Assembly (NCBI RefSeq): GCF_029478095.1
Contig: NZ_JAKOAV010000015.1
Span: forward strand, 35,332-89,019
Direction: 5' to 3'
Length of the DNA: 53,688 nucleotides
DNA from: Pelotomaculum isophthalicicum JI
GTDB taxonomy: Bacteria > Bacillota > Desulfotomaculia > Desulfotomaculales > Pelotomaculaceae
In this document: positions 1-53,688 of the stretch, piece by piece
Layout of the letters: the number at the start of each line of letters is the position of its first letter
How positions within the stretch are numbered: the first letter of the stretch is position 1
Translations under genes and position numbers: made by a program
The notes under the pieces: generated by a model
The model's database searches: none
Told to the model about the DNA's origin: nothing
The model's input: only the letters and a program-made list of their open reading frames with translations

Positions 1-624
1 TATATCAATGGCCTGAAAAAAGTTTAAGCACAAGCCTTTCAGGGAACCGTCAAAAGGACAGTCCAGCTTCAGCCATACCAGTTGCGTCCGGTCAAAGCTA
101 TGTCCGTTATACTCGGTATGCACGATCACCTGGGGATAAAGGGACAAAACACTATCCAGGGCAGTGGTTTTACCGACACCACTGGTACCGATAATAGAAA
201 ACCCAGCCGCAGAAGAACGGATAATCGGCACATAGCCATCTTCGCCCGCGCCCCAATCAAGATCGCGAAACCCCGCTCTCATTTGCTTTATCCACTCAGC
301 AGAAATTGGATTGCGGGCCATGTAACCGTTCCGGATCATCCTGGAAAACCGTTGTTCCAAGTCCAAATGAATGGGTAATGGTTCGATATAATTGGTTATC
401 GTTTGTACAGACTGTAAGCGCCTCTGGGCATTCCAATAGCGACCCGCTTCGTCATAGACAGGCTTCCGGCGAATGCGATTTGCCGCTTCTTCCGGCATTA
501 AAACAGGTGGTAAGGCTTCAATAAACGCATTATGCCTGTACATCGCCTCTTCAGTCAAATGATATTTCGCAGATATTTGATTACCAATAAAAACATTTCG
601 CCCATAAATCTGTTCCGTAATCAT
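1..624 (-). CDS. tnsC: TnsC-like transposition ATPase, N-terminal 208 residues (runs off the window)
   Basis: AAA+ regulator that in Tn7 couples target selection (TnsD/TniQ) to the TnsAB transposase. The frame opens at an ATG 7 bases after the tnsB stop, behind a GGGAAG ribosome site, and stays open to base 1. It shows a clear Walker A, GTSGVGKTT, with Lys at about residue 152, preceded by a roughly 140-residue N-terminal region typical of TnsC. Recognisable words around the P-loop are SAAGFSIIGTSGVGKTTALD and LVWLKLDCPFDGS. The Walker B and sensor motifs lie outside the window. Assignment rests on the P-loop, the position after tnsB and the gene order. Confidence 0.88.
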   Translation of the reverse strand, partial: MITEQIYGRNVFIGNQISAKYHLTEEAMYRHNAFIEALPPVLMPEEAANRIRRKPVYDEAGRYWNAQRRLQSVQTITNYIEPLPIHLDLEQRFSRMIRNGYMARNPISAEWIKQMRAGFRDLDWGAGEDGYVPIIRSSAAGFSIIGTSGVGKTTALDSVLSLYPQVIVHTEYNGHSFDRTQLVWLKLDCPFDGSLKGLCLNFFQAIDI

Positions 625-631
625 ATTTTCA

Positions 632-2854
632 TCACTTCCCTTTGCGCTGGCCTTTCAATATGTCAAGAAATGCCTTTTGCCGAGATACTTTTTTACACCC
701 TGTACTCTCTTCAACATGTTCAGAAGGAGTTATCCCATGGTGTTTCACAGCATTATGCTTACTGGCTTTGTTAGTACTTGAAACTTTGTCTTTCTCAAAC
801 TCCCATACCTCTTCTTTCCGAATGCGCTCTTTTTCATTAGACCTGTTCCGACGGATATTTTTAAGCCGCTGCCGGTCACTTATTTCACTGGAACGCGTAA
901 ATTCTGTCTGCTCTTTGGCTTCTGCCACTATGGCTTCTATGCGAGCATTTAATTCCGCCTTAGATTGCATATGCTTGTTAGCATATAATGAAGTTTGCAT
1001 ATGTTCAAACTCCAGTAAATCTAAAACTTCCTCCAGACGGTGTCCCTTATATCGCTCTTCGGCTTTTAGCAATTGACAGGTTTCAATCTCTTTTCCACCT
1101 TTTATACGCAAGTAAATTATATCGGTATTTCGAGGATCATAGGATACGTGTACCTTCCAATTACCATAAGCTCTGGCCCTTTCAAACCACTGTTCCTGGA
1201 TGGCACGCTCGCAACTGTAATACATTCCTTTAAAGCGAATTCCTTTAAAAGTAACCGTGGCTTCTGATTTCGGCATAAGGTTCAGCATGATTATTTCGGG
1301 TGACTTTTCCCTCAAGTGACCGCTCCTGTTTTTAATCCCCCACTTCCACAGATCAATAGGAATCGGCTCAACGTGTTCTTGAATCATAAATTCATCCCGT
1401 AAATACCACTCGATACGGTGATGCATGTTGTGGTTAATAGCTGTTAGTATCACTATTTTTGTAAATTGGTGTAAATCCAGCGTTGCATCTAAACGGTGAT
1501 CCCGCTCTCCCCTTTCGCGATAACGTTCCTTTATGGCCCCTGGAAGCCAATGAATTGCCTTCAGGTTGGCCAGGCGAAATGTCTGCTCGACGATTCCCTT
1601 CCAGTCGGCTCTGTATGGGGGTGTATTGGCTACAGTAATGTTCAGAGAATCTACCAAATTATCAGCATTGACCCCTTCCATTTCTCCTCGGTCTGCCAGA
1701 ATGGTCTCCGGGAGGTAATGGCAAGGCCAGTCTTGGCCGGATAATTCAATACCGTACTCTGCACAAAAGGTAACCTTGTCCGTGGCTGCATTGGCCAAAG
1801 CCATCATTGCTCCAATCCAGCTGGGTCCCTCCAGACCAATATATAATCCTGCAATCATCCGGCTAAAAACATCAATAACCACATAAATTACGGGTCTTCC
1901 AATAATCTGTGAGCGATCAAAGCTGCTTACCAGATATACATCGGCTATTGTAGCGTCAATTTGATAGATAGAGCCCGGACCTATTGCCATCCGTGTCGAA
2001 TTCCCTAAAACGGCCCGATGCCGTAAAGCAAACCCACGTTTACCTTCCCTGGCAGTAATCGATTGGCGCAAGTCTAATTCTTTGGCATACCAATAACGAA
2101 ACTGTCCAAAGGTTGGTAGTTCCGAAACAACGGGCAGAATAGGAATCTTGATGTTTCCTTCCTCACGGTATCCATTATTAAAGTGTTTTTCAATCATTAA
2201 ATCATAGGCCCGTTTTAAAGGGGCTTTATTTTTGTTATTATAGTACATTTGAATGGCTATCCGAAATATTCTCCTAACATCATCATCGACATTAATGCCG
2301 GCTTTTTTATTATCCAATTTAGCGATCTTAGGAGGCCGTCCCCTTTTCTTGCCTTCCGTCGCTTTTCGCTCTTTACCAGGAGCGCCGCACCGATCATATG
2401 CAGGTAATAAGGCATTTTTTGTCTTACCCCCGGCCCAGTATTTACGCAAATATTTATAAACTGTTTTCGTTTGGACACCATATTGTCCGGATATGTGATG
2501 TAATAGACGCCCCCGTCCTTCCGATTTATAAATACCCGGTTCATCCGCCACAAGATCTTTAATTATTTCCCATGCACGATCCCGCCGTTCACGGTGTTTC
2601 TGCAAAATCTTCGAATCAGGCAGAGCCAGGGCAGTATACGGGTCACTTATTCGCTTAATCGCTATCCCGTCGGCAAAGGCTTTTTCAATTTCCACAACAT
2701 CCTTCCATTCCGGGAGAGCCTTCGGATTTAAAAGGGCAAAGACAACGACTTTCTTTCCCTTTGCATCAATCCAGAGCACCCGTTCAAGTCGATTGCTCCC
2801 TTCGCCACCATCCAACCACTCAATAATCGTATTTATAGCTATTGTTGTTGTCAT
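632..2854 (-). CDS. tnsB: TnsB-like DDE transposase
   Basis: Rve/RNase H-fold integrase that binds the transposon ends and joins the 3' strands to the target. The 740-residue length fits TnsB (Tn7 TnsB is about 700). The catalytic triad is visible as QIDAT (Asp300), LADRGE (Asp388) and KGIVEQTF (Glu423), with the 35-residue D-E spacing of this superfamily. An N-terminal helix-turn-helix DNA-binding region and a mu-type C-terminal beta-barrel region (about 520-600) are inferred. The basic, Lys/Arg/Glu-rich C-terminus is where TnsB normally contacts TnsC. The start codon overlaps the tnsA stop by 4 bases (ATGA), indicating translational coupling. The frame is intact. Confidence 0.93.
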   Translation of the reverse strand: MTTTIAINTIIEWLDGGEGSNRLERVLWIDAKGKKVVVFALLNPKALPEWKDVVEIEKAFADGIAIKRISDPYTALALPDSKILQKHRERRDRAWEIIKDLVADEPGIYKSEGRGRLLHHISGQYGVQTKTVYKYLRKYWAGGKTKNALLPAYDRCGAPGKERKATEGKKRGRPPKIAKLDNKKAGINVDDDVRRIFRIAIQMYYNNKNKAPLKRAYDLMIEKHFNNGYREEGNIKIPILPVVSELPTFGQFRYWYAKELDLRQSITAREGKRGFALRHRAVLGNSTRMAIGPGSIYQIDATIADVYLVSSFDRSQIIGRPVIYVVIDVFSRMIAGLYIGLEGPSWIGAMMALANAATDKVTFCAEYGIELSGQDWPCHYLPETILADRGEMEGVNADNLVDSLNITVANTPPYRADWKGIVEQTFRLANLKAIHWLPGAIKERYRERGERDHRLDATLDLHQFTKIVILTAINHNMHHRIEWYLRDEFMIQEHVEPIPIDLWKWGIKNRSGHLREKSPEIIMLNLMPKSEATVTFKGIRFKGMYYSCERAIQEQWFERARAYGNWKVHVSYDPRNTDIIYLRIKGGKEIETCQLLKAEERYKGHRLEEVLDLLEFEHMQTSLYANKHMQSKAELNARIEAIVAEAKEQTEFTRSSEISDRQRLKNIRRNRSNEKERIRKEEVWEFEKDKVSSTNKASKHNAVKHHGITPSEHVEESTGCKKVSRQKAFLDILKGQRKGK

Positions 2855-3687
2855 ACATGTTCACCTACTTGGTTAACAGGTTGTTTTGAGCGGATAACAA
2901 CCATCGGCTTACCGGTATCAATAGGCTTATTCATTTCCACCATCCACACCCGATTGGCAATGAAATGCCGAACAACCCACAGACTACTTCCAGATTCCAA
3001 TCCTAATATAGCATCCACTTCAAGAGCCCCATGTGCAAGAGGCATCTTGGGCTTCATGACATGATTAAAAAGTACCGGCTCAATTTGGGCAAGAATTTTC
3101 GGAGTGATCGCTGGAGAATTCGACAAATCCTTTGCAGAATGAACCCACTTCACATTCTTTACTAGGGCTTCCGGGATTTCGTTTTCCGTGACAATACCCC
3201 AATCGACTCCTCGCTCCTTCCAATATGTCTGCTCTATTTCCAGCTTTTCAATCTTTCGCTTGGAACTAAGCTCATTAGCTGACCTTAATGCCCGTACCTT
3301 TAGTTCCACACGATGGTTCACCTGTACGTCAATCAGGAAGTCCGAGGTCATAACAAAAGCTTCCTTAGTCTTGGGATCTGTAGGATGCTTAATTCCCAAT
3401 CTTTCTGCGATCTCCTGTGTAGCTTCGAGGGGAAGCGGGTATTGTTCACGAATATCCATTACCACATCCGACCAGTCCAGGACATAAAAATAATCGAGTT
3501 CTCCTTGAGATAAAAAATGATGTACTCTCCCGGTTTTCCAACCTGCAACACGAGTGGATAATCCTTGAGAAGGTACATCACGAATGGTGCGCCAGGGAAG
3601 GTAGTCGCAGCCATAACCTTGACCGCGTCCTTCCTTGATCATCTTTTCAATTTTAGCGGCTGTAGTAGCCCTATTACGCTTTGCCAT
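2851..3687 (-). CDS. tnsA: TnsA-like endonuclease, 5'-strand cleavage subunit
   Basis: PD-(D/E)XK nuclease that nicks the 5' ends of the element so Tn7 moves by true cut-and-paste rather than cointegration. The 278-residue length matches TnsA. Candidate catalytic residues are Glu81 in DIREQYP, Asp116 in MTSDFLID and the ELK pair Glu128/Lys130 in RVELKVRA. The C-terminal part (about 170-278) would be the winged-helix domain that contacts TnsC. It is the first gene of the tnsABC operon, overlaps tnsB by 4 bases and starts about 30 bases downstream of a TATAAT box. Nothing suggests damage. Confidence 0.92.
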   Translation of the reverse strand: MAKRNRATTAAKIEKMIKEGRGQGYGCDYLPWRTIRDVPSQGLSTRVAGWKTGRVHHFLSQGELDYFYVLDWSDVVMDIREQYPLPLEATQEIAERLGIKHPTDPKTKEAFVMTSDFLIDVQVNHRVELKVRALRSANELSSKRKIEKLEIEQTYWKERGVDWGIVTENEIPEALVKNVKWVHSAKDLSNSPAITPKILAQIEPVLFNHVMKPKMPLAHGALEVDAILGLESGSSLWVVRHFIANRVWMVEMNKPIDTGKPMVVIRSKQPVNQVGEHV

Positions 3688-3717
3688 CTGGGAACACCTG
3701 TTCTCTTATTTATTCCC

Positions 3718-3746
3718 ATTATAAACCAAAGCGCTACAGAAGTCTA
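3718..3746 (-). promoter_or_regulatory. Predicted tnsABC promoter
   Basis: On the minus strand, TAGACT (3746-3741), a 17-base spacer and a perfect TATAAT (3723-3718) lie upstream of tnsA. The -35 box abuts the innermost TnsB-type repeat (3746-3766). TnsB bound at the end could therefore block transcription, as reported for Tn7 itself. The placement is seen; the autoregulation is inferred. Confidence 0.6.
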
Positions 3747-3828
3747 CAACTTTATTTTCTTGTTGCACAACATTATTTTTTAGTTTCCAACATTACTTTT
3801 TAGTGTACAACTTTGTTTTATTTGATCA
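3746..3828. repeat. Transposon end with four tandem TnsB-binding-type repeats
   Basis: Four AT-rich units begin at 3746, 3767, 3787 and 3807, that is every 20-21 bases. Each starts ACAAC or CCAAC followed by TTTATTTT, ATTATTTT, ATTACTTT or TTTGTTTT. Read from the other strand the units end ..AATAAAGTTGT, close in character to the Tn7 TnsB box (GACAATAAAGTC). Four closely packed sites are the hallmark of the Tn7 right end. The outermost unit stops at about 3826-3828, next to the palindrome TTTGATCAAA, which probably marks the element terminus. Confidence 0.75.
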
Positions 3829-3900
3829 AATCTGAACTATATTCTGATATTCTATTCCACTGTCACACTCTTTGCCAAGTTCCTTGGCTTATCAACGTCG
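3829..3900. other. attTn7: insertion point plus glmS 3' recognition segment
   Basis: The insertion junction inferred here (about 3828) is 23-24 bases beyond the glmS stop codon (3854-3852). The last glmS codons, encoding NLAKSVTVE, are the stretch TnsD recognises in classical attTn7. A 5-base target duplication could not be tested because the other end of the element is outside the window. Confidence 0.65.
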
Positions 3901-5681
3901 CATCCCCGCTCTACCGCAGTATGATAAGCCAGCAACTGCAGGGGGATCACGGCCAGAACCGGGGCCAGGACCGGGTGGGTCTTGGGGATGTAAGAAGTTC
4001 GGCCGGCCACCTTCTCCACTTCTGTGCGACCGTCGGTGGCGAGGGCCAGCACAGCGGCGCCGCGGGCGTTGACTTCCTGGATGTTGCTGACCATCTTATC
4101 GAAAAGATCGTCCTGGGTGGTTAAGGCCACGACCGGCACATCCTCCTCAATCAGAGCCAGGGTTCCGTGTTTCAGTTCGCCGGCGGCATAGGCCTCGGCA
4201 TGAATATATGAAATCTCCTTCAGCTTCAGGGACCCTTCCATCGCCACGGCGTAGTCCAGCCCCCTGCCCAAGAAGAAAACGCACTTGCTGCGCGCCAATT
4301 CCCTGGCATATTCCCGCATCTCCACCGAGTTGTCCAGAATGGCCTGGGCTTTGGTGTCCAACATCTTCATTTCATTTATTATCTCTTTAGCCTCTTCCGG
4401 CTTCATTTCGCCACGCACGGTCGCCAGGCGCACAGCCAGGAGGAACATGGACAGCAGTTGTGTCGTATAGGCCTTGGTTGACGCCACGGCAATTTCGGGG
4501 CCGGCCCAGGTATAGATAACATCGTCGGCTTCCCTGGATACTGAACTGCCTACCACGTTGGTTACGGCGACCACCCGCGCTCCCTGCCGTCTGGCCTCCC
4601 GCAGCGCGGCCAGTGTGTCGGCGGTTTCACCGGACTGGCTGATGATGATTACCAGTGTGCCGGGCTCAATAATGGGGTGGCGGTAGCGAAATTCTGAGGC
4701 AATATCAACCTCCACGGGGATACGCGCCAGTTTTTCGATAACGTATTTGCCCACTATACCGGCATGGTAGGCGGTGCCGCAGGCGGAAATGAAGATTTTT
4801 TTCAAGCCCTTGATTTCTTCCGGGGTCATTTTGACCTCTTCCAGAACCACTTCTGAGTTGTCCGCCGTGATGCGGCCGCGGATGGTATCCCTGATTGCTT
4901 TGGGCTGCTCAAAAATTTCTTTTAGCATGAAGTGGTCGTAGCCGCTCTTTTCGGCTTGCTTAGCTTCCCAATTCACTTCAAAAACATCTTTATTTACTGG
5001 GTTGCAGTTTTTGTCCATGATATTGATCTGCCCGGTCTCCAGTACGGCCACTTCTCCGTCGTTAAGAACATATGTGTGGCGGGTATAATTCAAGAAGGCG
5101 GGTATGTCGGAGGCCAGAAAATATTCCCCGTCGCCCAACCCTATAACCAGGGGACTGTCCTGCCGCACTGCCACCAGTTTATTTGGTTCATGCGATGAAA
5201 CCACTACCATGGCGTAAGAACCCTCCAGTTTTGACACCGCTTTCAAAACTGCTTCCACCAGGTCGCCGTCATAAAAATGCTCAATCAAGTGGGGAAGCAC
5301 TTCGGTGTCAGTTTGGGAGGCAAAGGTATGCCCCTGCCACTGCAGCCAATCCTTAAGGTTCAGGTAGTTTTCAATAATACCGTTGTGCACGACGGCGAAC
5401 TTTCCGGTACAGTCGGTATGGGGGTGGGCGTTTTCATCGGAAGGCTTCCCGTGTGTCGCCCAGCGGGTGTGTCCGATCCCTACATTGGCGCTGTAGCTTT
5501 GTCCATTTAGTCTATCCTTCAGAACGGTCAGCCTGCCCTCTTTTTTTATGACTTCAATGCCGTCTTCTCCGGGAATTGCCACCCCGGCGGAATCATAGCC
5601 CCGGTATTCTAACTTTTCCAAACCGCCGACTAAAACGGAAACGGCCTCTTTCGAACCGATATATCCGACGATACCACACAT
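3852..5681 (-). CDS. glmS: Glutamine-fructose-6-phosphate aminotransferase (isomerizing)
   Basis: Makes glucosamine-6-phosphate from fructose-6-phosphate and glutamine, the first committed step to UDP-GlcNAc for the wall. Full length at 609 residues. The N-terminal nucleophile is Cys2 in MCGIVGYIG. The class-II glutamine amidotransferase domain (1-220) carries GIGHTRWATHG and HNGIIEN. Two SIS isomerase domains follow, with ISQSGETADT and ASTKAYTTQ. The C-terminus ends NLAKSVTVE and a TAG stop. An AGGAGG site precedes the ATG. It is preceded by a glmS ribozyme, so expression is probably controlled by mRNA self-cleavage in response to its own product. The Tn7-like element sits just past its stop and leaves the gene intact. 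Confidence 0.98.
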   Translation of the reverse strand: MCGIVGYIGSKEAVSVLVGGLEKLEYRGYDSAGVAIPGEDGIEVIKKEGRLTVLKDRLNGQSYSANVGIGHTRWATHGKPSDENAHPHTDCTGKFAVVHNGIIENYLNLKDWLQWQGHTFASQTDTEVLPHLIEHFYDGDLVEAVLKAVSKLEGSYAMVVVSSHEPNKLVAVRQDSPLVIGLGDGEYFLASDIPAFLNYTRHTYVLNDGEVAVLETGQINIMDKNCNPVNKDVFEVNWEAKQAEKSGYDHFMLKEIFEQPKAIRDTIRGRITADNSEVVLEEVKMTPEEIKGLKKIFISACGTAYHAGIVGKYVIEKLARIPVEVDIASEFRYRHPIIEPGTLVIIISQSGETADTLAALREARRQGARVVAVTNVVGSSVSREADDVIYTWAGPEIAVASTKAYTTQLLSMFLLAVRLATVRGEMKPEEAKEIINEMKMLDTKAQAILDNSVEMREYARELARSKCVFFLGRGLDYAVAMEGSLKLKEISYIHAEAYAAGELKHGTLALIEEDVPVVALTTQDDLFDKMVSNIQEVNARGAAVLALATDGRTEVEKVAGRTSYIPKTHPVLAPVLAVIPLQLLAYHTAVERGCDVDKPRNLAKSVTVE

Positions 5682-5765
5682 TTTTTATTCCTCCTGATAT
5701 TTTTCTCTCAAATAAAAAAGCCGGGCGCACTTAAGCCACGGCACTAAATTACGGTTTATTAAAGA

Positions 5766-5993
5766 CAATACTTCTCCCTTGATCGGTTTTGCCGCTTTCG
5801 GCCGCCGGCATTTTTGTCCCAACGGTTGCCCGGTGGTTTTGTAATGCCTTTGACGGTCCGGCCGGACCGGGGGGAACCCGCCGAAAATCTCGATTAACCC
5901 CCTCCTCGTCAACCCTGAAAAGTCACCTGTAATCTAATCATCCAAGACTCGAATTTCAAACAATTTTTAAAATTCGAGCAGGGTTCTGGCGCT
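5766..5993 (-). ncRNA. glmS ribozyme (GlcN6P-activated self-cleaving riboswitch)
   Basis: The minus strand upstream of glmS carries the conserved ribozyme core. The cleavage-site segment AAGCGCCAGAAC puts the scissile bond between A5993 and G5992. It is followed by TTGACGAGGAGGGGGTT, ATCGAGATTTTCGGCGG, a CCCCCCGG arm, the ACAAAACC segment and a GGGAGAAG tail. Ligand-bound ribozyme cuts its own 5' UTR, after which RNase J degrades the glmS message in Firmicutes. An open frame crosses this region (5685-5912) but it is not a gene. Confidence 0.95.
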
Positions 5994-6055
5994 TGCGATT
6001 TAATTGTATCCATAAATCATACATTAGATTCTTTGATAATCACCCCATTAACCAG

Positions 6056-7393
6056 TTATTTTAATTTCGTGATCAAGTTTGCCAACCTGCCCACAATATC
6101 TTTCAACTGCTCCATATCCTTTCCCTCTGCCATCACCCGCACCAATGGTTCAGTGCCGGAAGGCCGGACCAGGATACGTCCTTTCCCGCCAAGTTCCTGT
6201 TCAAGTTCCTTGACAGCCCCGGCCAGAACTTCGCTGTTCATCACCAGTGACTTATCCTCAACCCGCACGTTTTCGAGCAACTGGGGAAACCGCTCCATTT
6301 GGGACGCCAGTTCATCCAGCGGCCGGCCGCTCTCTTTCATCACTGTCAAGAGCTGCAAAGCGGTGAGAATTCCGTCGCCTGTCGTATTATGGTCTAAAGA
6401 TATGATATGGCCGGACTGCTCTCCCCCAAAGCGCGCGCCGGTGCGCAGCAGCTCTTCCAGGACATAGCGGTCGCCTACATTGGTCTCCACCACCCTGATT
6501 CCGGATTCCCGGAGCGCCAGGTGCAGCCCGAGGTTGCTCATGACTGTAACGACAACAGTATTCTCCGCCAGCAAGCCTTTTTCCTTCAAATGGCGGGCAC
6601 ACATAACCATGATCTGGTCACCGTCAACCAGCCTGCCCTTGGCGTCCACCGCCAGCACCCGGTCGGCGTCACCGTCATGCGCGAGTCCGAGGTCGGCTCC
6701 CGTTGACACAACGGCGCCCATCAAGGCTTCCGGGTGAGTCGAACCGCACCCGTCATTTATGTTGATCCCGTCCGGCTTATTGAAAATAGGCAAGACTGCC
6801 GCGCCTAATTCGCTGAAAACCCGGGGAGCCACCTGAAAAGCCGCTCCGTTGGCACAGTCCACCACGATTCTTAACCCTTTTAGCCTGGTACTGAAGTTGT
6901 CTTTAACATATTTAACGTAACGATCGACAGCGTCGTCCATTTGATACGACCGGCCGACATCGCCGCCCGTAGGGTAAGGAACGTCGGCACACTCCTCCTC
7001 GACCAGGGCTTCAATGGCCTCCTCAGTCTCATCCGGAAGTTTATAGCCGCTGGCGCTGAAAAACTTGATCCCGTTGTCTTCAACCGGATTATGCGAAGCG
7101 GAGATAACTACTCCGCCCGCTGCCTTTAAATCACGGGTCAGATAGGCTATGGCGGGAGTCGGCATTACTCCCAGTTTGATCACATCAACACCGGCGGAGC
7201 AAATGCCCGCGACCAGGGCGGCTTCCAGCATATCACCGGAGATGCGGGTATCCTTACCAATCACCATGCGGTTGCCGGCGCCGTCACGGGCTAAAATATG
7301 CGCCCCTGCCCGGCCAAGCTTAAAAGCCAGTTCCGGGGAAAGTTTGTGGTTAGCCACACCTCTTACCCCGTCAGTCCCAAACATTTTCCCCAT
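6056..7393 (-). CDS. glmM: Phosphoglucosamine mutase
   Basis: Interconverts glucosamine-6-phosphate and glucosamine-1-phosphate, directly after GlmS on the path to UDP-GlcNAc. The start chosen is the ATG at 7393 ([12 protein letters not shown]), behind a GAGGAGACC ribosome site; the longer frame upstream has no supporting signal. That gives 445 residues, the normal family size. Visible motifs are the phosphoserine loop [12 protein letters not shown], the metal loop DGDADR, the sugar-binding GGEQSGH and the C-terminal phosphate loop [11 protein letters not shown]. It lies between cdaR and glmS, separated from cdaR by an intergenic repeat. Confidence 0.97.
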
Positions 7394-7480
7394 GAAATGG
7401 TCTCCTCTCGCAAGTAAAAAATCACAAACTATTATAACTATGCGCCACGGGAATGTCAATTTCCATGTATCTAATAATTT

Positions 7481-7583
7481 ATCAGGTAATCAGAATTCAG
7501 TAGTCAGAATTCAGAATATATTGGGACGATAAACTGTTTTTTTATTCTGACTCCTGACTCCTGACTTCTGACTCCTGACTCCT
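7481..7583. repeat. Dispersed inverted repeat, copy A
   Basis: Left arm built from short units (TCAGAATT, CAGTAGT, CAGAATT, CAGAATA), a centre with GGGACGATAAA, and a right arm with ATTCTGACTCCTGAC followed by more CTCCTGAC/TTCTGAC units. The arms are imperfectly complementary and can fold into one long hairpin. Copies B to E of the same design occur at 13950, 17301, 45001 and 46268. It fills the gap between glmM and cdaR. Confidence 0.85.
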
Positions 7584-7640
7584 TGATTAATATATTCTAT
7601 GTTATCCGGAAATGCCCGGTTAATCGCCTGCAAAGGTAGT

Positions 7641-8600
7641 TTATGGCTTTTGCGGCGTGGTTCCGCCATCGCTTGGCGGCGGTTGCTGCTGCGCTTCTAT
7701 CTTATTAACTTCCACCTGTACTTTCACCCGGTTGGGATAAATATTGGCAACGCCGGATACAGGTATCAAAGCAACTTCTTTGACAAGGTTTTTATCAATG
7801 CCGCGAATGTCCACGGGCTCCGTTTTTATTTGAGTTACAGCTCCGGTTGCCTCCGGCGGTCCCAATACCTGCACAACAGCCGGATCAGATACAACCCGCG
7901 CCACTGCGAAGCCGGTGGCCGGAGTACCGGTCAACTGGGGCTGCACGGGTACAGTCTTGGGTATGGCTGAACTGGTGATTGGAACTATCACCCGCACCAT
8001 TGAAGGATTCAAAGAAACGCTCAGATTGCCTGTGGTAACCGTGAGGCTCAGCTCTATATCCTGCGTGGCGGACTGGACATCTACTACGGCGGTGGCTTGA
8101 CTTACCTCAGTTACAGCTTTGCTTGGCCCCCTGGCGATTACCGTACTGGGCTGGCACAGCGGTGTCTGAGCGACATATCCTTGCGGGGGTTTCCCGCGCA
8201 GGTTGACGGCAACCGGGATCACTTTTTCTACTAATGAGTCGATTGTCACGTTGACCTCATTCGGATAGACTTGCACCACCCGGAGACCCGGTGGGGAGCT
8301 CACCTGGACAGGTACAGTGACTTCGCCGGTTTCTCCTTCAGGTATGCTGACCAGGGCCCGAAAGTCTCCCGGAGCTATATTGGCCAATTGGGTCTTGTTC
8401 CCGTGCACCTTCACTCTAACACTTTCAGGCATCCCGCCGGTAATTAAATAATTCTGAGCAAGACCGCTATTTTCCAGGTTCACATTGATCTCCTTGTCCG
8501 TAGTGGGGTTTTGCTCATTGCTGACATATATCCATAGAATAATAGCAAGAAAAACAGAAAGGAATTTTATTGAATTACGTTGCCAGTCTATGCGCACCAT
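7641..8600 (-). CDS. cdaR: YbbR-domain protein, CdaA regulator
   Basis: Membrane-anchored regulator of the diadenylate cyclase CdaA. One N-terminal transmembrane helix (about residues 10-27, FLSVFLAIILWIYVS) is followed by an extracellular portion with about three YbbR repeats (roughly 50-300). A Gln/Pro-rich tail ends the 319-residue protein. The ATG at 8600 lies 2 bases after the cdaA stop, so the two are translationally linked. This cdaA-cdaR-glmM order is widespread in Firmicutes, and CdaR is known to modulate CdaA activity. Confidence 0.92.
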   Translation of the reverse strand: MVRIDWQRNSIKFLSVFLAIILWIYVSNEQNPTTDKEINVNLENSGLAQNYLITGGMPESVRVKVHGNKTQLANIAPGDFRALVSIPEGETGEVTVPVQVSSPPGLRVVQVYPNEVNVTIDSLVEKVIPVAVNLRGKPPQGYVAQTPLCQPSTVIARGPSKAVTEVSQATAVVDVQSATQDIELSLTVTTGNLSVSLNPSMVRVIVPITSSAIPKTVPVQPQLTGTPATGFAVARVVSDPAVVQVLGPPEATGAVTQIKTEPVDIRGIDKNLVKEVALIPVSGVANIYPNRVKVQVEVNKIEAQQQPPPSDGGTTPQKP

Positions 8601-8602
8601 CG

Positions 8603-9481
8603 CTACCTCCTGTGCCAGAGCGACGATAATGAATTACCCTGCCGGTTGTTTAAATACTCCGTGAGCTTTTCCTGCAGGCCTGATTCATCTAAATTCCTGT
8701 TGAGCGCACCTTCCACCGCTATAGATATAGTGCCGGTTTCTTCAGAAACTATCACGGCGACCGCGTCGGAATGCTCGCTGATGCCAATCCCGGCCCGGTG
8801 CCTGGTGCCTAAACCGCTGGTAAGGTAAGGGCTTTCGCTGAGGGGCAAAAAGCAGGCCGCGGCGGCAACTCTGTCGCCCCTGATGATCACCGCTCCGTCG
8901 TGGAGGGGGGTTTTCGGAATAAAAATATTTACCAGAAATTCCGCCGATACAATCCCGTCGATTTTCAAGCCATTGTCGATATGCTCTCCGAGGCCGGTTT
9001 CTCTTTCAATGACTATCAGCGCCCCGATTTTGTTTTTCGACAGGATCATCACGGATCTGGTAATTTCGGCAATCACCTTGACCTGCCCGACTTCAACCGG
9101 CGCGAGCGGGGTCAGCTGAGTATAACTCAAGAACTTTCCGCGGCCAAGCTTTTCCAGCGCTCTTCTCAGTTCGGGCTGGAACACCACCGGCAAGGCCACC
9201 ACCAGCGCGGTCATGGCCTGCCTCAAAAGCCAATTCATGGTATAAAGGTTCAGCATATTGGAAAGCGCGGTGGCGACCAGCAAGACAGCCAGTCCTTTGA
9301 TTAACTGGACTGCCCTGGTCCCCTTGATCAAAAGCATCAGCTTGTATACCACAAAAGCCACGATCAATATATCAATAACACTACTCAAGTTAAATTTGAG
9401 TATTGTCTTGAGATAATCAAGGCTTGGAAGCCAATACTGTTCCACCGGTATTACCGCCTTCCTTACTATCGTGAAAAACAC
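8603..9481 (-). CDS. cdaA: Diadenylate cyclase, c-di-AMP synthase
   Basis: Makes c-di-AMP, which controls potassium and osmolyte transport and wall stress. Three N-terminal membrane helices (about 34-101) precede a DAC domain (about 105-265). The active-site words are LHDGAVII (residues 194-200) and TRHRAGIG (226-233), with GALIVIERETGL before them. The listed start is GTG at 9481. A second GTG at about 9445, 36 bases inside, has a better AAGGAAGG ribosome site and may be the true start. It lies 12 bases after cimA and could receive read-through from the branched-chain operon. Confidence 0.95.
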   Translation of the reverse strand: MFFTIVRKAVIPVEQYWLPSLDYLKTILKFNLSSVIDILIVAFVVYKLMLLIKGTRAVQLIKGLAVLLVATALSNMLNLYTMNWLLRQAMTALVVALPVVFQPELRRALEKLGRGKFLSYTQLTPLAPVEVGQVKVIAEITRSVMILSKNKIGALIVIERETGLGEHIDNGLKIDGIVSAEFLVNIFIPKTPLHDGAVIIRGDRVAAAACFLPLSESPYLTSGLGTRHRAGIGISEHSDAVAVIVSEETGTISIAVEGALNRNLDESGLQEKLTEYLNNRQGNSLSSLWHRR

Positions 9482-9493
9482 ATCTCCGGCTTG

Positions 9494-11074
9494 TTAAGCC
9501 GGAGTGTCATGGTTATCGTCTTCGAGCAGGCCGTAAGCGACACTGTCGACCAGCGCCTGCCAGCTGGCTTCAATAATGTTCTGGGAAACACCCACCGTGC
9601 CCCAGGAACGTTTGCCGTTGCTGGTTTCAATGTGGACCCGCACCGTTGCTCCGGTTCCGTCCTTTTCATCAAGTACACGGACCTTGTAGTCGGAAAGATG
9701 CATTGACCTGATTTCCGGGTAAACTTCTTCGAGAGCCTTGCGCAGGGCATTGTCCAGGGCATTCACCGGGCCGTTGCCTTCCGCGGCGGTGTGCACCACC
9801 CGGTCGCCCATTTTCATTTTAATAATCGCTTCGGAATATGCCGGGTTATTTTCCTTAATTTCAGTAATCAGACGCAAGGCCTCCAGGGAAAACGGCTCAT
9901 GATACCCGTTAAAAGCTTTGCGCAGGAGGATGACAAATGATCCTTCCGCTCCCTCGAACTGAAAGCCCTGGTTTTCCATTTGTTTTATTTCCTCTAAAAT
10001 ACGCCTTCCTTCCGGATCTTGCTGGTCCACCTGGAGATTCAGCTCTTTGTATTTATACAGCAAATTGGACATGCCGGAAAGCTCGGAAACCAGCACCCGG
10101 CGCTGATTGCCCACCAACTCGGGCTCAATATGCTCGTAGGTTTTGTAATCTTTCAGAAGCGCGCTGACATGCACGCCGCCCTTGTGGGCGAAAGCGCTCA
10201 CCCCGACATACGGCCTGTGCGGATCGGGGCTGACATTGGCCACTTCACTGACAAAATGGGACATCTCGGTCAGGCGGGCCAGCTTCTTGCGCGGGATGGT
10301 TTCAACGCCGCACTTTAGCGTAAGGTTGGGAATTATTGAACACAGGTTGGCGTTACCGCACCTTTCACCGTAACCGTTGACCGTCCCCTGCACCTGTACC
10401 GCTCCGGCCTGCACCGCCATCAGGGAATTGGCCACCGCCATTTCACCGTCATTATGCGCGTGAATGCCGATAGGAACACTCAAGCGGCTCCGGACCACCT
10501 GCACCAGCTCCGCAATCTCCGCGGGCAAACTGCCCCCGTTCGTGTCGCACAGCACCACTGTCGAAGCCCCGCCTTCCTCGGCAGCTTTGACAGTATCCAG
10601 GGCGTATGCGGCGTTGGCTTTATATCCGTCAAAAAAATGCTCGGCGTCATAGACTACTTCCATGCCGCAGCTTTTCAGGTAGGCCACGGTTTCACGGATC
10701 ATCGACAGGTTCTCCTCAAGTGTGGTGCCCAACGCCCGGCGCACATGAAAGTCCCAGCTCTTCCCGACAATTGCCGCCACCGGAACTTGCGCGTCAAGAA
10801 TTGACTTGACACTCGGGTCATCTTCCACCGCTACCGACGGCCTGCGGGTTGAGCCGAAGGCGGCTATTTTGGCGTGTTTCATAGTATACCCACGAATCCT
10901 GTGAAAAAAATCAAGATCTTTGGGGTTTGAGCCGGGCCAGCCTCCTTCTATATAGTGAAAACCCATTTTATCCAGGTATTGGGCTATTTTAATTTTGTCC
11001 TCACAGGAAAAAGAAATCCCTCCCGATTGGGCTCCATCGCGGAGCGTGGTATCGTAAATTTGCACAGGATGCAT
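9494..11074 (-). CDS. cimA: (R)-citramalate synthase
   Basis: Condenses acetyl-CoA with pyruvate to citramalate, the entry to isoleucine synthesis that bypasses threonine deaminase. A DRE-TIM barrel covers about residues 1-275 ([11 protein letters not shown] near the N-terminus, [13 protein letters not shown] as metal ligand segment). A LeuA allosteric dimerisation domain forms the C-terminus (about 370-515). The [11 protein letters not shown] stretch is characteristic of the longer CimA subfamily rather than LeuA. At 526 residues the size fits. It is the last biosynthetic gene of the ilv/leu operon. No ilvA is present in the window, consistent with isoleucine being made through citramalate and LeuCD/LeuB. 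Confidence 0.92.
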
Positions 11075-11087
11075 TACGTCACCTCAT

Positions 11088-12167
11088 TTAAACTCCGGAC
11101 TCAATCTGCTCAATGATACGGTCTCCCATCTGGATGGTATTCACCAGTTCTTTGCCTTCTTCCATCAAGTCTGCCGTCCGGTAACCCAGGTCCAGCACTT
11201 TGGTGATAGCGCGCTCGATGCAGTCGGCCTCTTCCTCCAGGTTTAATGAAAAGCGCAGGAGCATGGCGCCGGACAAAATGGTGGCAATGGGATTGGCGCG
11301 CTGCATGCCGGTATATTTGGGCGCGGAGCCGTGGCTTGGCTCGTAAAGGCCAATTTCACCACCGATGCTCGCCGAGGCCAGCATCCCCAGAGAACCGGAA
11401 AGCATCGAAGCCTGGTCGCTCAGGATATCCCCGAACATATTCTCGGTAACCAGGACGTCAAACTGTCTAGGATTCTTAACCAGCTGCATGGCGCAGTTGT
11501 CAACGTAATAATGATCCAGTTCCACATCGGGATATTCTGTTCCGATGGCTGTCACGACTTCCCGCCAGTAGCGGGAGCTTTCCAATACATTGGCCTTGTC
11601 GACGGAGGTTACCTTATTACGCCGCTTTCTGGCCATTTGGAAAGCCAAGTGGGCGATCCGCTCAATTTCCGGGGTAGTATATTCCAGTGTGTCAATCACC
11701 CGGTAACCGCCGCCGGCCAGCGGCTCTTTCGATTTCTTGCCGAAATACAGGCCGCCTGTCAGTTCTCTGACCACCAAGATATCCAGGCCGGAAACAACTT
11801 CCGGCTTTAAAGTGGAAGCGTTAATCAGGGCGGGAAACACCCTGGTCGGGCGCAGGTTGGCGTAAAGGCCCAACTCTTTGCGCAAAGGCAAAAGCGCCCC
11901 CACCTCCGGACGCAAGTGCGAGGGCAAGTCATCCCATTTGGACCCGCCGACAGCCCCCAAGAGAATAGCGTCGCTGTTGTGGCATAAATCCAGTGTTTCG
12001 GGCGGCAGCGGATGACCTACCGCGTCATAAGCGGCACCACCGATCAACCCTTCGGTAAACTTAAAATCGCGTCCATAGCGGCGGCCCACCGCTTCGAGCA
12101 CCCTGACAGCCTGGACGGTAATCTCGGGACCAATTCCATCGCCAGGCAGCACACCTATTTTGTACAC
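11088..12167 (-). CDS. leuB: 3-isopropylmalate dehydrogenase
   Basis: NAD-dependent oxidative decarboxylation of 3-isopropylmalate; with CimA in the same operon it probably also handles 3-methylmalate for isoleucine. At 359 residues it is standard length. Family words are LPGDGIGPEIT, GAVGGSKWDD, RELTGGLYFG, SVDKANVLESSR and EPSHGSAPKY. The start is a GTG at 12167 whose first base is the last base of the leuD TAG stop, a 1-base overlap that implies translational coupling. Confidence 0.97.
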   Translation of the reverse strand: MYKIGVLPGDGIGPEITVQAVRVLEAVGRRYGRDFKFTEGLIGGAAYDAVGHPLPPETLDLCHNSDAILLGAVGGSKWDDLPSHLRPEVGALLPLRKELGLYANLRPTRVFPALINASTLKPEVVSGLDILVVRELTGGLYFGKKSKEPLAGGGYRVIDTLEYTTPEIERIAHLAFQMARKRRNKVTSVDKANVLESSRYWREVVTAIGTEYPDVELDHYYVDNCAMQLVKNPRQFDVLVTENMFGDILSDQASMLSGSLGMLASASIGGEIGLYEPSHGSAPKYTGMQRANPIATILSGAMLLRFSLNLEEEADCIERAITKVLDLGYRTADLMEEGKELVNTIQMGDRIIEQIESGV

Positions 12168-12661
12168 TATTGTTTCATCCTTTCCGACACATAATTAATC
12201 AACCCACCCGCCGCGATGATCTGCTGCATAAAAGGCGGCACCGGCGTGGCCTGGTAAGTCTTGCCCGTGGTCTTATTGATTATAACACCGGAACTAGCGT
12301 CAACCGTTAATTCATCGCCTTCTTTGATATCCTCGGCGGCTTCAGGCGCCTCAAAGATAGGCAGGCCGATATTAAAAGCGTTGCGGTAAAAAATCCGGGC
12401 AAAGGTTTTTGCGATCACACAGGACACACCGGCTGCTTTAATTGCGATGGGAGCATGCTCACGCGAACTCCCGCAGCCGAAGTTCTTGCCTGCGATAATC
12501 ATATCGCCGGGCTTTACTTTATCGGGAAACGCCGGGTCGGCGTCCTCCATACAGTGTCTGGCCAGTTCGGCTGGGTCCGAAGTGTTCAAGTATCTGGCTG
12601 GAATGATAGCATCGGTGTCGACATCCGAACCAAACTTCCAGGTTTTTCCCTGTAATTCCAT
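12167..12661 (-). CDS. leuD: 3-isopropylmalate dehydratase, small subunit
   Basis: Swivel-domain partner of LeuC in isopropylmalate isomerase. At 164 residues it belongs to the short, archaeal/Clostridial-type LeuD. Diagnostic stretches are [14 protein letters not shown] and [14 protein letters not shown]. The ATG at 12661 immediately follows the leuC TAA with no gap, and its GGAGGTGGAG ribosome site lies within the end of leuC. It ends TAG, one of the normal stops used here. Confidence 0.97.
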
Positions 12662-13924
12662 TTACTCCACCTCCCCGGGTCCGGCAATACGGCCCAATAT
12701 CGCCGACGTGGCGGCCACCGCCGGGTTGGCTAGATAGACTTCACTTTCCGGGTCACCCATCCGGCCGACAAAATTCCGGTTGGTAGTCGCAATAGCGCGC
12801 TCTCCCTTGGCCAGGATACCCATATGGCCGCCCAGGCAAGGCCCGCAGGTAGGAGTGCTTACCGCGCCGCCCGCCTCCACGAATATTTCAAACAGCCCTT
12901 CCCTCATGGCCTGCAGGTAAATCTCCTGGGTGCCGGGGAAGATAATCAGCCGCACGTTTTTATGGACTTTCTTACCTTTCAGCAATCTGGCCGCTTCCCT
13001 CAGGTCTTCCATTCGCCCGTTGGTGCAGGAACCGATAACCACCTGATCGATTTCCACGTTGCCCGCTTCACTCACCGGCCGGCTGTTCTCCGGCAGGTGC
13101 GGGAAGGCCACCTGCGGCTCGATTAAGGATGCGTCGTAATGATAAATTTTCTCGTACTTGGCGTCCGGATCGCTCTGATAAAATTGGTACGGACGCTTGC
13201 AGCGGCCTTCAACATAGGCCCGGGTAATCTCATCGGGCGCGATGATGCCGTTTTTGCCCCCGGCTTCAATAGCCATATTGCACATGGTTAAACGACCGTC
13301 CATGGACAGGTTTTCAATAGCCTCCCCGGTGAACTCCATAGCCTGGTAAAGCGCCCCGTCAACCCCGATATCTCCGATGGCATGAAGGATCAGGTCCTTG
13401 CCGCCGACCCAGGGTTTGAGTTTTCCGGCAAATTCAAATTTGATGGTCTCGGGCACCTTAAGCCAGGTTTCCCCGAGCGCCATGGCGGCAGCCAGGTCGG
13501 TACTGCCCACGCCGGTGGAAAAAGCGCCCAGCGCTCCGTAGGTGCAGGTGTGCGAGTCCGCCCCGATGATCAAATCGCCTGGTCCCACCAGGCCCTGTTC
13601 CGGCAAGAGGCAGTGCTCGATGCCCATGCGGCCCACCTCGAAATAATTAACTAAGTCGTGCTTCCGGGAAAATTGCTTTAAAAGCATGGCTTGTTCCGCC
13701 GACTTGATGTCCTTATTCGGAGTGAAGTGGTCGGGAACCAGGGTAATCCGCTCCCGGTCAAACACGTCTTTAACCCCTATTTTTTCAAATTCTTTAATGG
13801 CCACCGGCGCTGTAATATCGTTGGCCAGCACAAAATCCACGCGGGCGTTGATTAGTTCCCCGGGTGTTACTTGCTCCTTGCCGGCATGCGCCGCCAGAAT
13901 TTTTTCGGTAATGGTCATCGGCAT
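12662..13924 (-). CDS. leuC: 3-isopropylmalate dehydratase, large subunit
   Basis: Aconitase-family [4Fe-4S] subunit that isomerises 2-isopropylmalate, and probably citramalate to 3-methylmalate. The 420-residue length is that of the LeuC/HacA type paired with short LeuD. Cluster and substrate motifs include [33 protein letters not shown] and [13 protein letters not shown], which give three Cys ligands. The ATG at 13924 has a GGGGTGA ribosome site 6 bases upstream. Copy B of the dispersed repeat separates it from leuA. Confidence 0.97.
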
Positions 13925-13949
13925 ATAGATTCACCCCGCTTGCATTTAT

Positions 13950-14046
13950 TCAGTAGTCAGTAGTCAGAATTCAGAATTCAGAATATTAAAGAACTATTAA
14001 CCAATCTTTTATTCTGACTCCTGAATCCTGAATTCTGACTCCTGAC
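13950..14046. repeat. Dispersed inverted repeat, copy B
   Basis: Left arm CAGTAGT repeated then TCAGAATT units, an AT-rich centre, and right arm ATTCTGACTCCTGAATCC plus TGAATTCTGACTCCTGAC. Same design as copy A. It lies inside the operon between leuA and leuC, so the hairpin would be transcribed. Confidence 0.85.
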
Positions 14047-14056
14047 CCTAAAATAG

Positions 14057-15595
14057 TTACTCTATATCTATTTTTTCAACCGGCCGGTTATCCCAGACCA
14101 GTTTGTTTACCGCATTGACGTAAGCCTTGGCGCTGGCGTCAAGAATATCGGTGCTGATGCCACGGCCGACGTAAACCTTTTGCCCGTCCATGGTGATTTT
14201 TAAGGTCACATCTCCCAACGCGTCCTTGCCGGAGGTGATGGCGTTAATCCCCCAGTTGACCATTGTGCAGCTCATACCGGTGATTTTATCCACCGCTTTA
14301 CAAATCGCGTCTACCGGGCCGTTGCCGCAAGCAGCCTCTTCCAACCGCTGGCCGTCCCGTTGCAATACTACGGTAGCGGTGGGCACCACGGTGGTACCGC
14401 TGGAAATATGCAGGTAATTAAGCGTGTAGGTATGCGGCGCTTTGCGTATTTCTTCCTCTATAATGGCTTCCAGGTCATCGTCGGTAATATCTCTCTTTTT
14501 GTCGGCCAGTTTTTTGAAACGGGCAAAGGCGTTCTTCAGTTCCTCGCTGGAAAGGTTGTAACCGAGCTCTTCCAGCCTCTGACGGAAGGCGTGGCGCCCG
14601 GACAGTTTTCCCAGCACCAGATTGCTTTTACTGATACCAACCATCGCCGGGCTCATAATTTCATAGGTGGTGCGCTCTTTAATAACACCGTCCTGGTGAA
14701 TACCCGACTCGTGAGCGAAAGCGTTTTTGCCTACTACCGCCTTATTTGCCTGGACTTTCATCCCGGTCAGATTGCTCACCAACCTGCTGGTGCGGTAAAT
14801 TTCCTCGGTGTGGACACCGGTGTACAGGCTGAACAGGTCCTTGCGGGTACGAAGGGTCATCACTAATTCCTCAAGAGCGGCGTTGCCTGCCCGTTCTCCG
14901 ATTCCATTAATGGTACCCTCCACCTGGCGTGCGCCGTTCATCACCGCGGCAAGCGAGTTTGCCACAGCCAGACCGAGGTCGTTATGGCAGTGCACGCTGA
15001 CAATCACTTTTTCGATGCCTTCAACCTTATGGCAGATGGTATCGATAAATTTTCCCCATTCCTCAGGAACAGCGTAACCCACCGTATCCGGTATGTTCAC
15101 CACAGTGGCTCCCGCTTTGATGGCAGCCGCCAGAACCTGGCATAAATAATCCAAATCAGATCGTGAAGCGTCCATCGTGGAAAATTCAACGTCGGCCGTG
15201 TAAGACTTGGCACGTTTAACCGCCGCGACCGCCGCTTCCAGCACCTGCTCCCTGGTCATCCGCAACTGGTGCTCCAGATGAATGTCAGATGTAGAAATAA
15301 AAGTGTGGATGCGCGCCTGCTCGGCGTGACGCACCGCTTCCCAGGCCCGGTCAATATCTTCAAAGTGAGTTCTGGCCAGCCCGGCCACTGCCACGCCCTT
15401 GACCTCCCGGGCGATGGTACGGACAGCCTCAAAGTCGCCGGGCGAAGATATTGGAAAGCCTGCTTCAATAATATCTACTCCAAGTTTGGCAAGTTGCCTG
15501 GCTATCTGTATTTTCTCATCCACATTCAGGCTTGCGCCGGGCGACTGCTCTCCGTCCCGCAAAGTGGTGTCGAAAAGATAAACACGCTGGCTCAT
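14057..15595 (-). CDS. leuA: 2-isopropylmalate synthase
   Basis: Condenses acetyl-CoA with 2-ketoisovalerate, the committed leucine step. The start chosen is the ATG at 15595 ([20 protein letters not shown]) because GGAGG lies 5 bases before it; an in-frame TTG 12 bases upstream is less likely. That gives 512 residues. The DRE-TIM barrel includes [14 protein letters not shown] and [16 protein letters not shown]. The C-terminal LeuA regulatory domain (about 390-505) should mediate leucine feedback. It lies 24 bases after the second ilvB. Confidence 0.96.
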
Positions 15596-15619
15596 GATTT
15601 CCTCCAAATTATTATCCTG

Positions 15620-17281
15620 TTAATCTATCGCTTCATTAATATTTGATCCCGCCAATACCATGGGTAGTACGTTTTCTTTACCACCAATCAGACAGTTTAC
15701 CATAACCGGTCCGGGAGAAGCCAGCACTTCAGGCAGTATGTCAACCAGTTGCTCCGCAGTTTCAACAGTATACCCCGCCATGCCGTAAACCCTGGCAAGC
15801 GCCGCAAAGTCCAAGTCAAACCGGAAGTCTACCGCTATATAACGCTTTTCGCAGTAATACTCCTGTTGCTGGCGAACCATACCGAGTTGCCTGTTGTTCA
15901 TGACAAAAATCTTCAAAGGCAGTTCCTGCTCCATCGCAGTGCCTAACTCTTGCAGCGTCATCTGAATACTGCCGTCACCGGTGATTAGTATAACTTTTTG
16001 GCCGGAAGCGCCCATTTGCGCCCCGATTGCCGCCGGCAGGCCAAACCCCATCGTGCCCAAACCGCCGGAAGAGATAAAACTGCGCGGCTCCTTAAATTTG
16101 TAATACTGGGCGGTCCACATCTGATGCTGCCCGACATCGGTAACCACAACTGCGTCGCCGCCTGTTGATTCACACAGTTTTTCAATGACAAACTGCGGTT
16201 TTAACGCTCCGTCCATACTGTAATCAAGCGGGTATTCCTTTTTCAATGCCTGCACCCGCGCCGTCCATTCAGCATTTTTCCTTTTCTTTAGCAACTGCAG
16301 AAGTTTTTCCAGAACCTGCTTGACATCTCCTACGATTGGCAGGCTCGCTTGCACATTTTTGCTAATTTCCGCCGGATCAATGTCGATGTGAATAATCTTG
16401 GCGTCAGGAGCGAAACCTTCAATATTAGCCACAACACGGTCGTCAAACCGGGCGCCCACGGTAATTAGACAATCGCACTCAGTGACAGCCTGGTTGGCGT
16501 AGCGGGTACCATGCATGCCCAACATCCCCAGGAAAAGAGGATGGTCGCCTGGGAAACAGCCCAATCCCATTAATGTATGCGTCACCGGCGCGGAAATAGT
16601 CTCGGCCAATTCCTTCAATTCCGGGGCGGCGTTAGAGATTCTGACCCCCCCGCCGGCATAGATCACCGGGCGTTTGGATTCCATAATAACTTTACTGGCC
16701 TGGTTTATCATGGCCGGATGCCCTTTGTAGGTGGGCTTGTAGCCAGGCAGATGAATGTTTTTAGGATAAGCAAACTTTATCTTGGCCTGAGCCACGTCTT
16801 TGGGCAAATCGATCAACACCGGACCAGGCCGGCCTGTCGCCGCAATATGAAATGCCTTTCTGACAACCTGAGGCAGCTGTTTCGGATCCTTTATTAAAAA
16901 GTTGTGTTTGGTAACCGGTAAGGTGATGCCGGTAATATCAACTTCCTGAAAGGCGTCGGTGCCAATCTGACTGACAGGCACCTGGCCGGTAATCACGACC
17001 ATCGGAACAGAATCCATGTAAGCGTTGGCAATGCCGGTCACCAAGTTGGTCGCGCCGGGTCCCGACGTCGCCAGGCACACGCCGACCTTCCCGGTCACTC
17101 TGGCATAACCGTCGGCCGCGTGGACCGCGCCCTGTTCGTGGCGGGTCAACACGTGTTTAATGGTAGAATTATATAAGGCATCGTAAACGGGAAGGATAGC
17201 GCCACCCGGGTATCCGAAAATCAAATTTACGTTTTCTTGTTCCAAACAGCGGACAAGGGCTTCTGCAACAGTAATCTCCAA
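15620..17281 (-). CDS. ilvB: Acetolactate synthase catalytic subunit, second copy
   Basis: ThDP-dependent enzyme that forms acetolactate and acetohydroxybutyrate. The probable start is the TTG at 17281, 7 bases after AAGGGGG; an ATG two codons earlier (17287) is too close to that site. About 553 residues. Motifs are IFGYPGGAILPVYD, the catalytic Glu in [36 protein letters not shown] and the ThDP motif GDGSIQMTLQELGT...NN. A paralogue lies upstream (19011-20669) next to ilvN, so this operon carries two large subunits and one small subunit. Confidence 0.95.
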   Translation of the reverse strand: MEITVAEALVRCLEQENVNLIFGYPGGAILPVYDALYNSTIKHVLTRHEQGAVHAADGYARVTGKVGVCLATSGPGATNLVTGIANAYMDSVPMVVITGQVPVSQIGTDAFQEVDITGITLPVTKHNFLIKDPKQLPQVVRKAFHIAATGRPGPVLIDLPKDVAQAKIKFAYPKNIHLPGYKPTYKGHPAMINQASKVIMESKRPVIYAGGGVRISNAAPELKELAETISAPVTHTLMGLGCFPGDHPLFLGMLGMHGTRYANQAVTECDCLITVGARFDDRVVANIEGFAPDAKIIHIDIDPAEISKNVQASLPIVGDVKQVLEKLLQLLKKRKNAEWTARVQALKKEYPLDYSMDGALKPQFVIEKLCESTGGDAVVVTDVGQHQMWTAQYYKFKEPRSFISSGGLGTMGFGLPAAIGAQMGASGQKVILITGDGSIQMTLQELGTAMEQELPLKIFVMNNRQLGMVRQQQEYYCEKRYIAVDFRFDLDFAALARVYGMAGYTVETAEQLVDILPEVLASPGPVMVNCLIGGKENVLPMVLAGSNINEAID

Positions 17282-17300
17282 GCACATTCCCCCTTACTAC

Positions 17301-17472
17301 CAGTAGTCAGTAGTCAGTAGTCATCGGCCCACCTAATCGGGGACATTCCTCCGGCCCCAAAGATAGGCCCGTTAGGGAGGTGTGTCCCCTTTCCTTTCTA
17401 AGCAACGAATAAGTGCGTCTTTTGCTGGTTCTTTTATTCTGACTCCTGACTTCTGACTCCTGAGTACTGACA
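17301..17472. repeat. Dispersed inverted repeat, copy C, containing a nested palindrome
   Basis: Left arm is three CAGTAGT units at 17301-17323; right arm is ATTCTGACTCCTGAC plus TTCTGACTCCTGAG at 17437-17465. Unlike the other copies, the centre holds a second inverted repeat: GGGGACATTCCTCC at 17339-17352 and its near-complement GGAGGTGTGTCCCC at 17376-17389 (12 of 14 paired). It looks like one repeat inserted in another. It lies between ilvC and the second ilvB. Confidence 0.8.
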
Positions 17473-17480
17473 AATCATCC

Positions 17481-18476
17481 CTACTTTTTCAGCCAGGGCA
17501 TCATTGCGCGGAGATCCGCCCCTATTTTTTCGATCAGAAGCTCTTTTTCCCTTTTCGCCATGGCGTTAAACACCGGGCGGTTGGCCTGGTTTTCCAAAAT
17601 CCACCGTTTGGCAAACTCGCCGTTTTGGATCTCTTCCAGAACTTTCTTCATTTCCTGGCGGGTGTCTTCATTAATAATGCGCGTCCCGGTCATATAGTCG
17701 CCGTATTCGGCGGTGTTGCTGATTGAATACCGCATGAATCCGAGCCCGCCCTCGTTAATCAGGTCAACGATTAATTTCAATTCATGACAGCATTCAAAAT
17801 AAGCCATTTCAGGCGCGTAGCCCGCCTCAACCAGGGTGTCGAAACCGGCTTTAATCAGCTCGGTAACGCCGCCGCACAGCACAGCCTGCTCACCGAAGAG
17901 GTCAGTTTCAGTTTCTTCCTTAAAGCTGGTTTCAAAAACGCCCGCCCGGGTGCAGCCAATACCTTTCGCATAAGCCAGTCCTATTTCCTTAGCTTTGCCT
18001 GAGTAGTCCTGAAAGACGGCTACCAACGCGGGCACGCCTTTGCCGTCCTGGTACAAGCGGCGCACCATATGGCCCGGGCTTTTCGGGGCTACCATAATGA
18101 CGTCTATATCCGCCGGGGGAACAATCTGGCCGTAATGAATGTTAAATCCGTGGGAAAACATCAATATATTGCCGGCGGACAGATTAGGTGCAATATCCTC
18201 CCGGTAAAGTCTGGCCTGAATTTCATCGGGCGCCAGCACCTGGATAAAGTCAGCCTGGGCGGCCGCCTCTCCCGGCAGCAGGATCGTGAAACCGTCCGCT
18301 TCAGCCTGCTGGCGGCTGGCGATTTCTGACACGGGGAGACCAATTACAACGTCCATCCCGCTCTCCCTAAGGTTCTGCGCCTGCGCGTGACCCTGGCTGC
18401 CATACCCCAGAATGGCAATCTTCTTGCCTTTCAACAAATTCAGATCCGCATCTTGATCATAATACACTTTTACCAT
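17481..18476 (-). CDS. ilvC: Ketol-acid reductoisomerase
   Basis: NADPH-dependent isomeroreductase of valine and isoleucine synthesis; class I by size (331 residues). Rossmann motif [18 protein letters not shown] lies near the N-terminus. The knotted C-terminal domain carries the Mg-binding segments [13 protein letters not shown] and [12 protein letters not shown]. The ATG directly follows the ilvN stop with no gap. It ends with PWLKK. Confidence 0.98.
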
Positions 18477-18998
18477 TTAATTTGTATCCTCCCTTTTCTG
18501 GCGTTCATTTATTGTAATGGATTTGAAGCCCCGCAGCATGGCTACTTTTCCCGTGCGGACCATTTCCAAGATCCCAAAAGGACGCAACGAGTTTTCAAAA
18601 GCATTGATTTTACTTTCGTATCCCGTCACTTCGATGGTTAGCGATTTAGGGCCCACATCTACGATCCTGGCGCGGAAAATATCCACCAATTGCATTATTT
18701 CAGCCCGGGTGGACGTTTCGGTATTAACCTTAATCATAACCAGTTCCCGGTCGACAAAATCGTCCCTGGTAACGTCAGTAATCTTTATGACATCAATAAG
18801 TTTATGCAGTTGCTTGGTGACTTGCTCTAAAATACTGTCATCACCTTCAACCACGATGGTCATCCTGGAAATACCGGGGTCCTCGGATCTGCCAACGGCC
18901 AGGCTGTCAATGTTAAAACCCCGCCGGCTGAAGAGGCCGGCTACCCTCGCCAGGATCCCAGGTGTGTTTTCCACCAGTACCGCAAGTGTATGTGTCAC
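18477..18998 (-). CDS. ilvN: Acetolactate synthase regulatory (small) subunit
   Basis: Binds valine and stimulates and feedback-regulates the IlvB catalytic subunit. The N-terminal ACT domain (about 1-75) contains LAVLVENTPGILARVAGLFS and RGFNIDSLAVG. The C-terminal ALS_ss_C domain covers about 85-160. At 173 residues it is the standard bacterial size. It sits between the first ilvB (12-base gap) and ilvC (0 gap). Confidence 0.97.
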   Translation of the reverse strand: MTHTLAVLVENTPGILARVAGLFSRRGFNIDSLAVGRSEDPGISRMTIVVEGDDSILEQVTKQLHKLIDVIKITDVTRDDFVDRELVMIKVNTETSTRAEIMQLVDIFRARIVDVGPKSLTIEVTGYESKINAFENSLRPFGILEMVRTGKVAMLRGFKSITINERQKREDTN

Positions 18999-19010
18999 GT
19001 TTACCCCCCT

Positions 19011-20669
19011 CTAACCAAGCATTTTGCTCAATGATTCACCTGGTGGAACCATAGGCATGACGTTTTCTTCACTCTCCACCATGAAATCAATCATTACCGG
19101 CTTACTGGAACGGATCGCCTGCTCCAAAACAGGTGTTATCTCAGACCGTTTGGTCACCCTGAACCCTTCCGCGCCATAAGCCTCAGCCAGTTTAACAAAA
19201 TCAGGGTTAAACAACTTCGTATGGGAATAACGGCGGTTATAAAAAAGCTCCTGCCATTGTCTGACCATCCCTAAAAAGCCGTTATCCATAACTGCCACAT
19301 TAATTGGCAGCTCATAGTTCACTGCCGTGCATAATTCCTGAATGTTCATTTGAATACTGCCGTCTCCGGCAATATCAAAAACCGTGTCATCCGGGCAACC
19401 GGCCTGGACGCCGATAGCCGCGGGCATTCCATAGCCCATTGTGCCCAAACCGCCGGAGGAGATAAAAGAACGCGGTTTGGAAAAAGTATAATACTGCGCC
19501 GTCCACATCTGATGCTGGCCCACCTCGGTGGTAATACGGGCATCGCCACCGGTTTGACGGTAAATTTCCTGAATGACAGCCTGGGGTTTCAGTTCCCCGT
19601 TGTCACAAAAATCAATCGGGTACTCTTTTTTCCACGTCTGGATTTTCTCCCGCCAGGCCTCTCCCAATCTTGGCTGGAGTATATCCATCAGCTGTTTTAA
19701 TACTATTTTAACGTCTCCGTTGACGGGAATGTCCACTCTCACATTTTTCCCAATTTCTGCTGGATCTATGTCAATATGAATCACTTTAGCCTCATTAGCG
19801 AAGGTCTCCAGTTTACCGGTAACCCGGTCGTCGAACCGCGCCCCCACGGCAATCAGGAGGTCGCATTCACAAACAGCGAAATTAGCGTATTTAGTCCCGT
19901 GCATGCCGAGCATGCCGAGAGACAGCGGATGGTTTCCCGGAAAGCCCCCCAACCCCATCAGCGTAGTGGCTACCGGCGCCATCAGCAGTTCCGCGAAACG
20001 GACCAGTTCATCCTGCGCTCCGGAAATAACAACACCGCCACCGGCATATATCACCGGCCGCTCGGATTTAGCGATTGCTTTAGCCGCTTCCAACACCTGC
20101 CGCGGGTCAGCTTCACTCACGGGTTTATAGCCGGGCAGGTGCAGTTCTTCCGGCACTATATATTCGCTCGACGTACTGGAAACGTCCTTGGGAATATCGA
20201 TCAGCACCGGGCCAGGCCTGCCGGTAGTAGCTATATAAAACGCCTCCTTGACAATACGAGCCAGTTCGGACGGGTCCCTGACCAGATAGCTGTGCTTTGT
20301 TATCGGCAGGGTAATACCGGTTATGTCCGCCTCCTGGAAGGAATCCCTTCCCAGCAAACTCCAGGGAACCTGGCCGGTAATAGCCACCAGAGGCACTGAA
20401 TCCATGTGGGCGTTGGCAATACCCGTAACCAGATTGGTCGCGCCGGGACCCGAAGTCGCCAGGCAAACCCCCGGCCTGCCGGTAGCGCGGGCGTAACCAT
20501 CCGCGGCGTGAGCCGCCCCCTGTTCGTGCCTGCACAGGATGTGCCGGATATCAGCATCGTACAAGGCGTCATAGATCGGTAAGACCTGGCCTCCGGGGTA
20601 GCCGAAAATTGTGTCCACATTTTCAGCCTCTAAACTTTTGATCAGGATTTCCGCCCCGGAATAATTCAC
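19011..20669 (-). CDS. ilvB: Acetolactate synthase catalytic subunit, first copy
   Basis: ThDP enzyme of branched-chain synthesis paired with the adjacent IlvN. The frame opens at an ATG (20684) overlapping the ilvD stop, but the GGAGG inside that leader points to the GTG at 20669 ([18 protein letters not shown]) as the true start, giving about 552 residues. Motifs are [16 protein letters not shown], the catalytic Glu in [38 protein letters not shown] and [15 protein letters not shown]. The two IlvB copies are clearly paralogous along their whole length, suggesting an old tandem duplication. Confidence 0.96.
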
Positions 20670-20683
20670 ACCGCACACCTCCA

Positions 20684-22345
20684 TTATTCTTCCCTGATGA
20701 TCGCCCCTGTGCTGGCTGAGGTTACATGGCGGGCGTAACGTGCCAGGTAGCCCTTTTTAACCCTTGGTTCCGGCGGCTGCCAATCTTTCAGCCGGGCGGA
20801 GATTTCCACTTCGCTCAGTGCTACGTTCAGGGAGTTATTCGGAATATCGATTTCAATTATATCTCCGTCTTTGAGAATAGCCATCGGGCCGCCCTCGGCC
20901 GCTTCCGGTGAGATATGGCCGATTGAAGCGCCCCGGGTCGCTCCCGAAAAGCGGCCGTCGGTCAATAAAGCCACGTCTTTATCCATTCCCAAGCCGGCGA
21001 CAGTAGCGGTCGGGGTAAGCATTTCCCGCATCCCCGGCCCGCCCCTGGGACCTTCATAACGAATGACGATTACGTCGCCCTTGCTTATTTTTCGCGCTGT
21101 AATAGCCTTGGTAGCCTCGTCCTCGGAATCAAAGACGCGGGCCGGGCCGCTGTGTTTAAGCATTTCCGGCGCCACCCCGGCCTTCTTCACCACCGCCCCG
21201 TCGGGAGCGAGGTTGCCGCGCAGGATGGCGATGCCGCCGCTGGGGCTGTGCGGGTCATCCACACTGCGGATGACATCCCGGCGCGATACCTCCCGGCCGC
21301 TGATTCTATCACCCACAGTGCCGGAGACCGTCCGGGCCTCCAGGTTAATCAGCCCTTTTTTGGACAGTTCGGCCATCACCGCCGGAATTCCCCCCGCTTC
21401 GTCCAGATCCTGAATAAAGAATGGACCCATCGGACTCAATTTGCACAAGTTCGGCGTCCGCTCACTGACCATGTTGACATAATCGAGATTCATTTCCACA
21501 CCCGCTTCGGACGCGATGGCCGGGAGATGAAGCACCGTATTGGTGGAACATCCCAGGGCCATGTCTACCGCCAGTCCGTTGTTGAAAGCATCTTTGGTCA
21601 TAATGTCGGATGGGCGAATACCTTCTTTGACCAGTTTCACAATTTGCCTGCCGGTCATTTTGGCCAGGCGGCGCCGGGCGGCGGACACGGCCAGAACAGT
21701 ACCGTTGCCCGGCAGGGCCATGCCCAGGGCTTCAGTCAAACAGTTCATTGAATTTGCCGTGAACATGCCGGAACATGAACCACAGCCGGGACAGGCCGCT
21801 TCTTCCACTTCGTGCAGTTCGTCCTCAGTCATGCTGCCGGCGTATACCTTGCCTACCGCTTCAAAAAGATTGCTCAGAGATATATTCTGCCCTTGATACA
21901 GGCCGGCCAGCATCGGGCCGCCGCTGACCACGATGGCCGGAATATTCAGCCTGGCCGCGGCCATCAGCATGCCCGGTATTATTTTATCGCAGTTCGGGAT
22001 CAGCACCAGCCCGTCAAACGGGTGAGCCTCAGCCATTACTTCAATGCTGTCCGCGATCAATTCCCTGCTGGCCAGAGAGTATTTCATCCCGGTGTGGTTC
22101 ATAGCTATACCGTCGCAGACAGCTATGGACGGGAATTCAATGGGCGTTCCCCCGGCCATGCGCACGCCGGCTTTCACCGCTTCCGTGAGATCATTCAGAT
22201 GCATATGCCCGGGCACAATCTCATTGAATGAGTTTACCACGCCAATCAGGGGCAACTCCAATTCCTGATCGAGATAACCCAGCGCTTTGAAAAGCGAGCG
22301 GTGGGGAGCTTTTTCAATACCTTTTTTCATTACGTCGCTACGCAA
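20684..22345 (-). CDS. ilvD: Dihydroxy-acid dehydratase
   Basis: Fe-S dehydratase giving 2-ketoisovalerate and 2-keto-3-methylvalerate. The start chosen is the TTG at 22345 (read [19 protein letters not shown]), 7 bases after AAGGAGG, which matches the usual IlvD N-terminus; an in-frame TTG two codons earlier is less likely. 553 residues. Cluster and substrate motifs are [29 protein letters not shown] and [20 protein letters not shown]. An intrinsic terminator precedes it, so its expression depends on read-through from ilvE or an unseen promoter. Confidence 0.97.
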
Positions 22346-22363
22346 AACCAATCCCTCCTTATT

Positions 22364-22393
22364 GCAAAAAAATAGCCGGTCTACGGCCGGCTA
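22364..22393 (-). terminator. Intrinsic terminator between ilvE and ilvD
   Basis: On the minus strand TAGCCGG, a 7-base loop, CCGGCTA and seven T. It immediately follows ilvE and precedes the ilvD ribosome site by only a few bases. This would lower transcription of the downstream operon relative to ilvE unless antiterminated. Confidence 0.8.
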
Positions 22394-22405
22394 ACACGTC
22401 TGTCT

Positions 22406-23314
22406 TTAACAGCCGCAACCGCAGGTGGACGCGTCTTCCGGAAAAATCAGCGGGCCGTCAACTTTAGTCAGTTCACGGAACGCGGAAATAAGTTCCCAGG
22501 TGATTTTACCCGGCTTGCCGTCGGCAATGACACGTCCGTCTACCTTTACCGTGGGAATGACCTCGGCGGCGGTGCCGGTCAGGAAACATTCGTCGGCATT
22601 GTACACATCGTGCAAGGTAAAAACCTTTTCCTCGACCGGTATACCGGCCTGGCGGGCCAGATCCATTACCGCATTTCGGGTTACCCCTTCCAAAAGGCCT
22701 ATATAAGGTGGAGGAGTTGCAAGGACTCCGTTTTTAATTATAAATATATTGTCCCCCGTGGCTTCAGCCACATATCCTTCCGAGTTGAGCATAATCGCCT
22801 CAGGCACACCGACCAGGTTGGCTTCCATCTTGGCGTAAATATTGTTCAGGTAATTCAACGACTTAACCCGCGGAGTCACCGCGACAGGAATATTCCGGCG
22901 GGTGGAAACAGTAATAAGACTCAAACCATTTTCATATAATTCTTCAGGGTAAAGCCGGATCGAAGCGGTGATACAGAATACCGTGGGCCTCGGGCATTTA
23001 AGCGGATCAAGCCCCAGGTCGCCCTTGCCGCGGGTTACCACCAGGCGGATATAGCCGCTGCGCAGGTTATTGCGGCGCAACGTTTCCAAAACAACCTCCT
23101 GCATCTCTTCTAAGGTCAGCGGAATGTCCAGGCCAATTGTCCTGGCAGATTCATAAAGGCGGACCAAGTGGTCATGCAGCTTGAAAACTCTGCCGTTATA
23201 AGCGCGGATCCCTTCAAAAACCCCGTCGCCGTAAAGGAGACCATGGTCAAAAACAGATACTACCGCCCGCTCCTCGGGCAAATACTCCCCGTCAAGATAA
23301 ATAATCAGGCTCAT
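22406..23314 (-). CDS. ilvE: Branched-chain amino-acid aminotransferase (class IV, PLP)
   Basis: Last step of valine, leucine and isoleucine synthesis. The start chosen is the ATG at 23314 (MSLIIYLDGEYLPEERA), behind GGAGGAG; 24 extra codons upstream lack support. That gives 302 residues, normal for fold-type IV enzymes. Motifs are SVFDHGLLYGDGVFEG, the PLP Lys in PRVKSLNYLNN, EGYVAEATGDNIF and LTGTAAEVIP. A short Cys-rich tail, STCGCGC, ends the protein and is unusual. It is the first gene after the T-box leader. Confidence 0.94.
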   Translation of the reverse strand: MSLIIYLDGEYLPEERAVVSVFDHGLLYGDGVFEGIRAYNGRVFKLHDHLVRLYESARTIGLDIPLTLEEMQEVVLETLRRNNLRSGYIRLVVTRGKGDLGLDPLKCPRPTVFCITASIRLYPEELYENGLSLITVSTRRNIPVAVTPRVKSLNYLNNIYAKMEANLVGVPEAIMLNSEGYVAEATGDNIFIIKNGVLATPPPYIGLLEGVTRNAVMDLARQAGIPVEEKVFTLHDVYNADECFLTGTAAEVIPTVKVDGRVIADGKPGKITWELISAFRELTKVDGPLIFPEDASTCGCGC

Positions 23315-23469
23315 CAGCAACTCCTCCATAAAAAATTTAAGCTCAACGTATATTAAAGAAAAGCCCTTTGGATAAAATTCCAGCAACGGAATTTATCCGT
23401 AGGGTCTTTTAATCCCCGAGTTGTTAATTAAACTACCCTCTACATAATATAAATATATTTAATAAATAA

Positions 23470-23764
23470 AACAACCCCCCACCTGGCACTTGGATAAAAT
23501 GCCAGGGACGAGAGGTTGAAGACCTTGCGCGTTACCACCCTGCTTGCCGCCGCTAAAAGCGGAAGCCCCTTCATGTGCCTATCAAGACACGGCGTTGTAA
23601 CGGGCGCCTGACCCGGCTCAGCTTACTGGCAACCTTTCAGCCGGCAGCTCCGGGGTGATGTAAAGCTATCGTATTCAAGGCGCCGGTTTTCAGCTACCCC
23701 GGCTCTCTGCGGCCCAACACACAAGCTCCTTGTCCCCTTCACAGCCTTTTCCAGATATAACTTG
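23470..23764 (-). ncRNA. T-box riboswitch leader of the branched-chain operon, likely tRNA-Ile responsive
   Basis: The minus strand has the stem I AGAGAG element (23708-23703), the T-box AGGGTGGTAACGCGC (23541-23527) and a strong terminator. The terminator pairs AACCTCTCGTCCCTGGCA with TGCCAGGTGGGGGGTT and runs into T-rich sequence (23517-23461). The likely specifier is ATC (23659-23657) in the segment TTTACATCACCCC, an isoleucine codon. Uncharged tRNA would favour the antiterminator and operon transcription. T-box identity is firm; the codon assignment is by eye. Confidence 0.93.
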
Positions 23765-23770
23765 TTAACC

Positions 23771-23799
23771 AGTATACAAAAAACCTGATAATGTGTCAA
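23771..23799 (-). promoter_or_regulatory. Sigma-A promoter of the ilv/leu/cim operon
   Basis: Minus strand TTGACA (23799-23794), a 17-base spacer and TATACT (23776-23771). This is nearly consensus and places the start of transcription at about 23764, just ahead of the T-box. Confidence 0.88.
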
Positions 23800-23870
23800 G
23801 AAATATTTTACGGGTCTTGAGCCTGCCAAGTCAGCTACGGCTTAACAGAATACTTGCTTCGACCCAAAAC

Positions 23871-23899
23871 ATAACCACCGGCAAATACCGATGGTTATA
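23871..23899 (-). terminator. Probable terminator after the small Cys/Gly-rich ORF
   Basis: ATAACCA and TGGTTAT arms with an internal CCGG/CCG mismatch, followed on the minus strand by ATGTTTTGGG. A weak but well-placed hairpin about 30 bases past the small ORF. Confidence 0.4.
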
Positions 23900-23928
23900 A
23901 AACACAGCCTTCAATTTAGGTTTTAAGC

Positions 23929-24066
23929 TTAAATGCCGCATCCGCAGCCACACATACCTACACCGAAGATGGGCAAGATGAAGATCAGGAAAATGATAAA
24001 CGCCTAGTTACCCCAACCAGTTCCGCAACCTGTGCCACAACCTTCAGCAGCAGTACTGAATCCCAT
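23929..24066 (-). CDS. Small Cys/Gly-rich hydrophobic protein interrupted by an in-frame amber codon
   Basis: An AGGAGTGAT ribosome site sits 5 bases before ATG at 24066. The frame gives MGFSTAAEGCGTGCGTGWGN, then TAG (24006-24004), then AFIIFLIFILPIFG followed by VGMCGCGCGI and TAA: 45 codons counting the amber. The shape (glycine-rich head, one hydrophobic helix, Gly/Cys tail) resembles small YjcZ-type sporulation proteins, but the Cys clusters on both sides are distinctive. The frame is coherent on both sides of the TAG, so this is either a recent nonsense mutation, read-through, or a sequencing error. TAG is used as an ordinary stop by glmS and leuD here. Confidence 0.6.
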
Positions 24067-24273
24067 TTATATCACTCCTTTTGTTTCTATATAATATACA
24101 GGAGATGATCATAGTGTTAACATATGGGTATACACCCAAATTAATCTAGTCTATTTTATGCATTTAATTATAACAAGTCAATTATATATTATATTTAAAA
24201 CTTGTTCGTTAAAGAACGCTTGTTCCGAAGCCATCTACAGAACCTCTTCAATGGTAATATCAATGACATTTCA

Positions 24274-25755
24274 TCAGCTCACTTTTTGACCGGCGAGCGC
24301 ATTCTTCATTTCCTTTACCGCGAGTTCTTCATTAACCTTGCTGACATAGCTAACAGGCATATCTCTTTTTTTCGCTTCATTAATGACCCGGTAATACAGC
24401 TTGTGTCCTATGTGCCTCGCAAAAATGAACACGTGGCCCACACCGTCCAGCAATCTGGTATCGAAATTTTCCGACGTTATAAATATAAAGTGGGGATACC
24501 GCTCTTTCATCTTGCGCTGCCAACGCTCGAACCCGCCGGCCACCGCCACTTTTACTTTTATAACGTCCATGACGGACTCTTCTTGGAGATCGGGCACTTC
24601 CGGCGCATCTACATTATTCAGGGAAAACATCAGACTGCGCAACGCTATAAGCTCTTTCTCTTTTTGTTTTTCCACCAGCATCTGGTTTTCCAGTTCTTTA
24701 ATTTTCTTTCCCATTTCAGCCATCTTTTTGGAGTACATGTTGTCCAGATTTTCCCTTAGTTCAACAACCTGCCTTCTAAATTGTTCAGCCTGCGCTTTGT
24801 AGTGTTCTCTTTCTCCGATTGCGGCTTCAACAGTTTTTTCATAAAACTCCGCGTCTATATATGTCCCGTCTTTGCTGCTATGCAAGTAATGTTCTTTAGC
24901 AGTCTTATACGCTTTCAGGAGCCCTCTGAACAAAAGTCCCGAAACCAGGTATTTTGCGGCCTCAGATGTACTCTCGTGATGAAAACCGGATAAATACGCT
25001 CCGAGAATCTCTTCTATGTCAGCGGCAGATATGGCGATGTCATCGAAAATACGGCTAATGTTCATTCCTTCAGCGTCACATAATCTCTCATAGAAAAAAA
25101 CGTGCTCGGCCAGTTCCTCATCCGCGAGCCGGAATACTGAATCCAGGGTATTTATCTCGCCATACTTTTTATGGATTTGCCGCATCAATTCACGGACATT
25201 TTTCAGCAAGGCCATTTCCATATTTTTATGGCAGAACACTCCAGGGTTGTTTCGCTCCCTCACCATCAGCCTCCCGTGCAGCACACGGCAGACGGACTCA
25301 AACAGGGAGTCCGCTTCTACTTCCTTTCCCCATAGGTTTGCCATACACAGCAAAACAGCTGTCTCAGCGTTCACGCTGCCGGAGTTTCCCAAGCATTCAG
25401 TTCTATCGGCAAAAAATGACTCAAAAGAAATCACGTCATTATTATCAATATACTCAAAAACGTGAGGCCAGCCCTTTTTCATTATGCCGAAGAACTGATC
25501 CCACACTTCGCTGTCGCTGTGCTTTCTCAGGTACATCAGTATGCCGAGAGTTTTTTTAGCGTATTCTTCCTGCTGAGTGGTCCCTTCTCTGACCACAGGA
25601 TGCCGGTAATACTTCGAAGCGCTAGCCAGCCTGAAATATGCCGCTCTTTTATCCTGATAAAGCACATCGATATCATGATAAATCTCCTTTTTCAGTCCAA
25701 AAGCCTCGATAAAAAAAGGCACGAGGTCAACAACTGCCTTGCCGATGACGTCCAC
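24274..25755 (-). CDS. DUF2325-domain protein with central coiled coil, function unknown
   Basis: 493 residues. The C-terminal 90 residues (about 403-490) form a DUF2325 domain: VKVAVAGGFERWQRKM, then ITSENFDTRLLDGVGHVFIF and MPVSYVSKVNE. A coiled coil of about 60 residues precedes it (roughly 320-390, rich in E, K, Q). The N-terminal 310 residues are mostly helical with no motif I recognise. The start is a GTG with GGGAGG almost touching it, so a later start is possible. DUF2325 proteins are common in anaerobic Firmicutes but have no settled role. A decayed copy of its last 23 codons lies at 32887-32958. Upstream is the terminator of the hydrogenase operon, so it is probably transcribed separately. 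Confidence 0.8.
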   Translation of the reverse strand: MDVIGKAVVDLVPFFIEAFGLKKEIYHDIDVLYQDKRAAYFRLASASKYYRHPVVREGTTQQEEYAKKTLGILMYLRKHSDSEVWDQFFGIMKKGWPHVFEYIDNNDVISFESFFADRTECLGNSGSVNAETAVLLCMANLWGKEVEADSLFESVCRVLHGRLMVRERNNPGVFCHKNMEMALLKNVRELMRQIHKKYGEINTLDSVFRLADEELAEHVFFYERLCDAEGMNISRIFDDIAISAADIEEILGAYLSGFHHESTSEAAKYLVSGLLFRGLLKAYKTAKEHYLHSSKDGTYIDAEFYEKTVEAAIGEREHYKAQAEQFRRQVVELRENLDNMYSKKMAEMGKKIKELENQMLVEKQKEKELIALRSLMFSLNNVDAPEVPDLQEESVMDVIKVKVAVAGGFERWQRKMKERYPHFIFITSENFDTRLLDGVGHVFIFARHIGHKLYYRVINEAKKRDMPVSYVSKVNEELAVKEMKNALAGQKVS

Positions 25756-25852
25756 CCTCCCTGGTTTTCAGTAGATCTGTTAAAGCTTAAGCAATTAAAA
25801 TTACAGGCAGAGGACAGGTTAGAAGTTTCTAATTTTCCCGCCCTCTGCGGTT

Positions 25853-25891
25853 AAAAAACCGGACACCTCTACATGTGTACGCTCTGTCCGG
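25853..25891 (-). terminator. Terminator overlapping the 3' end of the hydrogenase operon
   Basis: Minus strand CCGGACA, a 25-base loop, TGTCCGG and six T. The 5' arm lies inside the last codons of the HybB-like gene. A second palindrome (25807-25848, CAGAGG/CCTCTG arms) follows and may be a back-up. Confidence 0.8.
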
Positions 25892-27038
25892 CAGTCATAC
25901 TGCTTTCGTGTGAAACTAAATTTTCTTTCGGCATAATCGGGAAATTCTCAACTACAAAGCAGTAAATGAGAACTAGAGCGCTCCACATGCCAATAGTAAC
26001 TAATATTTCCCAGTCGGTGGGAAAATAATGTCCGCCCGCGCTTTGGGCCATGCCGGTAAAGACAACATTCATCCGGTTGAAGACTACACCGGCGACCACT
26101 AAAACGGAAGCCGTGAAAACGCCCCAGAGCTTGTTGCGGATGCTTGGCACGGCATACATGACGATCGGCAGGAGAACAAATACAATCATTTCTACTAAGA
26201 ACATATTGCTTTCAAAGGAACCGTTGAACGCTTGCGAAAAAACGCCCCGGTAATTCAAGTCAATCACTTTAACAATAAAGTAGACAATCATCATCCACAT
26301 GGTGACACTAGTCAGACTTGAAAACACCGGCAGTTCCGGCTCACGGCGGTAAGCCCTGGCCGCCAGCGTTCCCTCAATAGTAACCATAGCCGGTCCAAGA
26401 AAGAAAGCGGACCACACAAAGAAGAAAGGTATAATCATCGACCACCATAGCGGGTTTAACCTGTTTGCAGCGATGACATAGAGAGAACCCAGCGACGACT
26501 GGTGTAGGGTAGGCAGTACAATTCCTATTATCAGCCAGAAAGGCATGGTTGCGTGAAGTATCTTTTTCAGAGATGGGAAACGCACCCTCTCAAAGAAAAT
26601 ATCCCCGAACTCCAGGATTTGCACAGTTGTGTAGAGAGAGATACACCAGAATACCTCGAACAGCACCGAGTGGTATCCCCAGAAAAAGAAGGGCCGCCAA
26701 AAATTGTACCATCGCCCGATGTCCAGAAAGAGACTGACCAGCGCGATGATATAACCGATTAATGAAGTAAGCAGCGCGGCCCTGGCGATGGGCAGGTACT
26801 TTTCCTTATGCAGCACATGAACGATCAGCGCCGTGCTGAAGCCGCCCCCCGCGAGGGCGATGCCGCAGAGCAGGTCGAAGCCGATCCACAGGCCCCACGG
26901 CCACTGGTCGTTCAGGTTGGTAACTGAGCCGAGGCCGAAGATAAAACGGTATAAAGAAATAGCGACCGCGGCTATCACAAACAAGATTAATAACAATCTG
27001 AATCCGGTAATTCTAAAAGTCCAGTGCTTCTTTTGCAC
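25869..27038 (-). CDS. HybB/NrfD-like integral membrane subunit of the exported hydrogenase
   Basis: Polytopic quinone-interacting subunit of the NrfD/PsrC superfamily, 389 residues. About nine to ten membrane helices are visible, beginning FRLLLILFVIAAVAISLYRF. HybB-like signatures include WPWGLWIGFDLLCGIALAGG, the loop FWRPFFFWGYHS and NRMNVVFTG near the end. It is the last gene of a three-gene operon (30 bases after the ferredoxin subunit). Inferred role: passing electrons between the extracytoplasmic hydrogenase and the menaquinone pool. Confidence 0.9.
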   Translation of the reverse strand: MQKKHWTFRITGFRLLLILFVIAAVAISLYRFIFGLGSVTNLNDQWPWGLWIGFDLLCGIALAGGGFSTALIVHVLHKEKYLPIARAALLTSLIGYIIALVSLFLDIGRWYNFWRPFFFWGYHSVLFEVFWCISLYTTVQILEFGDIFFERVRFPSLKKILHATMPFWLIIGIVLPTLHQSSLGSLYVIAANRLNPLWWSMIIPFFFVWSAFFLGPAMVTIEGTLAARAYRREPELPVFSSLTSVTMWMMIVYFIVKVIDLNYRGVFSQAFNGSFESNMFLVEMIVFVLLPIVMYAVPSIRNKLWGVFTASVLVVAGVVFNRMNVVFTGMAQSAGGHYFPTDWEILVTIGMWSALVLIYCFVVENFPIMPKENLVSHESSMTAGQSVHM

Positions 27039-27068
27039 GAAAACCTCACCTCCGGTCTTAACGTTTTT

Positions 27069-27884
27069 TTATTTCCCGTCGTCATCAACAGGAGCGTACA
27101 TTTCTTCTTCCTCATGCACTCCGGCGCGCCTCTTGGTATACAAATACATGCCGGTCAGCAGGGCGCCCCATCCGACGAATATGAAAGGGGTCCACCTGAG
27201 CACCTGCCAGGTGTATTCGGGAATAGGCTTCTCGGGAACATTGGTCCGAAAGCCGAGTTGTTCGAAGGGAACATCAGAAATGTAAAGCCACGACGTGCCG
27301 CCCGCTTCCTTTACCCCATATATTTGGCCGGTATAGAGATCGGGGTTGGAAGTCAGGCGGTTTTTCGCTTCTCCGACCATTTTATCCCTCTCACCGAAAG
27401 TAATCGCACCCGTGGGACATACGCTGGCGCAGGCAGGCATCTGGCCGTCGGCCAACCGGCCCAGGCACATCTGGCACTTGAGCACTCTGGGAAAAGGTTT
27501 GTCCCACTCGAACCTCAATATGCCGAATGGACAGGCGATCATGCAGTAACGGCAACCTACGCACAGTTTTTCATTGTAAACCACCGGCCCTTCGGGCGTT
27601 TTCTGCAAGGCCTTGGCAAAACAGGCAGAAGCGCAGGCCGGCTCCAGGCAGTGAAAACACTGTTGTTTTACAAAACGTCTGATTTGTTTTTCGCTCTTTT
27701 CGGTACGGTGACTCTGGATCACAGTCCATTTATTCGGCGCCAGTTCAGTGTTGCCGTCCTGAGCCGTCCTGTACCCTTCATTTTGGCCGGGTTCCAGGCC
27801 ATTGTACAACCGGCAGGCGACAACACAACTTTCACAGCCGATACACTTGGTGATATCGACTAGCGCTCCCATATTTCTGGTCAA
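27069..27884 (-). CDS. HybA-like four-cluster ferredoxin subunit with C-terminal membrane anchor
   Basis: Electron-transfer subunit of DMSO-reductase/HybA type, 271 residues. Four Cys groups for [4Fe-4S] clusters are readable: CIGCESCVVAC, CFHCLEPACASAC, CVGCRYCMIACPFG and CQMCLGR...CASVCPTG. A single helix near residues 228-248 (TPFIFVGWGALLTGMYLYT) anchors it, followed by an acidic tail. No Tat or Sec signal is present, so export presumably occurs as a complex with the Tat-signalled catalytic subunit. The start is a TTG behind AGGGTGG. It sits between the catalytic and HybB-like genes. Confidence 0.92.
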   Translation of the reverse strand: MTRNMGALVDITKCIGCESCVVACRLYNGLEPGQNEGYRTAQDGNTELAPNKWTVIQSHRTEKSEKQIRRFVKQQCFHCLEPACASACFAKALQKTPEGPVVYNEKLCVGCRYCMIACPFGILRFEWDKPFPRVLKCQMCLGRLADGQMPACASVCPTGAITFGERDKMVGEAKNRLTSNPDLYTGQIYGVKEAGGTSWLYISDVPFEQLGFRTNVPEKPIPEYTWQVLRWTPFIFVGWGALLTGMYLYTKRRAGVHEEEEMYAPVDDDGK

Positions 27885-27942
27885 TATATACCACCCTTTC
27901 GTTAACCACTTATTTAAAAAGAACAGTCAGATACATTCCCAT

Positions 27943-29514
27943 CTATACTACTTTGGCAAACAGGCGTTCCAACTTGTCGGCGCGGGAATGGTACTCTGTG
28001 TGCAGCAACTCTTCCGCCAGTTCACTCATGGGATGTTCCAGGAGATTATGGTAGAGCGCCGCCACCTCTGCGTTTTCGTGGCTATTGCGCTTGGGCAGTG
28101 ACGCGTCGGCTTTGTAGAGCGCGGCAAGGCGTTGTTCGCGTACGGCGTCGGTGGGCGGGACGGCTGTGCGGGGCTGCCCGCCGCCGGCGACGCACCCTCC
28201 CGGACAGGTCATGAATTCAACAAAGTGCCAGGGCGCCCTGCCTTCGCGGACGGCATCCAGAATTTTTCGGCCGTTGGCCATGCCGTGGCTCACAGCAACA
28301 CGGAGCGTGCCCACTCCCGGTATTTCCGCCGCCGCTTCCTTAACCCCGGCAAGGCCGCGCACGGGCGTCAGGTTCAAAAATAAAGCGGGGGGTTCTTGAC
28401 CGGTAATAAGGAAGTAGGCGGTCCGCGCGGCGGCCTCCATGACTCCTCCGGTGGCGCCGAAAATTACCGCTCCGCCGGTTTCTTCACCCATAAGCTGGTC
28501 ATAACTCTCCTCGGGCAGGGCAGTAAAGTCGATCTGTTTTTCTTTAATCATCCGGGCAAGCTCCCGGGTGGTAAGCACGACATCCACATCACGCAAATTA
28601 TCGCGCTTCCAGTATGCCGCGCTGGCGTTCATTTCCGGCCTCTGCGCCTCATACTTTTTGGCCGTGCAAGGCATCACGGAAACAGACAGAATATTTCCCG
28701 GGTCGATCCCCTTTTCCTTGGCGTAGTATGTCTTGGCCAACGCGCCGAACATCTGCTGGGGCGACTTGCATGAAGAGATATTGGGAATGAGTTCGGGATA
28801 AAAATATTCGCAGAATTTGATCCAACCCGGTGAACACGAAGTGAACTGAGGCAGGGGTTTCTTTACCTCTCCTTTGATCCTTTTGATCAGTTCCGTGGCT
28901 TCTTCCATAATAGTCAGGTCGGCGGTGAAGTTAGTATCCAGGACGGCGTCGAAGCCGAGCCTTCTCAAGGCCGCCACCTGCTGCCCCTGCACCCACGTGC
29001 CGGGCTTCAGGCCGAATTCTTCGCCCAAGGCAACCCTGGTGGCAGGCGCAGTTTGCACCAATACAAATTTGTTTTTGTCAGCCAGGGCTTCAAAAACTTT
29101 TTGTGTATCGTCGCGCTCGCTGATCGCCCCGGAAGGGCAGGCCATGGAGCACTGGCCGCAGTTGATGCAGATCGTTTCGTCTACCACCGGCAGGTTGTAA
29201 TAGCCGTAGACACTTTCAATATTTTCACAAACCTCCAGGCACTGGCCGCAAAGTATGCATTTCCGGTCGTCCCGCACAATGGACGGGTTGTCCGCGTCAA
29301 TGGGAACACGGCCACGCACCTGGGCCGGCAAGTTGCCCGCAACGTTATACTGATACGGCAGCCAGCCCTTGCCGCCGGCATGTTCCGGGTTCTTATCGGC
29401 ACAGCCGGCCAGGGCGCCGGTCAAGCCGGCCAGCAGTCCGGCGCCGGTTGCCATCTTCAGAAAAGTACGGCGAGTAATTTCTTTTTTCTCAACATCACTG
29501 GCGCAATCTTTCAT
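27943..29514 (-). CDS. Tat-exported [FeFe]-hydrogenase catalytic subunit
   Basis: Reversible H2 activation at an H-cluster. 523 residues. An N-terminal twin-arginine signal, ITRRTFLKMATGAGL (Arg15-Arg16), is followed by LAGC at 35-38, a possible lipobox. Two [4Fe-4S] clusters follow: CILCGQCLEVC and CINCGQCSMACPSG. The H-cluster motifs are complete: TSCSPGW (Cys227), MPCTAKKYE (Cys283) and TCPGGCVAGGGQP (Cys437, Cys441). A small-subunit-like tail ends the protein, so it is a fused large+small type. With the HybA-like and HybB-like partners it forms a membrane-bound outward-facing hydrogenase. Maturases (HydEFG) are not in the window. Confidence 0.95.
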   Translation of the reverse strand: MKDCASDVEKKEITRRTFLKMATGAGLLAGLTGALAGCADKNPEHAGGKGWLPYQYNVAGNLPAQVRGRVPIDADNPSIVRDDRKCILCGQCLEVCENIESVYGYYNLPVVDETICINCGQCSMACPSGAISERDDTQKVFEALADKNKFVLVQTAPATRVALGEEFGLKPGTWVQGQQVAALRRLGFDAVLDTNFTADLTIMEEATELIKRIKGEVKKPLPQFTSCSPGWIKFCEYFYPELIPNISSCKSPQQMFGALAKTYYAKEKGIDPGNILSVSVMPCTAKKYEAQRPEMNASAAYWKRDNLRDVDVVLTTRELARMIKEKQIDFTALPEESYDQLMGEETGGAVIFGATGGVMEAAARTAYFLITGQEPPALFLNLTPVRGLAGVKEAAAEIPGVGTLRVAVSHGMANGRKILDAVREGRAPWHFVEFMTCPGGCVAGGGQPRTAVPPTDAVREQRLAALYKADASLPKRNSHENAEVAALYHNLLEHPMSELAEELLHTEYHSRADKLERLFAKVV

Positions 29515-29635
29515 ACTCTCCTCTCCTTCATTAAGCGATGTTTTTATGACTAATTTGGCTTATTATCTCCGCCTGCTCACCCCCCATAGATGTAATAGAG
29601 ATAACACGGTACTCCTTTTTAATAACACTTAAATA

Positions 29636-29686
29636 CAAAAAACCACGGATATTCCTACTTCTGAATGAATGGAAACCTCCGTGGTA
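29636..29686 (-). terminator. Hairpin 1 of the CCACGAAG family, upstream of the hydrogenase
   Basis: Minus strand ACCACGGAGGTTTCC pairs back through GGAATATCCGTGGT and is followed by TTTTTTG. It has the form of an intrinsic terminator. It shares its outer arm with hairpins at 29867 and 34246. Confidence 0.7.
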
Positions 29687-29866
29687 TTCCTTTATAATTA
29701 TTTATCTTGTAAAACTTAGAAACCTTTTTAATAGACCCAGCTACAGCCAGTGATTAATACACCTTATCCGAAAGGTTATGTCGGCAGAAACATCTTCTGC
29801 ATTTGTTAATCATGTAATAATGTCACCTTGTTAAAACCTGTTTCACCCTCCTTTAATAAAAAATAA

Positions 29867-29909
29867 ACCACGAAGCACACCATTACATATGGTGATATAC
29901 CTTCGTGGT
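29867..29909 (-). terminator. Hairpin 2 of the CCACGAAG family
   Basis: Minus strand ACCACGAAGG, internal CACCAT/ATGGTG stem, and CTTCGTGGT followed by TTATTTTTTA. Terminator-like. It is either the metE 3' terminator or part of a hydrogenase leader. Confidence 0.7.
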
Positions 29910-30101
29910 ACTTTCCTTACCTAAAATTCCAAAAAGAGAACGACTTCTGCCATTCGTTGTTAAGATTATTCTACGTTATCAATAAAATTCCTCCCGCAAA
30001 AAAGTTTTTTTTAATCAAAATTAATAACACTACAGGTAATGAACCCAACCCCAAATTATTGTTATCAGCATCAGACAGTGTAAGATTCAGCACTGTGCCT
30101 T

Positions 30102-32384
30102 TTAAGGGTTATCACTTGAATATTCGGTTCTCAGTTGCTTGGCTGCTGTTATTAAGTTGCGCAATGAAGGCAGGGCCTCTACCCAGTCCCTGGTTTTCAA
30201 CCCGCAATCCGGATTGATCCACAGGGAATGCGGCGGAATTACTTGCAGCGCAGCTTTTAATAAATCCTTTATCTCTTCAACAGTTGGTATACGGGGGCTA
30301 TGAATGTCATAAACTCCGGGTCCTATTTCTCTTGGATACTCAAACTCTTTGAATGCTTCAAGAAGTTCCATTTTGCTGCGACTAGACTCTATGCTTATTA
30401 CATCAGCGTCCATTTCGGCGATCCAATTTACGATAGTGTTGAATTCACTGTAACACATGTGGGTGTGAATCTGCGTGCGGTCCGATACGCCGGAAACGGT
30501 CAAGCGGAAACAATCAACTGCCCAACGCAGGTAAGTATCGTGGTCGTTTTTTCGCAGAGGAAGCCCTTCCCGAAAAGCGGCCTCATCAATCTGAATAATA
30601 GATATTCCGGCTTTCTCCAGATCCAGAACCTCATCGCGAATGGCCAGAGCAATTTGTTGGCAGACCTCGGACCGGGGGAGGTCGTCACGCACGAAACTCC
30701 AACATAGAATAGTTACGGGACCAGTCAACATACCTTTTACCGGCTTGTCTGTCAAAGACTGGGCGTACGTGATCCACTTCACAGTCATTGGTTCAGGACG
30801 GGAGACATCCCCGATAATGACAGGGGGTTTCACACACCGGTTGCCATAGCTCTGAACCCAACCGTTGCGAGTAAAGCAAAATCCATCAAGCTGTTGCCCG
30901 AAGTATTCAACCATGTCGTTCCGCTCAGGTTCACCATGAACCAGAACATCCAAGCCTAATTTCTCCTGCCGTTTGACCGCAGCGCGGATTTCACTTTTTA
31001 AGAAATCCTCGTATTGCTTAGAATCAATCTGGCCACGCTTGAATTTCAACCTAGTTGATCGAATCTCCCTGGTTTGTGGGAAGGATCCTATGGTCGTTGT
31101 TGGAAACAGAGGCAACTTGAGCCACTTTTCCCGTTCTCGCCCGCGATCGGCATATGGACTACGCCGGTAGAGCATGTCAGAGGCAAGAGAAGCAACCCGC
31201 TGGCGAACTTCTTTACGGTAAACTTTGGGATTATTTCGGTGAGACTGCAACGCCTCGTAGTTTTCCAACAATTCCCTATCCCGGTTGTCTCCAGCAAACA
31301 CATCATATAGGATTTTAATCTCATCACATTTCTGAACCGCGAAAGCTAACCAGTTCTTCACTTCCTGATCAAGTTCAGTTTCATGGGAAAGGTCAACAGG
31401 AACATGCAGCAGGGAACAGCTGGAGGCGATCATAAGACGATCTCTTCCGATACGTTTTTCGACGGACTGGAGAAGATCGAGGGATGAACGGAGGTCGGTT
31501 TTCCAGATGTTCCGGCCGGCCACAATTCCTAGCGAAAGCCACATTGTATCCGGAATCTGTCCCAATACCATATTCAGTTGGCCTTTTCCCTGCGCCAGAT
31601 CTATGTGGAGTCCATCACATCCCGATTCAAGCGCTAGATTAAGGTTTTCCCTCAGTTCGCCGAAATATGTGGCGAGTAGTAGTTTGGATGATCCCGCCGC
31701 CGCTTTGAGGGTCTGGTAGGTAGGGATAAAGACCGAAGATGCTACCTCTGGGAGATCCGTGCAGAGGATCGGCTCATCGATCTGAACCCAATCACAGAGA
31801 GGAGCGAGCTTGCGAATCACTTCGCAGTAGACCGTGGTTATGTCGTCCAGCTTATCCCAGCGCTTAGCTCCATCATACTCCTTGCCAAGACATAGGAAGG
31901 TTATTGGGCCAAGGAGAACTGGTTTGGGCCGATATCCAAGTGAGATGGCATGCCTCGTTTCTTCAATGATTTTTTCTGACGCTAGATGGATTGATAGGGA
32001 GGGAGTGAACTCCGGAACGATGTAATGATAGTTGGAATCGAACCACTTGGTCATCTCCATGGCAGGGGTGTTTTCAATAACATTCCCGCGTGCCATATGA
32101 AAATAAGCTACCAGGTTGCCGTTTCCGTCATTACGTCCGAATCGTTCGGGGATAGCGCCCAGCATTGCAATGGTGTCGAGAACTTGATCGTAAAACGAAA
32201 AATCTCCGGTAGCAACCAAAGAAAGCCCGGATTCCTGTTGAACCCGCCAGTGACGTTTTTTCAATTCATCGCCGACGGCCAGAAGTTCCGTTTCGGAAAT
32301 TGCGCCTTTCCAGTATCTCTCCAGTGCTGTTTTGAGTTCTCGATTGACCCCGATTCGGGGGAACCCTAATACATGTGTTTCCAT
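30102..32384 (-). CDS. metE: Cobalamin-independent methionine synthase
   Basis: Transfers the methyl group of 5-methyltetrahydropteroyl-triglutamate to homocysteine. 760 residues, full length with both (beta/alpha)8 barrels. The N-terminus reads LGFPRIGVNRELKTALE. The zinc ligands fall at His642 and Cys644 in THMCYSEF and Cys727 in NPDCGLKTR, within a residue of the E. coli numbering. The substrate loop FPTTTIGSFPQTREIR is present. The ATG has an AAAGGAGC site upstream. A cobalamin riboswitch precedes it, so the gene should be off when B12 is plentiful and MetH can work. Confidence 0.97.
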   Translation of the reverse strand: METHVLGFPRIGVNRELKTALERYWKGAISETELLAVGDELKKRHWRVQQESGLSLVATGDFSFYDQVLDTIAMLGAIPERFGRNDGNGNLVAYFHMARGNVIENTPAMEMTKWFDSNYHYIVPEFTPSLSIHLASEKIIEETRHAISLGYRPKPVLLGPITFLCLGKEYDGAKRWDKLDDITTVYCEVIRKLAPLCDWVQIDEPILCTDLPEVASSVFIPTYQTLKAAAGSSKLLLATYFGELRENLNLALESGCDGLHIDLAQGKGQLNMVLGQIPDTMWLSLGIVAGRNIWKTDLRSSLDLLQSVEKRIGRDRLMIASSCSLLHVPVDLSHETELDQEVKNWLAFAVQKCDEIKILYDVFAGDNRDRELLENYEALQSHRNNPKVYRKEVRQRVASLASDMLYRRSPYADRGREREKWLKLPLFPTTTIGSFPQTREIRSTRLKFKRGQIDSKQYEDFLKSEIRAAVKRQEKLGLDVLVHGEPERNDMVEYFGQQLDGFCFTRNGWVQSYGNRCVKPPVIIGDVSRPEPMTVKWITYAQSLTDKPVKGMLTGPVTILCWSFVRDDLPRSEVCQQIALAIRDEVLDLEKAGISIIQIDEAAFREGLPLRKNDHDTYLRWAVDCFRLTVSGVSDRTQIHTHMCYSEFNTIVNWIAEMDADVISIESSRSKMELLEAFKEFEYPREIGPGVYDIHSPRIPTVEEIKDLLKAALQVIPPHSLWINPDCGLKTRDWVEALPSLRNLITAAKQLRTEYSSDNP

Positions 32385-32499
32385 TGGTGTTGTGCTCCTT
32401 TCTTACTCTTCTTTGTAAAAAGGAGCGAGGACAGGTCATTTCACAGCGTTTGCAAATGAAAACACCATCAAGGGTGAGTGTACGTCATTAAACTTCGAT

Positions 32500-32690
32500 T
32501 ATGGTTGTTTTCACACGCCTGTCTGTTACGCGAGACAGCCCTGCTCCTTGAACAGGGCGTCTTCTGGCTTCCGGCCCCATAGTGCTTTGCCCTTCCCATT
32601 TTAAAAAAACAGTGGTCGAAGCGGGATTACAACCGGTTACAGCGGCGCGTCCGCGATGGATTTAAACCATCTTCCGTTTCCTGTTCATAG
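32500..32690 (-). ncRNA. Cobalamin riboswitch controlling metE
   Basis: Minus strand carries the B12 aptamer words in order: AAATCCATCGCGGACGCGCC, GCTGTAACCGG, CCACTG, ATGGGAAGGGCAAAG and the B12 box GAAGCCAGAAGACGCCC (32574-32558). Downstream, GTGAAAACAACCAT can pair with ATGGTGTTTTCA as part of the expression platform before metE. Placement upstream of a B12-independent enzyme fits the known off-switch logic. Confidence 0.92.
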
Positions 32691-32780
32691 TTAATAAAAT
32701 AAACTATTTAATTTTGCAAGTCAACGATTAATTCGCAAATGAACAAATATTACCCGAAAACTCTGTTTTCTGTTCGTTTA

Positions 32781-32849
32781 TTACACCTTCGCGGCAGCCC
32801 TACCGATTCCTCTAGCGGCATCAGTAATTAATACTATCTTATTCCGCAT
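32781..32849 (-). pseudogene. N-terminal fragment of a short-chain dehydrogenase
   Basis: A good ribosome site (AGGGAGGTT) and ATG open a frame reading MRNKIVLITDAARGIGRAAA then KV and TAA. This is the start of a Rossmann-type SDR (a variant of TGxxxGIG) that stops after 22 codons, where real SDRs run about 250. It is not continuous with the intact SDR at 33280, so it is a truncated relic. Confidence 0.7.
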
Positions 32850-32886
32850 AACCTCCCTTATTTAATGGTTTTCATATGACATATCA

Positions 32887-32958
32887 TCAGCTCACTTTTT
32901 GACCAGCAAGCGCACTCCTTATCTCCTCGACTGCGAGTTCTTCGTTAACCTTGCTCAC
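32887..32958 (-). pseudogene. C-terminal fragment of a DUF2325 gene
   Basis: The frame reads VSKVNEELAVEEIRSALAGQ then KVS and TGA. The intact DUF2325 gene at 24274 ends VSKVNEELAVKEMKNALAGQ then KVS; about 19 of 23 residues agree and the flanking DNA is also similar. The rest of the gene is missing: similarity breaks at 32958, where an unrelated ECF-transporter fragment begins on the other strand. This is the end of a lost paralogue. Confidence 0.85.
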
Positions 32959-33234
32959 CTACTCGTCTCTTCCCTGGAAGATTCCCTACAGGTGGCCGAG
33001 ACGATGCACACGCGGGCCTTCGGCAGCGGACCGCGTTCCCGTTACTGGCGGGACATTTTCCGTCCGAGAGCCGAATCGCGGAAAGGTGACAATAATGGGC
33101 TATGACACCAGGCAGGCCACCCTGCGGTAACTTGCCCGCACCGTCGGCTACCTTTCCCAAAACCCCAGCGACTACCTTTTTCAGGATACCGTTACAGAGT
33201 AATTGCACTTCACCCTGACAAACCTTTGTACCAG
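32956..33234 (+). pseudogene. Decayed ECF transporter remnant (EcfT C-terminus joined to EcfA piece)
   Basis: In one plus-strand frame 32956-33070 reads SSLEDSLQVAETMHTRAFGS followed by GPRSRYWRD, the coupling-helix end of an EcfT permease. About 30 bases later, in another frame, comes LARTVGYLSQNPSDYLFQDT then VTE, a stop, and LHFTLTNL, which is the Q-loop region of an EcfA ATPase. In-frame TAA codons at 33128 and near 33201, the frame change and the missing remainder show it is dead. The intact CbiMQO set lies about 1.2 kb further on. Confidence 0.75.
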
Positions 33235-33279
33235 GCATGTAACATAAAATACCGGAAAATATCCTCGTTATGTTGTGTA

Positions 33280-34047
33280 TTAATAAACCGTCAATCCCCC
33301 GTCGACACTCCATACAGCCCCTACAACAAAGGATGCTTCATCTGAAGCTAAAAAACAAATAACTTTTGCCACTTCTTCCGGTTTCCCAATGCGTCCTATT
33401 GGATAAACGCCAACTATTCTTTTAATATACTCGCTCTTGTTTACAACATTAGCCAGCTGTTTCTCAAACATGGGAGTAAATATATCACCTGGGCAGACAC
33501 AATTTACTCTGATATTATGTGAAATAAGTTCTAAAGCTATAGCTTTTGTAAATGTGGTTACGGCTCCTTTAGACGCGCAATATGTTGAGCAAAAGAAATT
33601 TCCGTTAATTCCAGCATCAGAGGAAACATTTACAATAGCTCCTCCCCCGGATTTAATTAATTCAAAAGCTGCGTATTTGCACATAAAATATGTTCCCTTA
33701 ACATTAACGTCCATAATGCGGTCATACTCTTCTCCAGTGACATCAACTAATGGTTTTTCAATATATTGGCCGGCGGAGTTGACAAGAATATCAAGTCTCC
33801 CAAATTCTGCAACTGCATATTCTATCGCTTTTTTACACTCGCATGGCTTTGAGACATCTATGGCCTTAAATTTAACAGTATTCTTATATTGTCTCAGCTT
33901 TTCTAAAGCATTTAACCCCTTATTCTCATTACTACCAATAATTAATACTCTTGCTCCACCCTGCAGAAGCATTTCTGCCGTTGCAAATCCAATACCTGAA
34001 CTTCCACCTGTTACCAGCGCCACTTTTTCACTAGAAGAATAAGCCAT
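33280..34047 (-). CDS. SDR-family NAD(P)-dependent oxidoreductase
   Basis: Classical short-chain dehydrogenase of 255 residues; substrate not determinable. The start chosen is the ATG at 34047 (MAYSSSEKVALVTGG) with GGAGGTGAT 5 bases upstream; the longer frame is spurious. Cofactor loop TGGSSGIG at 13-20, NSAGQY (NNAG-equivalent), the catalytic Ser in VNVSSDAGING and YCASKG with Tyr156 and Lys160. The C-terminus WSVDGGLTVY is typical. Codon use is more AT-rich than the ilv operon. It diverges from cbiM with about 370 bases between. Confidence 0.9.
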   Translation of the reverse strand: MAYSSSEKVALVTGGSSGIGFATAEMLLQGGARVLIIGSNENKGLNALEKLRQYKNTVKFKAIDVSKPCECKKAIEYAVAEFGRLDILVNSAGQYIEKPLVDVTGEEYDRIMDVNVKGTYFMCKYAAFELIKSGGGAIVNVSSDAGINGNFFCSTYCASKGAVTTFTKAIALELISHNIRVNCVCPGDIFTPMFEKQLANVVNKSEYIKRIVGVYPIGRIGKPEEVAKVICFLASDEASFVVGAVWSVDGGLTVY

Positions 34048-34245
34048 TTTATCACCTCCGCTTTGGCTAATGAAAGGATAGGTCATCACAAGGCAAACAC
34101 ATGCCAATGGGTACTTTATAGCCGATTTTTTCTGTAACAAATTTAACCTCCGTAGAAGGAGTTTGCCGAAATCCGTAGAATATTTAAGGTTAATAACAGG
34201 CGACTGGAGTCGCTTTCTTTAGAAGATGTTTTTTTAGCTAAGTAT

Positions 34246-34299
34246 ACCACGAAGGTATTTCGCCATTAGAAATGGCGGTATTTCGTGGTTTTCATTTTT
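34246..34299 (+). terminator. Hairpin 3 of the CCACGAAG family, upstream of cbiM
   Basis: Plus strand ACCACGAAGGTATTTCGCCAT pairs imperfectly with ATGGCGGTATTTCGTGGT (34272-34289), followed by TTTCATTTTTC. Same outer arm as the two hairpins near 29640 and 29870. It lies in the 373-base gap between the SDR and cbiM, about 120 bases ahead of cbiM. The rest of that gap has no recognisable feature apart from the cbiM ribosome site GAGGAGG. Confidence 0.65.
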
Positions 34300-34420
34300 C
34301 ATGAGACAGGGGGTGACATGACTAAGTTTTTATGATTCTATCATCTCATGTTATTTAGGTAATTAGACAAATCAAGAGCTATTATACTATGTTATAGTGA
34401 TAACGAGGAGGTTATAATAA

Positions 34421-35449
34421 ATGCATATACCGGACGGCTATTTAAGCCCGCAGACATGCGCGGTGATGGGCGCGGCCATGCTGCCCGTATGGGCGACAGC
34501 GGTTAAGAAAGTCAAAAAAACAATTAAGACAAGATACGTGCCGTTAATGGCCATCGGCGCCGCTTTTTCGTTCACGATCATGATGTATAACATCCCCATA
34601 CCGGACGGTACTACCGCCCATGCCGTGGGTGCCGGAATACTATCGATCATCCTTGGTCCATGGGCGGCTGCCATAAGTATTTCGGTAGCCTTGGCCATCC
34701 AGGCATTACTCTTTGGCGACGGCGGCATCTTGGCGTTTGGCGCGAATTGCTTTAACATGGCGTTTGTGTTTCCATTTACGTCTTACTACATTTACCGTCT
34801 CATCGCCGGCAGATCGGATATCACTGCGGCAAGACGCTGGGTGGGAGGTTTAATTGCCGGATATGTGGGCATTAATCTGGCGGCGCTGTGCGCAGCCGTG
34901 GAATTTGGCTTGCAACCCACACTCTTTCACGCCGCCAGCGGAGCGCCGTTGTACTGCCCCTATCCATTAAACATAGCAGTTCCCGCCATGGCGTTCGGAC
35001 ACCTGCTCATAGCCGGACCGGTTGAGGCTGTAGCAACTGCGCTAGTGCTCCGTTATATTCAAGCGGCAAACCCGGATTTATTGACCGTTGGCAGTACTCT
35101 AGCGCGGGAGGAAGCGCACGGTTATAGTAAACTGTGGTGGGGAGTAGGTGCAATGATTTTGCTTTCTCCATTAGGACTGTTGGCCCAGGGCACCGCCTGG
35201 GGAGAGTGGGGAGCCGATGAAATAAAGGACATGCTGGGCTTTATACCGGCCGGTCTGGAACATTTATCTGACTCCTGGCACGCCCTGATGCCGGATTATT
35301 CCATACCCGGGCTGGACGGTTCATTATGGCAGTCGGCAACCGGATATATTTTGACAGCGATAGCCGGAGTTGCTATTATAGGAGCAATCACTTATCTTTT
35401 TGGCAAGTATCAAAGAAGAGCTGATCAAGGAAAAGAAATGAGCAATTAA
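34421..35449 (+). CDS. cbiM: CbiM-type substrate-binding membrane component of a cobalt/nickel ECF transporter, with fused CbiN-like end
   Basis: S component that binds Co(II) or Ni(II). 342 residues, longer than a lone CbiM (about 220-250). The metal-binding N-terminus MHIPDGYLSP uses the invariant His2. Seven or so membrane helices occupy residues 10-225, including HAVGAGILSIILGPWAAAIS. After a soluble loop, a last helix (about 310-332, TGYILTAIAGVAIIGAITYL) and the loop with PDYSIPGLDG correspond to a PDGLE/CbiN-like module, so a separate cbiN is not needed. Cobalt rather than nickel is suggested by the B12 context but not proven. First gene of cbiMQO. Confidence 0.92.
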   Translation: MHIPDGYLSPQTCAVMGAAMLPVWATAVKKVKKTIKTRYVPLMAIGAAFSFTIMMYNIPIPDGTTAHAVGAGILSIILGPWAAAISISVALAIQALLFGDGGILAFGANCFNMAFVFPFTSYYIYRLIAGRSDITAARRWVGGLIAGYVGINLAALCAAVEFGLQPTLFHAASGAPLYCPYPLNIAVPAMAFGHLLIAGPVEAVATALVLRYIQAANPDLLTVGSTLAREEAHGYSKLWWGVGAMILLSPLGLLAQGTAWGEWGADEIKDMLGFIPAGLEHLSDSWHALMPDYSIPGLDGSLWQSATGYILTAIAGVAIIGAITYLFGKYQRRADQGKEMSN

Positions 35450-35452
35450 TTA

Positions 35453-36418
35453 ATGGAAAAAACAACAATACCGGGATGGCTCCTGGAAAAACAGGAGCCT
35501 TTTAACGGCGATTCCGGCGGCTGCGCCTGCCTTCGCGGCAAGCCAGGCCGCCGTGGCTTTGTGGAAAAAACAATTGAATCAATAGCCCAAGTTCTGCGGG
35601 ACGAATTTTTTGCCGGACAGATAGCCGGGAACCATGGATTGCTTCAGAGTATTGATCCCCGGGTAAAGGCGCTGACCACATTATTGCTGATAATAGCAGC
35701 CAGTTTGATTCGTCATCCGTTAACACTAATCGTAATGAACTTGTGGGTTCTATTGCTGGCCAAGGTGTCCCGCGTTCCGGTAAAAATATTTTTCAAACGG
35801 GTTTGGCTGGTAGTGCCTCTTTTTACCGGTATTATCGTATTGCCTTCTATTTTTAACATTGTCTCTCCCGGTGATCCACTGCTGACATTATTTAAATCCA
35901 ACCACCAAATTCACATTGGTTCCTGGACCTTGCCCAACACCCTGACCATTACCCGTCAGGGCGTACATGGCGCTCTGGCGCTCATTCTACGCGTAGGCGC
36001 CTCTGTCTCTCTGGCCTTGATACTCACGCTGACCACCCGGTGGAATATTCTTTTAAAAGCTCTCAATATGATTTTTGTGCCACAAATCTTCATATCTGTG
36101 CTGGAGATGACTTACCGCTACATATACTTGCTGCTCCAAACCGCCGGCGAGATTTTTGTGGCCAGGCAAAGCCGCACTGTCGGTCGCGCTTCCACGAAGG
36201 AGCAAAGGCGTTTTATCGGCGGCGCAATGGGCACTCTATGGGGTAAAGCTTACAATGTCAGCGAAGAAGTGCACGCGGCAATGGTTTCACGCGGGTATAC
36301 CGGCAAGCCAAAGACGCTTGTCGCCTTTAAGACAAGAGCAATGGACTGGTTGTGGGCAGCCTTTATAGTTTTGGTAAGCCTGTTCTTCCTCGGAGGTGAC
36401 CGGATCGTTGCCAGATGA
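35453..36418 (+). CDS. cbiQ: CbiQ transmembrane (T) component of the ECF transporter
   Basis: Scaffold that couples the ATPase CbiO to CbiM. 321 residues, with a soluble N-terminal extension of about 50 residues (PGWLLEKQEPFNGDSGGCAC and more) before DPRVKALTTLLLIIAAS. About five membrane helices. The T-component coupling helix is AAMVSRGYTG near residue 280. It begins 3 bases after cbiM and overlaps the start of cbiO, indicating one operon. Confidence 0.92.
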   Translation: MEKTTIPGWLLEKQEPFNGDSGGCACLRGKPGRRGFVEKTIESIAQVLRDEFFAGQIAGNHGLLQSIDPRVKALTTLLLIIAASLIRHPLTLIVMNLWVLLLAKVSRVPVKIFFKRVWLVVPLFTGIIVLPSIFNIVSPGDPLLTLFKSNHQIHIGSWTLPNTLTITRQGVHGALALILRVGASVSLALILTLTTRWNILLKALNMIFVPQIFISVLEMTYRYIYLLLQTAGEIFVARQSRTVGRASTKEQRRFIGGAMGTLWGKAYNVSEEVHAAMVSRGYTGKPKTLVAFKTRAMDWLWAAFIVLVSLFFLGGDRIVAR

Positions 36419-37211
36419 GATATTTTTTCATTTAGATAACGTCAGCTACAATTATCCGGGCGGTGAGGAAGCGCTGTCCGGCGTCAGCATGTCTGTGAAA
36501 CAAGCGGACAAGGTAGTGCTATTAGGCGCCAACGGGTGCGGCAAGTCAACTCTTCTGAAAGTGCTAGACGGTCTTCTGTTCCCCCAACAGGGTGTAATAC
36601 ATTCTTTTGGAGAAGCGTTGAATGAGGAAAACTTAAGTAGGGAAGAGTTTTCCTTTGCCTTTAGACGGCGGGTCGGGTTTGTTTTTCAAAACTCCGAAGC
36701 GCAATTGTTTAATCCCAGTGTCTGGGAAGAAATTGCTTTCGGCCCGGTACAGATGGGATTAGATAACTCAGAGGTAGTTAAGAGAGTGGACCATGTAGTC
36801 ACCATGCTGGGCTTGGAGCATATAAAGGACCGGCCGCCCTTCAAATTAAGCGGCGGGGAAAAGAAAAAGGTAGCCATTGCCTCGGTGCTGTCCATCAATC
36901 CTGAAGTTATTCTTTTGGATGAGCCCACCGGTGGGCTTGATCCTAGAACCCAAACATGGCTTATTAATCTGATAAAGCAGCTGAACAGGGCGGGGAAAAC
37001 GTTGATTACCGCCACGCATAACCTGGATATTGTCGAAGAAATCGCTGACAGAGTGATGGTTTTTAGTGAAGATCACCGATTAGTAGCCTCCGGCACACCG
37101 GACGAAATATTAAGCAACCGGGAATTATTGCTCAAAGTGAACCTGGTGGACGAAAAATTTCACCAGCATGTGCATGGAGGCGGCCATCGTCATTATCATG
37201 CTCATAGCTAG
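36396..37211 (+). CDS. cbiO: CbiO ATP-binding component of the ECF transporter
   Basis: ABC ATPase that powers cobalt/nickel uptake. 271 residues. Walker A LLGANGCGKSTLLK, Q-loop VGFVFQNSEAQLFNPSVWE, signature KLSGGEKKKVAIAS, Walker B VILLDEPTGGLDPRT and switch His in ATHNLD are all intact. The tail is His-rich (HQHVHGGGHRHYHAHS), probably a metal-binding end, as often seen in CbiO/NikO. The start is uncertain: GTG at 36396, or TTG at 36408 behind GGAGG. Confidence 0.95.
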   Translation: MTGSLPDEIFFHLDNVSYNYPGGEEALSGVSMSVKQADKVVLLGANGCGKSTLLKVLDGLLFPQQGVIHSFGEALNEENLSREEFSFAFRRRVGFVFQNSEAQLFNPSVWEEIAFGPVQMGLDNSEVVKRVDHVVTMLGLEHIKDRPPFKLSGGEKKKVAIASVLSINPEVILLDEPTGGLDPRTQTWLINLIKQLNRAGKTLITATHNLDIVEEIADRVMVFSEDHRLVASGTPDEILSNRELLLKVNLVDEKFHQHVHGGGHRHYHAHS

Positions 37212-37518
37212 GGAATGGCGGCGGTAATAACCTGTTGTTCCACACTTTTCTATTTCTTGATAAAGGATTAATACGGGGCCATTGGGCAGAATTTCACCGG
37301 TCCAGTTACCGATTTCGTCATAAGACATTATTACGGAGTAAACGGAATCCGACAACGATACGACAGGTTCAAGCTGTTATTAATGTAATTTACCTCCAGA
37401 CCCCCAGGGTAAATTTATTCCTAAAAATGAGTCAGGGAACCGTCTCCTGACTCATTCCCCTGACTCACCGTAAAAAATTAAACTCTGGAATATTTAATTT
37501 CCAGAGTTTATTGTAATA
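37212..37518. other. Gap after cbiO with two hairpins
   Basis: No convincing gene. A GTCAGG/CCTGAC palindrome with loop GGAACCGTCT lies at about 37429-37455 and may end the cbi operon. A clear bidirectional terminator lies at 37478-37510 (AAACTCTGGAA and TTCCAGAGTTT), with a T run on the minus strand for the converging gene pair. A minus-strand frame across 37125-37355 reads plausibly in part (SYDEIGNWTGEILPNGP) but has no ribosome site and overlaps cbiO. Confidence 0.5.
37478..37510 (-). terminator. Terminator of the Zn-finger/HTH gene pair
   Basis: Minus strand TAAACTCTGGAA, an 11-base loop, TTCCAGAGTTTA and then TTTTTTA. It lies 9 bases past the stop of the 37519 gene. Confidence 0.85.
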
Positions 37519-38202
37519 TTAATCATCATATGTGCAAGACAAATTCGAAAGTTTTGTGAGTAATAGGTTTATTTTTGTAAGTAAATAGGCTTGCTGCATT
37601 TCGTTTAGATATTTGTTAATTTTTTCAATAATAACATCGCTAAGTTCTTTTGAAATTTCAAATTCATTTAATAGTTTTTCCTCAATCATAGACAAACTTA
37701 ATTCACGATTGCAAACAAAAGATATAATACTATTAATAAACCTTAAAACATTACCAGCCTTTTCATGATTCTCGAAGCCTCCTTTTTCCTTATAAACATT
37801 AAATGGAATACTCTTGTAATTTTCATATAATATAATATTATTAATCACAAATTCCATAACAACATCTAGTTGCTCTGAGGACATAGTATTAACAGTTTTT
37901 GAGTCTATATATGGTCCTGCAATCGGTTTGCAATAATCGTACAGATAGTTAGCAGGTATTTTTTCAAAGCCATATTTCAGTAGTTTTTCAATAATTAAAT
38001 CCTTGTCGTCCATTTCGTAAATAATTATTTGTGTAATTTCGTTTACTAACTCTTCAAACAAATTTTGCTCATCTTTGTTTAATTCATAAAAAATGTCAAT
38101 ATTATCATCAATATAATTTAATATTTCTTTTTGTTTTGCATGTTCTAGTTCATTGAACCATTCAGCAAGAGTACTTAAATCTTTCTTTTCATCATCTACC
38201 AA
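37519..38202 (-). CDS. Unknown acidic helical protein paired with a Zn-finger/HTH regulator
   Basis: Not recognised. About 227 residues, almost all predicted helix, rich in Glu, Asp, Asn, Ile and Leu, without membrane segment, signal or Cys pattern. The start chosen is the TTG at 38202 (VDDEKKDLSTLAEWF) because GGGAGG lies 8 bases upstream; an in-frame TTG at 38226 has no site. It overlaps the HTH gene end by 11 bases, so the two are coupled. The pair is much more AT-rich than its neighbours. In related operons a YgiT/HTH protein is the antitoxin or regulator and the second gene its partner; no known toxin fold is evident here. Confidence 0.65.
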   Translation of the reverse strand: MVDDEKKDLSTLAEWFNELEHAKQKEILNYIDDNIDIFYELNKDEQNLFEELVNEITQIIIYEMDDKDLIIEKLLKYGFEKIPANYLYDYCKPIAGPYIDSKTVNTMSSEQLDVVMEFVINNIILYENYKSIPFNVYKEKGGFENHEKAGNVLRFINSIISFVCNRELSLSMIEEKLLNEFEISKELSDVIIEKINKYLNEMQQAYLLTKINLLLTKLSNLSCTYDD

Positions 38203-38947
38203 TTTTGAACCCTCCCTTTCTTTCAAATGAAGGTGATTCTAATATAGCTTCCCAAGAACTATTTGCCTCATGGGATAATTCATACTTAGCTAATACATGA
38301 GTTATTTGTGGGTTGGTAATTTCAGATTTAATAGATGACTTACTTAACTTTCTTTCGATATTATCAATGCTTTTACTTAATCCTAATATCATTAACTCAA
38401 GACGTTTAATTGCATTTGTTTCAATTGTGTCTTTACCTTTATTGGTTAAATCTTGTATATCATATTTATTCTCTTGCTCTTTGACTTTTGATTCTATTTG
38501 TGAAAATTCATTATCTGATAATTTATCTCTGTTCTGCTTAGCAATGGTTAAGAAATTCTTGGGCTGTTTTGATAATAGTATTATACTATTGTGTATAGAA
38601 TCTTGAAGTGCTCCTAATTCATATCTATTAATTGTAGATTCAGCAAACCCTAACGCTCTAGCGAAAGCTCTTTGTGATAACCCATAATATTCACGTATAA
38701 TTTTTATATCTTCAGGCATTAAAAGGCCTTTATCCTTTTTGTATTGAGTTAATGCTAAGTCAAAATGCTTTTCCTCAATAACTAAGTCACTTAGCTGAGA
38801 CCCGCAAACTGAACAATGGGGAATTTCAACATTTTTTAGAGTTATTGTTTCACCTTTTATTTCATGTACAACGTCAATTTGTTTCAAAACATATTCAACA
38901 ATTTCATCACACTGAGAGCAAAATAATTGTTTATTTTCCATATTCAT
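38192..38947 (-). CDS. MqsA/YgiT-type zinc-finger plus helix-turn-helix regulator
   Basis: 251 residues. The N-terminal double CxxC zinc finger (CSQC near residues 10-13 and CSVC near 47-50) is followed by an Xre-like helix-turn-helix (about 80-135) with YGLSQRAFARALGFAESTIN then RYELG. This is the domain order of MqsA-type antitoxins and their phage and defence-island relatives. The C-terminal 100 residues are charged and coiled. The downstream gene overlaps it. Low GC points to acquisition. Confidence 0.82.
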   Translation of the reverse strand: MNMENKQLFCSQCDEIVEYVLKQIDVVHEIKGETITLKNVEIPHCSVCGSQLSDLVIEEKHFDLALTQYKKDKGLLMPEDIKIIREYYGLSQRAFARALGFAESTINRYELGALQDSIHNSIILLSKQPKNFLTIAKQNRDKLSDNEFSQIESKVKEQENKYDIQDLTNKGKDTIETNAIKRLELMILGLSKSIDNIERKLSKSSIKSEITNPQITHVLAKYELSHEANSSWEAILESPSFERKGGFKIGR

Positions 38948-39217
38948 CCTCCATAACTATATTTATTAAATATATCTATAAGTAATCATAATGATTCATA
39001 AATTCATAGGTGCTATAATGAAAATTTCAAGATATAATTTTGGATACATAAACCCTCCCCCCCCGCCTCCACCAAAATATTGAAAATAAAGCTTTCCTGA
39101 GTCGTTGATTTTACTGTATTTTCAGTGTTCAATTGGCTCAAGGTAAAAATCAAGGTAAAAATTAAAGTCTCCGAACGCTCAAAAAATTTACGGTTAAGGA
39201 GTGTTCTTTTATTATGG

Positions 39218-39810
39218 TCAAAAGAAGATTAAAGATTTTTGAACGGCAGGAAAAGTAAGCGTCAAAAAGAATACACCTTTGAGATAGAACAAAGACATGC
39301 GAGAATAACCGTGGACAGTGTTACCCGATATTGTGGGCGAGCCGTTGTTCACATAAATTCCTGTCGAGTCGAAGTTGTTCACCTGGTTGTTAGTGACGCT
39401 AGCAGACCCCTTGATCTCAATACCCCTGCTCTGCTCCACTATGCAGTGGTCAATGTTTAAAAATCCACCGAAACTATAGACAATTGGATAGCTATTTCCA
39501 CCAAACCGCACTCTGCAGTAACTCAAGTTGAGAGTACCACCTGAATATGACTCCAGGCAGTACCAGTTGCCCTTGGCTGGGACTGTGGCTGAACCGTCGC
39601 CGTTGGTATCTCCGCCGTAAGCGTCATCCTTGTATGAAGTGAACCCCGGGGCATCGATGGTTCCTTTGATTACCATCTTTGCGTTTGTATTAAATTTAAT
39701 TACCGTGCCGGGATCAATGGTTAGCCGGACACCCGGCTAAACCGTGGTCGTTGTTTGCACCACGTAGGTATAGACATTTTTTCAAACTGTATCTGTTGCG
39801 ATTGAGATCG
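39218..39810 (-). pseudogene. Decayed right-handed beta-helix surface protein
   Basis: The open part (39676-39218) reads like parallel beta-helix rungs: LNLSYCRVRFGG, LNIDHCIVEQSRG, TGIYVNNGSPTISGNTV. Upstream in the same frame the similarity continues (NVYTYVVQTTTTV, stop, PGVRLTIDPGTVIKFNTNAK), with a TAG near 39738 and a TGA near 39780 where sense codons are expected. The 3' end trails into nonsense (SLFYLKGVFFLTL). It is a fragment of a secreted repeat protein with at least two nonsense mutations. Confidence 0.75.
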
Positions 39811-39913
39811 AGGCGATTATTGTTTTACCTGGAAAGCTATTACTTTAAAAAGTCATAAAGTTTGTCTCCGTCAAATATAAATTATAAGAATATTACTGGC
39901 GGGGGACTGCCTA

Positions 39914-42274
39914 ATGAACGAGTTGAACCGTTTTATCGCCAAGTCGGAAGAATTATATGACCTTGCCGGGCAAAATTTAAAGCCTGCCATAGCCGTCATC
40001 GGTTCTTATAACTCGGGGAAATCAACTTTGCTGAACAGCTTGCTCGGGGAAGAAATAAGTCCGGTTGGCGCCGTGCCCACCACAAGCCGCCTGCTCTACT
40101 TTGATTACGCAGACTCTTTTTCAGCAAGGTACACCGGGGTCAGGGACAAATGTGTCTTTGCCAATCGCAACGCGCTCGCTTCTTTTTTATCAAGCCGTCA
40201 GCCCCAAGGCGGCCGGGTGAATATTGAGCTCCCCGCTCCTATTCTTAAAAAATGCCGCCTGATAGACACACCCGGGATAGATTCTTTCTCCCATGAATCA
40301 ATCCGCATGGCGGAACAAGCCGCTAACGAGTCGGTAAAAATAATTTACCTCTTTCACCAGCGTGGTATCGAAAATTTTAACCGTCTGTTTCTTAATAAAT
40401 TCGCGTCTACTTGGAAAAATAAAAACCTCAATGATATATCTTTCTGGCTTAACTGCAATCTGGGTAATTGTGACGGCACCTCTCTCGAAGCAACAATGGC
40501 GGTATTGAGAAAAATTTTTTTAAGCCAGGTAAGGCTAAACGCGATAAACATTTTAAACCATGAGAACATTCAAGACTTGCGCCTATTTCTGGAGGTGGAA
40601 CTGGCCAGGTACTATTTTGACAACCTGGCAAAAAATCTTAAGAAGGTAGACAACGAGATACCCGCAAAACTAAAAAAAATCACTAGCATTGCCGACGAGT
40701 CACTCTTCCTGTCCGAATTCTGGACTGTGCTGGAAACCGCGGAAAAGCTCTTCTCCGCCTATCGCACATTGAACTCCATACCACTCATTGTCAGCGAAAC
40801 GGAAGGGCTGTTATGCTCGATAAACTCGTCCAACTTGAATAAGACGGACAATAAGGCAGGCGGACATCTTTACCGGCCGCACGCCGGAGGTTTTAAAGAA
40901 GGCAAGGAACTAATTCTGGAACTATTAAATTCTTTAATACGCGAAAAAAAGTTGGACGGTTGGCTGGAGCGCCCTAAATTAAGCAAGATGGCCGCGAAAA
41001 TTAAAGCAGAACGTTTCACAGTAGTGGCTGCGGGAGGTTTTTCCACCGGCAAGTCCACTTTTTTCAACGCGTTGATGAAGGAAGAAATATTACCTACCGG
41101 AAATGGGCCGACAACTTCATCAATCACCCGCATTTCACACGGCAGAGAAAAAACAGCCACAGTGCGGCTCCCGCTCCAAGTAACCCTGCAAATACATGAA
41201 AATATTGGAAAACAAAGCCATCTCTGCGCTGATAAACTGGACATACTGGAGAATTATATAAAGAATAATGAGTCTGGTCTGGCTTACCTGGAAGCTTGCA
41301 CGGAAGATCGCTTCAGACAAGTAGATTACCAAGAAATTACGACGTTAATCAACCAAGCCAGGGAATTTTACGCCGCGGGCGCTTTTGCCCGGTCTGCGGG
41401 GAAATTGCCATTGCCCGCTGTTTATAAACCGGTTCCGGCAAAAGGCATCTCCCGCAAAAAGCTACTTCAAAAAGTTCGCTTGACTTTCCATAATGCTGGA
41501 GAGCCTGAATTCGATCTGGCAAATCCGGCTCACTTAAATAAATTCAAGGAAATTACCGGACCGGACAATGCTTTCCGGATCTCCGGGATAGATATCCGCC
41601 ACCCTTCTAAATACCTTGAGCTGACCGATTTTGTGGACACACCAGGGCTTGATTCAATTCAAAAGGATTATTTCGATGAAATAACTGATAACATCCGGCA
41701 ATGCGACGCTTACCTTGTTTTTTTAAACGCCCGGCATATTTTGAACGACATGGATAAAGAAAATTTTGAAACTGTATTTTTACCGCAAATACGCGCGAGC
41801 TTTAAACAACGGGACATGCTGGAAAAAGAATTTGCAAAAATTTACTTCGTAATTAATTTTGCCGACACCCTAACACCGTTCCAACAAGAAGCGGTAACCA
41901 ATTTTGTCCGGAAAAGCCTGAGTGCCCCTATTCAAAGCTCCCTGGCCATACCAGACCCAAAAATATTCCTGATTTCCGCCCTGCGGGGTCTCGCCGGCAA
42001 AGACCGCGGCATGGAAGTTTTACTTAAGAATCTGGAAGAAGGAATCATGCGCTTCCGCGGCAGAAATTTTTACAGAAATATTTTAGACGAACTTTATTCG
42101 ATGCTTAATGGCATTTCCCAAAAGATTAATATTGAGTTGCCCACTTTAATTCAGATTGGCCACAGGTCCGGCGCAAAGAAACAAAAGCTCTGTCAGGCAC
42201 TGGAGGTACTGCTGAAGTACCGCAGGGAGATAAAGAATATCAGAAATACTATTTATAGCCTCGGGAGGTTGTAA
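39914..42274 (+). CDS. Tandem (double-GTPase) dynamin-like protein
   Basis: 786 residues with two dynamin-type GTPase domains in one chain. Domain 1: G1 GSYNSGKST (30-38), switch Thr in AVPTTSRL, G3 DTPGID (Asp118). Domain 2: G1 GGFSTGKST (Lys380), GPTTSSITR, G3 DTPGLD (Asp575), and a degenerate G4 NFAD. In domain 1 the G4 is weak (WLNCNLG). Helical stalk-like segments follow each GTPase. No transmembrane or paddle segment is visible, unlike DynA-type tandem dynamins that bind membranes themselves. Three small genes follow within 2-12 bases or overlap it. It belongs to the broad bacterial dynamin group implicated in membrane remodelling, vesicle release or phage defence; its role here is unknown. 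Confidence 0.88.
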   Translation: MNELNRFIAKSEELYDLAGQNLKPAIAVIGSYNSGKSTLLNSLLGEEISPVGAVPTTSRLLYFDYADSFSARYTGVRDKCVFANRNALASFLSSRQPQGGRVNIELPAPILKKCRLIDTPGIDSFSHESIRMAEQAANESVKIIYLFHQRGIENFNRLFLNKFASTWKNKNLNDISFWLNCNLGNCDGTSLEATMAVLRKIFLSQVRLNAINILNHENIQDLRLFLEVELARYYFDNLAKNLKKVDNEIPAKLKKITSIADESLFLSEFWTVLETAEKLFSAYRTLNSIPLIVSETEGLLCSINSSNLNKTDNKAGGHLYRPHAGGFKEGKELILELLNSLIREKKLDGWLERPKLSKMAAKIKAERFTVVAAGGFSTGKSTFFNALMKEEILPTGNGPTTSSITRISHGREKTATVRLPLQVTLQIHENIGKQSHLCADKLDILENYIKNNESGLAYLEACTEDRFRQVDYQEITTLINQAREFYAAGAFARSAGKLPLPAVYKPVPAKGISRKKLLQKVRLTFHNAGEPEFDLANPAHLNKFKEITGPDNAFRISGIDIRHPSKYLELTDFVDTPGLDSIQKDYFDEITDNIRQCDAYLVFLNARHILNDMDKENFETVFLPQIRASFKQRDMLEKEFAKIYFVINFADTLTPFQQEAVTNFVRKSLSAPIQSSLAIPDPKIFLISALRGLAGKDRGMEVLLKNLEEGIMRFRGRNFYRNILDELYSMLNGISQKINIELPTLIQIGHRSGAKKQKLCQALEVLLKYRREIKNIRNTIYSLGRL

Positions 42275-42276
42275 AA

Positions 42277-42474
42277 ATGGAAAATGCCAGGTTACTGGAC
42301 GAGCGGTTGCGCAAGATTATCAATGAAGTAAGCGGGCATACCGGTGGGGAAATCAAAAAAAATTTGCTCCGCGAATTTGAGGTTGGTGTCAAAGCGGCAA
42401 TAGAGAACCATAGCCAGAAGGAAACTTTAAGAATACTGGCGCTGTTAAAAAACGCCATTAATAAATTTGAATAA
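42277..42474 (+). CDS. Small helical protein in the dynamin operon
   Basis: 65 residues, starting 2 bases after the dynamin stop behind GGGAGG. Highly charged and helical (LLDERLRKIINEVSGHTGGE, then KNLLREFEVGVKAAIENH), no Cys, no membrane segment. Not recognised. Tight spacing suggests it is a stoichiometric partner of the GTPase. Confidence 0.75.
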   Translation: MENARLLDERLRKIINEVSGHTGGEIKKNLLREFEVGVKAAIENHSQKETLRILALLKNAINKFE

Positions 42475-42486
42475 GGAGGAATAACT

Positions 42487-42789
42487 ATGGATTTTAAAAT
42501 TGAGGGGTTGAAGGGTGACAAAAATGGTGACGAGCTAATCGGGCAAATGTTATCAGACATCTTTACAGGCCTAAAAACTAAAATGGTTCAGCCGGTGCTG
42601 GATGAAAACCACAAAATTTCCGGCCAACTGAAGGAATTAATGACACAGGAGCAGTCGGAAATAAGCGAGCTAAAGGAAAAAATCGCGGAGTTAGACGCCC
42701 GGATCCAGCAAGTACCCTTAATCATTCTGTCATCTTTCAGGGATGCTATAAACTTGGCAGGCAGGGATACTCAAGATGGAAGAGAATAG
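42487..42789 (+). CDS. Small coiled-coil protein in the dynamin operon
   Basis: 100 residues with a strong AAGGAGG site 5 bases before the ATG. The middle (about 35-75) forms a coiled coil with heptad spacing (SGQLKELMTQEQSEISELKE and KIAELDARIQQ). No membrane segment. Its last codons overlap the next gene by 14 bases, so the two are coupled. Function unknown; an adaptor between the GTPase and the tail-anchored partner is a reasonable inference. Confidence 0.78.
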   Translation: MDFKIEGLKGDKNGDELIGQMLSDIFTGLKTKMVQPVLDENHKISGQLKELMTQEQSEISELKEKIAELDARIQQVPLIILSSFRDAINLAGRDTQDGRE

Positions 42790-43033
42790 CGTGCAAGCTG
42801 AACTGATCGATTCACTGGCGTCTACTATACAGAACAAAATAATTCTTCCCGCCGAGGAGAACACCTCTTTTTTACATTGCGCGATTGACCAGGTAAATGA
42901 AAGGATTTCTATCCTGGAAGAAACATCTTCGGCGCTGACTGCCGCCCTTAACAGAACAAAACTGGCAGTTTCGATATCTTTATTGGGAATAGCCGTATTA
43001 GCCGTTATTCAAGTCATTATTTTTTTTAGATAA
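42776..43033 (+). CDS. Tail-anchored small membrane protein in the dynamin operon
   Basis: 85 residues. A cytoplasmic helical part (coiled coil about 40-58, QVNERISILEETSSAL) is followed by one C-terminal hydrophobic helix, LAVSISLLGIAVLAVIQVII, ending FFR: a tail anchor. It is the only membrane-inserted protein encoded on this strand of the operon, so it may supply the membrane attachment that the dynamin lacks. Its TAA stop directly abuts the stop of the converging gene. Confidence 0.78.
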   Translation: MEENSVQAELIDSLASTIQNKIILPAEENTSFLHCAIDQVNERISILEETSSALTAALNRTKLAVSISLLGIAVLAVIQVIIFFR

Positions 43034-43339
43034 TCACTCTTCCTTGGGTTTTTGGCTTTTCCTCATGATAGAATATACAAAAAACGTAGCCCCGGAAATA
43101 ATCAGCACTTTAACAATGAAACCAATCGTTTCGTTTCTGAAACCGACTTTTTCTTTTCCCAGCTCTACCTGCGGGTCCATTTTTATATCAAAAAAGCTGC
43201 CTTTGTCAACTTGATACGCTAATTTTTCAAGCTTGACCATCTTCTCTTCGTGCCTGGTTATATTGGTCATATAGCTTACCACTTGGATAATGAGAAAAGC
43301 CAGGGCAAATAATATCAATAAGAAACGGGAATGATTCAT
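43034..43339 (-). CDS. Two-helix membrane protein facing the dynamin operon
   Basis: 101 residues. A hydrophobic N-terminal helix (LLILFALAFLIIQVVSYMT), a soluble middle of about 45 residues with basic and acidic stretches, and a second helix (VKVLIISGATFFVYSIM) before a charged tail. Not recognised. It follows the SLH enzyme gene by 19 bases on the same strand and shares a zero-base stop-to-stop junction with the dynamin operon; no terminator lies between. Confidence 0.72.
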   Translation of the reverse strand: MNHSRFLLILFALAFLIIQVVSYMTNITRHEEKMVKLEKLAYQVDKGSFFDIKMDPQVELGKEKVGFRNETIGFIVKVLIISGATFFVYSIMRKSQKPKEE

Positions 43340-43358
43340 GTTCTATCTCCTTTTCTTT

Positions 43359-44957
43359 TTATCTTAGACCTTCTTGGATCTTTTCCCGGGCGGCTTCACA
43401 AGCCCGGGCGTAGAAAGCGCTCTCGAATGTTGACCACGGGTATTTTCTTCCACTCGTAATGTATGATGACCTGCAGCATTGAAGAAAGACAATCGCGCGC
43501 GGCAGGTCATCCATTACTGTCGCCGCATAACCAAGGATGGACCATGGTAATGGGTCTCCTACCGACAATTCCGGCCAACCGGGCAATTCGCTGTTTAATT
43601 TCTGGTAGGCCAACCTGGCCTGCTCACTAGCGGGTGGAATTACGCCAAAGGTTACCGGGTATATCTGTGCGAATAAACCCGGATAAGACTGGTTTCGGGC
43701 GGGTAAATACCTGTTGTTGTCCCGGTCCACCGCCCAGGCGAAACAAGCGGCGTTTTCATCCCAAAACTGTTCCAGCACACTGTTTTTTATTATTTCCGCC
43801 TTATACCCGTAAATGTTGCTTAGTTCGTTGTAGCCGAGTTCGGCCAGCAAGCGCGCCCAGTCCCTCAAACCCCGGTAACACTCACAGTTATCCATCAGAT
43901 ACTTGACTTTTAGATCCGGTTTTGCCCAGACTAGCCCATCAGAGTCCTGGAGAGTGATGATCAACTCCGCCACAGTGGAAAGCTCGCGGTAATGCTCACT
44001 TATAAAACTAAGATCACCGGAGTTCTCCTGGTAATCCGCCGCCAGGGTAAGCAATGTCGCCGCGTAACTGTCGGCTGAGTCGTAATCGTTACTATTGACG
44101 AGCACTCCGCCATCCAGGCGGTAATCGTAAATTGTCCCGTTCAGACCCCAACGGTCAGGATTATTGAGCCGGGAAAAGCTCCATTCCAAACTCTTTTTTA
44201 CCTGGCTATAACGTTGCGAGTCACCGCAGAGCGACAGTCCGGTGAGGTTAGAAAAATACGGAATTACATCCGGCCTGCCGCCCGCCAGCGGGAAATACCC
44301 TTCGGGACCTTGGTTCGAAACAATCCATTCCCGCTCTCTGTCCGCTTCAGCGGCCAGGAGCCGGTCTTTCAAACGCAGGATCACTCCACAGGCCTCGGCT
44401 CTGGTAGAATTGCCGTCTTCACCGAAAGTACCGTCCGGATAGCCGTAAAGTGTCCCTGAACTAAGCATCTGTGCCGGCCAATTAACAGAGTGACCGTCTC
44501 TTTCCGGCATCTGTTCAGGATTATTAGCCCACGCCAGCAGCCGGCCGGCCATGGCAGCCATTTCCGCCCTGGTGATAGCCCGGTCCGGCTCAAAATAACG
44601 CTCCGCACCCGCTTTGATAATACCGGCGGCGGCAGCCGCCTCAACAAAAGGGTAGGCCCAATGCTTCCGCTCAATATCCTTGAAGGTCGGTTCAAGGTTG
44701 TCTTTTACCCGGGCCACCCCGCCGGCAACAACAATTAACTTAACAAACTCCGCTCTGGTAACCGGCTGATCCGGCCCAAAAAGCTCTTCCGGGTAACCAC
44801 CGGCAATCCCTAGGGTTAACGCCATTTCAACAGCCTTTTCCGCCCAGTGGTTGCTAATGTCACTTACCGTGGGTGCGGCTGACGCCGGAGACAGACATGT
44901 GGTTGACAAAACAACAAGAGAGGCAACGATCAGAAAAATACTTTTTTTCTTCCGCAA
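43359..44957 (-). CDS. S-layer-anchored alpha/alpha-toroid carbohydrate enzyme
   Basis: 532 residues. Sec signal peptide 1-27 (FLIVASLVVLSTTCLSPASA), then three SLH motifs (about 32-75, 90-135 and 150-195: NHWAEKAVEMALTLGI, KHWAYPFVEAAAAAGII, TRAEACGVILRL) for wall attachment. Residues 215-525 resemble six-hairpin glycosidase folds. They match, motif for motif, the cytoplasmic protein at 45209: VIPYFSNL against IMPYFSNF, DSADSYAATLL against DSEDSYAGTYL, VKYLMDNCECYRGLRD against VKYLMDNCEAYRGLKD. The TTG start has GGAGG 7 bases upstream. Substrate unknown. Confidence 0.85.
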   Translation of the reverse strand: MRKKKSIFLIVASLVVLSTTCLSPASAAPTVSDISNHWAEKAVEMALTLGIAGGYPEELFGPDQPVTRAEFVKLIVVAGGVARVKDNLEPTFKDIERKHWAYPFVEAAAAAGIIKAGAERYFEPDRAITRAEMAAMAGRLLAWANNPEQMPERDGHSVNWPAQMLSSGTLYGYPDGTFGEDGNSTRAEACGVILRLKDRLLAAEADREREWIVSNQGPEGYFPLAGGRPDVIPYFSNLTGLSLCGDSQRYSQVKKSLEWSFSRLNNPDRWGLNGTIYDYRLDGGVLVNSNDYDSADSYAATLLTLAADYQENSGDLSFISEHYRELSTVAELIITLQDSDGLVWAKPDLKVKYLMDNCECYRGLRDWARLLAELGYNELSNIYGYKAEIIKNSVLEQFWDENAACFAWAVDRDNNRYLPARNQSYPGLFAQIYPVTFGVIPPASEQARLAYQKLNSELPGWPELSVGDPLPWSILGYAATVMDDLPRAIVFLQCCRSSYITSGRKYPWSTFESAFYARACEAAREKIQEGLR

Positions 44958-45000
44958 TACTTGTCCTCCGACTGAATATAAACTATATCAGTTATTGGTA

Positions 45001-45075
45001 CTCAGAATTCAGAATATTTCGGGACGATAAATCATTTTCTTATTCTGGCTACTGACTCCTGACTTCTGACTCCTG
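45001..45075. repeat. Dispersed inverted repeat, copy D
   Basis: Left arm CTCAGAATTCAGAATATTTC, centre GGGACGATAAA as in copy A, right arm TATTCTGGCTACTGACTCC plus TTCTGACTCCTG. It lies in the divergent gap between the SLH enzyme and the 45209 gene. Confidence 0.85.
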
Positions 45076-45208
45076 TTCTATTTATTACTTTACAAAGTCA
45101 TGATATTTCTATTCAGCAATAATTTGAAAATCCCTTTCAAAGCGCTAAAAAAAGCAGCGATACTAATTTCGGGAGATAGACGACGGCAATAGCGAAAGGA
45201 GCACTCCT

Positions 45209-46234
45209 ATGGAATATATCTTAAATCATTTAAACGCCCAGTTCAACTGGCTGAAAAGCTGCCAGATTCTGAACCCGGGCAGCGACGCCGACGGCGCGAT
45301 CAAAAAGTATCCGGATCAAGGTTGGATCATGCCGTATTTTTCTAACTTCGCAGCTATGGCCATGTTGGAAGACCCCACATCTCACCCTCTCGTTGAACGT
45401 TATCTGAACTGGTATTTGCGCCATCTTGAAAAAAACGGAACCATGCTTGACTACCATTACGACGATAATTTCAACGGCAAAACTGCCGGTCCGGACTCGG
45501 AAGATTCATACGCCGGGACTTATCTTTCCCTTGTCTGCGCTTATCATTTCAGAACCGGGCAAACCGGATGGGTCAGGGAAAATCTCCCTTCATTGAAAAA
45601 AGTAGCCTCGGTAATTATTAATCTGATGGACCGGGACGGACTCACCTTTGCCTTGGCCGGCTACCGGGTAAAATATCTGATGGACAACTGTGAAGCCTAC
45701 AGGGGGCTAAAGGATTTCGCCGATCTAATGTATTATTTGGGTGATCAGGACGCCGGGATTTATCAGAGCAAAGCTAAAGCCATAGCCTCAGGAATTGAAA
45801 GAGCGCTCTGGAACTCGTCCAGTCGTTGCTACTATGCCAGCAAGACCGGTTTATTCAAGAACAGAGTAAATTTAAAAAAATTTTACCCCGACGCTGCCTG
45901 CCAGGTCTTCCCGGTGCTTTTCGGACTGCTCAAGCCGGACTCGGAGCGTGCCGCGCATTTGCATAAGGTCTTCAACAACAGCCAGCCGGATTGGGTTAAT
46001 ATCAAGCCCCCGGACTTCCCCTGGATGCTCCTCGGCTACTACGCCTGCCTGCACGGTGATCACGAGCGGGCGCTTGAGAAAATCCGGCAGGGCGTTGAAT
46101 CCTATATTGAACCCAAATCGGGGTGCTGGTATTGCGGTGAGTCAGCTTTCTTTGTCTTGACCTGCACAAAGCTAATTCAGCTTAAAGGAGCCGGCTTCCA
46201 AGCACAGACCATCTTCTGGCCGGGCCCTTTATAA
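45209..46234 (+). CDS. Cytoplasmic alpha/alpha-toroid enzyme, paralogue of the SLH protein's catalytic part
   Basis: 341 residues, no signal peptide or membrane segment, AAAGGAG site 7 bases before the ATG. It aligns along its full length with residues about 205-530 of the surface protein at 43359, sharing VKYLMDNCEAYRGLKD, MPYFSNF, the DSEDSYAG acidic loop and a common end pattern (PDFPWMLLGYYACLHGDHER). Repeated helix pairs suggest an (alpha/alpha)6 barrel, as in GH15-, GH88- or GH8-like clans. The acidic DSEDSY loop may carry the catalytic residues. It lies divergently from its paralogue. Confidence 0.8.
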   Translation: MEYILNHLNAQFNWLKSCQILNPGSDADGAIKKYPDQGWIMPYFSNFAAMAMLEDPTSHPLVERYLNWYLRHLEKNGTMLDYHYDDNFNGKTAGPDSEDSYAGTYLSLVCAYHFRTGQTGWVRENLPSLKKVASVIINLMDRDGLTFALAGYRVKYLMDNCEAYRGLKDFADLMYYLGDQDAGIYQSKAKAIASGIERALWNSSSRCYYASKTGLFKNRVNLKKFYPDAACQVFPVLFGLLKPDSERAAHLHKVFNNSQPDWVNIKPPDFPWMLLGYYACLHGDHERALEKIRQGVESYIEPKSGCWYCGESAFFVLTCTKLIQLKGAGFQAQTIFWPGPL

Positions 46235-46267
46235 TAATAAGTTCCATCAACAGACATAATATAAAAA

Positions 46268-46350
46268 CAGAAGCCAGAATTCAGAATATTTCAAGACATA
46301 ACCATTCTTTTATTCGACTCCTGACTACTGAGTATTGACTACTGACTCCT
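46268..46350. repeat. Dispersed inverted repeat, copy E
   Basis: Left arm CAGAAGCCAGAATTCAGAAT, centre TTTCAAGACATAACC, right arm TTTTATTCGACTCCTGACTA then GAGTATTGACTACTGACTCC. It lies 26 bases before the glucoamylase-like gene and occupies most of its 5' region. Confidence 0.8.
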
Positions 46351-46375
46351 TTCTTTTGAGCGTTACAATATTTAA

Positions 46376-48379
46376 ATGGCGGTGAAAAAAATATCCAGTG
46401 TTAAGACCCAGCCGGAAATGCCGGAAGCAATCATAGGAAACTCCAAAATGCTGGCCTCTCTAAGAGAAAATGGGGAGGTATTCAGACTTTTCTGGCCGCA
46501 TATTGACTACGGTCAACACCTGGGACACTTTTGGCCGGGGATTAAATTATTTTTACCGGAAGGACAAAGTTTTACCAAATGGTTTCACTTAAATATATGG
46601 AAGTCAAGTCAACGTTACCTGGAAAACACTAATATATTAGAAACCGAAATGTACAGCCGGACGCATTATCTTAAAGCTGTCCAGCAGGACTTTGTTCTCC
46701 CCGACAAGGACATTCTGGTGCGGCATTATACTCTGACAAACCATGGGGACAGAAAAGAAAAACTAACATTTCTGGTCTATTGCGCTTTCGAACTTGAAGA
46801 ATCGAATCATTACGATGGCGCTTACCTTGACTTTTTCAATGATTCTCTCATCTTCTTCCGGAGAAATGTTTACCTGGCCGTCGCCGGGTCCGGTTACCCC
46901 CTGGCCGGTTATCAGTGCGGCAGACGTTGCACACATACCGACCCGTTTCAGAATGCTTCCAGAGGGACGCTGCAAGGAGGCAGCGACAACATCAGGCAAA
47001 GCGCCGGTAGTCTGGACTGGGATATGGACGAACTATTGCCGGGCGCGTCAAAAAATTTTACATTATACCTGGCCGCGGGCGCCGACAGGGACGAAGTAAC
47101 AACATTGCTCGCCGGGGTTACCTCGCAAGATGGTCTTGAACTGCTAGAGCAAACGAAACAATACTGGCATGGCTGGCTCGGTAAAGGAACTAAGACGGCA
47201 AGTGAAAACGCGGGCGGGGAGACGGCCTATCGCAGATCTCTTCTGGCAATGAAGCTGATGTCTGACAAGGAAACCGGCGCTTCAATCGCCGCGCCGGAAT
47301 TTGATCCATTTTATTTGATGTGCGGCGGATACGGCTACTGCTGGCCGCGTGATTCCGTATTCATCGCGGCAGCTTTCGACGAAGCCGGTTATCATGATGT
47401 CGCGGCTCATTTCTACAGATTTGCCTGCGCAGTCCAAGAAAAAGAAGGAGATTGGCAGCAGAGATATTTTACGGATGGCTTGTTTGCCCCTACCTGGGGA
47501 AAGCAAATAGACCAGGTCGGCTCTGTATTGTGGGGTTACGGACACCACTACAGTCTTTCCAGGGATAATCATTTTCTGGAACAAACCTGGCCCTCCCTGG
47601 CGGCAGGCGCCAACTACCTTACGGACAATTTGGAGGCAAACGGCCTGCCGTCACCTAGTTTCGATCCCTGGGAGGACGAACACAGCCAGAGCACTTATTC
47701 CGCTGCGGCAGTTTACGGAGGTCTAACGGCGGCACGTAAAATTGCTTTAATTAAAGGAGAGCAAGAAACGGCGCAACGGTGGCATATGGCTGCGGAAAAA
47801 GTAAAAGAAGGGATATTAAGGCATCAGTGGTCGGATAGGCTGAAAAGCTTTTCGCGCGGTGTCAATAGAAGGGTTAGCAAAGATACTTACGACCACGCGG
47901 CTTATGAAGGTAAAATAAACTTCACGAAAACCGATCCGGCGGGTCTTTATCAGACATACTGGGTTGGAGAAGATGAACGAGTGGATGCGGCCTTATTGGG
48001 TCTGGCTTTTCCATTCGGTGTTCTGGACGCAAAAGATGAAAAAATGCAGGCCACGGTCAGGGCTATTGAAGAAAGGCTATGGAATCGCGATGTCGGAGGT
48101 CTGCACCGTTATGAAGGTGACAGTTACAGGGGTGGCAACCCTTGGTTAATCACCACCTTATGGCTCGCTATTTATTACTGTATGTGCGGAAACCGCCAGC
48201 GGGCTGAAACATTGTACCGCTGGTGCCTCGAACAGGCAAACCGTCATATGCTTCTTCCCGAACAGGCCGACAAAAACCGTGGCGGACCAGCCTGGGTGCT
48301 GCCCCTGAACTGGTCGCACGCTATGCTGATACTCGCCTGGCTCGCCCTGGACGATAGATTGAGTATAATAGGCAAATAG
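46376..48379 (+). CDS. GH15-family glucoamylase/glucodextranase-like enzyme
   Basis: Hydrolyses terminal alpha-linked glucose from glucans or dextrins. 667 residues: an N-terminal beta-sandwich (about 20-270) and a catalytic (alpha/alpha)6 barrel (about 285-660). GH15 landmarks: YGYCWPRDSVFIAAAF, the candidate acid Glu433 in PWEDEHSQSTYS, and the candidate base Glu629 in LLPEQAD followed by LNWSHAM. No signal peptide, so it is cytoplasmic and probably acts on glycogen or imported dextrins. No good ribosome site precedes the ATG, and a GTG two codons in is possible. Repeat copy E directly precedes it. Confidence 0.92.
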   Translation: MAVKKISSVKTQPEMPEAIIGNSKMLASLRENGEVFRLFWPHIDYGQHLGHFWPGIKLFLPEGQSFTKWFHLNIWKSSQRYLENTNILETEMYSRTHYLKAVQQDFVLPDKDILVRHYTLTNHGDRKEKLTFLVYCAFELEESNHYDGAYLDFFNDSLIFFRRNVYLAVAGSGYPLAGYQCGRRCTHTDPFQNASRGTLQGGSDNIRQSAGSLDWDMDELLPGASKNFTLYLAAGADRDEVTTLLAGVTSQDGLELLEQTKQYWHGWLGKGTKTASENAGGETAYRRSLLAMKLMSDKETGASIAAPEFDPFYLMCGGYGYCWPRDSVFIAAAFDEAGYHDVAAHFYRFACAVQEKEGDWQQRYFTDGLFAPTWGKQIDQVGSVLWGYGHHYSLSRDNHFLEQTWPSLAAGANYLTDNLEANGLPSPSFDPWEDEHSQSTYSAAAVYGGLTAARKIALIKGEQETAQRWHMAAEKVKEGILRHQWSDRLKSFSRGVNRRVSKDTYDHAAYEGKINFTKTDPAGLYQTYWVGEDERVDAALLGLAFPFGVLDAKDEKMQATVRAIEERLWNRDVGGLHRYEGDSYRGGNPWLITTLWLAIYYCMCGNRQRAETLYRWCLEQANRHMLLPEQADKNRGGPAWVLPLNWSHAMLILAWLALDDRLSIIGK

Positions 48380-48420
48380 AAGAAGCAAATGGATAGCAAA
48401 TAGCTCTAAACTCTTAAAAA

Positions 48421-48452
48421 GGCGTGACGCTAATTCTTAGTATGCGTCACGC
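48421..48452 (-). terminator. Terminator shared by the converging GH15 and pdaA genes
   Basis: GGCGTGACGC and GCGTCACGCC around a 12-base loop, with TTTTTAAG on the minus strand. Ten perfect base pairs. It mainly serves the minus-strand deacetylase gene. Confidence 0.88.
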
Positions 48453-48497
48453 CCTTCCGCGTTCGATTTGTCTAAAAGCTCATTTTTACCTTCGCAA

Positions 48498-49475
48498 TTA
48501 TTGTTTAACCAGATCATCCAGTGTTTTAAATGTATAACCTTGGGCTTTCGTATCTTTTAATATACGGTCCATCACTTCGGTATCGTCTTTTGAGACAGCA
48601 TGCAACAGGATTATAGCGCCATTGTGCAGGTTGTCCATTACTGACTGGTAAGCCTCCTCAGGACCGCCGGGCAGCGGCACCCAGTCTGCCAGCGCCAGAC
48701 TCCAGAAAATATTATGATAACCTAGTTCTTTGGTCACGGCCAGCGTGCGCTCACTGTACTCACCTTGAGGCGGACGCAAGTATTTCATTCCTTTTTTGCC
48801 GGTTATTTTTTCATATTCCTGCTCAACAGTTTGAAGTTCTTTAATAATCTGCTCATCAGATATATCGGGCAAGCTGGGATGGGTGTCCGTGTGGTTGCAA
48901 ACAAGATGCCCTTCGTTCACCATGCGTTTTACCAGTTCGGGCTGGTCCTCGAGATAATGCCCGGTAACAAAAAACGCGGCCTTGACGTTATTGGCTTTGA
49001 GCGCATCTAAAATTTTGGCGGTGTAACCGTTTTCATAACCGTTGTCAAAGGTCAGGTAAACTACTTTTTCCGCCGGGCCGCCAATCCAATACGCGCCGTA
49101 CCGGCTAAGCCTGTTACTGATGGACACGGGCATTTCCGGCTGAAGGTGCTTATTGTTCCGCATCAGGCCCCAACCATACTTGTTGTTGGGCAACTGACTG
49201 TTTGTGGTGGCCAGCGGTTCGGAAGACGATATGTGCGTTTGCAACGGACTTGTATTTGCTTCATTAACGCCGGGTACCGCTGTTTGGGTTTCGGTTTTAC
49301 TTTCAGGCAAAGCCGGTTCGGCCTGGATCTCAGACGGGGTTATCTCAGTAGCGCCGATATGCTGTTTTGTGAAAACACCTTCCTTCAATGCACAACCAAA
49401 TAGTCCAAATAAAAATAAACCCAAAATAACCACGAGAATTCTTTTATTTTTATAATCCTTTGCCAATAGTTTCAT
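48498..49475 (-). CDS. PdaA-like polysaccharide deacetylase lipoprotein
   Basis: NodB-domain N-acetylmuramic acid deacetylase; in Bacillus, PdaA starts muramic delta-lactam formation in spore cortex. 325 residues. The N-terminus ILVVILGLFLFGLFGC is a lipoprotein signal with the Cys near residue 28. A linker of about 90 residues is rich in Ser, Thr, Glu and Asn. The catalytic domain (about 130-322) has the PdaA-type TFDNGYENGYT, the metal His pair in NHTDTHPSLPD and RPPQGEYSERT. A lipobox is unusual for PdaA, so this may be a vegetative or outer-surface variant. Its presence supports a spore former. Confidence 0.92.
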   Translation of the reverse strand: MKLLAKDYKNKRILVVILGLFLFGLFGCALKEGVFTKQHIGATEITPSEIQAEPALPESKTETQTAVPGVNEANTSPLQTHISSSEPLATTNSQLPNNKYGWGLMRNNKHLQPEMPVSISNRLSRYGAYWIGGPAEKVVYLTFDNGYENGYTAKILDALKANNVKAAFFVTGHYLEDQPELVKRMVNEGHLVCNHTDTHPSLPDISDEQIIKELQTVEQEYEKITGKKGMKYLRPPQGEYSERTLAVTKELGYHNIFWSLALADWVPLPGGPEEAYQSVMDNLHNGAIILLHAVSKDDTEVMDRILKDTKAQGYTFKTLDDLVKQ

Positions 49476-50019
49476 TGCCTACCCTCCGAGTATACTGAGA
49501 TATTACTATGATTAACGGTTTATAGTATTATTATCCGTCCTTATAGCAGCTTCTTCTTTGTATAAATTCGACATAAATTGACAGTATCCTTCGGATTAGG
49601 CTTTCCATCCCGAAAAGAAAAATCATCTACTAAAAAGGTAAAAAAGTAAAAACGAGAGAGCTTAATAGATACAAGTTCTCTCGTTTTTATAATACCCAAT
49701 TCAGTTACCGGGCAGCTATGTTAAATGCTAACAACTGGCATTTTGAAAAGTATGATGCGCTTTAGTAAAGCCTGCCTGCATTGGTCGTTGTGTGCAAATG
49801 CTTACGTAGCCGATAATAAATAAATGTCGGTCACGCTGCTGGCGGTAATGCATGCCGTGATCTTATTTTCGATTTATGATCAGTAAATTTGACATGAGGT
49901 TAATAAAAGCAAACAATAGACAGTTTCAATAAATAATATTTCACGTCTAAAACCAGTTTATTTTTTAGTTCTTCCATTAAGTTTGTTTTTGTGTGCAGCA
50001 TACCTGCTGTATCAATAAC
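49476..50019. other. Gene-free stretch between pdaA and the IS200-type element
   Basis: 544 bases with no convincing frame on either strand. A strong orphan hairpin at 49648-49687 (AAAAACGAGAGA and TCTCTCGTTTTT) is a bidirectional terminator form without a nearby gene to terminate, hinting that a gene has been lost here. The last 30 bases probably belong to the transposon end (49995-50009, CAGCATACCTGCTG). Confidence 0.5.
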
Positions 50020-50605
50020 TCAACCACAACCTGCTGAAGCAGGTTGGTTGGTAATAGCCGCTAAAGCAGCATAAAAATCTCCTAGTGTAAAATTATCTGC
50101 CTTTTGGTTTTCTTCTATATCCTGGTTCTTTATGTACTCCATAATTACTTCATCAGTGATATTTCCACTACTTGCTGCAAAATATCCTCTCGCCCACAAG
50201 TGTTGTCCCCAGAATTGTTTGTTTAGTTCCTTGTATTCCATCAGCAATTTCCTTGAGCTATACCTTTTTACATATTGCACCAGCTTACTTACTGATAGAT
50301 GCGGTGGTACTGATACCAATAAGTGCACATAATCTTTTGATATGTGCCCTGTCAATATCTCAACCTCGTTGTTTTTAGCTACGAGTCTTATGAGATCCCT
50401 TGCCCTCTCTGCTATTTTTCCACCCAATACAAGTTTTCGATATTTTGTTATCCAGACTAAGTGAACCTTGATATCATACGTTACATGTGATGTTTTTCTA
50501 TAGTTTTGCATACTCTCACCTCTAGCTTAAGTATTCCTTTTGCTAGAAGTGATGATTCTACTCCGAGTTGACCTAAAGGTGTCGGCTGGAAGCCGAGGGA
50601 TTTAA
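50000..50605 (-). mobile_element. IS200/IS605-type element with subterminal hairpins
   Basis: A single Y1 transposase gene is flanked by small palindromes of the kind TnpA binds. The right-end hairpin AACCTGC/GCAGGTT at 50028-50045 overlaps the last codons of the gene; the left-end hairpin TCGGCT/AGCCGA is at 50582-50596. No terminal inverted repeats or target duplication, as expected for this family. The precise ends were not resolved. A CTAGC/GCTAG pair just ahead of the ribosome site could mask it. Confidence 0.75.
50020..50511 (-). CDS. tnpA: IS200/IS605-family Y1 transposase TnpA
   Basis: Single-strand DNA transposase, 163 residues, of the HUH superfamily. Typical words are YDIKVHLVWITKYRKLVL at the N-terminus, SVPPHLSVSKLVQYVKRYSS, and the catalytic Tyr helix TDEVIMEYIKNQ. 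The metal-binding HUH motif reads YVH (SKDYVHLLV) instead of HVH: the first His is Tyr, a single C-to-T step from CAT. That may have disabled it. The last residues (ASAGCG) are encoded by the right-end hairpin. No TnpB partner is nearby. Confidence 0.9.
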   Translation of the reverse strand: MQNYRKTSHVTYDIKVHLVWITKYRKLVLGGKIAERARDLIRLVAKNNEVEILTGHISKDYVHLLVSVPPHLSVSKLVQYVKRYSSRKLLMEYKELNKQFWGQHLWARGYFAASSGNITDEVIMEYIKNQDIEENQKADNFTLGDFYAALAAITNQPASAGCG

Positions 50606-50655
50606 CCCCATTATACAGACATTAAAACGTCGTTCCTGCGCACTTCTGTAGAAAA

Positions 50656-50686
50656 GGGAAGCAAGGAGAACGTCCCCTTGCTTCCC
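50656..50686 (-). terminator. Terminator of the UPF0173 gene
   Basis: GGGAAGCAAGG and CCTTGCTTCCC around a 9-base loop, followed on the minus strand by TTTTC. The loop carries a GGGACGTTCT word similar to the loops of other palindromes in this window (17339, 37429). Confidence 0.8.
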
Positions 50687-50718
50687 GGCTTGAACGTTCA
50701 TTTAGTAATAGGAATTTA

Positions 50719-51420
50719 TTAAATTTGAACTTCCTGCCCCGGCTTAATTGCTTCAACTTTAACTTCAGGTGCCTTTTTCGAGGATAAATCAATAAATTCC
50801 CCCGCGTCTTGGGTCAGAACGGGAAACGTCTGGTAGTGAATAGGGATAGTAACTTTAGGTTTAATCAAGGAAAGACTAATTGCCGCCTGGAGTGGATTCA
50901 TGGTAAAAACACTCCCAATCGGTACAAGGGCGAGGTCGATATTGTATATTTCGCCAAAAAGCCTCATACTATCGAAAATACCGGTGTCTCCGGTGTGGTA
51001 TATGGTTTTACCGTCTTCCAGTATAATGATGTATCCCGCAGGGCTTCCGGCAGTGCAGGAGTGAAAGGCCTGGGTCATGATTACTTTGATTCCCGCTATT
51101 TCCGCTTGGGCGCCGATATTCATTCCCATGCCATAATGTATAATGTTATCGGAGCTAACTCCGGCTTTCCGGAGTGTTTCCACTAATTCGGGCTGTATTA
51201 TCAATGTGGCGCCGGTAGCCTTTACCAAATCCGGCACATCGGTCCCAAGATGATCAAAATGATCGTGGGTGATTAATACAAGATTGGCCTGCTTGATATC
51301 CTCTTTCTTAATTGGACAGCTTGGGTTTCCAGTAATATAGGGGTCAATTAAGATAACGACTCCTTTTTCCGTGGTGATATGAAAGGCGCTGTGTCCCAGC
51401 CACCTTACGCTGTGGGCCAT
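50719..51420 (-). CDS. UPF0173 metal-dependent hydrolase (beta-lactamase fold)
   Basis: 233 residues. The metallo-beta-lactamase motif THDHFDHLG lies at 51-59, followed by further metal ligands in AFHSCT, HTGDTGIF and PIHYQTFP. The N-terminus VRWLGHSAFHI is characteristic of the YtkL/UPF0173 family. Substrate unknown. The ATG has an AAGGAGG site 8 bases upstream. It is a single gene with its own terminator and no functional link to its neighbours. Confidence 0.94.
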   Translation of the reverse strand: MAHSVRWLGHSAFHITTEKGVVILIDPYITGNPSCPIKKEDIKQANLVLITHDHFDHLGTDVPDLVKATGATLIIQPELVETLRKAGVSSDNIIHYGMGMNIGAQAEIAGIKVIMTQAFHSCTAGSPAGYIIILEDGKTIYHTGDTGIFDSMRLFGEIYNIDLALVPIGSVFTMNPLQAAISLSLIKPKVTIPIHYQTFPVLTQDAGEFIDLSSKKAPEVKVEAIKPGQEVQI

Positions 51421-51844
51421 TTTTTTCCTCCTTTTAAGAATGAATATTTATGCCTATGAAGCATTATAACAGCCAGCGCATTCATTCAGCTTGAAGTGTC
51501 ATACTCCCGATGAATGCTAACGTCTGTTGCAAAACCATAATGGCACAAAATTTATCATTTACTGGTTTAATAATTGATGAAATCAGCCGTTTATCGAAGC
51601 GAGGCAAAGACCCTTTATCTGGAGTGGCAGACTGTGCTAGCCTGGCTGGCATAGGGATACGGTTTAGGCAGGCCGATCCGCTATCCCTTAGAAATACAAC
51701 CTGCAGAGGGCTCCAGGTCAAGGGCGGCACATTTAGGCTCCAACATTGGCTAATTATTTTGTGAAACTACATGATACTAAAAGCATATTAATAGTAGGTC
51801 TCCAATTTTGAGCTCTTTGTCAACAGGTCCTCTATTTTACAGAC
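51421..51844. other. Gap between UPF0173 and the peptidoglycan-binding protein gene
   Basis: 424 bases. Overlapping short frames on both strands (51482-51730 and 51510-51764) have no ribosome site and no recognisable motif. I see no terminator or RNA here. Confidence 0.4.
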
Positions 51845-53668
51845 TCACCACCCACCTGCTTCAATTCCTGTTCCAGTTGGCAAAACCGGTGGTAATGAAC
51901 CTTTTACTGTAACATCTTTACCTGGTATGTTTTCACTAGTAAAAGATTTTCCACGTCCATTATCAATACCAAAAACTAGTTTGTAGGTATAAGTGTCCTG
52001 ATACTGGGGTTTAAGATATTGGCCGTAATATGCCTCAGATCCTTTTTTTGCATTTATCCAATCTTTTATCGGCTTAATATCTCCGTAAATGTCTTCCAGC
52101 ATATCAGTTATATCGTTCTGCGTATATATGATATTCCAGAATCTTTCCATTTGTTTCGCATCAAGGGGTTTTAATTTTCCAAGTGCTTTTCCATAGCTTG
52201 ACGCTCCTGATGTGAAGTCTCCGGTAAATTGTCCAATAAGAGAATTAAACCAATCTGCCCAACCGTATTCTTCAAAAGCTCCACTTAGCTCCCCTTCACA
52301 TAATATGGAAGCGGTTGCATAGGATGCCTTCATGTTTATATTGATGTATTTTTGAGCTTTCACATAATCTGAAATGCAACGATGTAGTTTAGGCTTAGAG
52401 TTGATTTGTTGGTTCATTTCAATCAGCTCCGGGAATATAGCCTTTTCTTCTTTGATTACGCTACAAAAAATAGCAGTTATCAAATCCTTCGGGAGGTTTA
52501 GCGCAGCCTCTTTCGCAATATCCCCAGGTATGCTCTCCACGATACTAGCAGCACCAACTTGGCCCCCGGGGATAAGAGAATATGCGAGAAAAGCTACTAG
52601 TTTACCTTCCGCCTTAGCAGAGAGTTCTGCAACAGTTTTAGCTACTTTTGCTTTGGCAAAAAGGGAATCGAGTTTTTCTATTCCTCTTTGTTCCTCCACC
52701 ACAACATCATAATGTGCATTGTTCGATAAATGTTGATATACATCGTATATAGCATTAGCATTTTGAATTACTTGAATTTTGTTAAGAACATCTGGATCTT
52801 TTACAAAATCTCTTGTTTGTTTATCAATAAAGTAATAGGAATTCGATCGGAACCAATCCAAATCGTCTATTTTAGTTAGTTTCAACTCAGTGTTTAAATA
52901 ATTGTTGGGTATCTTAATTATGGAATAATCATGACCATTGATATTTGTATCATACCAAACATATGCTTTTCCTGCTTTGATTAAAGATTGCAGAGTGGAA
53001 ATATTTGGATTCATTCCATATCCTTGATCCTTGGCAAACCTAAGATATTTCATATAAGGATCTGCTGTTCTATTTAAATTGCCTTTTGCATCAAGAAAGC
53101 CCATTGCACCCCAGGTCTTTTCGCTGACATTTCCATCTGCTTCTATAAGATCTTTTGGATGTGATTTATTATATTGTTCCTGCCAAACACCTACTGCCAA
53201 TTGAGTACCATAACCATATTTCCCATAAGAGTCTTGCCCATAGGGATCTTGTGCTCCATTCCATAGATAAGCTTGAATGACAGCCACATCATCACCCGTT
53301 GAACCATATTTTAGAACCGGAATATTTGAGTTTGGTTTCACAACAAAATAGTCTTCTTTATCAGTCTCCCCGGCTGTATTTTCTGCCCATACCCTGTATT
53401 TTCTTTGATATGTGCTGGGTTGGCCGGATGTACTTATCGTTTTTGTTAATGCGTAAGTTCCCTCATTACTGCTGCTAGAGCTTTTTAATTGCATGGCAAA
53501 ATTATTCTTGCAAGTGTCTTTGCTTAGCCAGTCGCCTTCTCCATCGTCAAACTGGATGTAGTGTTGCCGCTCAGTTTCCCTATCGGGAAATGAATAGTTT
53601 TTTCTTGCCAAAGGGGGCGGTAATCTGAGACAATAATTGACGTGTGCAGCCGGAGGTTGCGCCGACAA
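51845..53668 (-). CDS. Large protein with a peptidoglycan-binding domain, 5' end unresolved
   Basis: Open for 607 residues. Residues about 45-110 look like an Ig/Fn3-type beta-sandwich end (YRVWAENTAGETDKEDYFVV). Residues about 112-195 are a peptidoglycan-binding_1 domain (VLKYGSTGDDVAVIQAYLWN, FGYGTQ-like KYGYGTQLAVGVWQEQYN). The rest is helical with no assigned domain and contains a hydrophobic patch (VAFLAYSLIPGGQVGAASIV). The first codons (TTG, then AQPPAAHVNYCLRLPPPLAR) do not look like a genuine start or signal peptide and stops precede them. A longer gene with a frameshift at about 53600, or a start beyond the window, is likely. Confidence 0.65.
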   Translation of the reverse strand: MSAQPPAAHVNYCLRLPPPLARKNYSFPDRETERQHYIQFDDGEGDWLSKDTCKNNFAMQLKSSSSSNEGTYALTKTISTSGQPSTYQRKYRVWAENTAGETDKEDYFVVKPNSNIPVLKYGSTGDDVAVIQAYLWNGAQDPYGQDSYGKYGYGTQLAVGVWQEQYNKSHPKDLIEADGNVSEKTWGAMGFLDAKGNLNRTADPYMKYLRFAKDQGYGMNPNISTLQSLIKAGKAYVWYDTNINGHDYSIIKIPNNYLNTELKLTKIDDLDWFRSNSYYFIDKQTRDFVKDPDVLNKIQVIQNANAIYDVYQHLSNNAHYDVVVEEQRGIEKLDSLFAKAKVAKTVAELSAKAEGKLVAFLAYSLIPGGQVGAASIVESIPGDIAKEAALNLPKDLITAIFCSVIKEEKAIFPELIEMNQQINSKPKLHRCISDYVKAQKYININMKASYATASILCEGELSGAFEEYGWADWFNSLIGQFTGDFTSGASSYGKALGKLKPLDAKQMERFWNIIYTQNDITDMLEDIYGDIKPIKDWINAKKGSEAYYGQYLKPQYQDTYTYKLVFGIDNGRGKSFTSENIPGKDVTVKGSLPPVLPTGTGIEAGGW

Positions 53669-53688
53669 TCATTATGTCAGGAGCAGCG

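Follow-up and report, generated by a model that had tools for sequence, protein, structure and literature searches.

A two-headed, trunkless dynamin-like protein encoded with a candidate tail-anchored membrane receptor in a four-gene chromosomal operon of Pelotomaculum isophthalicicum

The DNA analysed here (53,688 nucleotides from P. isophthalicicum JI, hereafter the window) contains four genes on the plus strand. The first, dyn (39914-42274), encodes a tandem, two-headed dynamin-like GTPase of 786 aa without a trunk. After a gap of 2 nt comes S1 (42277-42474), encoding a charged helical protein of 65 aa, and after a further 12 nt S2 (42487-42789), encoding a soluble coiled-coil protein of 100 aa; S3 (42776-43033), encoding a tail-anchored coiled-coil protein of 85 aa, overlaps S2 by 14 nt and has its start codon within it. 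The open reading frames, sizes and junctions given for these genes in an earlier note on this DNA matched those obtained on re-reading. The interval assigned there to the operon (39914-43339) indeed holds all four genes, but its end was set too far: it also spans a gene for a 101-aa protein (43034-43339) that lies on the opposite strand and is none of the three small proteins. GGGAGG lies upstream of the S1 start and AAGGAGG upstream of the S2 start. Promoter-like sites (9 found versus 5.6, sd 2.3, in shuffles) and terminator-like sites (5 found versus 5.6) were not informative.

The Pfam family PF00350 (Dynamin_N) matched dyn in two stretches with 135.9 bits (cut-off 27). In the AlphaFold2 (AF2) model, the first G domain comprises residues 20-215 (39971-40558), with the P-loop GSYNSGKST containing Lys36 and DTPG at residues 118-121, and it is followed by a helical neck or linker between the heads (residues 216-365; 40559-41008), whose length is 146-155 residues in all 39 sequences compared. 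The second G domain (residues 366-695; 41009-41998) has its P-loop Lys at position 380, DTPG at 575-578 and the G4 motif NFAD, and an insertion of about 130 aa lies between its P-loop and its DTPG. Two C-terminal neck helices (residues 698-747 and 753-785; 42005-42268) lie where the trunk sits in longer relatives. The comparison set consisted of the window protein and the rows of two locus lists (30 and 38 loci) after removal of duplicates and of seven partial rows (L029, L030, L036, L051, L059, L068 and L075); a smaller set of 31 rows combined the window protein with 30 of the 38 named loci. The two P-loop lysines and the two D-x-P-G motifs occur in 39/39 sequences. The P-loops had been described as complete-looking, which is correct, but head 1 as a whole is not fully canonical: its G4 region (residues 176-191, SFWLNCNLGNCDGTSL; 40439-40486), at which the strand 175-180 ends in the AF2 model, has Asn180 in 39/39 sequences, but neither Lys181 nor Asp183 occurs in any of them, so that N-K-x-D is absent. 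Asp651 in the NFAD of head 2 is kept in 39/39. Judged by its sequence, head 1 is without the usual guanine-reading motif, and head 2 keeps the Asp of this motif.

The claim that dyn has no membrane segment was confirmed: the best 19-residue Kyte-Doolittle mean of the window protein is 1.06, and the highest value across the 39 dynamins is 1.56. The best values of the small proteins are 2.72 for S3, 0.96 for S2 and 0.02 for S1. The S3 maximum corresponds to a C-terminal membrane segment (residues 65-83; 42968-43024). By hydropathy, such a segment occurs in S3 in 37/37 named loci (L068 was left out, as the contig end cuts this locus) and in S1 and S2 in 0/37; the best-scoring stretch of S3 is followed by only 0-5 residues in all 37, that is, it forms the extreme C-terminus. 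Basic residues preceding the segment hint that the N-terminus of S3 may be cytosolic. Nevertheless, a flat hydropathy plot is no proof against contact of dyn with lipids, since other dynamin-like proteins (DLPs) score low too: the conventional DLP of the same genome peaks at just 1.41, and four DLP frames of L090 and L094 at 1.17-1.87.

The small proteins carry conserved stretches, MENARxLDERLRKII at the N-terminus of S1 and GLKxKMVQPVLEEN in S2, and have no Pfam match above the cut-off; the Mff and Fis1 families are not among their Pfam matches with E up to 1. Profile comparison revealed a weak likeness between S2 and S3 (E 7e-4, probability 26%), the first half of S2 resembling that of S3, and gave E 0.0046 (probability 8%) for S1 and S2. 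Family or profile comparison did not identify any of the three as a piece of a dynamin; S1 was tried as such and rejected (profile E 0.2). The PDB matches of S1 (designed repeat proteins, best E 2.8e-5 over 26 residues) and of S2 (best E 0.13) were taken as helix composition.

The small genes accompany dyn in all 57 carrier genomes: with thresholds of E <= 1e-40 for dyn and E <= 0.001 for S1-S3, searches of the 113 genomes of the order gave one and the same set of 57 for each of the four genes. The order dyn-S1-S2-S3 on one contig and strand is kept in 56 carriers, and in the remaining one (G451) the genes are split between contigs. Compared with a relative of the same genus (L010), dN/dS is below 1 for all four genes (dyn 0.16, S1 0.35, S2 0.09, S3 0.22). 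The shared distribution and these values argue that the four-gene set is more than a chance arrangement. The locus is chromosomal, the midpoint-rooted dyn tree follows the families, and housekeeping genes recur among the neighbours, which vary between families.

A trunk or stalk is generally regarded as necessary for dynamins to contact lipids and to exert leverage. In the AF2 model of the window dyn (pLDDT 80.2, pTM 0.53) there are two G domains and short necks and no trunk: the 96 residues that follow position 690 form no more than a hairpin, which is not hydrophobic in relatives. A stalk with a lipid-binding element is thus lacking in the window form. In contrast, the model of a trunk-bearing relative (pLDDT 81.1) has an additional pair of long helices with a beta-hairpin at the tip. 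The trunk-coding stretch is kept in 18 of 56 measured relatives; relatives that keep a trunk are spread over three families, and the trunk was probably lost two or three times, with the midpoint-rooted tree compatible with loss as well as gain. A basic, hydrophobic tip (KGFLGLSRK-like) was seen in 8 of 12 long rows; it is absent in L032, L033 and L035 and partial in L031. S1-S3 are also present in the relatives with a trunk-coding stretch, and therefore they are not a simple replacement for a lost membrane domain. The length of the longer relatives (786+250 aa) suggested that their dynamin is fused with S1-S3. This was rejected: separate S1, S2 and S3 exist at those loci, and the added residues were modelled as a trunk. 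The earlier note had read the operon as a modular machine whose small proteins bring the GTPase to the membrane. Its modular part holds, with the small genes co-occurring with dyn and no membrane-binding loop or trunk tip in the predicted structure; recruitment is what we infer from this arrangement, and the simpler idea of domain replacement is not tenable.

Fold comparison of the second half of the window dyn gave as best match 5gom_A, a truncated mitofusin-1 (Z 27.0, rmsd 4.0, 328 residues aligned), and 5owv_B with Z 24.6 (rmsd 3.3, 338 aligned), in agreement with a G domain plus neck. The truncated mitofusin 1/2 constructs are the closest folds to this half; in contrast to dyn, mitofusins are anchored in cis, and the trunk of the constructs was removed by design. 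This construct is also the best match of the trunk-bearing model (Z 27.3), so that the likeness is limited to G domain and neck and the fold match was discarded as proof of trunk loss, which is deduced only from length and secondary structure. The alignment of the long model with the bacterial DLP BDLP covers 408 residues for 2j68 (rmsd 6.5) but just 326 for 2j69_A, and the likeness of the trunks is therefore modest. The fold-match tables (VIA) of both models mostly concern head 2 and barely cover head 1.

Several known systems share parts of this design. Bacillus subtilis DynA, also from a firmicute, is described with two dynamin heads in one polypeptide (PMC8844932), whereas dyn is shorter (786 aa versus a 1187-position model), has no trunk or paddle and is encoded with three small partners; with 84.3 bits it stays far below the cut-off of 1600 of the DynA equivalog NF052648. 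The highest-scoring PDB sequences for dyn are Campylobacter Cj-DLP1/Cj-DLP2 (5owv, 5oxf). As in this pair, the heads of dyn are unlike: they differ in G4 and match different 5owv chains, the best dyn stretch being head 1 for 5owv_C and head 2 for 5owv_A. However, Cj-DLP1 and Cj-DLP2 are two separate proteins, each with a trunk, and the lipid-binding trunk tip of this type is missing in the trunkless window form; a mutation of this tip in Cj-DLP2 is reported to inhibit lipid binding (PMC6104087). LeoABC of enterotoxigenic E. coli is likewise a DLP operon, with one DLP split and a hydrophobic C-terminus of LeoC (PMC4159319). There, LeoC and LeoB form one DLP, whereas S1-S3 are no dynamin pieces, and dyn reached 23.4 bits with the NCBIfam model of LeoA/HP0731 DLPs (NF041922; cut-off 325). 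Cyanobacterial DLPs of the KGK clade are also grouped with small proteins; these have about 120 aa and a KGK domain, and the passage on them mentions no tail anchor (PMC5827413). No paper on a dyn-S1-S2-S3 operon was among the matches listed in open-licence PMC papers, which does not prove that none exists.

We consider the chances about even that the locus encodes a two-headed trunkless DLP together with its own membrane receptor. S3 would be anchored in the inner membrane, its coiled coil facing the cytosol, and would pair with S2, whose first half resembles that of S3; S1 would connect the S2-S3 complex to the heads of dyn, which would in this way be brought to the membrane. G domains of complexes that lie side by side or face each other might then dimerize and in this way tether or remodel membranes, and the operon may serve membrane maintenance, division or fusion. 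S1-S3 could also act without contact to the heads. Recruitment would be separate from the motor, in outline as in mitochondrial division by Drp1 with its tail-anchored receptors. Drp1 is single-headed and has a stalk, whereas dyn is two-headed and trunkless. The parallel, with Drp1 as a soluble dynamin and Mff and Fis1 as its separate tail-anchored receptors (PMC9377713), is a likeness of design only. A bolder version is that dyn is the first dynamin from a bacterium whose tail-anchored receptor complex is both separate and dedicated. On this view, the motor lost its trunk two or three times and kept the receptor, uses one head as a non-canonical nucleotide switch and is a convergent counterpart of Drp1 with Mff/Fis1; this we regard as tentative and somewhat more probably wrong than right. 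Should S3 be the receptor, bacteria would have evolved the recruitment of dynamins through receptors on their own, and three conserved protein families would gain a role. Nature seems to have performed the trunk deletion more than once, while both heads and a distinct membrane partner were retained. The result is compact, with 786 residues in the motor and 65-100 aa in each of its three companions, and in such a system recruitment, leverage and nucleotide switching would be separable.

S1-S3 might instead be regulators or a scaffold, S1 and S2 controlling nucleotide exchange or oligomerization and S3 marking the site, while dyn binds lipids through an unrecognised surface of head or neck. The presence of S1-S3 in trunk-bearing relatives, many of them with the basic tip, means that anchoring need not be their job, and other DLPs do exist without strong hydrophobicity. 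On the other hand, the window dyn has no trunk, its C-terminal hairpin lacks hydrophobicity in relatives, the only membrane segment is in S3, and the basic tip is not kept in every long row; we consider such a regulatory role rather unlikely. Streptomyces DynA/DynB reportedly stabilise division or spore septa, a role also mentioned in PMC6104087, and the module could do the same as part of an envelope or sporulation machine. The order is rich in spore-formers, with SpoIVA in 104/113 genomes, and a Coat_F-type gene is among the neighbours in 9 loci (one copy scanned); yet dyn is present in just 57, so that many SpoIVA-bearing genomes lack dyn, and the neighbours differ from family to family. 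SpoIVA was also dropped as a marker, as it did not separate carriers from non-carriers. This alternative appears improbable to us.

Defence, the other role proposed in the earlier note, could take the form of a response to phages or to membrane damage; B. subtilis DynA, reported to have an anti-phage effect (PMC8844932), would then be comparable. In a PADLOC scan of 17 window proteins, dyn matched LeoA (E 1.4e-20, 72 bits, a model without curated cut-off) and LeoBC (34 bits). Upstream, and only in the family of the window, 10 loci have a SIR2-like gene and 11 loci a gene for a DEAD/DSHCT helicase; one scanned copy of the former and two of the latter matched the PADLOC SIR2 and helicase models. 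However, the agreement of the dyn tree with the families and the recurring housekeeping neighbours speak against defence, no dyn match was found in phages, and the single match in plasmids spans 15% of dyn. The best PADLOC match among S1-S3 was that of S2 (E 0.009), and the strong hits at 36396-37211 belong to an ABC ATPase adjoining CbiM and CbiQ genes. The defence proposal thus receives little support, and we think it very improbable.

The 354-aa upstream neighbour was tried as a DUF155 protein, which was not supported (PF02582 in 6/113 genomes; two neighbour copies without Pfam match). It occurs in 51 of the 113 genomes; it is not an obligate partner, since some of these lack dyn and many dyn genomes lack the neighbour.

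The gene of the tandem two-headed dynamin-like GTPase, dyn (39914-42274, 786 aa), and those of the small proteins S1 (42277-42474, 65 aa), S2 (42487-42789, 100 aa) and S3 (42776-43033, 85 aa) are consecutive on the + strand; S1 and S2 each have a purine-rich ribosome site, and S3 starts inside S2. The host genome is 3.6 Mb, and the closest named relative of dyn found was from Pelotomaculum terephthalicicum JT (about 81-82% in the best segment). S1-S3 had no match above cut-off in Pfam and NCBIfam. Each of the four genes was present in 57 of the 113 genomes of the order Desulfotomaculales (42 of the 80 better genomes), and the four sets were identical; in 56 of the 57 carriers, the four genes follow one another as dyn-S1-S2-S3 on a single strand of a single contig. 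This shows that the combination reported in the earlier note is a real and well-conserved unit. S1 was found in 4 of 398 sampled genomes of the phylum, all four from this order and including that of the window, and none of the small proteins was detected at E 0.01 in 35 loci with more distant dynamin-like proteins (DLPs), some on short contigs. The dN/dS values of all four genes were below 1.

The finding of the earlier note extended over a gene for a 101-aa protein with hydrophobic stretches (43034-43339, - strand), which is convergent with S3 and directly abuts it. It adjoins the operon in 16 loci, the window among them, which all belong to the window's family; we regard it as lying outside the system. 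In four loci of one genus (L018, L019, L020 and L027), S1 starts within the 3' end of dyn in another frame (56-74-base overlap). In L030, from the single-contig genome G011, dyn is split inside the second G domain (head 2) into two overlapping frames, with S1 and S2 intact beside it and S3 also found; decay, sequencing error or recoding could account for this.

S3 carried a membrane segment at its extreme C-terminus in all 37 named loci, and S1 and S2 had none in these loci. A pattern is common to S2 (GLKxKMVQPxxEEN) and S3 (STIxKKxVxPxE), and their profiles matched with an E-value of 7e-4 and a probability of 26%, so that their likeness is only suggestive. No membrane segment was detected in dyn by hydropathy: the window protein reached 1.06, and none of the 39 sequences exceeded 1.56, a value that comes from an N-terminal extension in L031 with a doubtful start codon. 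In control scans, six DLPs from the Anaerolineae loci L077, L089 and L093 scored 2.17-2.9, their best windows beginning at residues 476-515. Lower values were obtained for four DLP frames in L090 and L094 (1.17-1.87) and for a conventional DLP from the genome of the window (1.41). Therefore, the scan detects strong paddles, and weak lipid contacts of dyn are possible. The DLP genes of the three Anaerolineae loci lie side by side without S1-S3; their products, 587-632 aa long, all contain a strong hydrophobic segment. The window's genome also encodes a conventional DLP pair on contig 31 (L116:4405-8692, second frame open for only 342 aa) and thus has two DLP systems.

The AlphaFold model of the window dyn (31 sequences, pLDDT 80.2, pTM 0.53) predicted two G domains with helices between them, a terminal hairpin (698-747/753-785) and no trunk; at this pTM, the relative placement of the heads is unreliable. 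The earlier note was right in seeing no membrane part in the motor itself. The second half of the model matched truncated mitofusin-1 (5gom_A; Z 27.0, rmsd 4.0, 328 aligned) and a Cj-DLP chain (5owv_B; Z 24.6, rmsd 3.3, 338 aligned), which shows the G domain and neck. We rejected the mitofusin-1 match as proof of trunk loss, because truncated mitofusin-1 is also the best match of a relative with a trunk.

Such relatives belong to a long form of dyn (12 of the 39 sequences, 922-1030 aa), in which head 2 is followed by 239-297 residues; the short form (27 sequences) has 75-123 there. The spacing between the end of head 2 and the start of S1 was bimodal in 56 genomes (G451, with genes on two contigs, was left out): short (42-159 residues) in 38, among them families f1 (23), f5 (7), f8 (6) and f14 (1), and long (219-277) in 18, namely f12 (2), f18 (2) and 14 of the 15 of f16. 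G454 has the long distance, yet its open frame is only 757 aa, so the trunk frame may be broken. For the Sporotomaculum form, modelled from 28 sequences (pLDDT 81.1), the extra residues were predicted to form two long helices (739-774 and 856-894) and, ahead of the last helix, a beta-hairpin tip (789-804); 408 residues aligned with BDLP 2j68 (rmsd 6.5) and only 326 with 2j69_A. The tip, which may touch lipid, is KGFLGLSRK-like in 8 of the 12 long sequences, resembles this motif in part in L031 and does not resemble it in L032, L033 and L035. In a tree of the 39 cores, midpoint-rooted and thus not settling direction, the short or long form required three changes; two were forced by starred branches and one rested on a single metagenome-assembled genome (L064/G449). 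The trunk was more probably lost than gained, as the DLPs described so far, to our knowledge, carry one. This variable trunk with retained small partners is an unexpected addition to the earlier finding.

Dynamin_N (Pfam) matched two stretches of dyn (135.9 bits), and both P-loop lysines and both D-x-P-G motifs were present in 39/39 sequences, the window included; the inter-head stretch was 146-155 residues in all. Other dynamins have N/T-K-x-D at the G4 position. In head 2 (NFAD), Asp651 is invariant and the first residue is Asn in 34 sequences and Ser in five. In the first G domain (head 1), Asn180 (39/39) is followed by Cys181 (33/39), with Lys181 and Asp183 in none, and then by Asp187 (38/39) and Gly188 (39/39). 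As head 1 retains the P-loop, switch 1 Thr57 and DxPG, it likely binds nucleotide, whereas guanine recognition and hydrolysis by this head are doubtful.

Constant association, a separate C-terminal anchor and an altered head 1 were thus found alongside a modelled trunkless two-headed motor. We propose that S3 would recruit dyn to the membrane through S2 and S1, and that dimerisation of the heads would tether or remodel it. Such recruitment is plausible; its nearest working analogy is Drp1, which is recruited by tail-anchored FIS1 and MFF (PMC9377713). In Bacillus subtilis, DynA is a pair fused into one protein (PMC8844932). The DLP of LeoABC is split, and LeoC has a hydrophobic C-terminus (PMC4159319); a small protein is grouped with cyanobacterial KGK-clade DLPs (PMC5827413). 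Among the literature matches listed, none described a bacterial DLP whose tail-anchored partner is a separate protein.

A defence role, the other possibility raised earlier, has gained only slight support. Hints come from PADLOC, where dyn matched LeoA (72 bits) and LeoBC (34 bits), and from the neighbours that dyn has in the window's family. In 10 loci (L044-L048, L050, L052-L055), a SIR2-like gene (PF13289 in the one copy scanned) is found upstream of dyn on the opposite strand; mostly further upstream, 11 loci have a DEAD/DSHCT helicase (split in some; two copies scanned). These two genes are perhaps a small defence module of their own. Among the scanned window neighbours, the strong PADLOC matches came from the ABC ATPase beside CbiM and CbiQ, which we read as shared ATPase motifs. 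On the other side, dyn had no match in the phage search and one, covering 15% of it, in the plasmid search, and its family-wise clustering in the tree and its recurring neighbours point to a stable chromosomal locus. Among these neighbours, HisG and rhomboid genes recur in eight loci (types f8, f16 and f18) and HAD genes in nine (types f16 and f18). A protein of roughly 234 aa (324 aa as called in L074), conserved and lacking a Pfam match, is encoded close to the operon in 11 loci of several families (e.g. L060:9073-9777, L074:12731-13705). A strongly conserved 354-aa protein with a hydrophobic C-terminus and no Pfam match, encoded in 51 of the 113 genomes, has its gene close to dyn, on one contig with it, in genomes of f5, f8, f14 and part of f1 (e.g. 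L069:7823-8884), often just upstream, and also occurs in genomes without dyn. In the window, an MqsA-type antitoxin-like regulator (TIGR03830 above cut-off) and an overlapping 235-aa gene with no family match above cut-off (37519-38947, - strand) are possibly a toxin-antitoxin-like pair.
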